A stretch of 64,000 bases of DNA from Arenimonas composti TR7-09 = DSM 18010 (GTDB lineage: Bacteria > Pseudomonadota > Gammaproteobacteria > Xanthomonadales > Xanthomonadaceae): positions 186,001 through 250,000 of the forward strand of contig NZ_AUFF01000003.1 of the NCBI RefSeq assembly GCF_000426365.1, read 5' to 3'. The notes below the pieces were generated by a model. It was not told where the DNA came from. It was given only the letters and a program-made list of their open reading frames with translations, and made no database searches. Positions 1-64,000 of the stretch are shown here, one piece after another (the stretch's first letter is position 1; the number at the start of each line of letters is the position of its first letter). A program made the translations under genes and the position numbers.

Positions 1-402
1 ATCTACATCGCCCGCGGCATGCCCCCGGCGGAAGCGCGCGAGTTCGCGAGCCGGCTGGTGCGCGATCCCAGGCAGGCCCTGGACGTGCTGGCACGCGAGG
101 AACTCGGACTCAACCCGGACGATCTCGGCTCGCCGGTGGGCGCCGCGGCGTTTTCGTTCCTGTCTTTCACGGTCGGTGCGCTGGTGCCGCTGGCGCCCTT
201 CTTCTTCGGCGCGCAGCTGCCGGGCGCGGCGATCACCGGCACCGCCCTGGCCGCCTTGGGGCTGTTCGCGACCGGTGCCGCGATGAGCCTGTTCACCGGC
301 CGCAACCCCTGGCGCGGCGGCCTGCGCATGCTCGGCATCGGCGCGGCCGCCGGCGGCACGGTGTTCCTGATCGGCGGCCTGATCGGCGTCGACGTGGCCT
401 GA
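1..402 (+). CDS. VIT1/CCC1-family transporter, C-terminal part (5' truncated by window edge)
   Basis: The frame is open from base 1 and ends at TGA 400-402, so about 133 C-terminal residues are visible and the start lies outside the window. The fragment opens with an amphipathic stretch rich in Ala, Arg and Glu, followed by 'LNPDDLGSPVGAA' and then three or four hydrophobic segments, the arrangement of the second half of VIT1/CCC1 iron/manganese transporters. In that family the protein moves Fe2+ or Mn2+ out of the cytosol. A metal role would suit the Fe-S assembly operon that follows, but that link is inference from position only. The family call rests on the sequence pattern of the fragment and no search was run. 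Confidence 0.75.
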   Translation: MYIARGMPPAEAREFASRLVRDPRQALDVLAREELGLNPDDLGSPVGAAAFSFLSFTVGALVPLAPFFFGAQLPGAAITGTALAALGLFATGAAMSLFTGRNPWRGGLRMLGIGAAAGGTVFLIGGLIGVDVA

Positions 403-409
403 GCGCCGG

Positions 410-428
410 TTGAGCCGCCGCGGCTCAA
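410..428. promoter_or_regulatory. Candidate SufR/Rrf2 operator (perfect palindrome over -35)
   Basis: TTGAGCCGCCGCGGCTCAA is a perfect inverted repeat with 8-bp arms and a 3-bp centre. It contains the whole -35 hexamer, so a protein bound there would block polymerase. The first gene downstream encodes an Rrf2-family regulator, which makes autoregulation the simplest reading. It could instead be part of a terminator for the upstream transporter gene, but no T-run follows it. Confidence 0.5.
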
Positions 429-438
429 ACCGTACAAT
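410..438 (+). promoter_or_regulatory. Promoter of the suf operon
   Basis: A TTGAGC box (410-415) is followed after exactly 17 bp by TACAAT (433-438), a good sigma-70 type match. It lies 28 bp upstream of the Rrf2 regulator's ATG. It is the only convincing promoter before the eight-gene cluster, whose genes overlap or nearly touch. Confidence 0.7.
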
Positions 439-441
439 TTC

Positions 442-460
442 GGTCCTGATTGGCAGGACC
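442..460 (+). promoter_or_regulatory. Leader hairpin before sufR
   Basis: GGTCCTG (442-448) and CAGGACC (454-460) form a 7-bp stem with a 5-base loop. The hairpin ends 5 bases before the ATG at 466, where a ribosome binding site would be expected, and no good Shine-Dalgarno is visible. It may modulate translation of the regulator or be a second protein site. Confidence 0.35.
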
Positions 461-465
461 CCACG

Positions 466-914
466 ATGCTGCGCGTCACCCGCCTGACCGACTACGCCAC
501 CCTGGTGCTGGCCACCCTGGCCCGCGCCTCCGAGCCGATGCTGTCGGCGGCGGGCCTGGCGGAGCGTGCGCGGCTGGAGGCGACCACCGTCGCCAAGGTG
601 CTGAAACCGCTGGTGCACGCCGGCCTGGTCGAGAGCTTCCGCGGCGCCGCCGGCGGTTACCGGCTCGCCCGCCCGCCGATGCAGGTGAGCCTGCTGGCGA
701 TCGTCGAGGCGATCGAGGGCCCGCTCGGCATGACCGACTGCGCCGGCGACCACTCGTCCTGCGAACACGAGCCGCATTGCGACCTGCTGCCGCACTGGCG
801 GCGCATCAACGAAGTCATCGCCGACGCGCTCGGCGCGGTGACGCTGGCGCAGCTGCTGCCGCCGGATCCGTCGCGGGCGATCCCGCTGACCCTGGCGCCG
901 GCGAAGGAAACCGC

Positions 915-918
<4 letters not shown>
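466..918 (+). CDS. SUF-system Rrf2-family transcriptional regulator
   Basis: This 150-residue protein is a winged-helix Rrf2 regulator of the IscR/SufR type. '[14 protein letters not shown]' opens the family fold, and the HTH lies at about residues 27-55 with the wing around 60-70 ('[10 protein letters not shown]'). Three cysteines, C92, C99 and C105, sit where IscR carries its cluster ligands (C-x5/6-C-x5-C), with H110 nearby, so a [2Fe-2S] sensor is likely. It is the first gene of the suf operon, and its stop overlaps the sufB start (ATGA at 915-918). Family members report cluster status and control sufBCDS. Binding to the palindrome at 410-428 is inferred. Confidence 0.9.
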
Positions 919-2356
<1,438 letters not shown>

Positions 2357-2357
<1 letters not shown>

Positions 2358-3091
2358 TGTCACGCACCACCTACCGTTCCGCGCGGCTCGCCGCCGCATT
2401 CGCCACCGCCCTCGCCGTCGCCGCGTGCGCGCCGGAATCGCCGCAGGCGCCCGCCGCCGGGGCCGATGCGCAGGACACCGCGCGCGAGGCGATCGCCGCG
2501 ACCGCGGCCGACGATGCCGCCCCGCCCGTCTCCGACGCCGAAGCCGCGCTGGTGGCCGAGGCCCAGGCTGCCGTTCTCGCTGCCGCGACGCCGCGGATCG
2601 ACGGCGCCCCGGTCGCCGATGGCCGCAACAGCTTCCAGTTCTGGTTTTCCGCCCGCAGCGACGAAGGCGAGGATGCGCGGGTCGTGCAGTGGGCCGAGGA
2701 TCCCTGCGGCATGACCCCGATCGCGGTGGTCGAGCGCATGCCGCTGGACGATCCGTTCCTGCTGCCCGACTTCGTGGTCGAGTTCGATGCCGAGGGCCGC
2801 GAACTGCGCCGCTGGGGCAAGCCCTACAGCGCGGAGATCCGCACGATCGCCGGCGATGCGCTGGTGTTCCGCGCCAACCACGACGGCGCCGGCCTGCGCG
2901 ATTTCCGCACCGACCCCGCCGGCAACATCGCCGTGGCGCCGTCGGAAGTGCCGTCGACCTTCGGTGACGCCACCGCCCGCGACTGCCCCGCCCTGCCCGC
3001 CTTCGAAGGCTCCGACTACGTGCAGTGCTACGAGGTCCGCGATGCCGACGGCGGCACCCGGCTGCTCGCCTGGGAAGGCGCGTGCAGCTGA
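2357..3091 (+). CDS. Predicted lipoprotein inserted between sufB and sufC
   Basis: The 244-residue product starts with a basic n-region, a hydrophobic core and the lipobox VAAC (residues 21-24), so it should be lipidated at C24. An Ala/Asp-rich linker runs to about residue 75, and the rest looks like a compact globular domain with four further cysteines (C114 region, C208, C223 and C243), which suggests disulfides. I do not recognise a named family. Its ATG overlaps the sufB stop by one base and sufC follows 61 bp later, so it is co-transcribed with cytosolic Fe-S machinery although the product is exported. Whether it has any role in Fe-S biology cannot be told from the sequence. Confidence 0.8.
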
Positions 3092-3152
3092 TGCCCACCG
3101 CCACCGCCCACCGGTTCGCTTACGAACGCCCCTGCACCTGAAAGGCTGTCCA

Positions 3153-3919
<767 letters not shown>

Positions 3920-3923
<4 letters not shown>

Positions 3924-5218
3924 GCGCCCTGCTCGACGCCCTGCAGGCGCAGTTCGCGGCGTTGCCGCCGGCGCTGGTCGCGGCGCAGGGCCTCGGCGAG
4001 GCGCGTCGCGCCGCGCTCGCCGCCGCGCTCGCCGACGGCCTGCCGGGTGCGCGCACCGAGCGCTGGAAGTACACCTCGCTGCGGGCGCTTTCCGCACGCA
4101 CCTTCGTGCCGCCGCCGGCGCAGCCTGCAGCGGTCGACGCCGCCCGCATCGCCGCGATCCCGGCGCCGCGCCTGGTCTTCGTCAACGGCGTGCACGCCCC
4201 CGGACTTTCCGACCTCGCCGGGCTGCCGGCGGGTGTCGAGCTGCGGCCGCTGTCGGCCGCACTCGCCGGCGACGACCCGCGCGCGGTCGCCGTACTCGGC
4301 CGCCGCTTCAACCACGCCGACGAAGTGTTCGCGCGTTTCAATGCGGCGCTCGCCACCGAGGGCGTGCTGCTGAGGCTCGCCGAGGGTGCCGTCGCCGAGG
4401 CGCCGCTGCACCTGGTCTTCGTCGCCACCCCGGCCGAGGGCGACGTCGCGGCCCACCTGCGCCACCTGATCGAACTGCGGGCCGGCGCCCGTGCCACCGT
4501 CGTCGAACACCACCTCGGCGAAGGCGCGCACCGCCACCTGCACAACCACGTCTGCCACGTGCACCTGGCCCGCGACGCCGCGCTGGTGCATGCGCGCCTG
4601 CAGGACGACGATGCCGGCGCGACCCAGATCGCCCGCAGCGATGCCGTGCTCGCCGCCGGCGCCGAGTACCGCCGGCTCGATCTCGAACTCGGCGCGGCGC
4701 TGTCTCGGCACGAACTCAATGTCGACCTGCAGGGGGCCGGCGCCGCGGTGATCGCCGGCGGCGTGCTGGTCGGCGACGGCCGCCGCCACGTCGACACCCG
4801 CCTGAACGTCGAACACCAGGCCCGCGACACCCGCTGCGAACTGCCCTGGCACGGCCTCGCCGACGACCGCGCGCGCATCGCCTTCCACGGCGGCATCACC
4901 ATCCGCGAGGGCGCCGACGGCAGCGATGCCGCGCTCGAGAGCCGCAACCTGCTGCTGTCGGAAGACGCCGAGATCGACACCCAGCCGGTGCTGGTGATCC
5001 ACGCCGACGAGGTGAAGGCGGCGCACGGCGCCACCGTCGGTCGCCTCGACGAGACCGCGCTGTTCTACCTGCGCAGCCGCGGCCTCGACCGCGTCGCCGC
5101 GCAGCGGCTGCTGCAGCAGGCCTTCCTGCGCGCGCCGCTGCGGGTGCTGCCGGTACCCGAACACATCGCCCTGCTCGACGCCCGCCTGGGCCGCCGGCTC
5201 GGCACGGAGACCGCATGA
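3920..5218 (+). CDS. sufD: Fe-S cluster assembly protein SufD
   Basis: The 432-residue product is SufD, the SufB paralogue in the SufBC2D scaffold that is needed for iron entry. An N-terminal helical part carries the typical 'ERWKYTSLRAL', followed by the beta-helix core with 'VEHHLGEGAHRHLHNHV' and the C-terminal 'HGATVGRLDETALFYLRSRG'. Translation starts at GTG 3920, which forms GTGA with the sufC stop. Its own stop overlaps the sufS ATG (5215). Both overlaps point to coupled translation and a fixed subunit ratio. Confidence 0.95.
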
Positions 5219-6447
5219 ACGCCGTCGCGATCCATCCCGACTGGCTGCGCATCCGCGCCGACTTCCCGGTGCTGACCCGGGAAGTGCACGGCAAGCCGCT
5301 GGTCTACCTCGACAGCGCCAACACCTCGCAGAAGCCGCTGCCGGTGATCCGCGCGGTGGACGCCTTCTACCGCGAGCACAACGCCAACGTGTCGCGGGCG
5401 ATGCATGCGCTCGGCGCCGAGGCCACCGACGCCTACGAAGGCGCGCGGCGCAAGCTCGCGGCGTTCGTCAACGTCGGCGCCGACGAGCTGGTGCTGACGC
5501 CGGGCACGACCTTCGCGCTGAACCTGGTCGCGTACAGCTGGGCGCTGCCGCGACTGCAGGAAGGCGACACGATCCTGCTGACGCGCATGGAGCACCACGC
5601 CAACATCGTGCCGTGGCAGCTGGTCGCGCAGCGCAACGGTGCGCGGATCCGCGTGGTCGAACTGACGCCGGAAGGCGCACTCGACCTCGACGACCTGCGC
5701 CGCAAGCTGACGCCGGACGTGAAGCTGCTGGCGGTCACGCACGTCTCGAACGTGCTCGGCACCGTCAATCCCGTCGCCGAGATCTGCCGCGAGGCGCGCC
5801 GGTGCGGGGTGATCACCGTCGTCGACGGCTCGCAGGCGCTGCCGCACCGGCCGGTCGACATCGCCGCGATCGGCTGCGATTTCTACGCCTTCACCGGCCA
5901 CAAGATGCTCGGCCCGACCGGCACCGGCGCGCTCTGGGGCCGGCGCGAGCACCTGAAGGCGATGCCGCCGTTCCTCGGCGGCGGCGAGATGATCCGCGAG
6001 GTGCGTTTCGAGCAGACCGTGTTCAACGACCCGCCGCACAAGTTCGAGGCGGGCACGCCGAACATCGCCGGCGTGGTCGGCCTCGGCGCCGCCGTCGACT
6101 ACCTGTACGAGATCGGCATGGGCCACATCGAGGCGCGCGAGCAGGCGCTGCTGGCGCACGCGAACGCGCGCCTGGCCGAGATCCCCGGCCTGCGCGTCTT
6201 CGGCAACGCACCCGGCAAGGCGGCGGTGATCAGTTTCCTGGTCGAAGGCGCACATGCGCACGACCTGGCGACCCTGCTGGACCTGGAGGGCGTCGCGGTG
6301 CGCGCCGGCCACCATTGCGCGCATCCGTTGATGGCCCACCTCGGCGTGCCGGCGACCTGCCGCGCCTCGCTGGCGTTCTGGAATACCCACGCCGAGATCG
6401 ACCACTTCGCGGCGGCGATCGGCCGCTGCCGCAAACTGCTCGCCTGA
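5215..6447 (+). CDS. sufS: Cysteine desulfurase SufS
   Basis: This 410-residue group II cysteine desulfurase removes sulfur from cysteine for cluster assembly. The PLP lysine is K230 in 'FTGHKMLGPTG' and the persulfide cysteine is C368 in 'RAGHHCAHPLM'. The opening 'DFPVLTREVHGKPLVYLDSA' is the family N-terminus. The enzyme normally needs a sulfur acceptor (SufE or SufU) and neither is encoded in the window, so one is presumably elsewhere. The ATG overlaps the sufD stop. Confidence 0.96.
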   Translation: MNAVAIHPDWLRIRADFPVLTREVHGKPLVYLDSANTSQKPLPVIRAVDAFYREHNANVSRAMHALGAEATDAYEGARRKLAAFVNVGADELVLTPGTTFALNLVAYSWALPRLQEGDTILLTRMEHHANIVPWQLVAQRNGARIRVVELTPEGALDLDDLRRKLTPDVKLLAVTHVSNVLGTVNPVAEICREARRCGVITVVDGSQALPHRPVDIAAIGCDFYAFTGHKMLGPTGTGALWGRREHLKAMPPFLGGGEMIREVRFEQTVFNDPPHKFEAGTPNIAGVVGLGAAVDYLYEIGMGHIEAREQALLAHANARLAEIPGLRVFGNAPGKAAVISFLVEGAHAHDLATLLDLEGVAVRAGHHCAHPLMAHLGVPATCRASLAFWNTHAEIDHFAAAIGRCRKLLA

Positions 6448-6461
6448 CCCTGCCGCCGCCG

Positions 6462-7016
6462 ATGTCCGAAACCACGATTCCGCTGCAGTTCCGCGCCGCC
6501 GGCGCCGCCGATGTCGAAGCGGTCGTCGCCCTCGTCGAATCCGCCTACCGCGGCGAGGCCAGCCGCGCCGGCTGGACCACCGAAGCCGATTTCCTCGACG
6601 GCCGCCGCACCGGCGCCGACGACATCCGGACGCAGCTCGCGCGCCCGCGGAGCCTGATCCTGCTCGCGGAAGCCGGCGGCGCGCTGATCGCCTGCGCGCA
6701 TGTCGCGGTCGAGGACGAGGCCGGCTATTTCGGCATGTTCGCGGTCGCGCCCGGCCGCCAGGGCGGCGGCATCGGCAAGGCGGTGCTCGCCGAAGCCGAG
6801 CGCATCGCCCGCGACGACTTCGGCCAGGCGACGATGCGGATGACGGTGATCGACATCCGCGACGAACTCATCGCCTTCTACGAGCGCCGCGGCTACCGCC
6901 GTACCGGCGTGTTCAAGCCCTTCCCCTACGGCGACGCCCGCTTCGGGCTGCCGAAGCGCGACGACCTGCGCTTCGAGGTGCTCGAGAAACCGCTGCGCAC
7001 GGAGGTCACCGCATGA
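6462..7016 (+). CDS. GNAT-family N-acetyltransferase
   Basis: The 184-residue product has the GNAT fold. The acetyl-CoA loop is 'VAPGRQGGGIGKAVL' (about residues 92-106), a preceding strand is 'AGYFGMFAV', and the C-terminal 'AFYERRGYRRTG' is the usual motif B end. The substrate cannot be told from sequence. ATG 6462 follows the sufS stop by 14 bp and its stop overlaps the next gene (ATGA at 7013), so it appears to be a late member of the suf transcript. Similar genes at this place in related genomes are recalled only vaguely and were not checked. Confidence 0.88.
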   Translation: MSETTIPLQFRAAGAADVEAVVALVESAYRGEASRAGWTTEADFLDGRRTGADDIRTQLARPRSLILLAEAGGALIACAHVAVEDEAGYFGMFAVAPGRQGGGIGKAVLAEAERIARDDFGQATMRMTVIDIRDELIAFYERRGYRRTGVFKPFPYGDARFGLPKRDDLRFEVLEKPLRTEVTA

Positions 7017-7348
7017 GCGCCGACGACGAATTCCCGCTGGGCTGGGTGCGCGTCTGCGCGACGTCGGAGCTGCTGCCGGGCGAGATCCAGGTCACCTGGG
7101 ACGGCGACACCCCGATCATGGTCGTGAACCTCGACGGGGAGCTGCATGCGCTCGAGGACCGCTGCACGCACGAGGATTTCGAACTCAGCGCCGGCCCGCT
7201 CGACGGCGACCAGATCGAATGCACGCTGCACGGCGCCCGCTTCGACCTGCGCAGCGGCGAGGCGCTGTGCGCGCCCGCCTACGCGCCGGTGCGCAAGTTC
7301 CCGGTACGGGTCGCCGACGGCGCCGTGTGGACGCGCGACGACCGTTGA
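7013..7348 (+). CDS. Rieske-type [2Fe-2S] ferredoxin
   Basis: The 111-residue product is a small soluble Rieske protein. Cluster ligands are visible as C51-x-H53 and C70-x2-H73 ('CTHEDF' and 'CTLHGARF'), spaced as in the Rieske ferredoxins of dioxygenase systems. The same fold can serve as a general electron carrier, and its place as last gene of the suf operon suggests a role linked to cluster supply or electron delivery. That assignment is inferred. The start overlaps the acetyltransferase stop. Confidence 0.92.
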   Translation: MSADDEFPLGWVRVCATSELLPGEIQVTWDGDTPIMVVNLDGELHALEDRCTHEDFELSAGPLDGDQIECTLHGARFDLRSGEALCAPAYAPVRKFPVRVADGAVWTRDDR

Positions 7349-7391
7349 GCGCGGCCGCGCCCCGGCTCCAGCGGGGCCGGTTCCAGCGCGA

Positions 7392-8177
7392 TCAGCGCAG
7401 GCCGCCGCGCGGCAGCCGGTAGTCGCCGGCGCCGAGCAGGTCGACGCCGCACTCGAGGTTCTCCAGCCACGACAGGAAGGCCGGGATCGCCGCGCCATGC
7501 AGCGGCAGGCCGTGCTGCGGCACGATCCACAGCGGATCCAGCTCGCGCACCATCGCGACCCACAGCGCCGCGACCCGGCGCGAGGCCATGTAGCGGCGGT
7601 GGAAACCGGCCATGGTGCGCGTATGCGCCTCGAAGTCCTCGACCGGCCGGTAGGCGACGCCGCTGGCGACCAGCGACGAACCGACGTCGCCGGAGAACAG
7701 GATCCGGCTGACCGGGTCGAAGAAGCTGAAGTTGCCGACCGAGTGCAGGAAATGCGCCGGCAGCGCCCAGAGTTCGCTGTCGCCCATCGGCACGGTGCCG
7801 CCCTGGTCCTCGAGCAGGCGGTAGCGGTCGGCGCCGGCGTTCTTCTGATAGTGCGGCACGCTGTGCGGCACGAAGCGGCCCCAGAGCTTCGAACACACGA
7901 CGGTGGCCTGGGTGTACATCAGCCAGCGGTCGACGGCACCGATGATGTCCGGGTCCTGGTGCGAAGCGAGGATCCAGGTCAGGTCCTTCGGCTGCATGTA
8001 GCGGCTGATCGCCAGCGTCAGCGGCGTGTACAGCAGGGCACCGCCCGGATCGAGCAGGGCCGACTGGTCGCCGTGCTGGATCAGGAACTGGTTCGCCTGC
8101 ACGCCGTCGTCGCCGCGGACGAGGTCGTTGAACACGACGACCCGGTGGGCGCCTTCTTCGAACAGGACCTGGGGCAT
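7392..8177 (-). CDS. Metallo-beta-lactamase-fold protein of the ODP (di-iron oxygen-binding) type
   Basis: The 261-residue product has a beta-lactamase-like di-metal fold. Unlike classical HxHxDH enzymes it has 'SHQDPDIIG', 'HFLHSVGNFSFFD', 'LFSGDVGSS' and 'IVPQHG', the ligand pattern of ODP/flavodiiron-type domains, which bind a di-iron site. No flavodoxin domain follows, so it is the stand-alone form. Such proteins are thought to sense or reduce O2 or NO. It lies alone, convergent with the suf operon and separated from it by 43 bp. Confidence 0.85.
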   Translation of the reverse strand: MPQVLFEEGAHRVVVFNDLVRGDDGVQANQFLIQHGDQSALLDPGGALLYTPLTLAISRYMQPKDLTWILASHQDPDIIGAVDRWLMYTQATVVCSKLWGRFVPHSVPHYQKNAGADRYRLLEDQGGTVPMGDSELWALPAHFLHSVGNFSFFDPVSRILFSGDVGSSLVASGVAYRPVEDFEAHTRTMAGFHRRYMASRRVAALWVAMVRELDPLWIVPQHGLPLHGAAIPAFLSWLENLECGVDLLGAGDYRLPRGGLR

Positions 8178-8277
8178 GGGAATGCGGCTCCGGAAGATGA
8201 GGGCCGCATGCTAGCGACGGGCCGCGGACCGGGCCTTGACGAAACTCAAATCCCCGCGCGACCGCCATCCCTCCCCC

Positions 8278-8370
8278 CTGTAGGAGCGGCTTCAGCCGCG
8301 ATCGGCACTTCGACCCGCCGAGGGAAGATCAGAAGAGGAAGCGCATCGCGCCTGAAGGCGCTCCTACAGG
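8278..8370. repeat. REP-like palindrome pair, inverted (types A and B)
   Basis: One unit (8278-8302) reads GTAGGAGCGGCTTCAGCCGC followed by GAT. A second, inverted unit (8344-8370) is the variant GTAGGAGCGCCTTCAGGCGC on the opposite strand. Each unit is a hairpin around TTCA. The pair sits between convergently ending genes, and the TAG inside the second unit is the stop codon of the gene at 8364-8699. Confidence 0.85.
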
Positions 8371-8699
8371 GGGGCGCGGTCGCCGTGCCAGCCGCGGTGG
8401 CGGACGTCCAGCCACAGGCTGTAGGCGGCGGTGAAGGTCGGGAACAGGTTCTGCACGATGCCGACCGCGTCCTGCTTGTGCGAGAACACGAAATAGCTGA
8501 GGGTCATCGCGCTGCCGGCCAGGCTCATGTACCAGAACGCGCGCGGGATCACCGGCCGCCGCGCCCGCCGCGAGGCGAGGAACTGCACGACCCAGCGCAG
8601 GCCGAACATCAGCGCCCCGGTCAGGCCGATCAGCTTCCACGGCGACATGTGCACGCCGGTCCATTCGAGCCAGGCGATAGGGGTGTTCATCACGTCCAT
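8364..8699 (-). CDS. Lipid-A-disaccharide-synthase N-terminal-like (LABN) membrane protein
   Basis: The 111-residue product has three hydrophobic segments and the LABN pattern: 'KLIGLTGALMFGLRWVVQFLAS', 'IPRAFWYMSLAGSAMTLSYF' and 'DAVGIVQNLFPTFTAAYSLWL'. The domain accompanies dolichol-phosphate-mannose-like transferases and ArnT-like enzymes, here the two genes directly upstream, and is thought to act in lipid-carrier sugar transfer at the inner membrane. Its last residues and TAG stop lie in a REP element, so the C-terminus was probably set by the repeat's insertion. Start ATG 8697-8699 is 2 bp below the upstream stop. Confidence 0.88.
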   Translation of the reverse strand: MDVMNTPIAWLEWTGVHMSPWKLIGLTGALMFGLRWVVQFLASRRARRPVIPRAFWYMSLAGSAMTLSYFVFSHKQDAVGIVQNLFPTFTAAYSLWLDVRHRGWHGDRAPL

Positions 8700-8701
8700 G
8701 C

Positions 8702-9427
8702 TCAGATCTCCTCGACGTCGGCGCGGCGGTTGCGGCGGATCAGCCAGGCGACGCCGCGCAGGTCGGCCAGCCCGACCCAGGCCCGCTGCAGGTTGCCGTA
8801 CTTGGACACGCCGGCGCCGCGCGGACGATGGTTCACCGGCACGCTGACGGTCTTCCAGCCTTCGCGCTGGAACAGCGCCGGCAGGTAGCGGTGCATGTGG
8901 TCGAAGCGCGGCAGCGCCAGGAACACCGCGCGCTCGAACAGCTTGATGCCGCAGCCGGTGTCCGGCGTGTCGTCGCGCAGCATGCGGCGGCGGATGCCGT
9001 TGGCCAGCTTCGACGCCCAGCGCTTGCTCGCGGTGTCGCGGCGCTGCACGCGCCAGCCGGCGAACAGCTTCACGTCGGGGGCGGCGGCATCGCGCGCGGC
9101 GAGCAGGCCCGGCAGGTCGGCCGGATCGTTCTGGCCGTCGCCGTCCAGGGTCGCGATCCACGCGGCCCTGGCCGCGCGCACGCCGGTGTGGATCGCCGCG
9201 CTCTGCCCGGCGTTGCGGGCGTGGCGCAGCGGTCGCAGTTCGGGCACCTGCGCCTTCAGCGCCGCGAGGATCGCCGCGGTGCCGTCGCGCGAGGCGTCGT
9301 CGACGATCACGATCTCGAACACGAGCCGCCCGCGCAGCGCGGCGACGATCTCCTGCACCAGCGCGGCGATGTTGCCTTCCTCGTCGAACACCGGCACGAC
9401 GATCGAAAGTTGCGGTGTCGCGTTCAT
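8702..9427 (-). CDS. Family 2 glycosyltransferase (polyprenyl-phosphate sugar synthase-like)
   Basis: The 241-residue product is a cytosolic GT2 enzyme without added membrane helices. 'LSIVVPVFDEEGNI' opens the GT-A fold, 'IVIVDDASRDGT' binds the nucleotide, and 'TLDGDGQNDPADLP' carries the metal-binding DxD. 'DTGCGIKLFERAVF' is typical of dolichol/undecaprenyl-phosphate mannose or glucose synthases. It probably loads a sugar onto undecaprenyl phosphate for the GT39-like enzyme encoded just upstream, whose stop overlaps this ATG (9424-9427). Confidence 0.9.
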   Translation of the reverse strand: MNATPQLSIVVPVFDEEGNIAALVQEIVAALRGRLVFEIVIVDDASRDGTAAILAALKAQVPELRPLRHARNAGQSAAIHTGVRAARAAWIATLDGDGQNDPADLPGLLAARDAAAPDVKLFAGWRVQRRDTASKRWASKLANGIRRRMLRDDTPDTGCGIKLFERAVFLALPRFDHMHRYLPALFQREGWKTVSVPVNHRPRGAGVSKYGNLQRAWVGLADLRGVAWLIRRNRRADVEEI

Positions 9428-11202
9428 GCGTCGTCCCCATCCGGATCACCGGCCTCGCCGGTCTCGTCGGCGAGCGGCGGCGTCACGCAGCCGGTACGCA
9501 GTGCGGTGCCGGGCAGCAGCAGCCAGTCGCGGCGGTTCGCGCGACCGATCGGGATCGCCTGTGCGGCGTCGGCGCAGGGGCTCATCGCCTCGTCGAGCAC
9601 GAAGATCCAGCGCCGACCGGGATCGCCGGCGACCCAGGACTGCGCCTCGCGCCACTGTTCGTGCCACGGGCGACGGAAGCCGAAATCGACGGCGGCACGG
9701 TCCGCCTGCAACAGCTGCTGCTCGCGCCAGGCGACCAGGCCGAGTTCGGCGTCGCTGCCGATGCGGGCGCCGACCGCGCTCATCAGGCCACGTGCCGAGC
9801 CGCTGGCATCGAGCGCCGGCCCGATGCCGAGGCCCATGCCGAACCACAGCACCGCCGAGAACGCGAGCGTGGCCGGGCCGGCATGGCGGCGCCGGGCGAG
9901 CGCGACGATGCCGAGCAGCAACCCGCCCGCGCCCATCGCCAGCAGCCAGCCCAGCAGCGACGCCACGGTGGCCGGATCGAGGGCACGTTCGGCGACGATC
10001 TCCGGCAGGCGCGGAACGGCGCCGGCCAGACCGGCGGCGCCCAGGCCGCCCAGCAGCAGCGACAGCAGCAGGATCCAGGCGGCCAGCACGCGCTGCACCC
10101 CGCGGCGTTCGAGCAGCGCCGGCAGCAGCGGCGCCGCCGCCAGGCACAGCGCCGGCAGCGCCGGAAAGAGGTAGACGCCGCGCTTGCCGGGACTGGCGCT
10201 GAAGAACAGCAGCACCAGCACGACCCAGCCGAGCAGTAGCCACAGCGCGCGCTCGCGTCCACGCAGTCGCTGCCACCAGCCGACGATCAGCCACGGCAGC
10301 AGCAGGGCCAGCGGCAGCCACATCGTCGCGATCACCTCGAGGTAGTACCAGGCCGGCTTCACGTGATGCCAGGAGTCGGCATAGCGCACGGCCGTCTGCC
10401 GGAACAGCAGGTGGCGGGCGTAATCCGGCAGCGCCGGATCGTTCGAGGCCAGCAGCGCGACCGCCAGCGGGCCGAGCCATACCGCGGCGCCGGCGAGGAA
10501 GCCCAGCGCCAGCAGGCCCCAGCGCCATCGGCTCACGGGTGCGGCCGCCGTGACCCTCGGCGAGGCGAAGCGCGAGGTCGCCAGCCAGGGCAGCAGCACC
10601 AGCAGCGGCAGGAAGCCGACACCTTTCGTCACGGTGCCGAGCCCGGCGGCGAAACCCGCCACCGCCAGCGCGCCCCAGGCCGGGCCGCGCAACAGGTGGC
10701 GCAGCAGGCCCCACATCGCCAGCGTCGTCAACGCCACCAGCACCATGTCGATCTGCGCGCGCTTGGCCTGCAGTCCGAACTGCAGGCAGGCGAACAGTGC
10801 CGCCGCGGCGTACACCCCGACGCGCGGCGACCACAGGCGCCGGCCGAGGTCGAAGACCAGCCACAGCGTCGCCAGCGCGGCGAGCACCGACGGCAGCAGG
10901 AAGGCCACGCGCCAGTCGCGCACCACGCCGTACGACAGCGCCAGCGCCCACATGAACGGCGGCGGCTTCTCGGCATAGATCTCGCTGCCGCGGTGCGGCA
11001 CCAGCCACTGGCCGGTCTCGATCATCGTGCGCGCGGCGAGCACGAAGCGCGGCTCGTCCGGCGGCGAGGGATCGCGCATGCCGATGCCGGTGACGACCGC
11101 GGCGAGCGCGACGACCAGCAGCAGCCAACCCAGCCAGCCCGGCAGACGGCGCGTCGCCGCGGGCACGGCGGGGGACGAAGCGTCGACGCTCGAAGGGGTC
11201 AT
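9424..11202 (-). CDS. ArnT/PMT-like membrane glycosyltransferase
   Basis: This 592-residue protein has about a dozen hydrophobic segments and the GT-C signature 'DPSPPDEPRFVLAARTMIETG' near residues 47-67 (catalytic Asp-Glu in the first periplasmic loop), followed by 'KPPPFMWALALSYG'. Family members move a sugar from undecaprenyl phosphate to lipid A or another envelope acceptor. It is the first gene of a three-gene operon with a GT2 enzyme and a LABN protein, the usual set for lipid-linked sugar transfer. Acceptor and sugar are unknown, so I give no gene symbol. A C-terminal soluble part from about residue 480 may bind the acceptor. Confidence 0.88.
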   Translation of the reverse strand: MTPSSVDASSPAVPAATRRLPGWLGWLLLVVALAAVVTGIGMRDPSPPDEPRFVLAARTMIETGQWLVPHRGSEIYAEKPPPFMWALALSYGVVRDWRVAFLLPSVLAALATLWLVFDLGRRLWSPRVGVYAAAALFACLQFGLQAKRAQIDMVLVALTTLAMWGLLRHLLRGPAWGALAVAGFAAGLGTVTKGVGFLPLLVLLPWLATSRFASPRVTAAAPVSRWRWGLLALGFLAGAAVWLGPLAVALLASNDPALPDYARHLLFRQTAVRYADSWHHVKPAWYYLEVIATMWLPLALLLPWLIVGWWQRLRGRERALWLLLGWVVLVLLFFSASPGKRGVYLFPALPALCLAAAPLLPALLERRGVQRVLAAWILLLSLLLGGLGAAGLAGAVPRLPEIVAERALDPATVASLLGWLLAMGAGGLLLGIVALARRRHAGPATLAFSAVLWFGMGLGIGPALDASGSARGLMSAVGARIGSDAELGLVAWREQQLLQADRAAVDFGFRRPWHEQWREAQSWVAGDPGRRWIFVLDEAMSPCADAAQAIPIGRANRRDWLLLPGTALRTGCVTPPLADETGEAGDPDGDDA

Positions 11203-11229
11203 CGCGGCGGGGGTACGGGATTAACGATT

Positions 11230-11820
11230 CTAGCCGTCGGCCGCGTGCAGGCGGGCCAGCAGCAGCTCGCCACCGCCGTCGAGGATCAGCCGCGACGGCC
11301 CCTCCGGATCCGGCAGCAGGAGCAGGCTGTCGTGCTGTGCGAGATGCAGCGGGCGGGCGAGGTCCTTCACGGCCGCCTGGCCCTGCATCACGTGCGCGAG
11401 CCAGGTCACGCCCGGCTCGGCGAAGAACACCATCGGCCCGACCAGCGGCCGGTGCAGCAGCGTCGCCGCGACCGCGCCACGTTTCCACATCAGGTTGAAG
11501 TCGTGGGTCGGCCCGGCGACGAGTTCGGCCCGCAGCGGCCGCTCGCCGGCGAAGCGGATGCGGTCGTGCGGCGGCTGCAGCGTCACCGACTCGCCGTCGT
11601 CGAAATGCAGGTGCATGCCCTCCCCGTGCAGCAGCACCAGTTCGCGGTCGACGCCTGGGAATGCCGAGAACGGCGCGTCGTGGTCGATCTCGGCGATCGA
11701 CACCCGCCACGTCCAGTCGGCCGCGGCCTCCGGCCAGCGCAGGATCTCCCGCGTCCAGCCACGTTCGTTGCGCCAGCGCTCGCGTCGGTACTCGTTGGCA
11801 GGCAGGTGGCGAAGGCGCAT
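11230..11820 (-). CDS. HutD/Ves family cupin protein
   Basis: The 196-residue product has the double-stranded beta-helix of HutD: 'NERGWTREILRWP', 'WRVSIAEIDHDAPFSAFPGVDR', 'LLHGEGMHLHF' and 'HDFNLMWKRG'. In pseudomonads HutD is encoded with histidine-utilisation genes, but none lie here. The gene stands 27 bp upstream of the ArnT-like gene on the same strand and could share its transcript. Function is uncertain, though the family call is firm. Confidence 0.85.
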   Translation of the reverse strand: MRLRHLPANEYRRERWRNERGWTREILRWPEAAADWTWRVSIAEIDHDAPFSAFPGVDRELVLLHGEGMHLHFDDGESVTLQPPHDRIRFAGERPLRAELVAGPTHDFNLMWKRGAVAATLLHRPLVGPMVFFAEPGVTWLAHVMQGQAAVKDLARPLHLAQHDSLLLLPDPEGPSRLILDGGGELLLARLHAADG

Positions 11821-11869
11821 CGGCGGGCCGGGGGCGGGAATGGCACTAGCCTACTGCGGGAAGCCGGAA

Positions 11870-11991
11870 GCGTGGAACGGGGAACGCGTGAGGGCCCGCG
11901 CGCTTCGCACGCGCAAGCCGGTGGGGGCGGCACTGGCCCTCGCGCCCGCAGGGCGCGGGCCCTCACGCGTTCCCCGGTCCCCAGGTTCCGC
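11870..11991. repeat. Heptamer-armed inverted repeat beside a transposase remnant
   Basis: Two arms, 11879-11900 and 11955-11976, are inverted copies sharing GGGAACGCGTGAGGGCCCGC. The outer part of each arm follows a 7-base period (GTGGAAC, GGGGAAC, GCGTGAG). The internal segment contains a TCGCGCCCGCAGGGCGCGGGCC-like hairpin that resembles the cores of the elements at 50131-50262 and 59050-59248. The right arm encodes the last residues and the stop of the RAYT-like gene. Confidence 0.8.
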
Positions 11992-12367
11992 GAAGACGCT
12001 GGACCTCGGCCGCGACGTCCTCGCCGGCGCCGAGGTCGCGCGCCCGGAATCCCCGACCCCAGAGCCAGCCGTTGATCCGGTGGCGGGCATCGATCGCGCG
12101 CGAGGTGACGGCCTTGAAGCGGCCGACGACCGCGGCGAGGGGCTCGCTGCCGTCGAGTTCCAGCACCGCCTGCCACTGGTCCGGCTGCAGCCGCCAGGCG
12201 ACCACCCCGGCATGCCGCCAGGGCCAGCGCAGCCCGTGCACCGCGGAAACCACGCCGGCCGCGTCGGCATCGTCGAACACGGGCCGGCGGTACAGGGTCA
12301 GCAGGCGCACGTGGCAGATCCGGCCGGCCCGCGCGGATTCGGCGCGGGCCGGCAGGGCGCGGCTCAT
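11963..12367 (-). CDS. Degenerate REP-associated tyrosine transposase (RAYT) homologue
   Basis: The 134-residue frame aligns by eye with Y1/RAYT transposases: 'LLTLYRRPVFDDADAAGVV', 'VVAWRLQPDQWQAVLEL', 'VVGRFKAVTSRAI' and 'LWGRGFRARDLGAGEDVAAEVQRL'. In active enzymes the second block has an HUH (H-x-H) pair, but here it is Q64-W-Q66. The catalytic tyrosine of the 'GYHD' block is replaced by F107. The usual C-terminal 'YIVANPVRAGLV' part is missing, and the frame ends inside the inverted repeat at 11955-11976. It is therefore catalytically dead, either a decaying relic or a domesticated DNA-binding protein. Its ATG directly follows the stop of the ComEA-like gene (TGA-ATG). Confidence 0.75.
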   Translation of the reverse strand: MSRALPARAESARAGRICHVRLLTLYRRPVFDDADAAGVVSAVHGLRWPWRHAGVVAWRLQPDQWQAVLELDGSEPLAAVVGRFKAVTSRAIDARHRINGWLWGRGFRARDLGAGEDVAAEVQRLRGTWGPGNA

Positions 12368-12712
12368 TCACTGCCGCGCCGGCATCGTCGCCGGCGCCGC
12401 CGCGGGGACCGGTTCCGCCGGCGCCGGGCCGGCGCCCGAATCGCCGACGATGATGCGGTCGCGGTTCTGCTCGATGGTCGCCAGGCCGATGCCCTTGACC
12501 TCGGCGAGTTCCTCGATGCTGCGGAAGGCACCGTGCTGGTTGCGGTGGGCGACGATCGCCTCGGCCTTCGCCGGGCCGATGCCGTTGAGCACGCGGTCGA
12601 GGGTGGCGGCATCGGCGCTGTTGATGTCGACCTGCTCGACGGCGGCGAGGCCGGGCCCCGCGAGCAGCGCGGCCAGCAGCAGGGAAAGCAGCGAAATGGA
12701 CTTCTTCTTCAT
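12368..12712 (-). CDS. ComEA-like helix-hairpin-helix protein, exported
   Basis: The 114-residue product has a cleavable signal peptide (about residues 1-23, ending 'GLAA') and one (HhH)2 DNA-binding domain at residues 26-90: 'VDINSADAATLDRVLNGIG' then 'LAEVKGIGLATIEQNRDRI'. ComEA-type proteins bind incoming double-stranded DNA in the periplasm during transformation. A Pro/Ala tail ends the protein. The gene sits immediately upstream of the RAYT-like frame with no spacer. Confidence 0.88.
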   Translation of the reverse strand: MKKKSISLLSLLLAALLAGPGLAAVEQVDINSADAATLDRVLNGIGPAKAEAIVAHRNQHGAFRSIEELAEVKGIGLATIEQNRDRIIVGDSGAGPAPAEPVPAAAPATMPARQ

Positions 12713-12880
12713 GATCGGCTCCTCGTGGATGTCGGCGCCGCCACGGCGTGGCGGCAGGCTCAGTCTCGACAGCCCACCGCGCCGCGCCCATCGCCATACC
12801 CCGGCGCCGCGGCTGCGAAGCCGGCGTGCGCCGCTGTAATCCGCTTCCTACCCGGCACGGGCACGGGCCCGCCGGCGGGG

Positions 12881-12886
12881 TAAAAT
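12881..12886 (+). promoter_or_regulatory. Probable -10 box of the M20 peptidase gene
   Basis: TAAAAT stands 27 bp before the ATG at 12914 and directly after a short palindrome (CCCGCCGGCGGG, 12869-12880). No good -35 hexamer is visible at the usual distance, so the promoter may depend on an activator or be weak. Confidence 0.35.
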
Positions 12887-12913
12887 CGCCGTCCTGTCTT
12901 CGCTGGAACCGCC

Positions 12914-14392
<1,479 letters not shown>

Positions 14393-14399
14393 GAACCCC

Positions 14400-15698
14400 A
14401 TGTCCGCCATCCCCGGTGACCCGCAGGTCGACGCGCTCGCCGCCGAAGCCGAACGCCTGATGCGCGGCGGCCTCGTGCAGGCCGCCCTGCGCCTGTGGGA
14501 CCAGGTGCTGGCGCGCATGCCCGGCCACCCCGGCGCGCTCGCCGCGCACGGCGCCCAGGCGCTCGCCCGCGGCGACCTCGCCGGCGCCCGCGACCTGCTG
14601 CAGCGCGCGGTCGCCACCGGCCGCGCCTCGGCGCTCGCGCACGCGACCCTGGCGCGCGCGCTCGCGGCCGGCGGTGACGACGACGGCGCGCTGCGCGAAC
14701 TCGACCAGGCGGTGAAGCTCGATCCGGGCGCCTACGCGGTGCATTTCGAGAAGGCGGCGATCTACGGCCGCCTCGGCCGGTTGCGCGACCAGGCCCTGGC
14801 CTACGAAGCCGCGCTGCGCACGACCCCGGATGCGGTGGCCGTGGCGCCGGAGGCGCGCGCCCTGCTCGAGCGGGCGCAGGCGGCGGTGAGCGGGAACCGC
14901 GCCGAACTCGCGCGCTTCCTCGACGCCCGGCTGGCGCCGCTGCGCAGCGGGCTGTCGGCGCGCACGGCCGGTCGCTTCGACGAATCGCTCGACGTCTCGC
15001 TCGGGCGCAAGCCGCTGCACCTGCCGAAGCCGGCGATGTTCCACATCCCCGGACTGCCGGCGATCGCCTTCTTCGAACGCGAGGACTTCGCCTGGGCGCC
15101 GGCGGCCGAGGCCTGCACCGACGCGGTGCGGGCCGAACTCGAGGGCGTGCTCGCCGGCGACGATGCCGGCTTCGTGCCCTACGTGCGCACCCGTCCGTCC
15201 GAGCATCCCGGGCAGTTCGCCGCGCTCGACCGCAATCCCGCCTGGAGCGCCTATTTCCTGTGGCAGCACGGCCGCCGCATCGACGATCACGTCGCGCGCT
15301 GCCCGGCGACGATGGCGATGCTCGAGAACGTGCCGCAGGTCGAGGTGAACAACCGCGCGCCGGCGGCCTTCTTCTCGGCGCTGAAGCCGCGCACGCACAT
15401 CCCCGCGCACAACGGCGCCACCAACTGCCGCCTGACCTGTCACCTGCCGCTGGTGATCCCGCCGGACTGCGGCATCCGCGTCGGCAACCACACGCGCACG
15501 TGGACGCCGGGCGAACTGGTCATCTTCGACGACACGATGGAGCACGAGGCCTGGAACCACAGCGACCAGTTGCGCGTGGTGCTGATCTTCGACATCTGGC
15601 ATCCGCTGCTCAGCGACGCCGAGCGCATGCTCGTCCGCGAGTCGCTCGAAGGCATCATGGCCTACTACGGTGCCGATGCGCCGCTGGGGGAGTTGTAA
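14400..15698 (+). CDS. TPR-aspartyl/asparaginyl beta-hydroxylase
   Basis: This 432-residue protein has an N-terminal TPR region (about residues 1-165, three or four repeats of the 'AALRLWDQVLARMPGHPGALAAHG' kind) followed by a 2-oxoglutarate/Fe(II) Asp/Asn hydroxylase domain. Metal and cosubstrate residues are recognisable in 'CRLTCHLPLVIP', 'TMEHEAWNHS' and 'LRVVLIFDIWHPLL'. The TPR part is likely to hold a protein substrate. A 2OG oxygenase and a TPR-sulfotransferase lie just downstream, so this neighbourhood is rich in enzymes that modify proteins or peptides. The shared pathway is inferred. Confidence 0.9.
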   Translation: MSAIPGDPQVDALAAEAERLMRGGLVQAALRLWDQVLARMPGHPGALAAHGAQALARGDLAGARDLLQRAVATGRASALAHATLARALAAGGDDDGALRELDQAVKLDPGAYAVHFEKAAIYGRLGRLRDQALAYEAALRTTPDAVAVAPEARALLERAQAAVSGNRAELARFLDARLAPLRSGLSARTAGRFDESLDVSLGRKPLHLPKPAMFHIPGLPAIAFFEREDFAWAPAAEACTDAVRAELEGVLAGDDAGFVPYVRTRPSEHPGQFAALDRNPAWSAYFLWQHGRRIDDHVARCPATMAMLENVPQVEVNNRAPAAFFSALKPRTHIPAHNGATNCRLTCHLPLVIPPDCGIRVGNHTRTWTPGELVIFDDTMEHEAWNHSDQLRVVLIFDIWHPLLSDAERMLVRESLEGIMAYYGADAPLGEL

Positions 15699-15757
15699 GT
15701 CTTCCCCGCGCCGCTTCCGATCCGGCCAGTACGCCGAGGTGCACGGGGGCGCTTTCC

Positions 15758-15976
15758 GGACACGCCGCAAGTACGTCCGTGTAGGCCAATCGGCGGCGCG
15801 GGAACTGCTTTCGCCCCGCGCAGGCCGCCGCGAATCGCAGGGGTCCAGGTGCGCTGCGCCGGTAGCGTTCGCAGGCCGCCGGGTACTTCAGGGCCGCGGT
15901 GTGCGGCATGCACCGCGGACCTTCACCGACATGGATGTCGGTGAAGAGACAACATGGACGTACTTGCGGCATGTCC
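15758..15976. repeat. Composite palindromic element in a 343-bp gene-free stretch
   Basis: Outer arms 15758-15781 and 15953-15976 are inverted copies (22 of 24 bases match, core GCCGCAAGTACGTCC). Inside are two further hairpins: 15894-15918 (CCGCGGTG/CACCGCGG) and 15921-15946, a perfect 12-bp inverted repeat (CTTCACCGACAT/ATGTCGGTGAAG). The element fills most of 15699-16041 between convergent genes. No convincing coding frame was seen there. It looks like a non-autonomous interspersed repeat. Confidence 0.75.
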
Positions 15977-16041
15977 GCGGGGCATGACGCACATCGCGGC
16001 CGCCGACGTATCACACCGGCCTGCGGACAGCGTCCGCGCGA

Positions 16042-16770
16042 TTACGCCGCGCGCGCCGGGGGTCTGGCGTGCCACCAGCCGGTGATGGCGAGGCGGGGAT
16101 TGCGGGCCCAGGGCGCGACGACGCCGACGTAGTGCTTCATCGGCACCTTGAACAGGCTCAGCGAATTGAAGCGCGGCACGAAGGCGCCGTCGGGATTGCC
16201 GTCGGCGTCGACGAAATGCAGCAGCCCGCCCCAGTCCGGTTCCCAGTCGCGCGACAGGTTCAGCACGTAGGCGTAGCGGCGCGCCTCGTCTTCGTGGCGG
16301 TCGTCGTGCATGCGCAGGAACTGCCCGGGCAGGTAGCGGGTGGCCTGGGCGCCGACCATCGCCAGCGACGGATCGCCGGTGAGTTCGCGCATCGCCTGCA
16401 AATAGGGCTCGCTGTTGAAGTAGACCAGCAGCGGGTGCAGCGGCAGGTGCGGATCCCGACCGGCCTTCATCGCCTCGACGATCAGGTAGCGGTCGTAGAC
16501 GAAATGGAAGTCGGCGACGGCGCGGCGGTAGGCCGCCGGCATCCGCTGCGCGAGGGTCGCGCCGATCCACGGCGGGCTGTCGGGCTGGCCGCGTTCGGCG
16601 GTCGACCACGGCACCTGGGTGCGCAGGCATTCGGCGAGGCGCTCGGCGACCGCCGGCTGCAGGAATCCGGGAATCTGCACGCGACCGTCGCGGGCGAGGC
16701 GTTCGCGCCAGGGCGCGAGGTCGAGATCTTCGGCGAGCATTCGGCGGACGGTCTGCGGCGGGAGGCACAT
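16042..16770 (-). CDS. 2OG-Fe(II) oxygenase (prolyl-4-hydroxylase-like)
   Basis: The 242-residue product has a P4H-type double-stranded beta-helix. The HxD iron ligands are H155 and D157 in 'LRMHDDRHEDEARRYAYVLNL', split here for reading, and the distal His is H213 ('MKHYVGVV'). An Arg for 2-oxoglutarate follows in 'NPRLAITGWWH'. 'WGGLLHF' is the strand between them. It resembles the Ofd1/Tpa1 group that hydroxylates proteins. I start at ATG 16768-16770 because upstream codons overlap the divergent gene. The promoter regions of the two divergent genes share about 85 bp. Confidence 0.88.
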   Translation of the reverse strand: MCLPPQTVRRMLAEDLDLAPWRERLARDGRVQIPGFLQPAVAERLAECLRTQVPWSTAERGQPDSPPWIGATLAQRMPAAYRRAVADFHFVYDRYLIVEAMKAGRDPHLPLHPLLVYFNSEPYLQAMRELTGDPSLAMVGAQATRYLPGQFLRMHDDRHEDEARRYAYVLNLSRDWEPDWGGLLHFVDADGNPDGAFVPRFNSLSLFKVPMKHYVGVVAPWARNPRLAITGWWHARPPARAA

Positions 16771-16802
16771 TCTAGCCGGCCCGGTACACGCGACGCGGCG
16801 GG

Positions 16803-16808
16803 TAGAAT
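16803..16808 (+). promoter_or_regulatory. Probable -10 box for the TPR-sulfotransferase gene
   Basis: TAGAAT lies about 48 bp before the chosen ATG at 16856 in the divergent intergenic region. No strong -35 is visible at 16-18 bp. TAGAAT also occurs before the hydrolase gene at 39883 in a similar setting. Confidence 0.35.
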
Positions 16809-16855
16809 CGCGGTCCCATGAATGTCTCGCGCTCCCACGCCGCGCCGCCTGCTCG

Positions 16856-18652
16856 ATGAGCGCATCGCCGCCTTCCGATCCGCTCGCCGCCGGCCTCGCC
16901 GCCGCGAGCGCCCTGCAGCAACGGGGCGATGTCGCCGGGGCAAGGCGGGCGCTGCTCGACCTGCTCGCGGCGTTTCCCGGACACCCCTCGGTGCATCGCG
17001 CGCTCGGCCTGCTCGCGGCCAATACCGGTGCGCGCGACGAGGCGCTGCGTGAATTGCGCGCGGCCGTCGCCGCGGCGCCCGGCGTGGCGAGCCTGCAGGT
17101 CGAACTCGGCAGTGTGCTGGCGCACGGCGGTGATTTCGCCGCCGCACTGCCGCATTTCGAGGCGGCCACGCGGCTGCAGCCCGGGCTCGCCCTCGCCTGG
17201 CACCTGCGCGGCATCACCCTCGTCCGCCTGCAGGACGACGCCGCCGCGCTGCCGGTGCTGCGCCGCGCGCACGCGCTCGCGCCGGACCAGACACCGACCC
17301 TGCTGGCGCTCGCCCAGGCGGAGTTCCGCAGCGGCTTCCCGGCCGATGCGCTGCCGCTGTGGCAGGAAGTGCGGCGTCGCCGCCCGGATGCCGAGGCGGT
17401 GCTGAGACTCGGTGAGACCCTGAGCCGGATGGGCCGCCAGGACGAGGCGGCCGCGCTCTATCGCGACGCCCTGCAGCGACAGGGTGACGATGCCGACCTG
17501 TGGATGGCACTCGCGCAGGGCGAGGAGGACGAAGGCCACCGCGATGCCGCCGAGGCGGCCTACCAGCGCGCGCTGGCGCTGCGCCCGGGCTGGGCGTTTC
17601 CGCTCGCCGGCCTGCTCGGGCTGCGCCGCGGCAAGGCGGCGCCGGAGCATGTCGCGGCCGCCACCGCCCGCCTCGGCGACGACATCCCCGACCCCGAACG
17701 CGCCCTGCTCGGCTACGAGCTCGGCAAGGTGCACGACGGCCGCGGCGAGTACCGCGAGGCGATGGCGCGCTGGGACGACGCCAATGCGGCGCGCCGGCGG
17801 ATGATCGGCGACTACGACGACGGCGACATCCGCGCCCGCGGCGAGGCGATCGTCGCCGACTGGCCGGCGCAGGTGTTCGCCGCAGGGCCGCGCCCCGGGC
17901 ACGACCCCGACCCGCGGCCGCTGTTCGTGGTCGGCATGCCGCGCAGTGGCACGACGCTGACCGAGTCGATCCTCGGCGCCCATCCGCAGGTTTTCGGCTG
18001 CGGCGAACTCGCCGAACTCGGCCTGGTCGCCGCGCTGGCGCCGCTGCGCCCGGGGCGCGCCCGGCGCTGGCCGCCCGGTCCCGACGACCTGCATCCGGAC
18101 GCCCTCGCCTGGGCGGCGCCGCGCTGGCTCGAGGCCGCGACCCGGCGCGCGCCCGCCGACGCGCTGCGGCTGGTCGACAAGTCACCGCTGAACTTCCAGC
18201 TGCTCGGCCTGGCCGCGCTGCTGTTCCCGAATGCGCGGGTGGTCTGGTGCCGGCGCGATCCGCGCGACGTCGCGGTGTCGATCTACGGGGAGAACTTCTC
18301 CCTCGACGAGCGTTTCGCGACCCGGCTGGAAGGCATCGCCGGCTTCATCAATCTCGAGCAGCGGCTGATGCGGCACTGGCAGCAGGTCCTGCCGCTGCCC
18401 ATCCTCGAGCTGCGCTACGAAGCCCTGGTCACCGACGTCGAGGCGCAGGTGCGCCGGCTGATTCATTTCGCCGGCCTGCCCTGGGATCCTGCCTGCCTGG
18501 ACTTCCATCGCAGCGAACGCGGCGTCCAGACGCCGAGCCGCTGGCAGGTGCGGCAGCCGGTGCACGCGCGGTCGGTGGGGCGCTGGCGCAATTACGAATT
18601 CGCGCTGGGTCCCCTGCTCGCCGCACTCGACGACGCGCCGGAAGGCGGGTGA
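16856..18652 (+). CDS. TPR-containing sulfotransferase
   Basis: The 598-residue protein has about seven TPR repeats (residues 10-290) fused to a PAPS-dependent sulfotransferase domain (about 350-590). The 5'-phosphosulfate loop is 'VVGMPRSGTTLTESIL', and the 3'-phosphate motif is 'VVWCRRDPRDVAVSIYGENFS'. 'KSPLNFQLLGLAALLFPNARV' is the characteristic middle segment. The TPRs probably bind the protein or peptide acceptor, as in the tyrosylprotein-sulfotransferase-like bacterial group. Start ATG 16856 is in-frame and free of overlap. Its placement with two 2OG hydroxylases and a TonB-dependent receptor is notable. Confidence 0.9.
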   Translation: MSASPPSDPLAAGLAAASALQQRGDVAGARRALLDLLAAFPGHPSVHRALGLLAANTGARDEALRELRAAVAAAPGVASLQVELGSVLAHGGDFAAALPHFEAATRLQPGLALAWHLRGITLVRLQDDAAALPVLRRAHALAPDQTPTLLALAQAEFRSGFPADALPLWQEVRRRRPDAEAVLRLGETLSRMGRQDEAAALYRDALQRQGDDADLWMALAQGEEDEGHRDAAEAAYQRALALRPGWAFPLAGLLGLRRGKAAPEHVAAATARLGDDIPDPERALLGYELGKVHDGRGEYREAMARWDDANAARRRMIGDYDDGDIRARGEAIVADWPAQVFAAGPRPGHDPDPRPLFVVGMPRSGTTLTESILGAHPQVFGCGELAELGLVAALAPLRPGRARRWPPGPDDLHPDALAWAAPRWLEAATRRAPADALRLVDKSPLNFQLLGLAALLFPNARVVWCRRDPRDVAVSIYGENFSLDERFATRLEGIAGFINLEQRLMRHWQQVLPLPILELRYEALVTDVEAQVRRLIHFAGLPWDPACLDFHRSERGVQTPSRWQVRQPVHARSVGRWRNYEFALGPLLAALDDAPEGG

Positions 18653-18676
18653 AGGTCGCACCCGCTCCCTGCACGC

Positions 18677-19666
18677 TCACGCGCTCTCGAGGCTCCAGCC
18701 CAGCACCCCTTCTTCCTGACCGAGCTCGGCGACGGTGACACCGCCGCCACGGGCGGTGACGATGGCATCGCGGAGGTCGGCGACATCGCCGGGATGCAGG
18801 GCACAGGCGACCAGCTCCCGGCTGCGCAGGGCGGCATTGCCGAGGCCGGCGCGCCAGTCGGCGAGGGCGGCGAGGGTCGGTGCCGGATCGGCGCCGGTGG
18901 CGGCGACGAGGCGATGCACCGCATCGCGGACATCGACCAGCAGGTCGGGGGCGTGTTCGCCGGCGATCGCCGTCGACAGCGCCTGCTGCGCCGCGTTGTA
19001 GGCCGCGCGGGCCCGGCGGGCAGCAGGATCTGCGCCGGGATTGCCGCCGGCACGCGCGAGCGCGAACCACGGCACGACCGCGGCGGCAGCGGCGAGCAGG
19101 CCGTCGTCGGCGAGCAGCCGCGCCTGGTGCCGCAGTTCGCTGCGCGCGACCTCGACCAGCACCGATCCGGCGTGGTGCATCACCAGCGCGACCCCGCCAC
19201 GCGGCGCCAGCACGCGCAACAGCTCCGCGAGCGCCGGCGCGCGATCCGCATATTCGAAGCCGTACTGGCTGGTGACCAGGTCGAAGCTGCCGTCGGCGAA
19301 CGGCAGCGCCTCCATCGCGACGCCCTGGTGGAAACGCAGGCGCGGCTGCGCATCCGCGCGGTACCAGGCCGGTGCGAGTGCGGCGGCGTCGACGGCGTCG
19401 ATGCGCAGGGCGGCATCGTCGGGGCGCTGCTGCAGCAGCAGCTGCGGCAGCGGGCCATTGCCGGTGGCGAGGTCGAGCACACGCGCGCCGTTGGCCAGGG
19501 CCGCGAAGCTGCGGCTCCAGAACGCCGCGATCGCTCCCCCGTAGTTGCCGGACCAGCTGCCGACACAGGAATGCAGGGCGCCGGCCTGCCAGTAGGCGGA
19601 CCAGGCGGCGCGGCGGGCGGCGGCGTCGCTCTGGGCGGTGCTCGCGGACGGTCGTGATTCGGTCAT
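18677..19666 (-). CDS. Class I SAM-dependent methyltransferase
   Basis: The 329-residue product has a Rossmann-type methyltransferase domain in its first half. Motif I is 'GARVLDLATGNGPLPQLLL', the acidic motif II is 'RIDAVDAAALAP', and the later 'FADGSFDLVTSQYGFEY' is typical of UbiE/methyltransferase-11 proteins. The C-terminal half is Ala-rich and helical. The substrate is unknown. The gene converges on the sulfotransferase gene with 24 bp between them, and nothing in its context fixes a pathway. Confidence 0.85.
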   Translation of the reverse strand: MTESRPSASTAQSDAAARRAAWSAYWQAGALHSCVGSWSGNYGGAIAAFWSRSFAALANGARVLDLATGNGPLPQLLLQQRPDDAALRIDAVDAAALAPAWYRADAQPRLRFHQGVAMEALPFADGSFDLVTSQYGFEYADRAPALAELLRVLAPRGGVALVMHHAGSVLVEVARSELRHQARLLADDGLLAAAAAVVPWFALARAGGNPGADPAARRARAAYNAAQQALSTAIAGEHAPDLLVDVRDAVHRLVAATGADPAPTLAALADWRAGLGNAALRSRELVACALHPGDVADLRDAIVTARGGGVTVAELGQEEGVLGWSLESA

Positions 19667-19683
19667 CCGCCGATTATGAAGGC

Positions 19684-19704
19684 GGGAAACGGGAAACGAG
19701 GAAC
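19684..19704. repeat. Short heptamer repeat (GGGAAAC type)
   Basis: Three 7-base units, GGGAAAC, GGGAAAC and GAGGAAC, precede GATCGTTTCC, a partial inverted copy. It is a minimal example of the heptamer family at 30734, 43907, 50131, 59050 and 61576. Confidence 0.6.
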
Positions 19705-19717
19705 GATCGTTTCCGGC

Positions 19718-19746
19718 AAAAAAAGAGGGGCCCTTGCGGGCCCCTC
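19718..19746 (-). terminator. Rho-independent terminator of the TonB-dependent receptor gene
   Basis: Read on the minus strand, GAGGGGCCC and GGGCCCCTC pair around a short GCAA loop and are followed by seven T residues. It lies 25 bp past the TAA stop. This is one of the clearest intrinsic terminators in the window. Confidence 0.92.
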
Positions 19747-19770
19747 GAAGTTCCGTGCAACCGGCAATTC

Positions 19771-22329
19771 TTAGAACTGCTGGGTGTAGCGGACGTAGGT
19801 CGTACGGCCGTAGGCGTCGTACAGGTAGAAGTTGAACGGACGGCCGTCGAACGCGTTCAGCTCCGGATAGCGGTTGCCGGCGTTGATGGCGCCGACCGCG
19901 ATCGTGGCGTTCCACGGGGCCTTCCAGGACAGCTGGACGTCGTTGGTGGCGTAGCCGCCGTTCGGGCCGTTGTCGCCGATGTAGTTGACGTTCCAGCCGA
20001 AGGTGAAGTCACCGATCGTCCAGTTGTTCAGCAGCACGGCGCGCAGGTCCGGGTAGCCGTTCACCGAGCTGCAGCCGACGTAGCAGGAGATGTTGCCCAG
20101 GCCGTCGTCGATTTCGAACTCGACGGTCTTGGAAACCTGCAGGCTGTTCGACAGCTCGCCCCAGTTGCCCAGGTCGAAGTTGGTGTTGGCACGGAAGTCC
20201 CAACCCTTGTTCGTCAGGATGCCCTGGTTGGCGTAGCCGGCGATGATCTCGGTGATGCGGCCGTTGGCGGCGCGCGTGATGCTCAGGCCCGGCGGGATCG
20301 GACCGTAGGTGGCCGGATCCAGGTCGGAGTTGATGATGTCCTGCGCACCGATCGACGAGATCGTGTCTTCGACTTCGATGTTGTAGTAGTCGAGCGAGAG
20401 GTCCAGCCACTCGACCGGGTCATAGACCACGCCGACGGACCACTGGGTCGACTGCTCGGACGACAGGTCCGGGTTCGCCAGGAAGAACGTGTCGACCTGC
20501 AGCGAGCAGTTGGTCGGCTGACCCAGCGCGGCGCACGACTGCGGGTCGTTGACCGGCTCGGCCGAGAACGACGCGGCCTGCGTCAGGATGTCCAGGCCCG
20601 GGGCGCGGAAGCCCTGACCCCACGAACCGCGGAAGGTCAGGTTCTCGAGCGGCTGGAAGCGCAGGGCGATCTTCGGCGAGAAGTCGCTGCCGTAGTCGCT
20701 GTAGCTGTCCCAGCGGCCGGCCAGGGTGATGTCGAAGGTGCTGGCGAACGGCAGCAGCAGCTCGAAGTACGCCGCCTTGGCGTCACGCGAACCGGCCGAC
20801 GGGCCACCCGACGAACCGAGGACGACGCCCGCCGAGGACAGCGAGTCGTAGATGTCCTTGAAGGTGTCTTCGCGGTACTCGGCACCGACGACGGCGTTGA
20901 CCGTGCCGCCGCCCATCTCGAACAGGTCGAAGTTGACCAGGCCGTAGATTTCGTCGGTCTGCCAACGCGACTCGCGGTTGATGGTCACCGAGAAGCCGTC
21001 GAGGACTTCCTGCGGGGCGCCGAACGGATCGGTGAACATGTAGTCACCGGCGTTGGCGGCCTGCGAGGCCAGCGAGCCGACGATGTAGCCGCGACCCAGC
21101 TCGATGTACTTGTAGTCGGTGCGACGGGCGCCGAAGTCCACCGCGATGGTGTCGGTCAGCTGACCCTGGAAGCCGACGGAGAAGTCGGAGTTCTGGGTGT
21201 CGGTGAAGTTGTCGCGGTTACCGGCCGCGGCGAAGCGGTGGTAGAAGTAGGTCGGCAGACCGTCGGTGGCGAGGCCGTTGGCCGCGCAACCGCCGACGCC
21301 GCACATCACGCCGCCGTTGATGTCGTTCGGGGTGCCGTCGTCGACGCGCACCACGCCCGGGACCGGCGCGTAACGACCGAAGGTCTCGACCTTCGTGGTG
21401 TTGGCGGTGAAGTACACCGACCAGTCGTCGTTGATCTGGTGGTCACCACGGACGAACACCGACTTGGTGCCGACCTTCGCCTCGTTGGCCGCGACCGAGT
21501 TGAAGTCGAACGAGCACAGGCCGTTGCCGAGGGTCCAGAAGCCGTTGGCGTTGCAGTTGAAGCCCGGAACCGGCGAGGCGTTGCCCGTGGCCCAGTTGTA
21601 GTAGTTGTTGCCGTAGGTCGACACGCCGAGGGCGCCGCCACCGATCTGGTCGCGGGTGAACACCATGCCGCGCTTCGAGGCCGAGGCACCACCGATCAGG
21701 CGGGTGCGGTCGGAAGCCGAGCCCAGCACGACGGACATGTCTTCCAGGTCGCCGCCGGTGACGTCGGTCGAACCCACGCCGAAACGCAGCTCGGCGCCGT
21801 TGAAGTCCTTGCGCAGGATGATGTTGACCACGCCGCCGATCGCGTCGGAACCGTACACGGCGGACGCGCCGTCGGACAGGATCTCGATGCGCTCGACCGC
21901 CGCCAGCGGAATGGCGTTCAGGTCGGTACCGCTCGAGGCGGACATCGGGTTGGTCGGGGCGCGACGGCCGTCGACCAGCACCAGCGTACGGCCCGAACCG
22001 ATACCGCGCAGGTCGATGGTCGCCAGCGACTGGGCCGACGAACCGGACTGCGGACGGAAGTTGCCGAACGACGCGAACGTCGTGTCACGCAGGACGTCGG
22101 CGACGGACACGTCACCCGAGGCGTCGATCTGCGTGCGGTCGATGACGATCACCGGAACCGCACCTTCGATATCGGCGCGCTTCAGGCGAGAGCCCGTGAC
22201 CTCGATCGTGTCGATGGTGGTGGCTTCATCGGAATCCTGCGCGAAGGCCGGGACCGTCGCGAAGGTGGAAGCGGCACCGGCGAGGAGCGCGAAGCGGATC
22301 GCGCCGGACAGCTGGTTACGATTGGACAT
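19771..22329 (-). CDS. TonB-dependent outer-membrane receptor
   Basis: The 852-residue precursor has a signal peptide (cleavage after about residue 30, 'VPAFAQ'), a TonB-box-like 'TIDTIEVTGSR', a plug domain with 'LRGIGSGRTLVLVDGRRAP' and 'DGASAVYGSDAIGGVVNIILR', and a 22-strand barrel ending in 'YVRYTQQF' with terminal Phe. Cysteine pairs occur in loops (for example 'NCNANGF' and 'GLCSF'), as in large-substrate receptors. It imports an unidentified large ligand using TonB energy. It has its own promoter (22426-22453), a GGAGAGAG ribosome site and a strong terminator, so it is monocistronic. Confidence 0.95.
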   Translation of the reverse strand: MSNRNQLSGAIRFALLAGAASTFATVPAFAQDSDEATTIDTIEVTGSRLKRADIEGAVPVIVIDRTQIDASGDVSVADVLRDTTFASFGNFRPQSGSSAQSLATIDLRGIGSGRTLVLVDGRRAPTNPMSASSGTDLNAIPLAAVERIEILSDGASAVYGSDAIGGVVNIILRKDFNGAELRFGVGSTDVTGGDLEDMSVVLGSASDRTRLIGGASASKRGMVFTRDQIGGGALGVSTYGNNYYNWATGNASPVPGFNCNANGFWTLGNGLCSFDFNSVAANEAKVGTKSVFVRGDHQINDDWSVYFTANTTKVETFGRYAPVPGVVRVDDGTPNDINGGVMCGVGGCAANGLATDGLPTYFYHRFAAAGNRDNFTDTQNSDFSVGFQGQLTDTIAVDFGARRTDYKYIELGRGYIVGSLASQAANAGDYMFTDPFGAPQEVLDGFSVTINRESRWQTDEIYGLVNFDLFEMGGGTVNAVVGAEYREDTFKDIYDSLSSAGVVLGSSGGPSAGSRDAKAAYFELLLPFASTFDITLAGRWDSYSDYGSDFSPKIALRFQPLENLTFRGSWGQGFRAPGLDILTQAASFSAEPVNDPQSCAALGQPTNCSLQVDTFFLANPDLSSEQSTQWSVGVVYDPVEWLDLSLDYYNIEVEDTISSIGAQDIINSDLDPATYGPIPPGLSITRAANGRITEIIAGYANQGILTNKGWDFRANTNFDLGNWGELSNSLQVSKTVEFEIDDGLGNISCYVGCSSVNGYPDLRAVLLNNWTIGDFTFGWNVNYIGDNGPNGGYATNDVQLSWKAPWNATIAVGAINAGNRYPELNAFDGRPFNFYLYDAYGRTTYVRYTQQF

Positions 22330-22425
22330 TTACTCTCTCTCCAACGTCAGAGTGATGGTGACTCTAGAGTTCGGGACATAAGCCTTTGGGCGGAATCCCG
22401 ACTGCTAAGCCGCCCTGGCCGCCGG

Positions 22426-22453
22426 AGCATAACGCAATCTTTACGGACCGCAA
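22426..22453 (-). promoter_or_regulatory. Promoter of the TonB-dependent receptor gene
   Basis: On the minus strand TTGCGG (22448-22453) and TATGCT (22426-22431) are separated by 16 bp. The leader to the ATG is about 95 bases, and GGAGAGAG just before the ATG is a strong ribosome binding site. Confidence 0.55.
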
Positions 22454-22493
22454 ACGGGTTAAGGCCCCGTAAAGAAAATTTTGCGGGACCGTG

Positions 22494-22533
22494 AAAAGAC
22501 CGGCCCCCGCGACCGTTTTCGGGCGCGGGGGCC
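22494..22533 (-). terminator. Intrinsic terminator after the DUF4097 gene
   Basis: Two 10-base arms, GGCCCCCGCG (22502-22511) and CGCGGGGGCC (22524-22533), form a perfect stem. On the minus strand it is followed by GGTCTTTTC. It lies 25 bp past the stop of the DUF4097 gene and closes the sigma-factor operon. Confidence 0.8.
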
Positions 22534-22557
22534 GCAATTGACAGCCTTTTCAGCGAC

Positions 22558-23460
22558 TTAACGGATATCGACCCGGACATTCCCTGAGAAGGACTCGAGC
22601 CGGATGTCGCCGTCGCCGTCCCCGAGAGACGCATTCAGATGGCTTCCGGGGCCAAATTCTTCCTTCACGACCTGCCCGACCGGGCTGGTCAGGCGGCCGC
22701 TGAAGGTCTCCATCGCCAGGCGCGCCGAGGTCGTGGCCGGCAGGCTCAGCGTGATGTTGCCGCTCACCGCGTCCGCGCGGACGAGACCGCCGGGGGCGAG
22801 GCTCAGCCGCAGTTCGGCATCGCCGGACACCGAACCGAAGCTGAGGCGATCGAGCGTGCCCGCGTCGACCTCGACATCGCCGCTGACGACATCGATGGCG
22901 ACGCGGCCGCGCACGTTCCCGGAGACGGTGACGTCGCCGCTCACCGTGTCGATCTTCAGGTCGCGGGTGTCCCCGCGCGCGTCGACGTCGCCGCTGACGC
23001 TGTCGATGCGCAGTTCGCGCGGGGCGATGTCGCGCAGCGTGATGTCGCCGCTGACGGCGTCGACCTCGAGCAGGGCGCCGCGCATGCCGCTGACGTCGAC
23101 ATCGGCGCTCACCGCGTCGATCGACACGGAGGCTCCGGCCGGGACCCGCAGTTCGAGCATGCTCGGCTCGCCGCCGTCGCGGCGGCCGAAGAACCAGCCG
23201 GACTGCGGGTATTCGACTTCGATCGACAGCGACGAGGCGCTGCCGCCGATGGCCAGCTTCTCGACGCCGTCGCCGAGGGTGCCGCCGATGTGGACTTCCG
23301 GGCGGTCCCAGGCGCGCACGACGATGCGGCCCTTGAGGTTTTCGATCGACACCCGGCCGTCGGCGGCCAGCGGACGGGTCTCGTCGATCGGGGTGGCGGC
23401 GAAGGCGGGGGCGGCGGCGGCGGCGAGCAGGGCCGCGGCCAGGATCATGCGGGGGATCAT
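22558..23460 (-). CDS. Exported DUF4097-family repeat protein
   Basis: The 300-residue product has a signal peptide (residues 1-19 or so, ending 'APAFA') and a beta-helix built from about eight 18-20-residue turns marked by 'VSGDI', 'VSGDV', 'VSGDV', 'VSGDV', 'VSGDA', 'VSGNI', 'FSGRL' and 'FSGNV'. This is DUF4097, a putative adhesin-type fold in the envelope. I start at ATG 23458-23460, since codons further upstream run through an AT-rich palindrome. It is the last gene of a sigma/membrane partner/DUF4097 operon, so it is probably a target or sensor arm of that system. The function is unknown. Confidence 0.88.
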   Translation of the reverse strand: MIPRMILAAALLAAAAAPAFAATPIDETRPLAADGRVSIENLKGRIVVRAWDRPEVHIGGTLGDGVEKLAIGGSASSLSIEVEYPQSGWFFGRRDGGEPSMLELRVPAGASVSIDAVSADVDVSGMRGALLEVDAVSGDITLRDIAPRELRIDSVSGDVDARGDTRDLKIDTVSGDVTVSGNVRGRVAIDVVSGDVEVDAGTLDRLSFGSVSGDAELRLSLAPGGLVRADAVSGNITLSLPATTSARLAMETFSGRLTSPVGQVVKEEFGPGSHLNASLGDGDGDIRLESFSGNVRVDIR

Positions 23461-23474
23461 CGGAGGGCTCCTGG

Positions 23475-23488
23475 ATACATATATGTAT
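23475..23488. promoter_or_regulatory. AT-rich 14-bp perfect palindrome
   Basis: ATACATATATGTAT is a perfect palindrome 14 bp upstream of the DUF4097 ATG in an otherwise very GC-rich stretch. Such an AT island is rare here. It could be an operator or an internal promoter element for the DUF4097 gene. Confidence 0.4.
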
Positions 23489-23503
23489 GAGTGTGGTGCC
23501 GGC

Positions 23504-24007
23504 TCAGCCGGTGACCGCACGCTGGGTCAGCTGCAGCCGGCGGGAATAGGTGCTGCGCAGGCGGTCGAGCAGCCAGGGCGCATCGGGGTCGCGAGCGATC
23601 GCTTCCTGGATCTGGTCGGCGCTGGCGTCGAGGGTCGCCAGCACCGGCTGCAGGTCTTCCGGCACCGGCGCACCGGCGTACTCGCGCAGGGCGGCGTCGT
23701 ATTCGCGCGCCATCGCGTGGGCTTCGCGCTGCAGCACGCCGTTGCCCGCGGCCCCACCCTCCCCGGCCGGGCCTTCGGCGACGGCCACGGCGGCGGGGTC
23801 CGGGAGCACGGGGGATTCCGGCGTGCGCAGCTGCGCACCGATCGCGATCGCCAGGGCGGCGACCGCCGCGGCGGCCAGCATCGGCCGCCAGTGGCTGCGG
23901 CGGGGCGGCTGCTGCAGCCGGGCGGCGATGTCCGGCCACAGGTCGCGTCCGGGCTCGATCTCGCGCGGCAGCTGGCGCAGGCGGAAACGCAGGTCAGGGT
24001 CGTTCAT
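23504..24007 (-). CDS. Single-pass membrane protein, putative anti-sigma partner
   Basis: The 167-residue product has a short cytosolic N-terminus, one transmembrane helix at about residues 44-61 ('AAAAVAALAIAIGA') and a periplasmic helical part. It has no recognisable zinc anti-sigma motif, so an anti-sigma role is inferred from its position: its start overlaps the sigma gene's end by 14 bp and the order sigma/single-TM protein is typical. 'RFRLRQLPREIEPGRDLWPDIAARL' resembles the N-terminus often seen in such partners in this group. A similar arrangement recurs at 50301-51450. Confidence 0.7.
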   Translation of the reverse strand: MNDPDLRFRLRQLPREIEPGRDLWPDIAARLQQPPRRSHWRPMLAAAAVAALAIAIGAQLRTPESPVLPDPAAVAVAEGPAGEGGAAGNGVLQREAHAMAREYDAALREYAGAPVPEDLQPVLATLDASADQIQEAIARDPDAPWLLDRLRSTYSRRLQLTQRAVTG

Positions 24008-24587
24008 GGGCTTCTCCGAGTCGGCTGCGCAGCAGGCCGCGGGCGCGATGCAGCTGCGCCTTCGAACTGCCCACGGCCATGCCGAGGCTGGTGGCGATCT
24101 CCTCGTGCTTCCAGCCTTCGATGTCGTGCAGGACCAGCACCGCGCGCGCGCGCGGCGGCAGGGTCGCGACCGCGCGCTCCAGGTCCATGCCGAGCGCGGT
24201 GCGCTGCGCACCGTCGGCGGTGGCATGGGTTTCCAGGGCGCTGTCGTCGGTTTCGAGATCCTCGCCGCCGCGGCGCGAGCGCAGTTCCATCAGTGCGGTG
24301 TTGACGGCGAGGCGATGCAGCCAGGTCGAGAACGCGCTCTCGAAGCGAAAGCCCGGCAGCGCCTGCCAGGCGCGCACGAAGGCGTCCTGCAGCAGGTCCT
24401 CGGCGCGGGCGTCGTGGCCGCCGCACAGCCGCCGCAGTACCGAATAGATCCGGCGGTGATGGCGGCGGTACAGCGCCTCGAAGGCACGCACGTCGCCAGC
24501 GCCGGCCGCTCGCACCAGCGCGTGGTCCTCCTCGCGGGGCGAGGTGGCGGTGTCGTCGGGTTGGTAGTCCACGGCGGCGTTGAGCAT
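23994..24587 (-). CDS. ECF RNA polymerase sigma factor
   Basis: The 197-residue protein has sigma region 2 ('AFEALYRRHHRRIYSVLRRL' to 'AEDLLQDAFVRAWQALPGFR', about residues 33-90) and region 4 ('LPPRARAVLVLHDIEGWKHEEIATSLGMAVGSSKAQLHRAR', shown in family order). It is a group IV sigma factor that should direct transcription of an envelope-related regulon, probably including its own operon. The start is ATG 24585-24587, as the earlier frame runs into repeats and the pckG terminator. Regulation is probably by the membrane protein encoded next. Confidence 0.9.
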   Translation of the reverse strand: MLNAAVDYQPDDTATSPREEDHALVRAAGAGDVRAFEALYRRHHRRIYSVLRRLCGGHDARAEDLLQDAFVRAWQALPGFRFESAFSTWLHRLAVNTALMELRSRRGGEDLETDDSALETHATADGAQRTALGMDLERAVATLPPRARAVLVLHDIEGWKHEEIATSLGMAVGSSKAQLHRARGLLRSRLGEAHERP

Positions 24588-24632
24588 AGCCAGTCGGATG
24601 CGGCGCCGGGTGGGAGGGTTTAGCGGATGCTG

Positions 24633-24666
24633 AAAAAGCCGCGGGCCGGTTTGGGCCGGCCCGCGG
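24633..24666 (-). terminator. Intrinsic terminator downstream of pckG
   Basis: On the minus strand an 11-bp GC stem (arms CCGCGGGCCGG and CCGGCCCGCGG) is followed by CTTTTTC. It lies about 95 bp beyond the pckG stop, with the REP tandem between them. It insulates pckG from the sigma operon transcribed in the same direction. Confidence 0.85.
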
Positions 24667-24750
24667 GTGGAGCATCGCGGCTGAATCCGCGGTGGAGCAT
24701 CACGGCTGAAGCCGCGGTGGAGCATCGCGGCTGAAGCCGCTCCTACAGGG
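24666..24750. repeat. REP element with 25-bp half-unit triplicated in tandem
   Basis: Three head-to-tail 25-bp copies (24666-24690, 24691-24715, 24716-24740) each contain GGAGCATCGCGGCTGAA with one or two changes. Only the last continues into GCTCCTACAG to complete a REP palindrome in inverted orientation. The structure looks like local tandem duplication of half a REP. Confidence 0.85.
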
Positions 24751-24759
24751 AGGAGCGGG

Positions 24760-26538
24760 TCAGGCGAGCTGGGCGGCGATCTTGGCGCGCTCGGCCTTCA
24801 GGGCGTGCGGGGTGCGGTCGCCGAAGCTGTCGAGGTATTCGCCGATGCTTTCCATTTCGGCCTTCCAGCCTTCGCGGTCGAGCTGCAGCAGGGCCTCGAG
24901 GGTGGCGGCATCGAGCTCGAGGCCGTCGATGTTCAGGTCGGACGGCTTCGGCAGGTTGCCGACCGGCGTCTCCACCGCCCCGGCCTGGCCGGTGACGCGC
25001 TTGAGCATCCACTCGAGCACGCGCAGGTTGTCGCCGAAGCCCGGCCACATGAACTTGCCGGCGGCGTTCTTGCGGAACCAGTTCACGTGGAAGATCTTCG
25101 GCAGCTTCGCGCCCGGCTGGTCGAAGCTCAGCCAGTGGGCGAAGTAGTCGCCGAAGTTGTAGCCGGCGAAGGGCTTCATCGCCATCGAGTCGCGGCGCAC
25201 GACACCGACCGCGCCGGTGGCGGCGGCGGTGGTTTCCGAGGCCATCGAGGCGCCGACCAGCACGCCGTGGGTCCAGTCGCGGGCTTCGAACACCAGCGGC
25301 ACCAGCGATTCGCGGCGGCCGCCGAAGACGATCGCGCTCAGCGGCACGCCCTGCGGGTCTTCCGCCATCGGCGTCCAGCTCGGGCAGTTCTTCGCGCTGA
25401 CGGTGAAGCGCGAGTTCGGATGCGCGGCCGGGCCGTTCGCCGGGTCGAAGTCGCGGCCCTGCCAGTCCTTGACCGGCTTGCCTTCCGGCAGCCCTTCCCA
25501 CCACGGCTGGTTGTCGGCGGTGACGCCGACATTGGTGAAGATCGCGTCCTTGTAGAGCATCGCCAGCGCGTTCGGATTGGTCTTGGCGCTGGTGCCCGGG
25601 GCGACGCCGAAGAAGCCGGCCTCCGGATTGATCGCGTACATGCGGCCGTCGGCGCCCGGGCGCATCCAGCAGATGTCGTCGCCGACCGTCCAGACCTTCC
25701 AGCCGTCACGGCGATAGCCTTCCGGCGGGATCAGCATCGCCAGGTTGGTCTTGCCGCAGGCCGACGGGAAAGCCGCGGCGACGTAGTGCACCTCGCCCTG
25801 CGGGTTCTCGATGCCGACGATCAGCATGTGCTCGGCGAGCCAGCCCTCGCTGCGGGCCTGGAAGCTGGCGATGCGCAGCGCGTGGCACTTCTTGCCGAGC
25901 AGGGCATTGCCGCCGTAACCCGAGCCGTAGCTCTTGATCGTGAGGTCCTGCGGGAAATGCATGATGAAGCGGCGCTCCGGATCGAGCTCGCCGATCGAAT
26001 GCAGGCCGCGCACGTAAACGTCCTTCTGGCCGGCGGCGGCCCGCTCGGCGCCTTCGCGTTCGATGCGCGCCAGGGCCGCGGCGCCCATTCGGGTCATGAT
26101 GCGCATGTTGGCGACGACGTAGGGCGAGTCGGTGATCTCGACGCCGCAACGGGCGAGCGGCGAGTCGATCGGACCCATGCAATAGGGCACGACGTACATC
26201 GTGCGGCCCTTCATGCAGCCGGCGAACAGGCCGTCGATCTTCGCGTGCGCGTCTTCCGGCGCCATCCAGTGGTTGTTCGGGCCGGCATCCTCGCGCTCCG
26301 GGGTGCAGACGAAGGTCAGGTGCTCGACGCGGGCGACGTCGCTCGGGCTCGAACGGTGCAGGAAGCAGTTCGGGTGCGTCTCCGGGTTCAGCCGCAGCAG
26401 GTCGCCGCCGGCGAGCATCAGTTCGGTCAGGCGGTCGTTCTCGGCATCGCTGCCGTCGCACCAGTGGATGGCGTCGGGCTGGGTGAGGCGGGCGACGTCG
26501 TCGACCCACTGTTTCAGGCTGTCGAGTTTCGTGGACAT
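24760..26538 (-). CDS. pckG: Phosphoenolpyruvate carboxykinase (GTP)
   Basis: The 592-residue product is GTP-dependent PEPCK, which converts oxaloacetate to phosphoenolpyruvate in gluconeogenesis in the cytosol. The P-loop is in 'AAFPSACGKTNLAMLIPP', and the reactive cysteine of the GTP class lies in it. Substrate-binding 'YVVPYCMGPIDSPLARCGVEITDSPYV', here quoted in part as 'CMGPIDSPLARCG', and the guanine site around 'WFRKNAAGKFMWPGFGDNLRVL' ('MWPGFGDNLRVL') are clear. Length matches the family. It is monocistronic, with a terminator at 24633-24666. GTP-type PEPCK is usual in xanthomonads. Confidence 0.96.
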   Translation of the reverse strand: MSTKLDSLKQWVDDVARLTQPDAIHWCDGSDAENDRLTELMLAGGDLLRLNPETHPNCFLHRSSPSDVARVEHLTFVCTPEREDAGPNNHWMAPEDAHAKIDGLFAGCMKGRTMYVVPYCMGPIDSPLARCGVEITDSPYVVANMRIMTRMGAAALARIEREGAERAAAGQKDVYVRGLHSIGELDPERRFIMHFPQDLTIKSYGSGYGGNALLGKKCHALRIASFQARSEGWLAEHMLIVGIENPQGEVHYVAAAFPSACGKTNLAMLIPPEGYRRDGWKVWTVGDDICWMRPGADGRMYAINPEAGFFGVAPGTSAKTNPNALAMLYKDAIFTNVGVTADNQPWWEGLPEGKPVKDWQGRDFDPANGPAAHPNSRFTVSAKNCPSWTPMAEDPQGVPLSAIVFGGRRESLVPLVFEARDWTHGVLVGASMASETTAAATGAVGVVRRDSMAMKPFAGYNFGDYFAHWLSFDQPGAKLPKIFHVNWFRKNAAGKFMWPGFGDNLRVLEWMLKRVTGQAGAVETPVGNLPKPSDLNIDGLELDAATLEALLQLDREGWKAEMESIGEYLDSFGDRTPHALKAERAKIAAQLA

Positions 26539-26652
26539 CAGCTGGCGGGCTCCGGGAGGGCCTGTTCTAGGCGGAAAGCGAGAAAGCGCCGGTAGTTACG
26601 GCGCCGTGAAGGCGACCATTCTAACGGCTGCGGCGCCGGCCTGCCCCGAAGC

Positions 26653-27237
26653 TCAGGCGGGGATCAGGGTCGCCATCACGTGGTCGACGTAGGTTTCGAA
26701 CTCTTCCTGGTGCAGCCGCGGCTGCCCGAGCTGCAGCGAAAGCTGCAGGAAACCGACATAGGCGGCGTAAGTCAGGCGGGCGCGGTTCTGCGCGTCGATG
26801 CGCGGCAGACCGGACTGGCGGAAACTGGCGGCGAGGTAGTCCATGCGCTGCTGCGACACCCGGTGCAGCACCGGCTGCACGACCGGGTGGTCGAGCGCCT
26901 TCAGCAGCTCGGAATAGATGATGTGCGGCTTGAGTTCGTGCGCGACCAGCTGGAACAGCGCGCGCAGGCGCGACCGCGGATCGGAGATCGCCTCGAGCTT
27001 GCCGAACACGGTTTCCTGCTCGATCGCTTCCCAGCGCTCCAGCGCCGCGACCAGCAGCGCCTCGCGTGAAGGGAAATGCCAGTAGAAGCTGCCCTTGGTG
27101 ACACCGAGGCGACGCGCCAGCGGCTCGACCGCGACGGCGGCGAGCCCCTGTTCGGCGATCACGTCGAGGGCGGCGAGCGCCCAGTCTTCGGCGCTCAGGC
27201 GGGCGGGACGTTCAGGCTTGTTCGCGGTGGCAGGCAT
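26653..27237 (-). CDS. TetR-family regulator, divergent from hydrolase-fadE
   Basis: The 194-residue product has an N-terminal TetR HTH (residues 15-62: 'DWALAALDVIAEQGLAAVAVEPLARRLGVTKGSFYWHF' in family order) and a helical ligand domain. 'GVTKGSFYWHFPSREALL' is the recognition-helix signature. It is transcribed away from an alpha/beta hydrolase and an acyl-CoA dehydrogenase gene, and a long palindrome lies between them. The most likely role is repression of that pair, with an acyl-CoA or related molecule as ligand. The ligand is inferred from context only. Confidence 0.9.
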   Translation of the reverse strand: MPATANKPERPARLSAEDWALAALDVIAEQGLAAVAVEPLARRLGVTKGSFYWHFPSREALLVAALERWEAIEQETVFGKLEAISDPRSRLRALFQLVAHELKPHIIYSELLKALDHPVVQPVLHRVSQQRMDYLAASFRQSGLPRIDAQNRARLTYAAYVGFLQLSLQLGQPRLHQEEFETYVDHVMATLIPA

Positions 27238-27280
27238 CGTCCGGGGTCCAGGCGGTTTCGTTGCACGGGGCCGGTCGCCA

Positions 27281-27307
27281 CCGTACGGTGCATGATGCAC
27301 CATACGG
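27281..27307. promoter_or_regulatory. TetR operator candidate (27-bp palindrome)
   Basis: Arms CCGTAnGGTGCAT and ATGCACCnTACGG flank one central base. All 12 specified pairs match, which is exceptional. The site is 43 bp from the TetR start and ends 8 bp before the TTGACA box of the divergent promoter, so one bound dimer pair could control both directions. Confidence 0.8.
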
Positions 27308-27314
27308 AATCGTA

Positions 27315-27344
27315 TTGACACACCGGCGCACGGCCCCCAATACT
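27315..27344 (+). promoter_or_regulatory. Promoter for the hydrolase-fadE operon
   Basis: A perfect TTGACA (27315-27320) stands next to the palindrome. The best -10 at suitable spacing is AATACT (27339-27344), a weak match. Start would fall near 27351, right at the first possible ATG (27352), so either the mRNA is nearly leaderless or translation begins at ATG 27394. Confidence 0.5.
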
Positions 27345-27351
27345 CGGCCGT

Positions 27352-28263
27352 ATGGTTTCCTGTCCCTCCCCGCCCGGCGCGGCGCCTGCCGCGATGATCG
27401 ACGTCGTCGCCGACGACGGTCTGGTGCTCGCCGCGACCCGGGTCGCCGGGGGTGGGCCGGGGCTGCTGCTCGCGCACGGCTTCGGTCAGACCCGCCAGGC
27501 CTGGTCGGGCAGCCAGCGCCGGCTCGCCGCCGCCGGCTTCGCCAGTCTGGCCTGGGACGCGCGTGGCCACGGCGGTTCCGGACGCAATCCCGAGACGCGA
27601 GTCTATGCCGGCGAACAGTTCGTCGCCGACGTGCTCGCCGCCGCGGCCGCCGCCGCCCGGCCCGGCGGCCAGCGGCCGATCCTCGTCGGCGCCTCGATGG
27701 GTGGCCTGACCGGAATGATCGCGCAGGCGCGCGCGCGGCCGTTCTCGGCGCTGGTGCTGGTCGACATCACCCCGCGCTGGGAGCCGGCCGGGGTCGCCCG
27801 CATCCTCGATTTCATGGGCGCCCACCCCGACGGTTTCGGATCCTGGGAAGACGCCGCCGAACGGATCGCGGCCTATCTGCCGCACCGGCGCGCCCGCAAG
27901 ACGCCGGGCCAGCTCGCCCACCTGCTGGTGCCACGGGCCGACGGCCGCCTGGTCTGGCACTGGGATCCGCGCCTGCTGTCCGAATTCATCCCCGACACCG
28001 AAGGCCTGCAGGACGTGCTCGACGACGCCTGCCACGCCCTCGACGTGCCGGTGCTGCTGGTCAGCGGCGGTCGCAGCGACCTGGTCACCGCCGACACCAT
28101 CGCCCACTTCCTCGAACTCGTTCCGCACGCCCGTCACGTGCAACTGCCCGACGCCACCCATATGGTGGCCGGCGACGACAACGACGCCTTCACCGGCGCC
28201 CTCCTCGATTTCCTGTCCGACCTGTCCGCGGTCCCCACGGCCGCTTCCGGAGATCCACGATGA
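27352..28263 (+). CDS. Alpha/beta-hydrolase
   Basis: The product is 303 residues from ATG 27352, or 289 from ATG 27394 ('MIDVVADDGLVLAATRVAG'), which I favour because the fold begins there. Oxyanion-hole region 'LLLAHGFGQTRQAW', nucleophile elbow 'LVGASMGGLTG' (Ser), acid in 'LLVSGGRSDLVT' and the catalytic His in 'LPDATHMVAGDDN' are all present. The substrate is unknown. Pairing with FadE (ATGA overlap at 28260) and the TetR operator suggests it cleaves an acyl ester or thioester feeding beta-oxidation. Confidence 0.9.
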   Translation: MVSCPSPPGAAPAAMIDVVADDGLVLAATRVAGGGPGLLLAHGFGQTRQAWSGSQRRLAAAGFASLAWDARGHGGSGRNPETRVYAGEQFVADVLAAAAAAARPGGQRPILVGASMGGLTGMIAQARARPFSALVLVDITPRWEPAGVARILDFMGAHPDGFGSWEDAAERIAAYLPHRRARKTPGQLAHLLVPRADGRLVWHWDPRLLSEFIPDTEGLQDVLDDACHALDVPVLLVSGGRSDLVTADTIAHFLELVPHARHVQLPDATHMVAGDDNDAFTGALLDFLSDLSAVPTAASGDPR

Positions 28264-30731
28264 GCCTGCTCGCTCCCTTCCTCGTCCTGCTGCTCGCCGT
28301 GCTCGTCACGGCCTACCACCGGCTGTCGCTGGCGGTGTTCACCGCGATCGCCGCGACCGGCCTGGTCGCCGCCGGCCTCGCCGGCGCCAACCTCACCGCG
28401 ACGATCGTCGCCGGCGTGCTGCTGGCGGTGATCGCGCTGCCGCTGCTGATCACGCCGCTGCGCCAGGCGCTGATCACGAAGCAGGCGCTGCGCTTCTACA
28501 CGAAGATCCTGCCGCCGCTGTCGGCGACCGAGAAGACCGCGCTGGAAGCCGGCACCGTCGGTTTCGAGGGCGAGCTGTTCTCCGGCATGCCGAAGTGGGA
28601 AACGCTGCTGGCGCAGCCGAAGCCGCAGCTGACCACGGAGGAGCAGGCCTTCCTCGACGGCCCGGTCGAGCAGGCCTGCCGCATGACCAACGAATGGGAG
28701 ATCACCCATGTCCGTGCCGACCTGCCGCCGGAACTGTGGGATTTCCTGAAGAAGAACCGGTTCTTCGGGATGATCATCCCGAAGCAGTACGGCGGCCTCG
28801 GCTTCAGCGCGCTGGCGCACCACAAGGTGATCCAGAAGCTGGCATCGGTATCGGCGACGCTGAGCTCGACGGTCGGCGTGCCGAACTCGCTCGGCCCGGC
28901 GGAACTGCTGCTGCACTACGGCACCGACGAGCAGAAGAACCACTACCTGCCGCGCCTGGCCGATGGCCGCGAGGTGCCCTGCTTCGCGCTCACCGGTCCG
29001 ACCGCCGGCTCGGACGCGACCTCGATCCCCGACTTCGGCATCGTCTGCGAAGGCGAGTGGAACGGCGCCCGCGTGCTCGGCGTCAAGCTGACCTTCGACA
29101 AGCGCTACATCACGCTGGCGCCGGTGGCGACGGTGATCGGCCTGGCCTTCCGCCTGCACGACCCGGACAAGCTGCTGGGCGACGAATCCGACCGCGGCAT
29201 CACCCTCGCGCTGATCCCGCGCGACACGCCGGGGCTGGAAGTCGGCCGCCGCCACTTCCCGCTGAACTGCGCGTTCCAGAACGGTCCGGTGCGCGGCAAC
29301 GAGATCTTCGTGCCGCTGAGCCAGCTGATCGGCGGCGAGGACTACATCGGCCAGGGCTGGCGCATGCTGGTCGAGTGCCTGTCGGTGGGCCGCGCGATCA
29401 CCCTGCCCTCGACCGCCAGCGGCGCCTCGAAGATCGGCGCCGTCGTCACCGGTGCCTATGCGCGCATCCGCAAGCAGTTCGGGCTGTCGATCGGCCGCTT
29501 CGAGGGCGTCGAGGAAGCGCTGGCGCGCATCGCCGGCAATGCCTACGCCACGAGCGCGCTGTCGCAGGCCACCGCGGCCGCGGTCGACCGCGGCGAGAAG
29601 CCGGCGGTGCCGTCGGCGATCGCCAAGTACCACGCCACCGAAATGGCCCGCCAGCTCGCCGCCGACACCATGGACGTGCACGGCGGCAAGGGCGTGATCC
29701 TCGGCCCGAAGAACTACCTCGGCCGCGGCTGGCAGGCGGCGCCGATCTCGATCACGGTCGAGGGCGCCAACATCATGACCCGCTCGCTGATGATCTTCGG
29801 CCAGGGCGCGATCCGCTGCCATCCGTGGGTGCTGAAGGAGATGCAGGCGGCGCAGAACCCGGACCGCGAGGCGGCGCTGCGCGAGTTCGACACCAACCTG
29901 TTCGGCCACATCGGTTTCGCGATCTCCAACGCGGTGCGCTCGTGGGTGCTCGGCCTGGTCGGCGCCCGCATCGGCAAGGCGCCGGGGGATGCCTACACCC
30001 GCCGTTACTACCGCAAGCTCAACCGCTATTCGGCCAACCTCGCACTGGTCGCCGACACCTCGATGCTGATGCTCGGCGGCAAGCTGAAGTTCAAGGAGCG
30101 GCTGTCGGCCCGGCTGGGCGACGTGCTCAGCCACCTGTACATCGCCAGCGCGATGCTCAAGCGCTACGAGGACGAAGGCCGCCCGGTCACCGACCAGCCG
30201 CTGCTGGCCTACGCCTTCCACGACGCCGCGCACAAGATCGAGCTGGCGCTGTCGGGGGCGCTGCGCAACTTCCCGATCCGTCCGGTCGGCTGGCTGCTGT
30301 GGATGCTGGTGTTCCCGTGGGGCCGGCGCGCGCAGGCGCCGAGCGACCGCCTCGGCCACCGCGCGGCGGCGCTGCTGATGTCGCCGTCGGAGGCGCGTGA
30401 CCGCCTCGGCGCCGGCACCTTCCTGACCCCCTGCGAGAACAATCCGGCCGGCCGCATCAACAGCTACCTGCCGAAGGTGATCCTCGCCGAGCCGGTGGAG
30501 CGCAAGTTCCTCAAGGCGCTGAAGAACAGCGACATCGAGGCGCTGGACTTCGCCTCGCAGCTGGCCGAAGGCCTGCGCGAGGGCTGGATCACCGCCGAGG
30601 AGAAGGCGCAGCTCGAAGAGTTGCGCGCGATGACCTGGGATGCGATCAGCGTCGACGATTTCGATCCGGCGGATCTGGAGTCGGCGGCGATGTACCGCCA
30701 GCAGAAGCGGGCGGCGAGGCATGCGGCCTGA
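28260..30731 (+). CDS. fadE: Acyl-CoA dehydrogenase FadE
   Basis: The 823-residue product matches the long FadE type (E. coli FadE has a similar length). Two or three hydrophobic helices (residues 1-65) anchor it at the inner membrane. The acyl-CoA dehydrogenase core follows with 'LTGPTAGSDATSIPD', 'GRAITLPSTASGASK', 'DVHGGKGVILGPKNYLGR' and 'VEGANIMTRSLMIFGQGAIRCHP'. The C-terminal FadE extension runs to the end. It performs the first oxidation step of fatty-acid degradation. It is translationally coupled to the hydrolase gene and likely repressed by the divergent TetR protein. Confidence 0.96.
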   Translation: MSLLAPFLVLLLAVLVTAYHRLSLAVFTAIAATGLVAAGLAGANLTATIVAGVLLAVIALPLLITPLRQALITKQALRFYTKILPPLSATEKTALEAGTVGFEGELFSGMPKWETLLAQPKPQLTTEEQAFLDGPVEQACRMTNEWEITHVRADLPPELWDFLKKNRFFGMIIPKQYGGLGFSALAHHKVIQKLASVSATLSSTVGVPNSLGPAELLLHYGTDEQKNHYLPRLADGREVPCFALTGPTAGSDATSIPDFGIVCEGEWNGARVLGVKLTFDKRYITLAPVATVIGLAFRLHDPDKLLGDESDRGITLALIPRDTPGLEVGRRHFPLNCAFQNGPVRGNEIFVPLSQLIGGEDYIGQGWRMLVECLSVGRAITLPSTASGASKIGAVVTGAYARIRKQFGLSIGRFEGVEEALARIAGNAYATSALSQATAAAVDRGEKPAVPSAIAKYHATEMARQLAADTMDVHGGKGVILGPKNYLGRGWQAAPISITVEGANIMTRSLMIFGQGAIRCHPWVLKEMQAAQNPDREAALREFDTNLFGHIGFAISNAVRSWVLGLVGARIGKAPGDAYTRRYYRKLNRYSANLALVADTSMLMLGGKLKFKERLSARLGDVLSHLYIASAMLKRYEDEGRPVTDQPLLAYAFHDAAHKIELALSGALRNFPIRPVGWLLWMLVFPWGRRAQAPSDRLGHRAAALLMSPSEARDRLGAGTFLTPCENNPAGRINSYLPKVILAEPVERKFLKALKNSDIEALDFASQLAEGLREGWITAEEKAQLEELRAMTWDAISVDDFDPADLESAAMYRQQKRAARHAA

Positions 30732-30733
30732 GC

Positions 30734-30782
30734 AGGAAACTGGGAAAAAAGAAACAAGAAGTAAGAAATAGGAAATAGAGGG
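30734..30782. repeat. A-rich heptamer tandem repeat
   Basis: Seven head-to-tail 7-base units follow the fadE stop: AGGAAAC, TGGGAAA, AAAGAAA, CAAGAAG, TAAGAAA, TAGGAAA and TAGAGGG. The purine-rich stretch is conspicuous against the GC-rich background. It has no inverted partner, unlike the other heptamer elements. Confidence 0.75.
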
Positions 30783-30865
30783 CGTCGGTGGCCGGTCACC
30801 GGCGCCCTTTCCACCTCCGGCTTCGGCTCCGACTCATCACTGCTACTTCGGGAACACTCTCCGCG

Positions 30866-31333
30866 ATGGCTCCCCTGCTGCGAACCTGGAACAAGATGAG
30901 CCGGTGGCCATTGGGACACTGGCTGTTCTCGCGCGCCGTCTGCTTCAGGGCGCCCTACTTCGGCACGATCGCGCCGCGCTTCACCCTGCTGGAGGCGCGA
31001 CGCTGCGAGGCGGTGATCCGCGACCGCCGCGGCGTGCACAACCACATCGGCACCGTGCACGCGATCGCGCTGTGCAACCTCGCCGAGCTGGTGGCGGGGG
31101 TCATGACCGAGGCCTCGTTGCCGAAAGGCATGCGCTGGATCCCGAAGGGCATGACGGTGCAGTACCTGAAGAAGGCGGTGGGCAGCCAGCGTGGCGTGGC
31201 CACGCCGGCCGCGGAGATCGTCGCCGCCGACGCGGGCTACGAGCTGCCGGTGAATGTGGACGTCTTCGACGCCGGCGGCGAGCGCGTGTTCAACGCGGTC
31301 GTCGCGATGTGGCTGTCCCCGAAACGTTCGTGA
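30866..31333 (+). CDS. DUF4442 hotdog-fold protein (acyl-thioesterase-like)
   Basis: The 155-residue product belongs to the DUF4442/PaaI-like hotdog group. 'GTIAPRFTLLEARRCEAVIRDRRGVHNHIGTVHAIALCNLAE', quoted in part as 'VHNHIGTVHAIALCNLAE', carries the conserved Asn-His and Glu expected at the thioester site. It probably hydrolyses or binds an acyl-CoA. ATG 30866 was chosen because the preceding frame lies in repeat sequence. It follows fadE by 134 bp on the same strand and may add to fatty-acid turnover. Confidence 0.85.
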   Translation: MAPLLRTWNKMSRWPLGHWLFSRAVCFRAPYFGTIAPRFTLLEARRCEAVIRDRRGVHNHIGTVHAIALCNLAELVAGVMTEASLPKGMRWIPKGMTVQYLKKAVGSQRGVATPAAEIVAADAGYELPVNVDVFDAGGERVFNAVVAMWLSPKRS

Positions 31334-31335
31334 CC

Positions 31336-31454
31336 CCTGTAGGAGCGGCTTCAGCCGCGATGCCTTTGAACGCGTCGCGATGATTCAGAACGCATCGCGG
31401 CTGAAGCCGCTCCTACAGATCTCCCGGATCGCGGCTGAAGCCGCTCCTACAGAT
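31336..31454. repeat. Three REP-like palindromes (one direct, two inverted)
   Basis: Units at 31336-31361 (plus orientation), 31391-31418 and 31428-31453 (minus orientation) all carry the type A core GGAGCGGCTTCAGCCGC or its complement. They occupy the space between two convergent genes, where paired hairpins may stop transcription from both sides. Confidence 0.9.
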
Positions 31455-31467
31455 CCCAGGATCGGGA

Positions 31468-31827
31468 TCAGAGGTAGTGGACGGCGGCCGCCGCCGCGAC
31501 CGCCGGCAGCGCCTGCACGAACAGGATCGAGCGCTTCACCGTCCACGCGCCGAACAGGCCGGCGACGGTCACGCAGGCCAGGAAGAACAGGCAGATCGCC
31601 GCATCCTGCAACCACAGCCCCCAGACCAGGCCGGCGGCGAGGAAGCCGTTGTACAGGCCCTGGTTCGCGGCCAGCTTCGCGGTCTCGCGCGCAGCCGCCT
31701 CGCTCAGTCCGAAGACGCGGCGGCCGTAGGGCGTGGTCCACAGGAACATCTCCAGCACCAGGAAGAACAGGTGCAGGGCGGCCACCAGGGCCACCAGCAC
31801 GTTCGCGAGCGTCGACAGCATCAGCAT
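31468..31827 (-). CDS. DUF1304 membrane protein
   Basis: The 119-residue product has four hydrophobic helices. 'LVALVAALHLFFLVLEMFLW', 'ANQGLYNGFLAAGLVWG' and the TM around 'LFFLACVTVAGLFGAW' are the DUF1304 pattern. Function is unknown. It is transcribed after the formaldehyde-detoxification pair with 49 bp between and may be part of the same transcript. Confidence 0.88.
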   Translation of the reverse strand: MLMLSTLANVLVALVAALHLFFLVLEMFLWTTPYGRRVFGLSEAAARETAKLAANQGLYNGFLAAGLVWGLWLQDAAICLFFLACVTVAGLFGAWTVKRSILFVQALPAVAAAAAVHYL

Positions 31828-31876
31828 GGGCCTCTCCTGTGCCGCCCCGGCGGCGCGAACGTGGCGATGGTGGCGC

Positions 31877-32719
31877 TCAGCCGGCGAGCACGCCGGCGTG
31901 GTGGCGCAGGTGATCTTCGATGAAGCTCGACACGAACCAGTAGCCGTGGTCGTAGCCTTCGTGCCGGCGCAGCTGCAGCGCCTGCCCGGCTTCGGCGCAG
32001 GCCTGCTCGAAATGCTCCGGGATCAGGGTCTCGCCGAGGAAGGGATCGGCCAGTCCCTGGTCGATCAGGATCGTGCCGGCGAACGGCCGCCGCTTCACCA
32101 GCTCGCAGGCGTCGTGTTCGGCCCAGGCCGCGCGGTCCTCGCCGAGATAGGTGCGGAAGGCGCGGTCGCCCCAGCGCACGCGCGAGGGCGAGACGATCGG
32201 CGCGAAGGCCGAGACGCTGCGGTAACGCTCCGGGTGGCGCAGCGCCAGCGTCAGCGCCCCGTGCCCGCCCATCGAATGCCCGAGTACGCCGGCACGCGCC
32301 GGATCGGCCGGGAAGTGTTCGGCGATCACGCCCGGCAGTTCCTCGACCGCGAAGGTTTCCATGCGGAAGCGCGAAGACCACGGCGCCACCGTCGCGTCGA
32401 GCCAGAAACCGGCGCCTTCGCCGATGTCGGAATCACCGGTCGCGCCGGGAATGCCGGTGTCGCGCGGACTGGTGTCCGGCACCACGATCAGCAGGCCGAG
32501 TTCGGCGGCGACGCGCTGCATGCCGGCCTTGATGGTCGCGTTGTCCTCGGTGCAGGTCAGGCCCGACAGGTAGTACAGCACCGGCACGCGCCCGTCCTTC
32601 CCCTGCGGCGGCTGGTAGACGGTGAAGCGCATCGGCCCGGCGCAGGCGGTGGACTGCATGCGGTAGTAGCCCTGCACACCGCCGAAGCAGCGCGATTCGG
32701 AAACGATCTCGATAGTCAT
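31877..32719 (-). CDS. fghA: S-formylglutathione hydrolase
   Basis: The 280-residue product is an esterase-D type alpha/beta hydrolase. 'PVLYYLSGLTCTEDN' forms the oxyanion region with the family's conserved Cys, 'GHSMGGHGALTLAL' is the nucleophile elbow, and 'DQGLADPFL' and 'HEGYDHGYWFV' supply Asp and His. It converts S-formylglutathione to formate and glutathione, the second step of glutathione-dependent formaldehyde removal in the cytosol. Its ATG is 1 bp from the frmA stop, so the pair is one operon. Confidence 0.95.
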   Translation of the reverse strand: MTIEIVSESRCFGGVQGYYRMQSTACAGPMRFTVYQPPQGKDGRVPVLYYLSGLTCTEDNATIKAGMQRVAAELGLLIVVPDTSPRDTGIPGATGDSDIGEGAGFWLDATVAPWSSRFRMETFAVEELPGVIAEHFPADPARAGVLGHSMGGHGALTLALRHPERYRSVSAFAPIVSPSRVRWGDRAFRTYLGEDRAAWAEHDACELVKRRPFAGTILIDQGLADPFLGETLIPEHFEQACAEAGQALQLRRHEGYDHGYWFVSSFIEDHLRHHAGVLAG

Positions 32720-32720
32720 G

Positions 32721-33830
<1,110 letters not shown>

Positions 33831-33885
33831 GGGAGGTCTCCGGGAATGCGATTGCCCCGGATTATCGGCCGCCCGCCCGCCTCTG

Positions 33886-34012
33886 TGTAGGAGCGGCTTC
33901 AGCCGCGATCCCGCGAACCCCGTAGGAGCGGCTTCAGCCGCGATCCCGCGAACCGTAGGAGCGGCTTCGGCCGCGATGCTCCAGGAGCATCGCGCCTGAA
34001 GGCGCTCCTACG
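33886..34012. repeat. Four REP-like palindromes (three direct, one inverted)
   Basis: Type A units start at 33886, 33921 and 33955 with a roughly 34-bp period that includes ATCCCGCGAACC between them. The fourth (33988-34012) is the inverted type B variant GGAGCGCCTTCAGGCGC. The spacer is repeated along with the palindrome, so this looks like duplication of a REP plus flank. The cluster lies between frmA and the carrier gene, both on the minus strand. Confidence 0.9.
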
Positions 34013-34019
34013 GGAGCAT

Positions 34020-35387
34020 TCACGGGCGGTCCTGCAGCTTCGCCTGCTCGCGCACCACCCGCCACGACGCCACGAAGAACGCCGCCGCCACCGCCATGCC
34101 GCTGGCGAACACGACGACGCTGCCGAACGCGGCCAGCGCCTTGTGCACCCAGACGAAGGTGAGGTCACCGCCGCGGTAGACGACGGTGTCGATCGCCGCC
34201 TTCGCCTTGTAGCGGGCCGCGCGGTCGACGCGCGTGTAGATGGTCTCGCGCGCCGGCTTGTTCAGCGCGAACTCGGAGGCGCGGGTCACGATCTGCACCA
34301 CCGCCACCAGCACCGGCAGCGGCGCCGCGGCGAGGATCGCGTAGCCGACGAAGATCGCCAGCGCCGGAAACAGCAGCAGCGGCGCCACGCCCCAGCGGGT
34401 CAGCACGACGCGGGTCACGAAGACCTGCAGCAGGAGCACCAGCCAGTTGATCCACTTGTCGATCGTCGAGAAGAAGGCGGTGGCCTGCTCGGCGGCGGCC
34501 GGGTCGCCGGCGGTCATCGCGCGCACGATCGCGTTCTGCTCGTTGTACAGCAGGGTGCCGACACCGACGCCGAAGAACATCAGCATCGCCAGCGCGCGCA
34601 GCAGCGGATCGCTGGCGATGCGGCGCAGGCCCTCGAGGATGCCGCCGCCGATCGCCGCCTCGTCGCGCACCGACGGGTCGGCGCCCTCGCGCGCGCGCGC
34701 CGACGGCGCCAGCGCGACGATGCACACCAGGCACGCGAGCAGGCAGCCGACCGACACCAGCAGCATGTTGGCGACGCCGACCCGGGTGACGAACAGCGTC
34801 GTCAGCTGCGGCCCGAGCAGGCCGCCGAGGGTGCCGCCGGCGGCGATGAAGCCGTACAGGCGCCGCGCCTCGGAATCGCGCCAGACGTCGGCCATATAGC
34901 TCCAGAACACCGACACCGCGAACAGGTTGAACACCGCCAGCCAGATGAAGAACAGGCCGCCGCGGCCCGGCAGGCGCACTTCGAAGGCCCACCAGAACCA
35001 GGCCAGGCAGGCGACGAACGCGAGGTACACCACCGGCAGGAACACGCGCCGCGGGAAACGGCTGACCAGTGCGCCGTAGACCGGCTGCAGCAGCAGCATC
35101 GAGAAGAAGGTGCCGGTGAACAGCACCTGCAGCTGGTAATCGCCGAGGGCGATGCCGCGGGCGGCGAACCAGTCGACCATCGCCACCGGGAAGACCGCGC
35201 TCGGATCATTGGCGGCGCCCATCGCGTCGCGCACCGGCCGCAGGACGTAATAGCCGGTCAGCAGGAAGAAGAAATAGAGGAACGACCACGCCAGCGCCGG
35301 CCGCTCGCGCAGGGTCGCGCGCAGGTGGGCGTAGTGGCTGGCGCTGGAATCGGCGTCGGTCATCGGGCTTCCGTCGGGTGGCGGCAC
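34020..35387 (-). CDS. MFS-type transporter (NTP/NDP-exchange/ATP-ADP carrier-like)
   Basis: The 455-residue product has about twelve hydrophobic helices. 'FLYFFFLLTGYYVLRPVRDAMG' near residue 35 and 'FALNKPARETIYTRVDRAARYKAKAAIDTVVYRGGD' near the C-terminus, quoted in part as 'NKPARETIYTRVD', are the hallmark of the NTT-like branch of the major facilitator group. A nucleotide substrate is not proven, since free-living bacteria have such proteins without parasitic ATP uptake. The start may be ATG 35361-35363, eight codons later. It diverges from the GMC oxidoreductase gene. Confidence 0.82.
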   Translation of the reverse strand: MPPPDGSPMTDADSSASHYAHLRATLRERPALAWSFLYFFFLLTGYYVLRPVRDAMGAANDPSAVFPVAMVDWFAARGIALGDYQLQVLFTGTFFSMLLLQPVYGALVSRFPRRVFLPVVYLAFVACLAWFWWAFEVRLPGRGGLFFIWLAVFNLFAVSVFWSYMADVWRDSEARRLYGFIAAGGTLGGLLGPQLTTLFVTRVGVANMLLVSVGCLLACLVCIVALAPSARAREGADPSVRDEAAIGGGILEGLRRIASDPLLRALAMLMFFGVGVGTLLYNEQNAIVRAMTAGDPAAAEQATAFFSTIDKWINWLVLLLQVFVTRVVLTRWGVAPLLLFPALAIFVGYAILAAAPLPVLVAVVQIVTRASEFALNKPARETIYTRVDRAARYKAKAAIDTVVYRGGDLTFVWVHKALAAFGSVVVFASGMAVAAAFFVASWRVVREQAKLQDRP

Positions 35388-35508
35388 GATAACGGCCCCG
35401 GCGCGGATCGGCCAGACGGTGCCTGCAATGCGTCGTCGCGGACAGTGACGCCGTTCACGCGCCGAGTGTTTGCTCTAGATCGGGCGCCCACCATCGGGCG
35501 CAACCGCA

Positions 35509-37140
35509 GTGAAGAGCAGCCTCTTGTACGACTACATCATCGTGGGTGCGGGTTCGGCAGGCTGTGTACTCGCCAACCGACTGAGCGAAGACCCGGACTG
35601 TCGCGTTCTCCTGCTGGAAGCCGGCCCGAGCGACTGGCATCCCTTCATCCACATGCCCGCCGGCCTGTCCAAGCTGGTGAACCGCAAGGGCGTGAACTGG
35701 GATTACGACACCGCGCCGCAGCCGCAGCTCGACGGGCGCCGCCTGTGGTGGCCGCGCGGCAAGGTGCTCGGCGGCTCCAGCTCGATCAATGCGATGTGCT
35801 ACATCCGCGGCCACGCCGGCGACTACGACGAGTGGGCACGGATGGGCGCCGAGGGCTGGAACTGGGATGGTGTGCTGCCCTACTTCCGCCGCAGCGAGGG
35901 CAATGTCCGCGGCGGCGACGCGCTGCACGGCGGCGACGGTCCGCTGACGGTCTCCGACCCGACGCACCGCAACCCGCTCTCCGAAGCCTTCCTGCAGGCC
36001 GCGCGCGAAGCCGGCCACGCGCCGAGCGACGACTTCAACGGCCCGCGCCAGGACGGCTTCGGCTGGTACCAGACGACCACCCGCGCCGGCAGCCGCTGCT
36101 CTTCGGCGAAGGCCTACCTGAAGCCGGCGCGCGCACGCCCGAACCTGAAGGTCGTCACCGGCGCCGCCGCCGCGCGTGTCACCTTCCGCGACGGCCGCGC
36201 CGACGGCGTCGTCTACAACGCCGGTGGCCGCGCCTTCCACGCGCAGGCCGCGCGCGAGGTGCTGCTGTCCGGCGGCGCGATCAATTCGCCGCAGTTGCTG
36301 ATGCTGTCGGGCATCGGCCCCGCCGACGAACTGCGCCGGCACGGCATCGACGTGGTCGCCGACCTGCCCGGCGTCGGCGCCAACCTGCAGGACCATCTCG
36401 ACATCTGCACGCTGCAGCGCTGCACCCGCGGCCTGAGCTACGACCAGCTCAGCGACGTTTCGGTGGCGCTGCAGTACTACCTGCTCGGCAAGGGGCCGGG
36501 TACCAGCAACATCGCCGAAGCCGGCGGTTTCCTGCGCAGCCGGCTCGCCGAGGACGAACGCCCCGACATGCAGTTCCACTTCGTGCCTGCGCAGCTCGAC
36601 GACCACGGCCGCAACCGCCTGCCCGGCAATGGCTACACCCTGCACGCCTGCGGCCTGCGCCCGCGCAGCCGCGGCCGCCTGAGCCTGGTCAGCGCGAACC
36701 CGGGCGACAAGCCGCACATCGACGCCGGCTACCTGACCGACCCCGAGGGTTTCGATCTGAAGACGATGGTCGAGGCGGTGCACCTGAGCCGCGAGATCCT
36801 CGCGCAGCCGGCCTTCGCGCCGTTCCGCGGCGACGAGATCTACCCCGGCGCCGGCGTGCGCGACGAGGCCGGCATCGTCGCCTTCATCCGCCGCAAGGCC
36901 GAGTCCGTCTACCACCCGGTCGGCACCTGCCGCATGGGTCCGGCCGACGCCGCCGACAGCGTCGTCGACCCGCAGTTGCGGGTGCGCGGCGTCGCCGGAC
37001 TGCGCGTGATCGACGCCTCGGTCATGCCGCGGCTGGTCGGCGGCAACACCAACGCGCCGACGATGATGATCGCGGAGCGTGCGGCCGACCTGATCCGCGG
37101 CACCCACGCCCCCCTTCCGCAGGAACGCCCCCCCCTGTAG
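35509..37140 (+). CDS. GMC-family oxidoreductase (choline/alcohol dehydrogenase-like)
   Basis: This 543-residue FAD enzyme has an N-terminal Rossmann site 'YIIVGAGSAGCVLANRLSE', the first GMC signature 'WWPRGKVLGGSSSINAM', the second 'GAINSPQLLMLSGIGPAD' and the C-terminal 'VYHPVGTCRMG' and 'GGNTNAPTMMIAERAADL' (catalytic His-Asn region). It oxidises an alcohol such as choline or a long-chain alcohol, but the substrate is not determinable. A GTG at 35509 is the likely start. The stop TAG (37138-37140) is part of a REP element, and the last residues 'PLPQERPPL' look like readout into the repeat flank. Confidence 0.92.
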   Translation: MKSSLLYDYIIVGAGSAGCVLANRLSEDPDCRVLLLEAGPSDWHPFIHMPAGLSKLVNRKGVNWDYDTAPQPQLDGRRLWWPRGKVLGGSSSINAMCYIRGHAGDYDEWARMGAEGWNWDGVLPYFRRSEGNVRGGDALHGGDGPLTVSDPTHRNPLSEAFLQAAREAGHAPSDDFNGPRQDGFGWYQTTTRAGSRCSSAKAYLKPARARPNLKVVTGAAAARVTFRDGRADGVVYNAGGRAFHAQAAREVLLSGGAINSPQLLMLSGIGPADELRRHGIDVVADLPGVGANLQDHLDICTLQRCTRGLSYDQLSDVSVALQYYLLGKGPGTSNIAEAGGFLRSRLAEDERPDMQFHFVPAQLDDHGRNRLPGNGYTLHACGLRPRSRGRLSLVSANPGDKPHIDAGYLTDPEGFDLKTMVEAVHLSREILAQPAFAPFRGDEIYPGAGVRDEAGIVAFIRRKAESVYHPVGTCRMGPADAADSVVDPQLRVRGVAGLRVIDASVMPRLVGGNTNAPTMMIAERAADLIRGTHAPLPQERPPL

Positions 37141-37227
37141 GAGCGGCTTCAGCCGCGATCTCTTCTGTAGGAGCGGCTTCAGCCGCGATTGGTTCAAAGG
37201 CATCGCGGCTGAAGCCGCTCCTACAGG
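37135..37227. repeat. Three REP-like palindromes between convergent genes
   Basis: Type A units lie at 37135-37159 and 37165-37189 in plus orientation and at 37200-37227 inverted. The first supplies the TAG stop of the GMC gene. The third ends 6 bp before the stop of the M48 gene. Confidence 0.9.
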
Positions 37228-37232
37228 CGCAC

Positions 37233-39155
37233 CTAGACGCGGTCCTTCGCCACCAGGCCCTCGTCGAGCATCGGCGGCAGCGGCACCTGCAGCGAGGCGC
37301 AGACGACGCGCAGCAGCTCGGCCTCGGCGACGGTCAGGCGGCCGTCGTGGCCGATCGCGACGACCACCGCCTCGAGCAGCAGCTGCTTGCCGACCGGCTC
37401 CACCTTCTCGAGCACCGGCAGCGCCTCGTCGAGGGCGCGCAACGGATCCTTCGGCGGCTGGAAGACCGCGTGCACCTGCGGGAATACCCGGTCGACCCCG
37501 GCGAGGAAGGCGCGCATCGCCGACCCCGGATCGTCGTGGCCGGCGTCGGCGAGCACCGCCAGCAGGGTCAGCGCCGGCGCCATCGCCTCCTTCAGGCGGC
37601 GATTGCCGGCGGTCCAGCGTTCCGGCTCGAGCGCGTCGCGCACCTGTACCCGCAGCAGGCGGCCGAGGCAGTACTCGAACAGGCTGATCTCGCCGTCGGC
37701 GTGCGTCAGCGCGAAGCAGCCGTCCATGAACCGCTCGAGTTCGGCGCGCGGACGCCGCTGCAGCACCGGCATCGCCATCGCCGCCAGCGGCAGGTGCAGG
37801 ATCTTCGGCAGATCGACCAGGCGGTCGGCGTAGTCGGTGGCCTGGCGCGAGAGGCGGTCGTCGTGGCGCGCGGCGAGTTCGTACTGCTGGCGCTCGCGCA
37901 CCTTGCCCGGCGGCGCCATCAGCAGGCCGAACAGCAGCGCCGGCGCCTCGTCGCGTTCGTGCGCGGCGTTGCGCAGCACTTCCGGGACCGCGTCGACCAG
38001 GGCGCCGGCACGCACGAAGTCGTCGACCTGTGGCGCTCCCGCCTGGGCGACCACGGTCGCCGGGCTCAGCCGCAGCTCGGCCTGGTCGCGCGGCAACGGT
38101 TCGCGCTCGCGGCGGTCGAGGCCGAGGGCGACGTCCTCGTCGAGACCCGACGGCGGATGCAGCTGCCAGCGCGCGCTCAGCTCCGGCAGCGAGTCCGGGC
38201 GGAACTGTGGATCCAGCGCCCGGATGCGCTCGACCAGCGGCGGATGCGTGGCGAACAGGCGGGAGAAGCCGATGCCGTCGCCGAACAGCATGTGCGACAC
38301 CTCCTCGGTGTTCGCCGCCGCGAGCTTCGAGCCTTCGGGCAGGCCGGCGATCTTCTTCAGCGCGCCGGCCAGGCCGGCGGTCTGGCGGGTGAACTGCACG
38401 GCCGACGCGTCGGCGAGCATCTCGCGCTGGCGGCTGACACCAGCCTTGATCAGACGCCCGAAGAACAGCCCGGCGGCACCGACGATCGTCAGCCCGAGCG
38501 CCGCGATCAGCACGGGGCCGCCGTTGCGCGAACGGCCGCCGCCGTGGATCAGGATGCGGCGGCCGATCACCCCGAGCACGAGAATGCCGAACAGCACGCC
38601 CATCAGCCGGATGTTCAGGCGCATGTCGCCGTTGAGCACGTGGCTGAACTCGTGCGCGATCACCCCCTGCAGCTCGTCGCGGTTGAGCCGGTCGAGGGCG
38701 CCGCGGGTCACCGCGATCGCCGCATCGGCGGGCGTCCAGCCGGCGGCGAAGGCATTGATCGCCGACTCCTGTTCGAGCACGAACACCTGCGGCACCGGCA
38801 CCCCGGAGGCGATCGCGATCTCCTCGACCACGTTGCGCAACCGGCGGTAGTGGAAGTCGCGGGTGTCCTCGGCGACCGGCGTGGCCCCGAGCTGCTGCGC
38901 GACCGCGGCGCCGCCGGCGCGCAGGCTGGCCATCCGGTACAGCGATCCGACCGCGATGATGCCGACGGTCACCACCGTCGCGGCGACCAGGCCGAGCACC
39001 AGCTCGGCCGGCTGCACGTCCTCGCCGAGGGCGCCGAAGGCCAGCAGCAGCACGAGGTCGATCGCGGCGACGATCGCCAGCACCGCGAGCGCGAACAGCA
39101 GCACGAGGCGCTTCGACGACCGCCGTGCGTGGTCCTGCCGCTGGAAGAAGTTCAT
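37233..39155 (-). CDS. M48-family membrane metallopeptidase with long C-terminal extension
   Basis: The 640-residue product has two N-terminal helices, a zinc protease domain with 'LQGVIAHEFSHVLNGDMRLN' (HExxH, about residues 163-182), two more helices and the third ligand near 'REMLADASAVQFTRQ'. That part resembles HtpX. From about residue 350 it has a large extra domain that I do not recognise, ending in a helical segment 'LLLEAVVVAIGHDGRLTVAEAELLRVVCASL' (quoted as 'IGHDGRLTVAEAELLRVV'), which looks TerB-like. It is transcribed after a LemA gene, a common pairing, and probably acts in membrane protein quality control. Confidence 0.9.
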   Translation of the reverse strand: MNFFQRQDHARRSSKRLVLLFALAVLAIVAAIDLVLLLAFGALGEDVQPAELVLGLVAATVVTVGIIAVGSLYRMASLRAGGAAVAQQLGATPVAEDTRDFHYRRLRNVVEEIAIASGVPVPQVFVLEQESAINAFAAGWTPADAAIAVTRGALDRLNRDELQGVIAHEFSHVLNGDMRLNIRLMGVLFGILVLGVIGRRILIHGGGRSRNGGPVLIAALGLTIVGAAGLFFGRLIKAGVSRQREMLADASAVQFTRQTAGLAGALKKIAGLPEGSKLAAANTEEVSHMLFGDGIGFSRLFATHPPLVERIRALDPQFRPDSLPELSARWQLHPPSGLDEDVALGLDRREREPLPRDQAELRLSPATVVAQAGAPQVDDFVRAGALVDAVPEVLRNAAHERDEAPALLFGLLMAPPGKVRERQQYELAARHDDRLSRQATDYADRLVDLPKILHLPLAAMAMPVLQRRPRAELERFMDGCFALTHADGEISLFEYCLGRLLRVQVRDALEPERWTAGNRRLKEAMAPALTLLAVLADAGHDDPGSAMRAFLAGVDRVFPQVHAVFQPPKDPLRALDEALPVLEKVEPVGKQLLLEAVVVAIGHDGRLTVAEAELLRVVCASLQVPLPPMLDEGLVAKDRV

Positions 39156-39210
39156 GCGCCGGAGCTGTCGCGGTGACGCCGGTCCGGTCGCCGACCGGAC
39201 CCGGCCGCGT

Positions 39211-39801
39211 TCAGAACGCCACCTTCGGCGGTTCGCGCCGGCCCGGCTCGCTGATCTCGAGCAGCGAGGCCGGCTGGAAGCCGAAGGAACCGGCGACCAG
39301 GTTGCCGGGGAACATCTCGCGGCGGTTGTTGTAGGCCATCACGCTGTCGTTGTAGGCCTGGCGCGCGAAGGCGATCTTGTTCTCGGTGGAGCTCAGCTCC
39401 TCGCTGAGCTGCATCATGTTCTGGTTGCCCTTGAGGTCCGGATAGGCCTCGGCGACCACCATCAGCCGCGACAGCGCGCCGGCGAGGCCGCCCTCGGCGG
39501 CACCCAGCTTCGCCATCGCCTCGGCACTGCCGGGCTGCGCCTTCGCGGCGGCGAGGCCGCTGACCGCGGCGGCACGCGCCTGGATCACCGCCTCGAGCGT
39601 CTCGCGTTCGTGCTTGAGGTAGGTCTTCGCGACCTCGACCAGGTTCGGGATCAGGTCGTAGCGGCGCGTCAGCTGCACGTCGATCTGGGCGAAGGCGTTG
39701 CGGAAGGCGTTCCGCGCGGCGACCAGGCCGTTGTAGATGCCGACGCCCCAGAACACGATCACCGCCGCGATCACGGCCAACACGATCAGCGTCATCATCA
39801 T
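39211..39801 (-). CDS. lemA: LemA-family protein
   Basis: The 196-residue product has an N-terminal membrane helix (residues 4-22) and a long coiled helical domain with the signature 'AFRNAFAQIDVQLTRRYDLIPNLVEVAKTYLKHE', quoted in part as 'QLTRRYDLIPNLVEVAKTY', and 'RREMFPGNLVAGSFGF'. LemA proteins have an outside-facing N-terminus and a four-helix cytosolic domain. Their function is not settled. It is followed after 55 bp by the M48 protease gene, the usual partner. Confidence 0.93.
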   Translation of the reverse strand: MMMTLIVLAVIAAVIVFWGVGIYNGLVAARNAFRNAFAQIDVQLTRRYDLIPNLVEVAKTYLKHERETLEAVIQARAAAVSGLAAAKAQPGSAEAMAKLGAAEGGLAGALSRLMVVAEAYPDLKGNQNMMQLSEELSSTENKIAFARQAYNDSVMAYNNRREMFPGNLVAGSFGFQPASLLEISEPGRREPPKVAF

Positions 39802-39882
39802 CCGCAGTCCTCCCCCGGGAATTCACGGATGCGCCGGACTCGCGGCGCTAGAATCATCTTGTCTCGCCAGCATACGTCGGTC

Positions 39883-41106
39883 ATGTCCGCCAAGAAAGCC
39901 GGCCCGTCCCGGGCCGTTCCGCAGTTCCTCCGCACCCTCGCCTGCTGCCTGCTGCTGACGCCGGCGCTGTTGTCCGCGGCGGCGAAGCCGACCGACGACT
40001 ACCGCGACGAGGCGCGCGAGATGGAGCGGCTCGCCGAACAGGTCGTGCAGAGCGGTCGCCTGCCCGGCCTGGCGATGGCGATCGTCGAGCGCGGCGAGGT
40101 GCTGTCGCTGCGCGGCTACGGGGTCGTCGACAGCAAGGGCAGCGACCCCGTCGGTCCCGACACCGTGTTCCGCCTGGCCTCGCTGTCGAAGGCCTTCGCC
40201 GGCACGCTGGCGGCGATGCTGGTGCAGGAAGGCGCGATGTCCTGGGAACAGCCGATCACCAACCAGTTGCCCGGCTTCCGCCTGCAGGACATGGACGGCG
40301 CCCAGCGCGTCACCCTGCGCGACATCCTCAGCCACCGGATCGGCATCGGCTACAACTTCGGCGACCGCCTGCTCGAGGCCGACGAGCCCTACCCGCTGCT
40401 CGCGGAAAAACTCGGCGACGCACCGATGTACTGCGCGCCCGGCGACTGCTACGCCTACCAGAACATCGCCTTCAGCCTGGTCGGCGACCTGGTGTTCGCA
40501 GCGACCGGCGACTTCTACGCGCACCAGGTCGAGAAGCGCATCTTCCATCCGCTCGGCATGTTCAACGCGACCTATGGCCGCGAGGGCCTGGAGGCGAGCG
40601 CGAGCTGGGCCCGCCCGCACGTGCGCAGCGGCGGCCGCTGGATCTCGGTGCGGCCGAAGGAAACCTATTACCGGGTGCCGCCGGCCGCCGGCGTCAACGC
40701 CAGCATCCGCGACATGGCGACCTGGCTGATCGCGCAGATGGGCCACCGCCCCGAAGTGCTGCCTGAATCGATCCTGGAAACGGTGCAGTCACCGCAGGTG
40801 GAAACGCCGGGCGAGCTCACCTCGTCGCCGTGGCGGCGCGAACGCCTGCAGGCCGCGCATTACGGGCTCGGCTGGCGCATCTTCGACTACGCCGGCCACA
40901 CCCTCGTGTACCACGCCGGTGCGGTGCAGGGTTATCGCGGAATGATCGCCTTCCTGCCCGAACGCCAGGTCGGCATCGTGATCCTGTGGAACAGCGAGAG
41001 TGCGGTGCCGTCCGGGCTGATGCCGACGGCGATGGACAAGGCGCTGGGCCTGCCGGCACGCGACTGGGTCACCACGCCGGCACCGCAGCCGCGTCGCCGA
41101 CGCTGA
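39883..41106 (+). CDS. Serine hydrolase of the beta-lactamase/penicillin-binding (class C) type
   Basis: The 407-residue product has a signal peptide (about residues 1-33) and a class C-like acyl-enzyme fold. SxxK is 'RLASLSKAFAG', YxN is 'YAYQNIAFSLVG', and the third motif is 'VYHAGAVQGYRG' (HAG in place of KTG, as in many esterase-type members). It is periplasmic and probably an esterase or peptidase acting on D-amino-acid substrates. Resistance is not implied. TAGAAT at 39849-39854 may be its -10. A hairpin follows the stop. Confidence 0.88.
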   Translation: MSAKKAGPSRAVPQFLRTLACCLLLTPALLSAAAKPTDDYRDEAREMERLAEQVVQSGRLPGLAMAIVERGEVLSLRGYGVVDSKGSDPVGPDTVFRLASLSKAFAGTLAAMLVQEGAMSWEQPITNQLPGFRLQDMDGAQRVTLRDILSHRIGIGYNFGDRLLEADEPYPLLAEKLGDAPMYCAPGDCYAYQNIAFSLVGDLVFAATGDFYAHQVEKRIFHPLGMFNATYGREGLEASASWARPHVRSGGRWISVRPKETYYRVPPAAGVNASIRDMATWLIAQMGHRPEVLPESILETVQSPQVETPGELTSSPWRRERLQAAHYGLGWRIFDYAGHTLVYHAGAVQGYRGMIAFLPERQVGIVILWNSESAVPSGLMPTAMDKALGLPARDWVTTPAPQPRRRR

Positions 41107-41112
41107 AACGAC

Positions 41113-41134
41113 GAAAGCGCCCGAGGGCGCTTTC
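41113..41134. terminator. Hairpin terminator after the serine hydrolase gene
   Basis: GAAAGCGCC (41113-41121) and GGCGCTTTC (41126-41134) pair perfectly around CGAG, 7 bp after the stop. There is no long T-run, but the A/T-rich stem end allows a short one on each strand, so it may serve both this gene and the convergent histone-like gene. Confidence 0.65.
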
Positions 41135-41199
41135 CGGAAAGTCTCCCTCCCCGCCTGGGCAACACGGGGAGAGAGTCCATTACTTCTTGAGCGGCCGGA

Positions 41200-41598
41200 T
41201 TACAGCGTCGGCACGGCCGGGGCGGCCGGGATCGGCGCCGCCTTCTTGGCGGCCGGCTTGCGCGCAGCCTTCTTGGCGGCCTTCTTGGCCGGCTTCTTCG
41301 CAGCCGCCTTCTTCGCGGTCTTCTTCGCCGGCTTCTTCGCAGCGGCCTTCTTGGTCGCCTTGCGCGCGGTCTTCTTCGCGGCCTTCTTGGTCGCCTTCTT
41401 GGCTGCCGGACGCTTCGCGGCCTTCTTGGTCGCCTTCTTCGCGGCCTTCTTGGCCGGACGCTTCGCGACCTTCCTGGTCGCCTTCTTCGCCGTCTTCTTG
41501 GCGGCCTTCTTGGCGGCCGGGCGCTTGGCGGCGGCCTTCTTCACGGTTTTCTTCGCGGCTTTCTTGGCCGGCTTCTTCGCAGCTTTCTTCGTAGCCAT
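41200..41598 (-). CDS. Histone H1-like DNA-binding protein
   Basis: The 132-residue product is made almost wholly of Lys, Ala, Pro, Arg and Thr in irregular repeats such as 'AAKKPAKKAAKK' and 'AAKRPAAKKATKK'. It resembles eukaryotic H1 tails and the bacterial AlgP/HctB group. It should bind DNA non-specifically and compact the nucleoid. ATG 41596-41598 has GAGGAG upstream, and the TTG two codons earlier is less likely. The underlying DNA is highly repetitive, so length variation between strains is expected. It has its own promoter well upstream. Confidence 0.93.
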   Translation of the reverse strand: MATKKAAKKPAKKAAKKTVKKAAAKRPAAKKAAKKTAKKATRKVAKRPAKKAAKKATKKAAKRPAAKKATKKAAKKTARKATKKAAAKKPAKKTAKKAAAKKPAKKAAKKAARKPAAKKAAPIPAAPAVPTL

Positions 41599-42246
41599 GG
41601 TCAACTCCTCGTCAGTTGGCTTTTGGACTGCCCAGTCACAAAGGCACCGCCACGGGGCGATTCCCGTGGCGCACCGCCGCCGCGATCGACGCGACGGACG
41701 GATGGGGTCGGCGCTTGCAAACGCCGGAAATGGAAACGCCCGGACCGTGACCGGCCCGGGCGTCGTCGAAGCGGGTGGGGGACTGCGGCATCGATTTCGT
41801 GGAGGGATGTTCGCCCTGATCCACCGTTGGGAATTTCCGGGTGGAGTTCGGTGAGCTGACCCGCGCTGTCGAATCGATCCTGATCACTCTCTTCCGCAGT
41901 TGACTTCTGCTGGGCGAAAGCTAATCACGCAATTTTGCGATGTCAACAACTTCGACGGCGGAAACGCGCCGGCATCGATGCGTCTTCGTCGCCGAACGTC
42001 GCACGTCGCCGTCGCGATGCCATCGGCACGAACGACACGGCGAAGTTGCCGTCGCGAAAAAACATCGGGAAAACGGCTGCGCCCTTCGCGCGTCGCCGGC
42101 GACGCGAGGTGTTCGCCGGGGCGTGCGCGATGCCGGCGCGGGGTGGTCGGAGGCGGCGAAAATTTTTCCGCGCGGGTGTCGCCGAACGGCGCATTTGCGC
42201 ACTGCAAAAAACGCCGACTGCGCGAAACCGCGCGATCGCCGCCGCC
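41599..42246. other. Long non-coding stretch upstream of the histone-like gene
   Basis: About 650 bp hold no convincing gene. From left to right are a hairpin in the histone-gene leader (GCCACGGG/CCCGTGGC, 41650-41671), the promoter at 41918-41946, and a stretch of CGTCGC-like hexamers mixed with A-runs (41990-42250) of odd composition. The AATTTT- and AAAA-containing blocks stand out from the genome average and could bind nucleoid proteins. Open frames here are antisense shadows. Confidence 0.6.
41918..41946 (-). promoter_or_regulatory. Promoter of the histone-like gene
   Basis: On the minus strand a perfect TTGACA (41941-41946) is followed after 17 bp by TAGCTT (41918-41923). The transcript would carry a leader of roughly 310 bases before the ATG at 41598, unusually long for this window. 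A second, closer promoter cannot be excluded. Confidence 0.65.
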
Positions 42247-42279
42247 GAAAAACAAACCGGCCGCACATCGGCGGCCGGT
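42247..42279 (-). terminator. Intrinsic terminator of gcvT-gcvH
   Basis: On the minus strand ACCGGCCGC and GCGGCCGGT form a 9-bp stem and are followed by TTGTTTTTC. It lies 25 bp past the gcvH stop. Confidence 0.9.
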
Positions 42280-42303
42280 CGGAAGCGGAAGCGATGCGCC
42301 GAC

Positions 42304-42696
42304 TCAGGCTTCGTCTTCGAGCAGCTGGGCGTAGTCGTCCGGCGACAGCAGCTCGGCGAGCTGCTCGGTGTCGGACGGCTCGAGCACGAACAGCCAGCCC
42401 TCGCCGTAGGCGTCCTCGTTGATCGTTTCCGGCTTGTCGGCGAGCGCCGCGTTGACCTCGACGATCGTGCCCGACACCGGCGAATAGACATCCGACGCCG
42501 CCTTGACCGATTCGACCACGGCGACCGCCGCACCGGCCTCGATGCTGTCGCCGACGTTCGGCAGTTCGACGTAGACCAGGTCGCCGAGCAGGCCCTGGGC
42601 GTGGTCGGAGATGCCCACGGTCACGCGGCCGCTGTCCTCGACGCGGGCCCATTCGTGGGACTTGAGGAATTTAAGATCGCCGGGGATCTCGCTCAT
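42304..42696 (-). CDS. gcvH: Glycine cleavage system H protein
   Basis: This 130-residue lipoyl-carrier protein has its lipoylated lysine at K65 in '[17 protein letters not shown]'. '[33 protein letters not shown]', quoted as '[20 protein letters not shown]', and the C-terminal '[11 protein letters not shown]' are standard. It shuttles the aminomethyl group between the P, T and L proteins in glycine breakdown. It follows gcvT by 74 bp on the same strand. No gcvP is present in the window. Confidence 0.96.
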
Positions 42697-42770
42697 GACA
42701 GGCCTCGCGGTTGGGAATCAGGAGTGGGGGGGATGCCGCGACAGTCTAGCGACCGCCGCGGACGCCGGCA

Positions 42771-43862
42771 TCAGGACAGCACGCCCGGCTGGGCGGCGCC
42801 GTCGCGGACGAACGGATACTTCACGACGCGCACCGGCAGGCGCCGGCCGCGGATGTCGACCTCGACCTCGCCGACCACGCCGGCCGGCACCCGCGCCAGC
42901 GCGATCGCCTTGCCGAGCGTCGGCGAGAACGTGCCGGAGGTGATTTCGCCCTCGCCGGCGGCGGTGAACACCTTCTGGCCGTGGCGCAGCACACCTTTCT
43001 CGTCGAGCACCAGGCCGATCATCTGGCGGGCGGCGCCGCTGGCCTTCTGTTCCTCGAGCCGGGCGCGGCCGTTGAACTCGCGGCCCTCGTCGAGCGCGAC
43101 CGTCCAGCCGAGACCGGCCTCGAACGGCGTCACCGACTCGTCCATGTCCTGGCCGTACAGCGCCATGCCGGCCTCGAGGCGCAGCGTGTCGCGCGCACCG
43201 AGTCCGCAGGGCGCGACGCCGGCGGCGTGCAGGCGGTTCCAGAAATCGACGGCGCGGTCTTCCGGCACCATCACCTCGTAACCGTCCTCGCCGGTGTAGC
43301 CGGTGCGGGCGACGAACAGGCCGTCGAGTTCGGCCGCGGCGAACTTGCCGAGCTTGCCGGCAGCCGCGGCCGCGTCGGCGCCGAGCAGCGCCTGCACCTG
43401 CGCCCGCGCCTGCGGGCCCTGCACCGCGACGATCGCCAGGTCGCGGCGCTCGCGGATCTGCACGCCGAACGGCGCCGCCTGCGCCTGGATCCAGGCCAGG
43501 TCCTTGTCGCGGGTCGCGGCGTTGACGACCAGGCGGAACCAGTCCTCTCGCAGGTAATAGATGATGAGGTCGTCGACGACGCCGCCGTTCGCATCGAGCA
43601 TGCAGGCGTACAGCGCCTTGCCCTGCACCTTCAGCTTGTCGACCGAGTTGGCGACAAGCTTGCGCAGGAAGGGCCGCACCTGCGCGCCGTCCAGGTCGAG
43701 GATCGTCATGTGCGAGACGTCGAACATGCCGGCCGCGCGGCGCACCGCGTGGTGCTCCTCGATCTGCGAACCGTAGCTGATCGGCATGTCCCAGCCGCCG
43801 AAGTCGACCATCTTCGCGCCGAGCGCGCGGTGGGTGGCGTTGAGGATCGTCTGCTTGGTCAT
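42771..43862 (-). CDS. gcvT: Aminomethyltransferase, glycine cleavage T protein
   Basis: The 363-residue product transfers the methylene group from the H-protein arm to tetrahydrofolate and releases ammonia. '[24 protein letters not shown]' (in part '[16 protein letters not shown]'), '[15 protein letters not shown]', '[16 protein letters not shown]' and '[20 protein letters not shown]' (the catalytic Asp region) are family blocks. It is first of the gcvT-gcvH pair. Heptamer repeats lie 45 bp upstream and may contain or overlap its promoter. Confidence 0.95.
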
Positions 43863-43906
43863 GGCGGGCTGCGGTGGTCGGAAACGGGCGCCGATTATCG
43901 CACTCC

Positions 43907-43997
43907 AGTTCCCGGTTCGTACGAGGCACGAGGTAGTCGCCGTGCAGCGCCACTACCTCGTACCTCGTACCTCGTACGAACTACGAACTACGAACTA
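43907..43997. repeat. Heptamer-armed inverted repeat (ACGAGGT/ACGAACT type)
   Basis: The left arm has units GGTTCGT, ACGAGGC, ACGAGGT (about 43913-43935). The right arm (43951-43997) has ACCTCGT three times and ACGAACT three times. The arms are inverted copies apart from one missing unit and one base change, around a 14-base loop. The TAG at 43995-43997, read on the minus strand, is the stop codon of the ferric permease gene. Confidence 0.85.
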
Positions 43998-45590
43998 GTC
44001 CTGCGCCCGCACGAGCCACCACACCGGCACCAGGCCCACCACCACCAGCCACAGCGCCGGCCAGGCGGCCTGTTCCCACAGGCCTTCGGTGGTGTGCGAA
44101 TAGACGCGCACCGCGAGCGTGTCCCAGCCGAAGGGACGCAGCATCAGGGTCGCCGGCAGTTCCTTCACCGCCTCGACCAGCACCAGCAGCAGGCCCGCGA
44201 CCAGACCCGGACGCAGCAACGGCAGAACGACGCGGCGCAACCGCGACAGCGGCGGCACCGCGAGCAGGCGCGCGGACTCCAGCAGCGAAGGACGCAGCGC
44301 GAGGAAGGCGGTTTCGGTCGCCTCGTGGCCGACGCGCAGGAAACGCGCCGACAGCGCCAGCAGCACCGCGACCAGGCTCGAGCTCAGCGCCAGCGAGCCC
44401 AGCCACGACGACGTCTGTTCGAGCGAAACGAGCAGCCACATCGCCCCGACCGCCAGCACCGTGCCCGGCACCGCGTAGCCCAGGCCGGCGACGAAACCGG
44501 CCGCACGCACGCCGCGGTCGCCGCCGCTGCGCCGCGCCAGCACCGAGAAGACCAGGGCCAGCACCAGCACCAGCAGCGCGGTCGCGGCGGCGATCAGCGC
44601 CGTGTTGATCGCCGCCTCGCCGACTTCCGGCAGCGCCGCGCGCGCACGCCACGACCACCACAGCAGGCGCGCGAGCGGCAGCACGAAACCGAGCACGAGG
44701 GTCAGCGCCGCCGCCGCCGTCACCGCCCAGCCACGCCAGCCGCGCAGGCGGCGCCGCGGCGGCGGCATCAGCTGCGGCCCCGAGCGCGCACCGCGGCCAC
44801 GGCCCCAGCGCTCCAGCGCGAGCACCAGCCCGACCAGCACGACCATCGAGAACGCCAGCTGCGCCGCCGCCGGCAGCGAGAAGAGCGCGTACCAGGTCTT
44901 GTAGACCGAGGTCGTCAGGGTATCGACGCCGAGGATACTGACCGCGCCGAAGTCGGCCAGCGCTTCCAGCAGCACCAGGCTCAGGCCGGCGACCAGCGCC
45001 GGCCGCGCCATCGGCAGCACCGCGCGGAAGAACGACCGCAGCGGACCGTGTCCGAGCATGCGCGCGGCATCCATCGCCGCGCTGCCCTGGCGCAGGAAGG
45101 CGGCCCGCACCAGCAGGAAGACGTACGGGTACATCACCAGCGCCAGCACGAAGGCCGCACCGGGCACGCTGCGCAGTTCCGGGAAACCCGCGGGTGCGCC
45201 ACCGAGCGCGCGCCAGGTCGTCTGCAGCACGCTCGCATAGTCGGTCAGGCCGACGTAGACGAAGGCGACGACGTAGCCCGGCAGCGCCAGCGGCAGCACC
45301 AGCGCCCAGTCGAAGAAGCGCCGGCCCGGCCATTCGTAGCGCGCACTGGCCCAGGCGAAACCGACGCCGGGCAGCAGCGCGAACACCGCCAGCAGCCCGA
45401 GCAGCGCGAGCGTGTTGCGCAGCGCCAGCGGCAGCACTTCCGCGAACAGGTGCGGCCAGACCTCGGGCGCCGGCGTCGCGAAGGCGCTGGCCAGCCACAG
45501 CGTCGGCGCCAGCAGCAGCGCCGCCAGCAGCCACGCGCCGCCGCGCGCCGGCCACGGCACCGGCCGCGCCACTGCCGACGCCGGTGTCAT
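43995..45590 (-). CDS. fbpB: Ferric iron ABC transporter permease (FbpB-like)
   Basis: The 531-residue product is a fused double permease with about twelve transmembrane helices and two binding-protein-dependent inner-membrane motifs, 'ARMLGHGPLRSFFRAVLPMARPAL' and 'ARLLAVPPLSRLRRVVLPLLRPGL' (EAA loops, each quoted in part). It passes Fe3+ into the cytosol from the FbpA-type protein encoded 4 bp upstream. No ATPase gene (fbpC) follows, so energy must come from one encoded elsewhere. The C-terminal end and TAG stop lie in the heptamer repeat. Confidence 0.92.
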   Translation of the reverse strand: MTPASAVARPVPWPARGGAWLLAALLLAPTLWLASAFATPAPEVWPHLFAEVLPLALRNTLALLGLLAVFALLPGVGFAWASARYEWPGRRFFDWALVLPLALPGYVVAFVYVGLTDYASVLQTTWRALGGAPAGFPELRSVPGAAFVLALVMYPYVFLLVRAAFLRQGSAAMDAARMLGHGPLRSFFRAVLPMARPALVAGLSLVLLEALADFGAVSILGVDTLTTSVYKTWYALFSLPAAAQLAFSMVVLVGLVLALERWGRGRGARSGPQLMPPPRRRLRGWRGWAVTAAAALTLVLGFVLPLARLLWWSWRARAALPEVGEAAINTALIAAATALLVLVLALVFSVLARRSGGDRGVRAAGFVAGLGYAVPGTVLAVGAMWLLVSLEQTSSWLGSLALSSSLVAVLLALSARFLRVGHEATETAFLALRPSLLESARLLAVPPLSRLRRVVLPLLRPGLVAGLLLVLVEAVKELPATLMLRPFGWDTLAVRVYSHTTEGLWEQAAWPALWLVVVGLVPVWWLVRAQD

Positions 45591-45594
45591 CGGA

Positions 45595-46584
45595 TCAGCG
45601 CCAGCCGGCGCGGTCCATCAGCCGCACCGCCTCGGCCTGGCGATGGCCGGCGACGGCGATGTTCACCGGGTCGGGCTTGAACTCGCCCCAGGCGGCGACG
45701 ACCGGGTCGACGTGGGCGCCGGCCAGCACCGGGAACTCGAAGTTGGCGCTGGCGAATTCGCCCTGGGCCTCGGCCGACGCCAGCCACTCGAGGAAGTGCT
45801 GCGCCTGCGCCTTGTGCTTCGAGGCGGCGACGACACCGGCGCCGGAGATGTTCACGTGCACGCCGGCGTCGGCCTGGTTCGGCCAGAACACGGTGACCGG
45901 CAGCTTCGGGTCGTCGTGCTGCAGGCGCCCGAGGTAATAGGTGTTGATGATGCCGACGTCGCACTGGCCGGCGGCGATCGCGTTCGCCAGCAGGGTGTCG
46001 TCGGCGAACGGCGCGGTCGCGAGGTTGGCGACCCAGCCGCGCACGATCTGCTCGGTACGCTCGGCGCCGAGGCGCTCGATCATCGTCGCGACCAGTGACT
46101 GGTTGTAGACCTTCTTCGCCGAGCGCAGGCACAGCCGGCCCTTCCACATCGGGTCGGCGAGCTGCTCGTAGGTCGACAGCTGCGATGGCTGCACGCGCTC
46201 GGTCGAATAGACGATGGTGCGCGCGCGCTGGCTCAGCGCGAACCAGCGGCCCTGCGGATCGCGCAGGTTCGCCGGCACGTTGGCGCTCAGCACCGGCGAC
46301 TGCAGCGGCGCCAGCAGGCCGCGTTCGGCCGCCTGCCAGAGGTTGCCGGCATCGACCGACATGAACACGTCGGCGCGGGTGTTGGCGCCTTCGGCCGCCA
46401 GCCGCGCGATCAGCACCGGGGCGCCGTCGGACAGGATCCGCACCTGCACGCCGGTCTCGGCGGTGTAACGGTCGAAGATCGGCCGCACCAGCGGTTCCTT
46501 GCGCTCGGTATAGACGACCAGCTCGTCCGCGCGCGCCACGGAGGCGGCGACGACGGCGAGCAGCAACACGATCAGCACACGCAT
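45595..46584 (-). CDS. fbpA: Ferric iron-binding periplasmic protein (FbpA/FutA-like)
   Basis: The 329-residue precursor has a signal peptide (cut after about residue 19, 'VARA'). 'ELVVYTERKEPLVRPIFDRYTAETG' (in part 'ELVVYTERKEPLVRPIFD') is the classical opening, and the iron-binding tyrosine pair is Y216-Y217 in 'GIINTYYLGRL'. It captures Fe3+ in the periplasm and delivers it to the FbpB permease. A Fur-type box lies 28 bp before its ATG, so iron repression is expected. Confidence 0.94.
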   Translation of the reverse strand: MRVLIVLLLAVVAASVARADELVVYTERKEPLVRPIFDRYTAETGVQVRILSDGAPVLIARLAAEGANTRADVFMSVDAGNLWQAAERGLLAPLQSPVLSANVPANLRDPQGRWFALSQRARTIVYSTERVQPSQLSTYEQLADPMWKGRLCLRSAKKVYNQSLVATMIERLGAERTEQIVRGWVANLATAPFADDTLLANAIAAGQCDVGIINTYYLGRLQHDDPKLPVTVFWPNQADAGVHVNISGAGVVAASKHKAQAQHFLEWLASAEAQGEFASANFEFPVLAGAHVDPVVAAWGEFKPDPVNIAVAGHRQAEAVRLMDRAGWR

Positions 46585-46611
46585 GGCGGACTCCGACGGG
46601 GGACCGCCAAA

Positions 46612-46626
46612 TGATAACGACTCTCA
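46612..46626. promoter_or_regulatory. Fur box upstream of the ferric transport genes
   Basis: TGATAACGACTCTCA matches the 7-1-7 Fur consensus (TGATAATnATTATCA) at 11 of 14 positions. It lies 28-42 bp upstream of the fbpA start, where repressor binding would cover the promoter. Confidence 0.7.
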
Positions 46627-46662
46627 AGACCGGGAGGTAGCGCCCAAGCTGCCGGGATCAGG

Positions 46663-46864
46663 TTTTCGACACGGATTCACACGGATGAACGCAGATCAAA
46701 GCGGCTGAAGCCATCAACGATGGCGCGATGTCCGGGCGGCGGCCAGGACCCGGCGGTCGCGATGCGCCGAATCCACGACGTGCGGCGGCCACGGACGGCC
46801 GACAGCAAAAGAACCGCTTGATCCGCTGTTATCCGCGCTTATCCGAGTGAATCCGTGTCGAAAA
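46663..46864. repeat. Decamer-armed inverted repeat (ACACGGATTC type)
   Basis: The left arm (46663-46704) reads in 10-base steps, ACACGGATTC, ACACGGATGA, ACGCAGATCA. The right arm (46814-46864) is the inverted counterpart with one extra unit (TTATCCGCGC, TTATCCGAGT, GAATCCGTGT). Both ends carry CGAAAA or its complement TTTTCG. The 109-bp interior is unique GC-rich sequence with no gene. Confidence 0.85.
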
Positions 46865-46883
46865 ATGAACCTCATGGAGGAGG

Positions 46884-47318
46884 CTACTCCGCCGGGACGA
46901 CCTGCAGGGCCATGTCGCGGACGCCGGTGATGCGGACGCGGACGCCCTGGGGGAGGTCGGGGCCTTCGGCGATCCAGAAGGCATCGCCGATCTTCAGCCG
47001 GCCGCGGCCGTCGACGATCGCCTGTTCGAGCACGTGCACCTGGCCGACCAGCTGCTCGCCGCGGCGATTGAGCAACGGCTGCTCGCTGGGGCGGCCGCGG
47101 CCACGCAGGAACTTCAGGTAGACCGGCACCAGCACCGCCGCGAACACGCAGAACACCACCGCCTGCCAGACCAGCGGAAGTCCGGGCACCGCCAGCAGCA
47201 CCAGGAACACGCCGCCGGCAGCGATGCCGGCCCAGACCAGGAACACGCCGGGCGCGACGGTCTCGCCGGCGATCAGCAGCAGGGCGACCGCGGCCCAGGC
47301 GATCTGCGTGCCGGTCAT
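46884..47318 (-). CDS. NfeD-like membrane protein
   Basis: The 144-residue product has three or four hydrophobic helices followed by an OB-like NfeD C-terminal domain ('GRPSEQPLLNRRGEQLVGQVHVLEQAIVDGRGRLKIGDAFW' in part 'GEQLVGQVHVLEQAIVDG'). Short NfeD proteins partner with SPFH proteins in membrane microdomains. It overlaps the stop of the upstream SPFH gene (ATGA at 47315-47320), the usual order. Confidence 0.9.
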   Translation of the reverse strand: MTGTQIAWAAVALLLIAGETVAPGVFLVWAGIAAGGVFLVLLAVPGLPLVWQAVVFCVFAAVLVPVYLKFLRGRGRPSEQPLLNRRGEQLVGQVHVLEQAIVDGRGRLKIGDAFWIAEGPDLPQGVRVRITGVRDMALQVVPAE

Positions 47319-48268
47319 CAGGCCCCCGCGCGCGGCGGCTGCGGCGCTTCGACGCGCCCGGCCAGGCCCTGCTTCGCCAGCTCGGCGATGCCCGCCAGCG
47401 AACCGATCACGCCGCTCGCCTCCATCGGCATCAGCACGAACTTCTGGTTCGGCGCCTCGGCCAGCGACTTGAAGGCCTCGATGTACTTCTGCGCGACGAA
47501 ATAGTTGATCGCCTGCACGTTGCCGGCGGCGATCGCGTCGGAAACCATCTGCGTCGCCTTGGCCTCGGCCTCGGCGAGGCGCTCGCGGGCCTCGGCGTCG
47601 CGGAAGGCGGCCTCGCGCTTGCCCTCGGCTTCCAGGATCGCGCCCTGCTTCTCGCCCTCGGCGCGCAGGATTTCCGAGGCACGGTGGCCCTCGGCCTCGA
47701 GGATGTTCGCGCGCTTCTCGCGCTCGGCCTTCATCTGCCGCGCCATCGCGTCGACCAGGTCGCGCGGCGGCTGGATGTCCTTGAGCTCGATGCGGTTGAC
47801 CTTGATGCCCCACGGATGCGTGGCCTGGTCGACGACGCCGAGCAGCTTGGCGTTGATCTCGTCGCGCTTGGACAGCGACTCGTCGAGGTCCATCGAACCG
47901 ATCGCGGTGCGGATGTTGGTCATGACCAGCGCGATCGTCGCCTGCTCGAGGTTCGAGACCTCGTAGGCCGCCTTCGCGGCGTCGAGCACCTGGAAGAACA
48001 CCACGCCGTCGACCTTCACCACCGCGTTGTCGCGGGTGATCACGTCCTGCGAGGGGATGTCGAGCACCTGCTCCATCATGTTCACCTTGCGGCCGATGCC
48101 CTGGACGATCGGGAACAGCAGGTTCAGGCCCGGGGTCAGCGTGTGCGTGTAGCGGCCGAAGCGCTCGACCGTCCACTCGTAGCCCTGCGGCACCATCCGC
48201 ACCGCCTTGAACAGGAAGACCAGCGCGGCGAACAGCAGGATGAAGGCGAAGAAGGTGGCGGCGGTCAC
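47318..48268 (-). CDS. SPFH/band 7 protein (paraslipin/QmcA-like)
   Basis: The 316-residue product has one N-terminal membrane helix (residues 4-22), the SPFH domain ('VRMVPQGYEWTVERFGRYTHTLTPGLNLLFP' in part 'GYEWTVERFGRYTHTLTPGL') and a long Glu/Ala/Arg coiled coil (residues 175-265). 'QALDQATHPWGIKVNRIEL' like 'VVDQATHPWGIKVNRIELKDI' is the paraslipin signature. It should form large membrane rings. It starts at GTG 48266-48268, and NfeD follows directly. Confidence 0.93.
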   Translation of the reverse strand: MTAATFFAFILLFAALVFLFKAVRMVPQGYEWTVERFGRYTHTLTPGLNLLFPIVQGIGRKVNMMEQVLDIPSQDVITRDNAVVKVDGVVFFQVLDAAKAAYEVSNLEQATIALVMTNIRTAIGSMDLDESLSKRDEINAKLLGVVDQATHPWGIKVNRIELKDIQPPRDLVDAMARQMKAEREKRANILEAEGHRASEILRAEGEKQGAILEAEGKREAAFRDAEARERLAEAEAKATQMVSDAIAAGNVQAINYFVAQKYIEAFKSLAEAPNQKFVLMPMEASGVIGSLAGIAELAKQGLAGRVEAPQPPRAGA

Positions 48269-48365
48269 GGCGGTGCTCCCCTGGAATCCGGACCCAGTCT
48301 AGCGGTCCGGCGCGGCGGCCGGCGACTGCCGCCGGCGTGCGGGCGAATCGCGGATAATCGCCGCC

Positions 48366-49046
48366 ATGCTCGTCCACATCCCCGACCTGATCGACGCCGC
48401 CACCCTGGCCGGATTCCGCCGCGACCTCGCCGCCGCGTCCTGGGTCGACGGCCGCGGCACCGCCGGCCACCTCGCCGTGCACGCCAAGCTCAACCAGCAG
48501 CTGGCGGCCGACGATCCGCTGGCGAAGCGGCTCGGCGACATCGTGCTGCAGGCGCTGTCCGGCAACCGCCTGTTCATGGCCGCGGCACTGCCGTTGCGGG
48601 TGCTGCCGCCGAAGTTCAACCGCTATGCCGACGGCGGCACCTACGGCTTCCACGTCGACGGCGCGGTGATGAACGCGCCGGGCCTGCCGCAGCGCGTGCG
48701 CACCGACCTGTCGGCGACGCTGTTCCTCAGCGATCCCGACGAATACGAAGGCGGCGAGCTGGTGATCCAGGACGTGTTCGGCGACCGCCGGGTGAAGCTG
48801 CCCGCGGGGCATCTCGTTCTCTATCCGGGCACCAGCGTGCACCAGGTGACGCCGGTGACCCGCGGCGCCCGTGTCGCCGCCTTCTTCTGGATCCAGAGCC
48901 TGGTCCGCGAGGATGCCCAGCGCGCGCTGCTGCTCGAACTCGACCTGGCGATCCAGAAACTGGCGCTCGACGTTCCCGGCAATCCCGAAATCGCCCGCCT
49001 GACCGGCGTCTACCACAACCTGCTGCGGCGCTGGTCGGACACGTGA
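48366..49046 (+). CDS. piuC: PKHD-type Fe(II)/2OG hydroxylase (PiuC-like)
   Basis: The 226-residue product matches PKHD hydroxylases. Iron ligands are H96 and D98 ('[10 protein letters not shown]') and H159 ('[12 protein letters not shown]'), and R169 binds 2-oxoglutarate. '[12 protein letters not shown]' is the usual strand, and the C-terminal '[14 protein letters not shown]' is diagnostic. PiuC is linked to iron-dependent uptake systems in pseudomonads and is often Fur-regulated, but no Fur box is obvious here. Its stop overlaps the GTG of the next gene. Confidence 0.93.
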
Positions 49047-50131
49047 GCGGCGCCGCGGCGAGCCCGATCCCGGCCGGCGTGCGCTGCGCCGATGACTGGA
49101 TCACGCATGCCCGCGCCCGCCTGGATCCCGATGTCTACGCCTGGCTCGCCGGCGGCGCTGCCCGTACCTTTCTCGACAACCGCATGGCCTTCGACCGCCG
49201 CCGCCTGCTGCCGCGGATGCTCGCGGACGTCGCCGGCGGCGACACCCGCGTCGAGCTGTTCGGCGACCTGCTCGCGCATCCCTTCCTGCTCGCGCCGGTC
49301 GGCCACCAGACCCTGCTGCACCCCGAGGGCGAGCTCGCCAGCGCCCGCGGCGCCGCGGCGATGGGTGCCGGCATGGTCGCGGCGACGCTGTCCGGCTTCC
49401 GGCTAGAGGACATCGCCGCCTGCGGCGTGGCGCCGCTGTGGTTCCAGCTCTACTGGCAGCCGCGGCGCGAGGACACCCTGGCGCTGGTGCGGCGCGCCGA
49501 AGCCGTCGGCTGCCGCGCCCTCGTGCTCACCGTCGACCTGCCGATCGCGCCGCCGCAGCTGAGCGAACGGATCGCCGGCCGCTTGCCGCGGATACCGGCG
49601 AACCTCGCCGGCATGGCGCCGTCGCCCTCGTTCACCGCGATGCCCGGCGGCCCCGGCCCACTGCAGAGCCCGCTGCTGGCGGCGGCGCCGCGCTGGGACG
49701 ACGTCGCCTGGCTGGAGGCGCAGACCCGGCTGCCGCTGCTGCTCAAGGGCGTGCTGCATCCGGACGATGCCCGCCGCGCGCTCGCACTCGGCCTCGACGG
49801 CCTGATCGTTTCCAACCACGGCGCCCGCACCGTCGACCGCACGGTCGCCAGCCTCGACGCCCTGCCGGCGGTCGCCGCCGCGGTCGCCGGCAGGGTGCCG
49901 GTGCTGTTCGACGGCGGCATCCACGACGGCAGTGAAGCCCTGATCGCCCGCGCCCTCGGCGCCGACGCCGTGCTGATCGGCCGCGCCGCGATGTACGCCC
50001 TGGCCGTCGCCGGCGCGCCAGGCGTCGCCCATGTCCTGCATCTGCTGCGGACGGAGCTGGAGATGGCGATGGCGCTGGTGGGGTGTGGGCGGTGGCTCGA
50101 GGCCGGGCCCGGCATCCTGTTCAGCGACTGA
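49043..50131 (+). CDS. FMN-dependent alpha-hydroxy-acid dehydrogenase, atypical
   Basis: The 362-residue product has the TIM-barrel FMN fold of lactate/glycolate dehydrogenases: '[28 protein letters not shown]', '[25 protein letters not shown]', 'LVLTVDLP', '[22 protein letters not shown]' (catalytic His) and '[28 protein letters not shown]', each quoted in part. It differs from the norm: DGGIRRG is DGGIHDG, and the loop after TVDLP lacks the GxRExD block and is replaced by '[17 protein letters not shown]'. The substrate is therefore uncertain. GTG 49043 overlaps the piuC stop. Confidence 0.85.
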
Positions 50132-50262
50132 GAAACGAGGAACGAGGAACGAGAAACGAGTGGTAGGAGCGGCTTCAGCCGCGATCACTCCCCCCTCGCG
50201 CAAAGCGCGCGCCGTCACTCGTTCCTCGTTCCTCGTTTCTCGTTTCTCGCTCCTCGCCTCCC
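50131..50262. repeat. Heptamer-armed element enclosing a REP palindrome
   Basis: The left arm (50131-50160) has units GAAACGA, GGAACGA, GGAACGA, GAAACGA. A type A REP follows (50163-50185), then a hairpin core CCTCGCGCAAAGCGCGCG (50193 onward), and the right arm (50216-50262) of CTCGTTC, CTCGTTC, CTCGTTT, CTCGTTT, CTCGCTC. The arms are inverted copies. This is the only place where both repeat families are nested. Confidence 0.88.
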
Positions 50263-50300
50263 AGTGCGACGCTTTCGCCGCCAGGCGCATCCTACCCCCC

Positions 50301-50870
50301 GTGACCAGCCCTTCCGCCTTCGCGATCGACGTCCCCGAGAGCCTCGTGGCCCGTGCCCGTGGCGGCGAGGCGAGCGCCTTCGAGCAACTGTACCGGCGCT
50401 TCGAGCGGCCGGTGTTCACGCTGGCGCTGCGCCTGCTCGGCGACCGCGAGGAAGCGCAGGACGCGCTGCAGGACACGATGCTGAAGCTGTTCGACCGCAT
50501 CGGTGAATTCCGCGCCGAGTCGCCGTTCTGGGGCTGGCTGCGGCAGATCGCGGTCAACGAGGCGCTGATGCGCCTGCGCAAGCGCAGCCGCCAACCCTTC
50601 GCCGACGACGCCGACGAGGTCGAGCTGGAGGCGCACGAAACCCTGCTGCCGCCGGCCGCCGCCGACGCCGCCCTGCTGTCGAAAGCGTTGCAGGCGATGC
50701 CCGACGCCACCCGCAGCGTGCTCTGGCTGTACCACGCCGAGGGCTACACCCACGACGAGATCGCCGCCCTGATGGGCCGCACCGCGTCCTTCTCGAAATC
50801 GCAGCTCGCGCGCGGCACCCGCCGCCTGCGCGAGCAGCTGCAGATCACCCCGGAGTTGAGCCATGCCTGA
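50301..50870 (+). CDS. ECF RNA polymerase sigma factor
   Basis: The 189-residue product (from GTG 50301) has region 2 ('AFEQLYRRFERPVFTLALRLL' to 'EAQDALQDTMLKLFDRIGEFR', about residues 24-75) and region 4 ('MPDATRSVLWLYHAEGYTHDEIAALMGRTASFSKSQLARG', quoted in part). It is an extracytoplasmic-function type sigma factor. The upstream repeat leaves only about 38 bp for its promoter. Its end overlaps the start of a single-TM protein by 8 bp. Confidence 0.9.
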   Translation: MTSPSAFAIDVPESLVARARGGEASAFEQLYRRFERPVFTLALRLLGDREEAQDALQDTMLKLFDRIGEFRAESPFWGWLRQIAVNEALMRLRKRSRQPFADDADEVELEAHETLLPPAAADAALLSKALQAMPDATRSVLWLYHAEGYTHDEIAALMGRTASFSKSQLARGTRRLREQLQITPELSHA

Positions 50871-51450
50871 CGATGTCCTGGTCCGCGAAGAGCGGCCGCC
50901 GTTGGAGATCGGCGCCGCGCTGATGGCCCTGCCGCTGGAGACGCCGGACCGCAGCGCCTGGCCGCGGCTGGCCGAACGCATCGCCGCCGCCGAACGCGCG
51001 CGGGCGCCGCGCCGGCGCTGGCCGTTCGCGCTCGCCGCCGCCGCGGTGCTGGCGCTGGTTGCGCTGATGCCGCGCTGGCAGGCGGGCACCCTGCCGTCGC
51101 CGGCGCCGTCCTCGCCGGTGGCGACCGCGCCGGCTTCCGGCGTCGCCGGCGAAGACGCCAGCCTCGCCGAACTGATGTCCGAGTCGGCGCGCCTGGAACA
51201 CCTGCTCGCGGCGATGGGCGGCAGCGACGCGCTGTCGGCCAGCGCGACCCTGGTGAGCCTGGAATTCGACGACCGTCTGGCGCGCCTCGACACCGCGCTC
51301 GCCGACCCGAGCCTCGACGCCGAGGACCGCCGCCTGCTGTGGCGCCACCGCGTCGCGCTGCTGCGCGACTACGCCGGCCTGCAGGGCACCGCGCAGTGGC
51401 TCGCCGCCGAAGGCCGCGGCGGTGACGGCGAACTCGTCGCCGTGTTCTGA
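50863..51450 (+). CDS. Single-pass membrane protein, putative anti-sigma partner
   Basis: The 195-residue product has an N-terminal cytosolic part (1-52), one transmembrane helix at about residues 53-69 ('FALAAAAVLALVALMP') after a basic cluster, and a periplasmic helical tail. Translation overlaps the sigma gene, and a PDZ protein gene follows after 38 bp, so a sensor or regulator of the sigma factor is the natural reading. No classical zinc-binding anti-sigma motif is present. Its design parallels 23504-24007. Confidence 0.72.
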   Translation: MPDDVLVREERPPLEIGAALMALPLETPDRSAWPRLAERIAAAERARAPRRRWPFALAAAAVLALVALMPRWQAGTLPSPAPSSPVATAPASGVAGEDASLAELMSESARLEHLLAAMGGSDALSASATLVSLEFDDRLARLDTALADPSLDAEDRRLLWRHRVALLRDYAGLQGTAQWLAAEGRGGDGELVAVF

Positions 51451-51488
51451 CCCTCCCCGCACGACCCCCACCGTTACCGAGGTTCCCG

Positions 51489-52742
51489 ATGAAATCCCGC
51501 CTGCTTCCCCTCGCCCTCACGGTCGCGCTCGCGGTCCCGGTGGTCGCCGTCGCCGCCGAGCCGGCACCGCGCGCACCGACCGCCGCCGACCGCGCCGCGA
51601 TCGCCGCCGCCCGCGCCGAACTCGACCGCGCCCGCGCCGAACTCGAGCGTGCCGCCGCGCGCGTCGCCGAACTCGACAGCACCGACCTCGAACGCCTGCG
51701 CTTCCAGGTGATCGAGGCCGCCGAAGCCGCCGCCGCCCGCCCCGGCATCGGCATCGTCATGGCATCCAACCCGGAAGGCGGCGTACGCATCGCCGCGGTC
51801 ACACCCGACGGCCCCGCCGACAAGGCCGGCCTGCGCGCCGGCGACGTGCTGGTCAGCGTCGACGGCCGCCGCATCAGCGGCGGCGGCGGTGCCGGCGACG
51901 ACAGCGCCATCGCCAGCGCCCGCACGCAGCTGCACGACCTGCGCAAGGGCCAGCAGCTGCGGATCGGCTATCGCCGCGACGGCCGCGACGGCGAGGCGCT
52001 GGTGACCGTCGACGACATCTCGCGCGTGATGGTGTTCACGCGCGACGCCGGGAACCACGCGCGCGAGGCCCGCCGGCATGCCGAATTCGCCCGCGGCGAG
52101 GCCGCCCGTGCGCTCGAGCTGATCGCCCCCGGTGTACGCGTTGACCTCGAGCGCATCGCCGCCGCCCCCTGCGCCGCCGGCGACGCCGACTGCCGCGTTC
52201 CGGTGCTCAGCGAGGCCTTCCGCTGGAACGGCCTGAACCTGGCCGCGCTCGAGCCGAAACTCGGCCGCTACTTCGGCACCGACCGCGGCGTCCTGGTGAT
52301 CAGCGGCGGCGACACCGTCGGCGGCCTCGAGCCGGGCGACGTGATCCGCCGCATCGGTGGTGAGGCGGTGGCGACGCCGCGCGACGCGATGCGCCTGCTG
52401 CGCGACCGCGGCGAAGGCGAGAAGGTGCGCGTCGACGTGCTGCGCGAGCGCGCCGAACGCAGCGTCGAGGTCACCGTGCCGGAAGCGCCGCCGCTGCGCT
52501 GGTTCGCGCCGCCGCCGCCGACCCCGCCGACGCCGCCGACGCCGCCGGCACCGCCTGCTGCCCCGACGCCGCCGGCAGCGCCGCGCATCACCGCGCCGGC
52601 GCCGCCGGCCCCGCCGGCACCGCCGCGGCCGCCGGAAACCGCCTGGTTCGATGCCGACGGCGAGGTGATCCGCATCGTCCGCGGCGACGTGGCCGTCAGC
52701 GACGGCGACGACGGGAAGGCGACGGTCGTGCTCGTGCGCTGA
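51489..52742 (+). CDS. Exported double-PDZ protein with proline-rich tail
   Basis: The 417-residue precursor has a signal peptide (about residues 1-22), a predicted Ala/Arg/Glu coiled coil (25-80), a first PDZ ('GIGIVMASNPEGGVRIAAV', from residue 86), a middle domain and a second PDZ ('GVLVISGGDTVGGLEPGD', about 257-330). Residues 340-383 are a Pro/Ala stretch such as 'PPPPTPPTPPTPPAPPAAP', and a short folded tail follows. No protease triad is visible, so it is not a DegP or RseP. It may scaffold or sense misfolded envelope proteins for the sigma system. Confidence 0.85.
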   Translation: MKSRLLPLALTVALAVPVVAVAAEPAPRAPTAADRAAIAAARAELDRARAELERAAARVAELDSTDLERLRFQVIEAAEAAAARPGIGIVMASNPEGGVRIAAVTPDGPADKAGLRAGDVLVSVDGRRISGGGGAGDDSAIASARTQLHDLRKGQQLRIGYRRDGRDGEALVTVDDISRVMVFTRDAGNHAREARRHAEFARGEAARALELIAPGVRVDLERIAAAPCAAGDADCRVPVLSEAFRWNGLNLAALEPKLGRYFGTDRGVLVISGGDTVGGLEPGDVIRRIGGEAVATPRDAMRLLRDRGEGEKVRVDVLRERAERSVEVTVPEAPPLRWFAPPPPTPPTPPTPPAPPAAPTPPAAPRITAPAPPAPPAPPRPPETAWFDADGEVIRIVRGDVAVSDGDDGKATVVLVR

Positions 52743-52825
52743 GTGGACCCCCTATCGGCGCCGCGGCTTGCCAGCGCCGCGGCGCCGCTGCTGTACTGGC
52801 GCGCCTCTCGCCACCGTTGTGACCG

Positions 52826-53875
52826 ATGCCGCGCCCGCACCGATACGCCATTCCCGTCGGCGTCGCCGCGCTCCTGCTTTCCGCAGCCGCCTGGTGGCTG
52901 TCGCCGCCGCAGGCAGCGCCGGCAGTCGATGCCTCGCCGGTTGCGCATCCGGAATCGATCGCGGACCCCGCGACGCCCGTCCCGACCGCCGCCGGTACGG
53001 CAGCGCTGCCGGCACTGCCCTCGCCGTCCCTGCCGCTGGCCGAACAGCTCGGCCCGCTGCAGCAACGCGCTGCCGCCGGTGACGGCAAGGCCGCCTGCCG
53101 GCTGGCGATGCAACTGCTCCGCTGCGATGTCGCCAACCGCCTCACTGCGGGGATGCATGCGCAGTCGGCGGCACTCGAGCAGGCGCTCGACACGATGCCC
53201 GCGGACCAGCTCGAGCAGCTGCAGCTGTTGCTGGAACGTCACGGTGCCGTCGTCGACGACTGCGCCGCCGTGCCCGCGGGCCTCGCGGCGCAGCGCGGCA
53301 CCCTGCTTCGCCAGGCCGCGCTCGCCGGGGAGATCGACGCGATCCTGCTCTATGCGTACGGCGCTCATCTGGACTTCGGCCATGACGCACCGATCGACGG
53401 CGGCCGACCGCGCCCGCGCGATCCGACCGGCCAGCCACGCGACTATTCCTGGCTACGCGACCCGGCGTTCGATGCGTGGAAGCGCGAGGCACCGGCCCTG
53501 CTGCACGCCGCCTTCGCTGCCGGCAGCGTCGACGCACTGAGCGCGCTGAGCAGCGGCTACGCGGGATCCGTCGACCAGGCATCGCCGGTACGCGCCTTGC
53601 TGCCGCACGACATGGTGATGCACAACGCGCTGCTGATGCTCGCAAGCCGGATCCGCTGGTGGGCCGACGGCAAGCCCCCGCGCTTCCTCACGGCCGAGGG
53701 CCGCACCGCAGCGAACGAACTCGTTGACCGCTGGCACCGCGAGTACTTCGCCCGCGCCATCGAACGGCCCGGCCTCCGGGTTCACCCCGGCGCTCCGCCT
53801 TACGAGCTGATCAAGCTCGATCCCCATGCGCGTGCGCGCATCGATTGCGCGCATCGGGGAGGCGCCGCGCGATGA
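52826..53875 (+). CDS. Four-cysteine envelope protein, paralogue 1 (unrecognised family)
   Basis: The 349-residue product has an N-terminal signal or membrane anchor (residues 8-25), a Pro/Ala linker to about 72, and helical repeats. Shared family blocks are 'RAAAGDGKAACRLAMQLLRC' (C91, C100), a third Cys at C146, 'LLRQAALAGEIDAILLYAYG', 'LRDPAFDAWKREAPALLHAA' and a last Cys at C341. The repeat blocks resemble Sel1-like helices. All four cysteines recur in the three paralogues downstream. I do not recognise a named domain. Its stop overlaps the next paralogue's ATG at 53872. Confidence 0.8.
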   Translation: MPRPHRYAIPVGVAALLLSAAAWWLSPPQAAPAVDASPVAHPESIADPATPVPTAAGTAALPALPSPSLPLAEQLGPLQQRAAAGDGKAACRLAMQLLRCDVANRLTAGMHAQSAALEQALDTMPADQLEQLQLLLERHGAVVDDCAAVPAGLAAQRGTLLRQAALAGEIDAILLYAYGAHLDFGHDAPIDGGRPRPRDPTGQPRDYSWLRDPAFDAWKREAPALLHAAFAAGSVDALSALSSGYAGSVDQASPVRALLPHDMVMHNALLMLASRIRWWADGKPPRFLTAEGRTAANELVDRWHREYFARAIERPGLRVHPGAPPYELIKLDPHARARIDCAHRGGAAR

Positions 53876-54822
53876 ATCGCCGCTCGTTGCTCCTGGCGAC
53901 CGTGCTGCTCGCCGTGGCGGCGGCGACCTGGCTGTGGTCACGCGCCGACACCACTCGCCCGGCGGAGGCCCCGGCCGAAGTCGCCGCACCGGCGCTCCCG
54001 CCGCCGTCGCGGCCGCTGCCGACGATCGCGCTGCCGGTCGTGCCGCCGCCGCCGGCGATTCCGACGCGCGAGACCGCCGGCGCGCCGCGCCATGCCGTCG
54101 CAGCGTTCTACAAGTCGAACCGGATGCTCGACCGCCTCGACGCGCTGCGGGACCTCGCCGACGCCGGCGAGCCCCGCGCCGCCTGCCGCATCGCCCGTCT
54201 GCTGCTGGCCTGCGGGCCGATCCGGAACCACGTGGCGTCCCTGCGTCCGCCGGGTGCTGTCGGCGAAACCCGGGGCGTGTCCACCGCGGCGACGGAACTG
54301 CGCGGCCTCGCGATCGAGTGCAGCATGTTCGCGAGCGATGCGCCGACGCTGCTCTCGCACTACCTGCGCCAGGCCGCGCTCGCCGGCGATCCCGAATCGA
54401 TGCTGCGCTACGCCGATGGGCAACACTGGCCCGAGGACTTCGCGCACGTCTTCGCCGACCCGGTGTTCGACGCCTGGCGCGCCGAAGCACTGCCGATGCT
54501 CGAACGCGCGCGCGCCGCCGGCATCGTCGAGGCGGTCGAACTGCTCGAGGCCGCCTATGCCCATGATGCGACGCCGCTCGCCGGCCTCGTCGAGAACGAT
54601 GCCGAAACCGCGATGTCTTATGCGCTGCTGCGCGCCCGTTTCGGCGGCCCGACGCCCGAGCAGCTTGCCGACGCCGCGGCGCAGCAACGCGCGGCGACCC
54701 GCGCCGAGGCGATGTACCGCCGCGATTTCGCCGGTGGCGGCACCCATGTCGACGCGCAGTCGCCGGTACCAGGCGCGCTCGATCCCGACAAGGAATCGGA
54801 AGCCTGCGGAGGCTTTCAGTGA
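53872..54822 (+). CDS. Four-cysteine envelope protein, paralogue 2
   Basis: The 316-residue product has a signal or anchor at residues 5-22, a Pro-rich linker, and the family blocks 'LADAGEPRAACRIARLLLAC' (C105, C114), C150, 'LRQAALAGDPESMLRYADG', 'FADPVFDAWRAEALPMLERA' and C312 near the end. It is translationally coupled to paralogue 1 (ATGA). After its TGA the same reading frame continues for 66 codons into a region that resembles the C-terminus of paralogue 4, which is treated as a separate remnant. The function is unknown. Confidence 0.8.
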   Translation: MNRRSLLLATVLLAVAAATWLWSRADTTRPAEAPAEVAAPALPPPSRPLPTIALPVVPPPPAIPTRETAGAPRHAVAAFYKSNRMLDRLDALRDLADAGEPRAACRIARLLLACGPIRNHVASLRPPGAVGETRGVSTAATELRGLAIECSMFASDAPTLLSHYLRQAALAGDPESMLRYADGQHWPEDFAHVFADPVFDAWRAEALPMLERARAAGIVEAVELLEAAYAHDATPLAGLVENDAETAMSYALLRARFGGPTPEQLADAAAQQRAATRAEAMYRRDFAGGGTHVDAQSPVPGALDPDKESEACGGFQ

Positions 54823-55023
54823 AGCGTCGTCAGCTTCGGCGAGGACACCGCGCCGGGCAGCCTCGACGCGGCCAGTCGCGCGCCGATCAACGCCGAGGCG
54901 GCGCGCCTGCACGCGCAATGGTTCGACAACCGCGTCCACACCGACGACGAGGCGCGGCGGCGCCTGTCCTGGCCTTCGCCGCTGGACGATTCGCCCACCG
55001 CCCGCGCGCCCTGCAGCGACTGA
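54823..55023 (+). pseudogene. C-terminal remnant of a fifth paralogue
   Basis: These 66 codons plus stop are in the same frame as paralogue 2, directly after its TGA. The block 'AARLHAQWFDNRV' followed by 'DDEARRRL' and a late 'RAPC' aligns with 'LAASMHARHFGDRVYSPDE', 'TTRLASGLVP' and 'RTPC' at the end of paralogue 4. No N-terminal two-thirds is present, and no start codon or ribosome site is apparent. The best explanation is loss of most of a tandem copy by recombination between paralogues. TGA readthrough cannot be ruled out but has no support. Confidence 0.7.
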
Positions 55024-55028
55024 TCCGC

Positions 55029-55034
55029 TACAAT
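55029..55034 (+). promoter_or_regulatory. -10 box for the riboswitch transcript
   Basis: TACAAT, preceded by CCGC, lies 22 bp before the first conserved riboswitch block. No good -35 is seen, as the upstream bases are the end of the paralogue remnant. Confidence 0.5.
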
Positions 55035-55047
55035 CCGCGGGCTTTCC

Positions 55048-55162
55048 CTGACTTCGGGGAGTAGCCCGGGCCGCCGCCAGGCGGCCACCGCGCGTCAACA
55101 CACTTGGCAGCAGCCATGGTGCGCGGGCCCTGCCGTCACGGCAGACGTGGGCAAGACCGGAG
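55048..55162 (+). promoter_or_regulatory. yybP-ykoY manganese riboswitch
   Basis: Conserved blocks appear in order: GGGGAGTAGC (55056-55065), a hairpin GGCCGCC/GGCGGCC (55069-55086), GTCAACACACT (55094-55104), a hairpin CTGCCG/CGGCAG (55130-55144) and the 3' block GGGCAAGACC (55149-55158). This is the yybP-ykoY aptamer, which senses Mn2+ and is known from Xanthomonas leaders. The downstream GGCCGGGG (55182-55189) can pair with CCCCGGCC (55220-55227) next to the GGAG at 55230, a plausible expression platform. It controls the UPF0016 gene that follows. Confidence 0.9.
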
Positions 55163-55240
55163 GCAGGCGGTGCGCGATCCCGGCCGGGGCGTGCGTCGCC
55201 GGCCTTCGCGTTTCCCTGTCCCCGGCCCCGGAGTTCCCGC

Positions 55241-55816
55241 TTGAACGCACTGCTCGTTTCCACCCTCGCCGTGGCGATCGCCGAGATCGGCGACAAGACC
55301 CAGCTGCTCGCCCTGTTGCTCGCGGCCCGCTACCGCAAGCCCTGGCCGGTGGTCGCCGGCATCCTGGTCGCGACCCTGCTCAACCATGCGCTGGCCGGCT
55401 GGGTCGGCAATCTCGTCGCCGGCTGGATCGACCCGCAGTGGCTGCGCTGGGGCGTCGTCGTGGCCTTCGCCGCGGTCGCCGCCTGGACCCTGGTCCCCGA
55501 CAAGATGGACGAGGAGGGCGCGCCGAAGCCGCCCCGCTTCGGACCGTTCGTCGCGACCACGATCGCCTTCTTCCTGGTCGAGATGGGCGACAAGACCCAG
55601 GTCGCCACCGTCGTGCTCGCGGCGCAGTACGCGCCGCTGTGGCAGGTCGTCGCCGGCACGACGCTAGGGATGCTGCTCGCGAACGCGCCGGTGGTGCTGT
55701 TGGGCGCCCGCTTCGCCGACCGGCTGCCGCTGAAAGCCGCGCGCTGGACCGCGGCCGCGCTGTTCGCGGCGCTCGCGGTGTGGGTGGCGTGGAAGGGCGT
55801 GCCTGGCGCGCTCTGA
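55241..55816 (+). CDS. UPF0016/TMEM165-family manganese exporter
   Basis: The 191-residue product has six membrane helices in two halves, each with the E-x-G-D-K-T/S motif ('AEIGDKTQLLALLLA' near residue 13 and 'VEMGDKTQVATVVLA' near residue 111), the family signature. Bacterial members such as MntX/MneA export Mn2+ across the inner membrane. It starts at TTG 55241 with GGAG 8 bp upstream. The yybP-ykoY riboswitch in its leader supports the manganese assignment. The gene is flanked on both sides by four-cysteine paralogues, with no evident functional link. Confidence 0.93.
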   Translation: MNALLVSTLAVAIAEIGDKTQLLALLLAARYRKPWPVVAGILVATLLNHALAGWVGNLVAGWIDPQWLRWGVVVAFAAVAAWTLVPDKMDEEGAPKPPRFGPFVATTIAFFLVEMGDKTQVATVVLAAQYAPLWQVVAGTTLGMLLANAPVVLLGARFADRLPLKAARWTAAALFAALAVWVAWKGVPGAL

Positions 55817-55864
55817 GCCCGGCACGGCGCGGCGCGCGCCGCCGCGACCACGTAGTCTTCCCGT

Positions 55865-56878
55865 ATGCGCCTGCGCCCCGCTCTACTCTTCATCGTCGGC
55901 ATCCTGGTCTTCGCCGCGTGGTTCCTTCACGCGCAGGCGCCGCCGGACCCCGCGCGACCCGACCCGTCCACGACCGTCGACGTCCGGGCACGGTCCGACG
56001 TAACGGCGCGGACGTCCCCGGATCAGGTTGCGGGCGCCGCCGCGAAGGCTTTCGGGCCGCTGCCGCCGGTCGACGCGCCGCTATCCGGCTTCGCCGACGC
56101 GCTGGAGGAACGGGCCGATGCCGGCGATTCCGCTGCGGCCTGCCGCCTCGGCGCGGAGCTCGCGCGCTGCCGCGCGCTGCTGCAGTTCGCGAGTCCCGAG
56201 GGCATCTTTCTGCACGGCCAGGTCCGCATCGCCGAACTCGAGGCGCTCGGCGAGACGGAGGAAGCCGGACGCCTCCGGCCCTGGGCCGATGCGGAAGCCG
56301 CCGCCGCGCTCGAATGCGCGAAGCTGCCCGAACCGCTTCGCCGGCGCGGGCCGGAACTGCTGCGGCAGGCCGCGCTCGCCGGTGAACCCGAAGCGATGCT
56401 GCGCTATGCGGAAGGTCTCGGCATGTTCGGCGCCACGACCGGCTTCCTGCGTGATCCGGTGTTCGACCACTGGCGGCGCGAGGCGCTGCCCACCCTGCAG
56501 CGCGCCCTCGCTTCCGGCATGCCGGAGGCAGCGCTGCTCCTTGCCGCCGGTCATGGCGGCGGCGAGGGCATGGTCGAGGCACTGATCCCCGACGACGCGG
56601 TCGACGCCGAGGCCGCGCGCCAGCTGGCGGTGCGACTGCTGGGCGAAGAAGTGACCGTGGCGTGGCTGGGGTCGCGGCAGTACATGCCGACCCCCGCGCC
56701 AGAAGACGAGCGCGCCCAGGCGGCGGCGAACGCAGAACGCATGCACGCGGCGTTCTTCGCGGCCCACGATCCCGGCGCGCGCGATCTTCTGGTCCTGCGC
56801 CCGCAGGCGTACTACGGGGGCCATGCCGAACCACTCCCGCCGCCGCGCATCGGCACCGGATGCGGGACACTGGAATGA
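55865..56878 (+). CDS. Four-cysteine envelope protein, paralogue 3
   Basis: The 337-residue product has a signal or anchor (residues 6-22) and the family blocks 'RADAGDSAAACRLGAELARC' (C93, C102), C151 in 'LECAKLPEP', 'LRQAALAGEPEAMLRYAEG', 'LRDPVFDHWRREALPTLQRA' and C333. Its start is 48 bp after the manganese exporter stop, so it could be on the riboswitch transcript. Its stop overlaps the next paralogue's ATG at 56875. The function is not recognised. Confidence 0.8.
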   Translation: MRLRPALLFIVGILVFAAWFLHAQAPPDPARPDPSTTVDVRARSDVTARTSPDQVAGAAAKAFGPLPPVDAPLSGFADALEERADAGDSAAACRLGAELARCRALLQFASPEGIFLHGQVRIAELEALGETEEAGRLRPWADAEAAAALECAKLPEPLRRRGPELLRQAALAGEPEAMLRYAEGLGMFGATTGFLRDPVFDHWRREALPTLQRALASGMPEAALLLAAGHGGGEGMVEALIPDDAVDAEAARQLAVRLLGEEVTVAWLGSRQYMPTPAPEDERAQAAANAERMHAAFFAAHDPGARDLLVLRPQAYYGGHAEPLPPPRIGTGCGTLE

Positions 56879-57876
56879 AGGGTCGGCGCGCATGGCTCGC
56901 ACTTGGGGCCGCCGCCGCGCTGCTGGTGGCCTGGGGCATCCGCACCGCGCTGCCGCCGGATGCGCGCGCGGACGACGCACGGACCGGCCCGCCCATCGCG
57001 GCGGAAAGCGCCGGTGGATCCGCCGCGCGCACCGCCCCGGATGAAGCCGGTGCCGCTCCGCCGATGGCGGGCCACGCGATCGGTCTGCCTCCGCAGTCGA
57101 CCGCCCCGGACGTCGTCGTCGCGCTGCTGCACGACCGCGCCGAAGCCGGCGATGTCCATGCGGCCTGCCGCGTCTGGATCGCACTGCTGGGCTGCCGTGT
57201 CGCCGCCGAATACACGAGGGCGCTGGCGACCCGGGAATCCTTCGTACCACCGGACGTCCCGGACGAGTACCTGGAACAACAGGACCGTAGCGAGCTCGCG
57301 ACGCTCGCCTATCACGAGGCGTGCATGGCGATTCCGCCCGCGATCCACGCGCGCGCCGACGACTACCTGACGCGCGCGGCCCGTGCCGGTGTCACCGAAG
57401 CGATGCTGCATTATGTCGACGGACGCCACCTGCACCGGCAGAAGACGTACGACTGGCTGAACCATCCCGGCCTCGACGCGTGGCGACGCGATGCGCCGGC
57501 GATGCTGCAGCGCCTGCTGGAATCGGGTACGCCCGAGGCCGTCTTCCTCTATCTCGTCACGAGCGACGGCCCCGATTTCGGCCTGCTGGCCGGCATCATC
57601 CCGAACGACCCCGAGCGCGCGCTCGCGTATCGCCTCCTGCTCCGTCGCCTCTCCGGCCGCCGCGACGATCCACCGGGCGTGTCGAACTCACCGCCCGACC
57701 GCCTCGTGCGCGCCCGTGCCTTGGCGGCCAGCATGCACGCGCGCCATTTCGGCGATCGCGTCTACTCGCCGGACGAAATCACCACCCGTCTCGCGAGTGG
57801 CCTGGTTCCGTGGCCCGACACTGCCGCGACCCGCACCCCCTGCCAGGACGAACCCGTCCCGCTCCCCAGCCGGTAG
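56875..57876 (+). CDS. Four-cysteine envelope protein, paralogue 4
   Basis: The 333-residue product has a signal or anchor (residues 6-22), linker, and the blocks 'RAEAGDVHAACRVWIALLGC' (C98, C107), C150 in 'YHEACMAIP', 'LTRAARAGVTEAMLHYVDG', 'LNHPGLDAWRRDAPAMLQRL' and C323 in 'RTPCQDEP'. It is the most divergent in the middle block (LTRAARAG for LRQAALAG) but keeps all four cysteines. It is coupled to paralogue 3 by ATGA overlap. Sel1-like helical repeats are the closest general resemblance. Confidence 0.8.
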   Translation: MKGRRAWLALGAAAALLVAWGIRTALPPDARADDARTGPPIAAESAGGSAARTAPDEAGAAPPMAGHAIGLPPQSTAPDVVVALLHDRAEAGDVHAACRVWIALLGCRVAAEYTRALATRESFVPPDVPDEYLEQQDRSELATLAYHEACMAIPPAIHARADDYLTRAARAGVTEAMLHYVDGRHLHRQKTYDWLNHPGLDAWRRDAPAMLQRLLESGTPEAVFLYLVTSDGPDFGLLAGIIPNDPERALAYRLLLRRLSGRRDDPPGVSNSPPDRLVRARALAASMHARHFGDRVYSPDEITTRLASGLVPWPDTAATRTPCQDEPVPLPSR

Positions 57877-57914
57877 ACTTCGGGCCCGGCTCCCACCCCC
57901 CTCCGGATCCCCGC

Positions 57915-59048
57915 GTGAGCACGCTGCGCGACACCTTCGACGACCTGGCCGCGGCCCTGCGCGAACGCCCCGACGAGATCCTGCTGGAGGTCGGCGCCGG
58001 CGGCGAACTGCTGGTCGCGCGGCTGCGCCTGCTGGTCGCGGCGCTGCTGCTGCTCCTGCCGCTGACGAACCTGCTCGGCGGCGGCACCGCGTGGGAGACC
58101 GGTGCCGGGCTGGCCGGCACGCTGACGGTGCTCGCGCTCAGCCGCGCGTGGCTGACGCTCGCGCAGCGCAAGCGCCGGCATCGCTGGCTGCCGACCGTGT
58201 CGTCGGTGTTCGACGTCAGCGTCGTCACGCTCGTCCTGCTCCTGCTCGGCGTCGACGACCCGGCCGCGGCGCTCAACAGCGTCGTCGTCTGGTGCTGCTA
58301 CCCGCTCGCGATCTTCGCCACCGCGCTGCGCCACGACCTGCGCGTGACCCTCGTCGCCGGCGGCGCCGCGATGGCGCAGTTCGCGCTGCTGTGGCTCGGC
58401 TTCGTGCTCGCGGCCGACGCGCCGCTGGTGTCGGCCGCGTACGGCACGGTCAGCGCGTCGTCGCAGCTGCAGCGCGAAGTGCTGCTGGTCGCGGTGACGC
58501 TGGTGACGGCGATCGTCGTGTTCCGCGCCCAGCGCCTCACCCAGCTCAGCGGCACCGACGGGCTCACCGGCCTGCCCAACCGCAGCTACCTCACCCATCG
58601 CGTGCCCGGACTCGTCGCCGAGGCGCGCATCGAAGGCCAGACGATGAGCCTGGCGCTGATCGACCTGGACAGCTTCCGGCTGATCAATGCCGAACTCGGC
58701 CACCTCGCCGGCGACCGCGCGCTGCGCCACGCGGTGAAGGTGCTGCGCATGGAACTGGGCCGCGAGGAGCCGATGATCCGCGTCGGCGGCGAGGAATTCG
58801 TGCTGGTGCTGCGGCTGCCGATCGGCGCCGCGTGGGAGCGCGTCGAAGCCCTGCGTCGCAAGCTCGAATCGCAGCCGTTCCTGCCCGACCCCGACGAGGC
58901 GCCGCGCCGCCTGACCCTCAGCGCCGGCCTGTCGAGCTGCCCGCAGGACGCCAACGACCTCTCCGGGCTGATGAAGCGCGCCGACCAGCGCCTGCGCGTG
59001 GCGAAGGCGCTGGGGAGGAACCGGGTGGTGGCGCGGGATGATGGCTGA
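57915..59048 (+). CDS. Membrane-bound GGDEF diguanylate cyclase
   Basis: The 377-residue product has five or six hydrophobic helices (residues 34-205) and a C-terminal GGDEF domain. 'DGLTGLPNRSYLTHRV' opens the domain, 'LIDLDSFRLINAELGHLAGDRAL' is the metal and substrate region (in part 'DLDSFRLINAELGH'), and the active site is GGEEF at 291-295. No RxxD inhibitory site precedes it. It should make cyclic di-GMP in response to an unidentified membrane signal. Translation starts at GTG 57915. A heptamer repeat begins immediately after the stop. Confidence 0.93.
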   Translation: MSTLRDTFDDLAAALRERPDEILLEVGAGGELLVARLRLLVAALLLLLPLTNLLGGGTAWETGAGLAGTLTVLALSRAWLTLAQRKRRHRWLPTVSSVFDVSVVTLVLLLLGVDDPAAALNSVVVWCCYPLAIFATALRHDLRVTLVAGGAAMAQFALLWLGFVLAADAPLVSAAYGTVSASSQLQREVLLVAVTLVTAIVVFRAQRLTQLSGTDGLTGLPNRSYLTHRVPGLVAEARIEGQTMSLALIDLDSFRLINAELGHLAGDRALRHAVKVLRMELGREEPMIRVGGEEFVLVLRLPIGAAWERVEALRRKLESQPFLPDPDEAPRRLTLSAGLSSCPQDANDLSGLMKRADQRLRVAKALGRNRVVARDDG

Positions 59049-59049
59049 A

Positions 59050-59248
59050 GCGTAGTTCGTAGTTCGTACGAGGTACGAGGTAGGCGTGGGGGCGGGGAGG
59101 TTCGTCGCTGCACCGGTCGTCCACTACCTCCCACTGCCTTCTCGCGCGAAGCGCGGGCCTCGCGACCGGTGACGACCCGCGAAACCGGGGATCTTCGGCG
59201 GCCCGCCCGCCGCGTCGCCTACCTCGTACCTCGTACGAACTACGAACT
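59050..59248. repeat. Heptamer-armed inverted repeat, long form
   Basis: The left arm (59052-59084) is GTAGTTC, GTAGTTC, GTACGAG, GTACGAG. The right arm (59217-59248) is ACCTCGT, ACCTCGT, ACGAACT, ACGAACT, an inverted copy. The interior has ACTACCTCCCACTGCC and a hairpin core TCTCGCGCGAAGCGCGGGCC (59140-59159) similar to that at 50193. The interval is gene-free. Confidence 0.88.
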
Positions 59249-59317
59249 CGGCCCGAATCCTTGCCCCCGCCCGGGCCCAGCCACTACCCTGCCCCATCCT
59301 CTCCAAGGCGCCACGCG

Positions 59318-60610
59318 ATGTTCACGTCGATCCTGTTCGGGCTTTTCGGTCTCGCCGTGCTGGTCGGCATCGCGTGGGTGTTCTCGAACAACAAGGCGGC
59401 GGTGAACTGGCGGCTGGTCGGCATCGGCGTCAGCCTGCAGATCGCGTTCGCGGCGCTGGTGCTGCTGGTGCCGGGCGGCAAGGACGTCTTCCAGGCGCTC
59501 GGCGACGGCTTCGTGCGGATCCTCGAGTTCGTGAACGCGGGCTCGCAGTTCATCTTCGGCAGCCTGATGAACACCGAGACGTACGGGTTCATCTTCGCGT
59601 TCCAGGTGCTGCCGACGATCATCTTCTTCGCCGCGCTGATGGGCGTGCTCTACCACCTGGGCGTGATGCAGTGGATCGTGCGCTGGATGGCCTGGGGCAT
59701 CACCAAGCTGATGCCGGTGTCCGGCGCCGAAACCACCAGCGTCTGCGCCAGCGTCTTCATCGGCCAGACCGAGGCGCCGCTGACGGTGCGCCCCTACATC
59801 GCCCGCATGACCGAGTCCGAGCTGATCACGATGATGATCGGCGGCATGGCGCACATCGCCGGCGGCGTGCTCGCAGCCTACGTCGGCATGCTCGGCGCCG
59901 GCGATCCGGTGCAGGGCGCCTTCTACGCCAAGCACCTGCTGGCCGCGTCGATCATGGCGGCGCCGGCGACGCTGGTGATCGCCAAGATCCTGATCCCGGA
60001 AACCGGCAACCCGCTGACCCGCGGCACCGTGAAGATGGAGGTCGAGAAGACCACCTCGAACGTGATCGACGCCGCCGCCGCCGGCGCCGCCGACGGCCTG
60101 CGCCTGGCGCTGAACATCGGCGCGATGCTGCTGGCCTTCATCGCGCTGATCGCGATGATCAACGCGCCGCTGACCTGGCTCGGCGAAGTCAGCGGCCTGT
60201 CGGCCTGGCTGGGCAAGCCGACCGACCTCGCGAACCTGTTCGGCTACCTGCTGGCGCCGATCGCCTGGGTGATCGGCGTGCCGTGGCAGGACGCGAACGT
60301 CGTCGGTTCGCTGATCGGCCAGAAGGTGGTGATCAACGAATTCGTCGCCTACCTGCAGCTGGCCGACATCGTCAACGGCCGCGTCGAGGGCGTCGAGCTG
60401 AGCGAGAAGGGCCGGCTGATCGCCACCTACGCGCTCTGCGGCTTCGCCAACTTCAGCTCGATCGCGATCCAGATCGGCGGCATCGGCGGCCTCGCCCCGG
60501 AACGCCGCCAGGACCTCGCCCGCTTCGGCCTGCGCGCCGTCCTCGGCGGCACCATCGCCACGCTGATGACGGCGACGATCGCCGGTGTGCTGACCAGCCT
60601 CGGCGGCTGA
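59318..60610 (+). CDS. Concentrative nucleoside transporter (CNT/NupC family)
   Basis: This 430-residue inner-membrane protein has a family core 'VSGAETTSVCASVFIGQTEAPLTVRPY', quoted as 'CASVFIGQTEAPLTVRPY', and the second half 'IGQKVVINEFVAYLQLADI' and 'CGFANFSSIAIQIGGIG'. It takes up nucleosides with a proton or sodium ion. The start is ATG 59318. It stands 1 bp upstream of a PfkB kinase gene, so uptake and phosphorylation of a nucleoside or ribose are likely coupled. Confidence 0.94.
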   Translation: MFTSILFGLFGLAVLVGIAWVFSNNKAAVNWRLVGIGVSLQIAFAALVLLVPGGKDVFQALGDGFVRILEFVNAGSQFIFGSLMNTETYGFIFAFQVLPTIIFFAALMGVLYHLGVMQWIVRWMAWGITKLMPVSGAETTSVCASVFIGQTEAPLTVRPYIARMTESELITMMIGGMAHIAGGVLAAYVGMLGAGDPVQGAFYAKHLLAASIMAAPATLVIAKILIPETGNPLTRGTVKMEVEKTTSNVIDAAAAGAADGLRLALNIGAMLLAFIALIAMINAPLTWLGEVSGLSAWLGKPTDLANLFGYLLAPIAWVIGVPWQDANVVGSLIGQKVVINEFVAYLQLADIVNGRVEGVELSEKGRLIATYALCGFANFSSIAIQIGGIGGLAPERRQDLARFGLRAVLGGTIATLMTATIAGVLTSLGG

Positions 60611-60611
60611 C

Positions 60612-61586
60612 ATGGGCGCGGGACGTCGCCAGGTCGTCGTCGTCGGTTCCTACAACCACGACCACGTCTGGACGACCGACGTGCTGCCGGTGCCGGGCGC
60701 GACCCGCCTGGCGACCTACGCCGGCGGCCCCGGCGGCAAGGGCTTCAACCAGGCGGTGGCGGCGGCGCGTGCCGGCGCGCCGACGGTGTTCGTCGCCGCG
60801 CTCGGCGCCGACGCGGCGGCGGCGAACGCACGCGTGCTGGCGACCGCCGAGGGCATCGACCTGCGCGACGAAGTGATCGCCGACGTCCCGTCCGGCGCCG
60901 CCGGCATCTTCGTCGACGCCGATGGCCGCAACGTGATCGCGATCGCGCCGGGCGCCAACGCCTGCCTGAGTCTGGGCTTCGTCGCCGCCCAACAGGTGCC
61001 GCTGGCGGGCGCGGCGGTGGTGCTGGCGCAGCTGGAATCGCCGCCCGACGTGGTGTTCGCCGCGCTCGCGGCCGCCCGCGACGGCGGCGCCCTGACCCTG
61101 CTCAACCCGGCGCCGGCGAACGCGCCGACGCGCCGCGAGCTGATCGACGTCGCCGACGTGCTGACGCCCAACGAGACCGAATTCGCCGCTCTGCTCGGCC
61201 GGCACGCCCAGCGCGCGGTGTCGCCCGACGACCTGCCGCGCCTGCGCGGGCCGACGCTGCACGGCCTGTGCCGCGAGCTGGCGCCGCGGTCGACGGTCGT
61301 GGTGACGCTGGGCGCCGCCGGCTGCTTCGTCTCGCACCCGGAGGCGAGGCGCCGCGGCGATGCCGAGGCCTGCTACGCGGTCGATGCCGACAAGGTCGCC
61401 ACCGTCGACACCACCGGCGCCGGTGACGCCTTCAGCGGCGCCCTCGCCGCCCGCCTCGCCGCGGACCCGGCGGCGCCATTCGCCGCCGCGGTGCGCTTCG
61501 CCGGCCGTTTCGCCGCGTTGTCGACCACCCGCCGCGGCGCGGCGCTGGCGATGCCGCGGGCGGATGAAGTGAGGGGTAGTTCGTAG
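60612..61586 (+). CDS. PfkB-family carbohydrate/nucleoside kinase (ribokinase-like)
   Basis: The 324-residue product has the PfkB signatures 'YAGGPGGKGFNQAVAAARAGA' (substrate lid, quoted as 'GGPGGKGFNQAVAAARAG') and 'VDTTGAGDAFSGALAARL' with catalytic Asp. 'LLNPAPANAPTRRELIDVADVLTPNETE', in part 'LNPAPANA' and 'LTPNETE', fits ribokinase. Beside a nucleoside transporter, ribose or a nucleoside is the probable substrate. The last residues and TAG stop (61584-61586) are encoded by a heptamer repeat (GTAGTTC). Confidence 0.92.
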   Translation: MGAGRRQVVVVGSYNHDHVWTTDVLPVPGATRLATYAGGPGGKGFNQAVAAARAGAPTVFVAALGADAAAANARVLATAEGIDLRDEVIADVPSGAAGIFVDADGRNVIAIAPGANACLSLGFVAAQQVPLAGAAVVLAQLESPPDVVFAALAAARDGGALTLLNPAPANAPTRRELIDVADVLTPNETEFAALLGRHAQRAVSPDDLPRLRGPTLHGLCRELAPRSTVVVTLGAAGCFVSHPEARRRGDAEACYAVDADKVATVDTTGAGDAFSGALAARLAADPAAPFAAAVRFAGRFAALSTTRRGAALAMPRADEVRGSS

Positions 61587-61713
61587 TTCGTTTGATGTAG
61601 TTCGTAGTCGTCGCCCGCGTCGTTTCGACCTCTGGCGACCGGCCGGCGAGAAACGCGTGATCCGGTGTGGCCGCGGACCCACTACCCACTACATCATGAG
61701 AACTACCAACTCA
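61576..61713. repeat. Heptamer-armed inverted repeat (GTAGTTC type)
   Basis: The left arm (61576-61609) reads GTAGTTC, GTAGTTC, GTTTGAT, GTAGTTC, GTAGTCG. The right arm (61681-61709) has ACTACCC, ACTACAT, CATGAGA, ACTACCA and is a looser inverted copy. The arms are less perfect than in the copies at 43907 and 59050. The element overlaps the end of the PfkB gene. Confidence 0.75.
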
Positions 61714-61724
61714 CGGTCCCGCGG

Positions 61725-62264
61725 ATGAAGCGCCGCACGCTACTGAAGGGAATCGCCACCGGAACCGCCGCCGGGCTCGCCGGCGGAGCGTGGTGGCTGG
61801 CGGGCGATCCGGCGGCGGTCGCGGGTATCGCCGACCTCGGCGCGGCGCGGGCCTGGGTGCAGCGGATCGCCGCCTCCCCGGGCGCGCGCTCGCTGACGGC
61901 ATGGCCGCTGGCGCAGGTGCTCGAGCATTGCGCGCAGAGCATCGAGTTCTCGCTCGACGGCTTCCCCGAGATGAAGCCGGCCTGGTTCCAGGCCAGCGCC
62001 GGCACCCTGGCCTTCCGCGCGTTCGCCCGCGCCGGGGCGATGCGGCATGGCACCACCGAACCGATTCCCGGGGCGCCGGCGCTGGCCGCGACCGATGTCA
62101 CCGCGGCGTCGGACCGGCTGCTGGCGGCGCTCGACCGCTTCGCCGCGCATGCCGGACCGCTGCAGCCGCATTTCGCCTATGGCGCGCTCGACAGGGCGCA
62201 GTACACCCGCGCACACCTTCTGCATCTGGCCGAGCACGCCGGCGAGATCGACGGGCTGGCGTGA
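61725..62264 (+). CDS. DUF1569 (DinB-like) protein with Tat-type signal
   Basis: The 179-residue product begins 'MKRRTLLKGIATGTAAGLAGG', here read in two parts as a twin-arginine signal 'RRTLLKG' and a hydrophobic stretch. The rest matches DUF1569, a DinB-like four-helix bundle: 'WPLAQVLEHCAQSIEFSLDGFPEMKP' (in part 'VLEHCAQSIEFSLDGFPE') and 'YTRAHLLHLAEHAGEID'. It is exported, folded, and of unknown activity. Its stop overlaps the next gene's ATG by one base (TGATG). Confidence 0.88.
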   Translation: MKRRTLLKGIATGTAAGLAGGAWWLAGDPAAVAGIADLGAARAWVQRIAASPGARSLTAWPLAQVLEHCAQSIEFSLDGFPEMKPAWFQASAGTLAFRAFARAGAMRHGTTEPIPGAPALAATDVTAASDRLLAALDRFAAHAGPLQPHFAYGALDRAQYTRAHLLHLAEHAGEIDGLA

Positions 62265-62953
62265 TGGACGCGGAAGGCGGCTCGACGCGCTGGAGTCTCG
62301 TGCTTGCCGCTGGCAGCGCCGACGCCGGCGCCGGCGACGCCCTGCAGGCCCTGCTGGCCGCCTATCGGCCGGTGATCCTCGCCTGGTTCCGTCGCCACGC
62401 CGGCAGCGACGCCGCCGACGACGCCACCCAGGCCTTCCTGCTGCACTTCGTCGAACACCGGCTGGCGGCGCGCGCCGACCGCGAACGCGGTTCCTTCCGC
62501 GCCTTCCTGCACGCGGCGATGCAGAACCACCACCGCCAGGCCTGGCGCGACGCCCATGCGGCACGCCGCGACGCCGGCCTCCCCGCCGGCGAGGCCGCGC
62601 TGGCAGCGCTCGCCGACCCGGCCCCGGATGTCGCCGCGGCGTTCGACCGCGACTGGGCCCTGCAGGTCGTCGCCCGCGCCGCCGAACGACTGCGCACGGA
62701 AGCCACGCGCGCCGGCAAGGCGCGGCTGTTTGCGGCGCTGCAGCCCTTCCTGGTCGAGCCGCCGGCCGCTGCCGATTACGCGCGCATCGGCGGCGAACTC
62801 GGGATGAGCGCGAACCACGTCGCGGTCGCGGTGCGGCGGCTGCGCGAACGCCTGCGCGACCACGTCCGCCGGGAACTCGCCGACACCCTGGCGGCCGGTG
62901 CCGACGTCGACGCCGAACTGGCCTGGCTGCGGCGGGCGCTGCGCGGCGACTGA
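62264..62953 (+). CDS. Sigma-70 family ECF-like RNA polymerase sigma factor
   Basis: The 229-residue product starts 'DAEGGSTRWSLVLAAG', a motif seen in ECF factors of the type common in Planctomycetes. Region 2 is 'AYRPVILAWFRRHAGSDAADDATQAF' (in part 'FRRHAGSDAADDATQAFLL') and region 4 is 'LGMSANHVAVAVRRLRERLRDH'. It likely serves a module with a Ser/Thr kinase, which could control it by phosphorylation in place of an anti-sigma factor. It is coupled to the DUF1569 gene. Confidence 0.85.
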   Translation: MDAEGGSTRWSLVLAAGSADAGAGDALQALLAAYRPVILAWFRRHAGSDAADDATQAFLLHFVEHRLAARADRERGSFRAFLHAAMQNHHRQAWRDAHAARRDAGLPAGEAALAALADPAPDVAAAFDRDWALQVVARAAERLRTEATRAGKARLFAALQPFLVEPPAAADYARIGGELGMSANHVAVAVRRLRERLRDHVRRELADTLAAGADVDAELAWLRRALRGD

Positions 62954-63078
62954 CGCGGCTGGGCCCGCGCGGCGACGCATGCGGCGTCGCAGCGAAGGAG
63001 GCGCTGGCCCCGGCGCCCGCCGGCTGTCATCGCCGCCGCGGTTCCGCTTAGACGGTGTATCGGAACCGGGGAAACGCG

Positions 63079-63627
63079 ATGCGCGAGAGACGATCCTGCA
63101 ATCCGCCTGCGGAAGCGCCCGACGCGCCCGCGCGCCGCCGCCGGCTGCTGGAAACCGCGTTCGCCGGCAATCGGCCGGAGGTGCCGGTGACCGCACTGCC
63201 GGCGCCGGCCGAGGCCCTGCTCGAGGGCTGGGGGCGCAGCGGCGGCCCGCCGCCGGACCTCGCCGCCATCGCCGCGAGCCTGCGCGGCAACGGCGACCGG
63301 GCCGATCTGCCTGCCACTTTCGCCCGCGCGGTGCTCGCGGCGGCGCTGGCCGACGTCGGCCTGGAAGCGACGCGTGCCGGCCACGACGCCGTGTTCGCCG
63401 CCCTGCGTCCCTGGATCGATCACGATCCGGACCCGGCCGAGCTCGGCGCATCGGCGAAGCAACTGGGGCTGTCCGCGAGCAGACTGGTCGCCGCCCTGCG
63501 CCGCCTGCGCCGACGCTTCCGCCAGCGCATCGACGCGACGCTCGGGCTGTGGGCGCCGACGCCGGAACAGCGGCGGGTGCTGCGGCGGCAACTGCACGAA
63601 GCGCTTGCTCGAGAGGACATGCGATGA
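63079..63627 (+). CDS. Half-sigma protein: region-4-like domain without region 2
   Basis: The 182-residue product resembles only the C-terminal half of the preceding sigma factor. 'GLEATRAGHDAVFAALRPWI' matches 'RTEATRAGKARLFAALQPFL', and 'LGLSASRLVAALRRLRRRFRQR' matches 'LGMSANHVAVAVRRLRERLRDH'. The first 90 residues are unrelated and have no region 2 helices. It may be a competitor or partner of the sigma factor, or a kinase adaptor. ATG 63079 was chosen over GTG 63055. Its stop overlaps the kinase start. Confidence 0.72.
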   Translation: MRERRSCNPPAEAPDAPARRRRLLETAFAGNRPEVPVTALPAPAEALLEGWGRSGGPPPDLAAIAASLRGNGDRADLPATFARAVLAAALADVGLEATRAGHDAVFAALRPWIDHDPDPAELGASAKQLGLSASRLVAALRRLRRRFRQRIDATLGLWAPTPEQRRVLRRQLHEALAREDMR

Positions 63628-64000
63628 ACCATCCCACGCCCGGCGACGTCACCCGCGCCCTCGCCGACTTCGCCTTCGCCTCGCAGTCGCGACCGGCCGG
63701 CGGCTCGCGGCCGCTGGCCTGGCTGTCGGCCGACGAACTGGCGATCGACCTCGACGACCCGGCACAGCGCCGCTTCGGCGACTACGAACTGGTCGCGAAG
63801 CTCGGCGCCGGCGGCATGGGCGTGGTCTACCGGGCCCGCCAGCACGGACTGGAGCGCGACGTCGCGATCAAGCTGCTCGCGGCCGGACCGTGGGCGTCGG
63901 ATGAATTCATCGCCCGCTTCCGCCGCGAGGCGCGCAGCGCCGCCCGCATGCAGCACCCGAACATCGTCGAGATCCACGAGTTCGGTGAGCGCGACGGCCT
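63624..64000 (+). CDS. Ser/Thr protein kinase, N-terminal part (cut by window end)
   Basis: About 125 residues are visible. After a 50-residue leader the kinase N-lobe begins: 'FGDYELVAKLGAGGMGVVYRA' (Gly-rich loop; in part 'LGAGGMGVVYRAR'), the ATP-site lysine in 'RDVAIKLLA', the helix C Glu in 'FRREARSAARMQHPNIVEIHEF' (in part 'RREARSAARMQHPNIV'). It is a Hanks-type kinase. It is coupled to the half-sigma gene (ATGA at 63624-63627). The catalytic and any sensor domains are beyond the window. Confidence 0.93.
   Translation, partial: MNHPTPGDVTRALADFAFASQSRPAGGSRPLAWLSADELAIDLDDPAQRRFGDYELVAKLGAGGMGVVYRARQHGLERDVAIKLLAAGPWASDEFIARFRREARSAARMQHPNIVEIHEFGERDG

Follow-up and report, generated by a model that had tools for sequence, protein, structure and literature searches.

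Directly behind the TGA stop codon of P2 (54820–54822), a gene of a tandem array in the window (the whole stretch of 64,000 nucleotides that was analysed), the same reading frame continues for 66 more codons (54823–55020, plus strand) up to a second TGA at 55021–55023. This raises the question of what the continuing frame, called the tail in the following, represents. The first-pass annotation regarded it as the C-terminus of a fifth paralogue that had been truncated by unequal crossover. The analyses described here indicate that the tail is very probably part of a pseudogene, the remains of a fifth gene of the array that was formerly located between P2 and the downstream GDT1 gene and was destroyed by an internal deletion.

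The gene array and its protein family

The window contains four full paralogues, all on the plus strand. P1 (52826–53875) and P2 (53872–54822) were recognized by the family profile hidden Markov model (HMM), and P2 is, according to the alignment, complete and has its C-terminal Cys shortly before the stop. P3 (55865–56878), located downstream of GDT1, was assigned by synteny comparison, and P4 (56875–57876) is, as judged from sequence matches, more similar to the tail than the other full-length genes of this genome. The paralogous proteins are approximately 29–34% identical and share a membrane helix, a Pro/Ala-rich linker, and an all-helical body with a conserved Cys; neither Pfam nor NCBIfam contains a model of this family. 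A sequence search of the PDB revealed no solved relative (nearest match E 0.04), and structure prediction from the four window proteins, which was of only medium quality (pLDDT 68), did not lead to a match with a solved fold. In the predicted model of P4 (mean pLDDT 68), helices extend over residues 2–25 and 78–292, mostly in the part that is missing from the tail.

Homology and extent of the tail

For homology detection a profile HMM was built only from the family proteins of relatives, without any window sequence. The tail matched model positions 272–326 of 331 with an E-value of 8.6e-8; when all six frames of the window were scanned with the same HMM, the best frame outside the family reached an E-value of 0.23. 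The residues quoted in the first-pass annotation, AARLHAQWFDNRV and RAPC, are present in the frame, so that its description as a family-type C-terminus of 66 codons holds. The alignment shows that the tail has kept an LDA segment and a helix ending in H-x-x-x-(W/H/Y)F or similar as family landmarks, and also the Cys just before the stop. Homology to the family is certain from approximately position 54853 onward. While a complete family protein consists of an N-terminal membrane helix, a helical body, and a C-terminal Cys segment, the tail encodes only the last helices and the Cys segment. Roughly one sixth of the protein survives and about four-fifths are gone, more than the N-terminal two-thirds estimated earlier.

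An independent small gene was considered and rejected. The tail frame has no start of its own (ATG, GTG, and TTG are absent from it, while ATC occurs once and CTG three times), and none of the relatives shows such a short gene; a conserved short gene with its own start had been named in the first-pass annotation as the observation that would speak against a relic.

The openness of the frame had been interpreted as a sign of either recent loss or readthrough. However, among random 198-nt stretches of the window, 58% are free of stop codons, and the tail region can be read without a stop in any of the three forward frames. Since openness is expected at this G + C content, the open tail frame is uninformative on both points. 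The chance of sharing the frame of P2 is one in three, and the in-frame position of the tail after the TGA is a coincidence. The G + C content at the three codon positions of the tail is still 0.71/0.61/0.94; according to the third-position value the decay need not be old. If the TGA were read through, the tail would be an extension of P2 and the product a protein with two C-terminal modules. The common frame and the still coding-like composition of the codon positions would agree with this scenario, but frame and openness are readily obtained by chance as outlined above, P2 already ends with the usual C-terminal Cys segment of the family, tandem C-termini were not found in the arrays of ten relatives, and the base after the TGA is an A, as correctly annotated before. 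Readthrough is therefore regarded as extremely unlikely. More generally, a fragment in high-G + C DNA can appear fused in frame to its neighbor, and open frames at such a base composition should be treated with caution, as they are no sign of recent loss or readthrough.

The same locus in other members of the genus

The locus was compared to ten genomes of the same genus, with no close strain or sister species among them. The gene order in the genus comprises a PDZ protein (contig permitting), two to four family genes, GDT1, a GGDEF protein, a nucleoside-transporter-like protein, and a PfkB-type kinase. The GDT1/UPF0016-family transporter gene (55241–55816, plus strand; Pfam PF01169, E 1.3e-44), whose identity to the homologs in most genus-mates is 73–81%, was used as synteny anchor. 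An intact family gene directly precedes GDT1 in nine of the ten genus-mates, at the place where the window has only a fragment. The first-pass annotation had recommended a search for an intact fifth gene in close relatives; in these genus-mates a family gene does occupy the place, and this result bears out the view that the tail is the relic of a fifth paralogue. The distance from the stop of the last family gene to GDT1 is 199–295 nt in these nine genomes; in the window, GDT1 is located 218 nt from the stop of the tail as compared to 419 nt from the stop of P2. Judged by its sequence context, the tail represents the 3′ end of the gene expected at the last array position before GDT1. In one genome (G015), the array is separated from GDT1 by two minus-strand genes, one of them TonB-dependent-receptor-like (L066, 4344–7617).

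Within its own genome, the only other convincing match of the tail is the C-terminus of P4 (41% identity, E 5.5e-4). P4 is also the best match overall, followed by G018_2, G011_4, G015_2, G002_4, G026_2, G019_3, and G022_4. Last-in-array genes make up six of these seven matches after P4 (hypergeometric 0.001, with several of the genes being mutually orthologous). Residue 8 of the tail aligns to residue 261 of the last gene product of G019 (318 residues), and both sequences finish two residues past the Cys. When 27 genomes of the genus were searched with the tail only, weak matches were obtained, the better ones of which were mostly last genes. Close relatives on the DNA level were absent from the plasmid collection, and a contig scan of genomes yielded one distant protein match. 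P2 is among the poorest matches of the tail, and a duplicated P2 C-terminus was rejected as its source for this reason.

These comparisons also bear on a partial duplication, by which the C-terminus of another gene (P4 or P2) would have been placed behind P2 without a fifth gene ever having existed at this site. P4 being the best match is in line with such an event, but the identity is low, P2 matches poorly, and it would be mere coincidence that the position and the spacing to GDT1 are conserved and that start signals occur at 54808–54821 (see below). A partial duplication thus appears unlikely.

Putative start of the fifth gene

The end of P2 reads GGAGG-CTTTCA-GTGAAGCGTCGTCAG and contains a Shine-Dalgarno sequence within the last codons of P2 (54808–54812, plus strand), six bases, and a GTG that overlaps the TGA (GTGA) and is followed by codons for K-R-R-Q. 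In relatives, the family genes usually overlap the preceding stop by 4 nt (ATGA or GTGA) and encode an M-x-R-R-type N-terminus, and both features are shared by the P1/P2 and P3/P4 pairs. The window contains 623 NTGA sites with an open heptapeptide. GGAGG is found at a distance of 4–10 nt in nine of them, a family likeness on the level of MKRRQLR in two, and the combination of both exclusively at 54819 (1 of 623), in a comparison that was devised after the sequence had been seen and rests on few residues. The most plausible reading of the GTG at 54819 is that the fifth gene itself started here, which would make the GGAGG its Shine-Dalgarno sequence and the GTG and first codons (54819–54834, plus strand; MKRRQ(LR)) its putative 5′ end.

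The frame beginning with this GTG has a length of 81 codons (54819–55064, plus strand). It resembles the family over about five to seven residues, beyond which it is out of frame and rich in arginine; 22 of the 81 residues are Arg, and no family match was obtained with it. The putative start frame and the tail frame are one base apart (54819 vs. 54823), which speaks against a biological meaning of the in-frame position behind the TGA.

Origin of the relic

According to the favored reading, a fifth array gene would have stood between P2 and GDT1, and an internal deletion, whose length was not a multiple of three, would have taken approximately 250 middle codons, corresponding to four-fifths of the gene. 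What would have been left over are five to seven codons at the beginning and 55 to 60 at the end, with the ribosome-binding site and the GTG on one side and the C-terminus on the other lying in different frames. A ribosome restarting at the GTG would then make an out-of-frame, arginine-rich peptide instead of a family protein, and the C-terminal residues encoded by the tail are probably not made at all. An internal deletion is proposed because both ends of the fifth gene apparently remain, with about 250 codons missing between them. With the junction located only to approximately 54835–54850 (plus strand), several smaller events may have taken place instead of one deletion.

The locus resembles bacterial pseudogenes formed by internal deletion, in which both ends are recognisable, the middle is gone, the frame is shifted, and the neighbors are intact. 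Nine genus-mates have an intact homologue in the same place, and in the window both ends are present (54808–54834, with a putative start, and 54853–55023) but lie in different frames. The relic is the same in kind as these pseudogenes, apart from the conserved promoter and putative riboswitch that border its 3′ end, and it represents an ordinary case of gene decay with a minor peculiarity on either side. The GTGA overlap with an internal Shine-Dalgarno sequence is reminiscent of termination-reinitiation, which is known at genes overlapping by 4 nt (PMC6728339). In contrast to such gene pairs, the downstream gene is dead here and a ribosome restarting at this site would be in the wrong frame.

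Unequal crossover between tandem paralogues, the mechanism initially assumed for the loss of the N-terminal part, would be consistent with the tandem arrangement and homology of the genes and with the variation between two and four genes in the arrays of relatives. However, such an exchange takes place between corresponding positions of two genes and produces a single full-length chimera, whereas here a fragment follows an intact P2. P2 has kept its own C-terminus in full and another one comes after it, a layout that does not fit breakpoints at matching positions of two paralogues. In addition, homologous recombination needs long stretches of identity, for which the only distantly similar paralogues (approximately 29–34%) are poor substrates. 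The start of the fifth gene also appears to be still present, and the order of an intact P2, the apparent Shine-Dalgarno sequence, GTG, and first codons of the fifth gene, and its C-terminus points to an internal deletion. Unequal crossover is thus decidedly improbable, and the locus may serve as an example of how internal deletion, and not crossover, reduces a tandem family.

Another scenario, which refines the internal deletion of a fifth gene more than it opposes it, is a duplication of the array-GDT1 block followed by complementary losses. The tail would then be the remnant of the last gene of the first block, and P3 and P4 would stem from a second block that lost its GDT1. Among the genus members examined, family genes between GDT1 and the GGDEF gene occur only in this genome (P3 and P4), a placement that suggests either a local duplication or a move of part of the array. 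Furthermore, P4 is the nearest kin of the tail in this genome, and P3, P1, and P4 form weak pairings in the tree with G019_1, G019_2, and G019_3, respectively. On the other hand, the likeness between P4 and the tail amounts to only about 41%, remains of a second GDT1 were not detected, and P3 and P4 could equally well have moved by another route. Resolution is poor in the tree of full-length paralogues, in which branches are long and many forks remain open; the tree was used only lightly and is too weak to show a duplication. A block duplication is a tentative possibility, and a less probable one than its absence.

The putative GDT1 promoter and Mn2+ riboswitch adjacent to the relic

A TACAAT motif located 5 nt after the stop of the relic (55029–55034, plus strand) is the putative −10 box of the GDT1 promoter. 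It was assigned by leader alignment; a simple scan detected neither a sigma-70 consensus promoter nor a terminator. The aligned box in the relatives is TATAAT (TATACT in G026), and in G011, G018, G020, and G022 the TAA stop of the last gene lies inside the TATAAT box, so that the upstream half of the promoter is situated in the end of the last gene. Downstream of the box, a putative Mn2+ (yybP-ykoY) riboswitch aptamer was located at 55044–55148 (plus strand; Rfam RF00080, E 8.3e-9) with 37.8 bits, below the gathering score of 45, and homologous leaders ahead of GDT1 in G002, G004, and G026 pass the Rfam gathering cut-off. Box and riboswitch are conserved before GDT1 in most genus-mates that have the array; the riboswitch was not found in the G015 genome. 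The downstream neighbor of the relic apparently has the established arrangement of a yybP-ykoY Mn2+ riboswitch and a UPF0016/GDT1 gene (PMC7380456, PMC6754395), with the difference that a decayed gene, and not an intact one, borders the promoter.

The 3′ end of the relic may have persisted since the GDT1 promoter abuts and presumably overlaps it, as deletion of the whole gene would be expected to remove the upstream region of the promoter. The location of a family gene 3′ end against the promoter of an Mn2+ riboswitch gene would be a simple and testable reason for the persistence of the relic. A more far-reaching scenario is that the relic has gained a second life, with its 3′ end providing upstream promoter elements of the GDT1 unit and reinitiation at the GTG disturbing manganese sensing. 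In that case, out-of-frame ribosomes from the GTG would reach position 55064, 20 nt into the aptamer, and on read-through transcripts array translation could interfere with the sensing of manganese. Such a role is considered highly doubtful.

Gene decay elsewhere in the family

A family gene of G010 (L061, 5870–6560, minus strand) is truncated at its 5′ end and lacks the first 128 profile positions. As its orthologue in G002 is intact, such decay recurs in the family. A TonB-receptor-like gene and a GGGGTCAGGTTCACTT motif are located upstream of the truncated gene.
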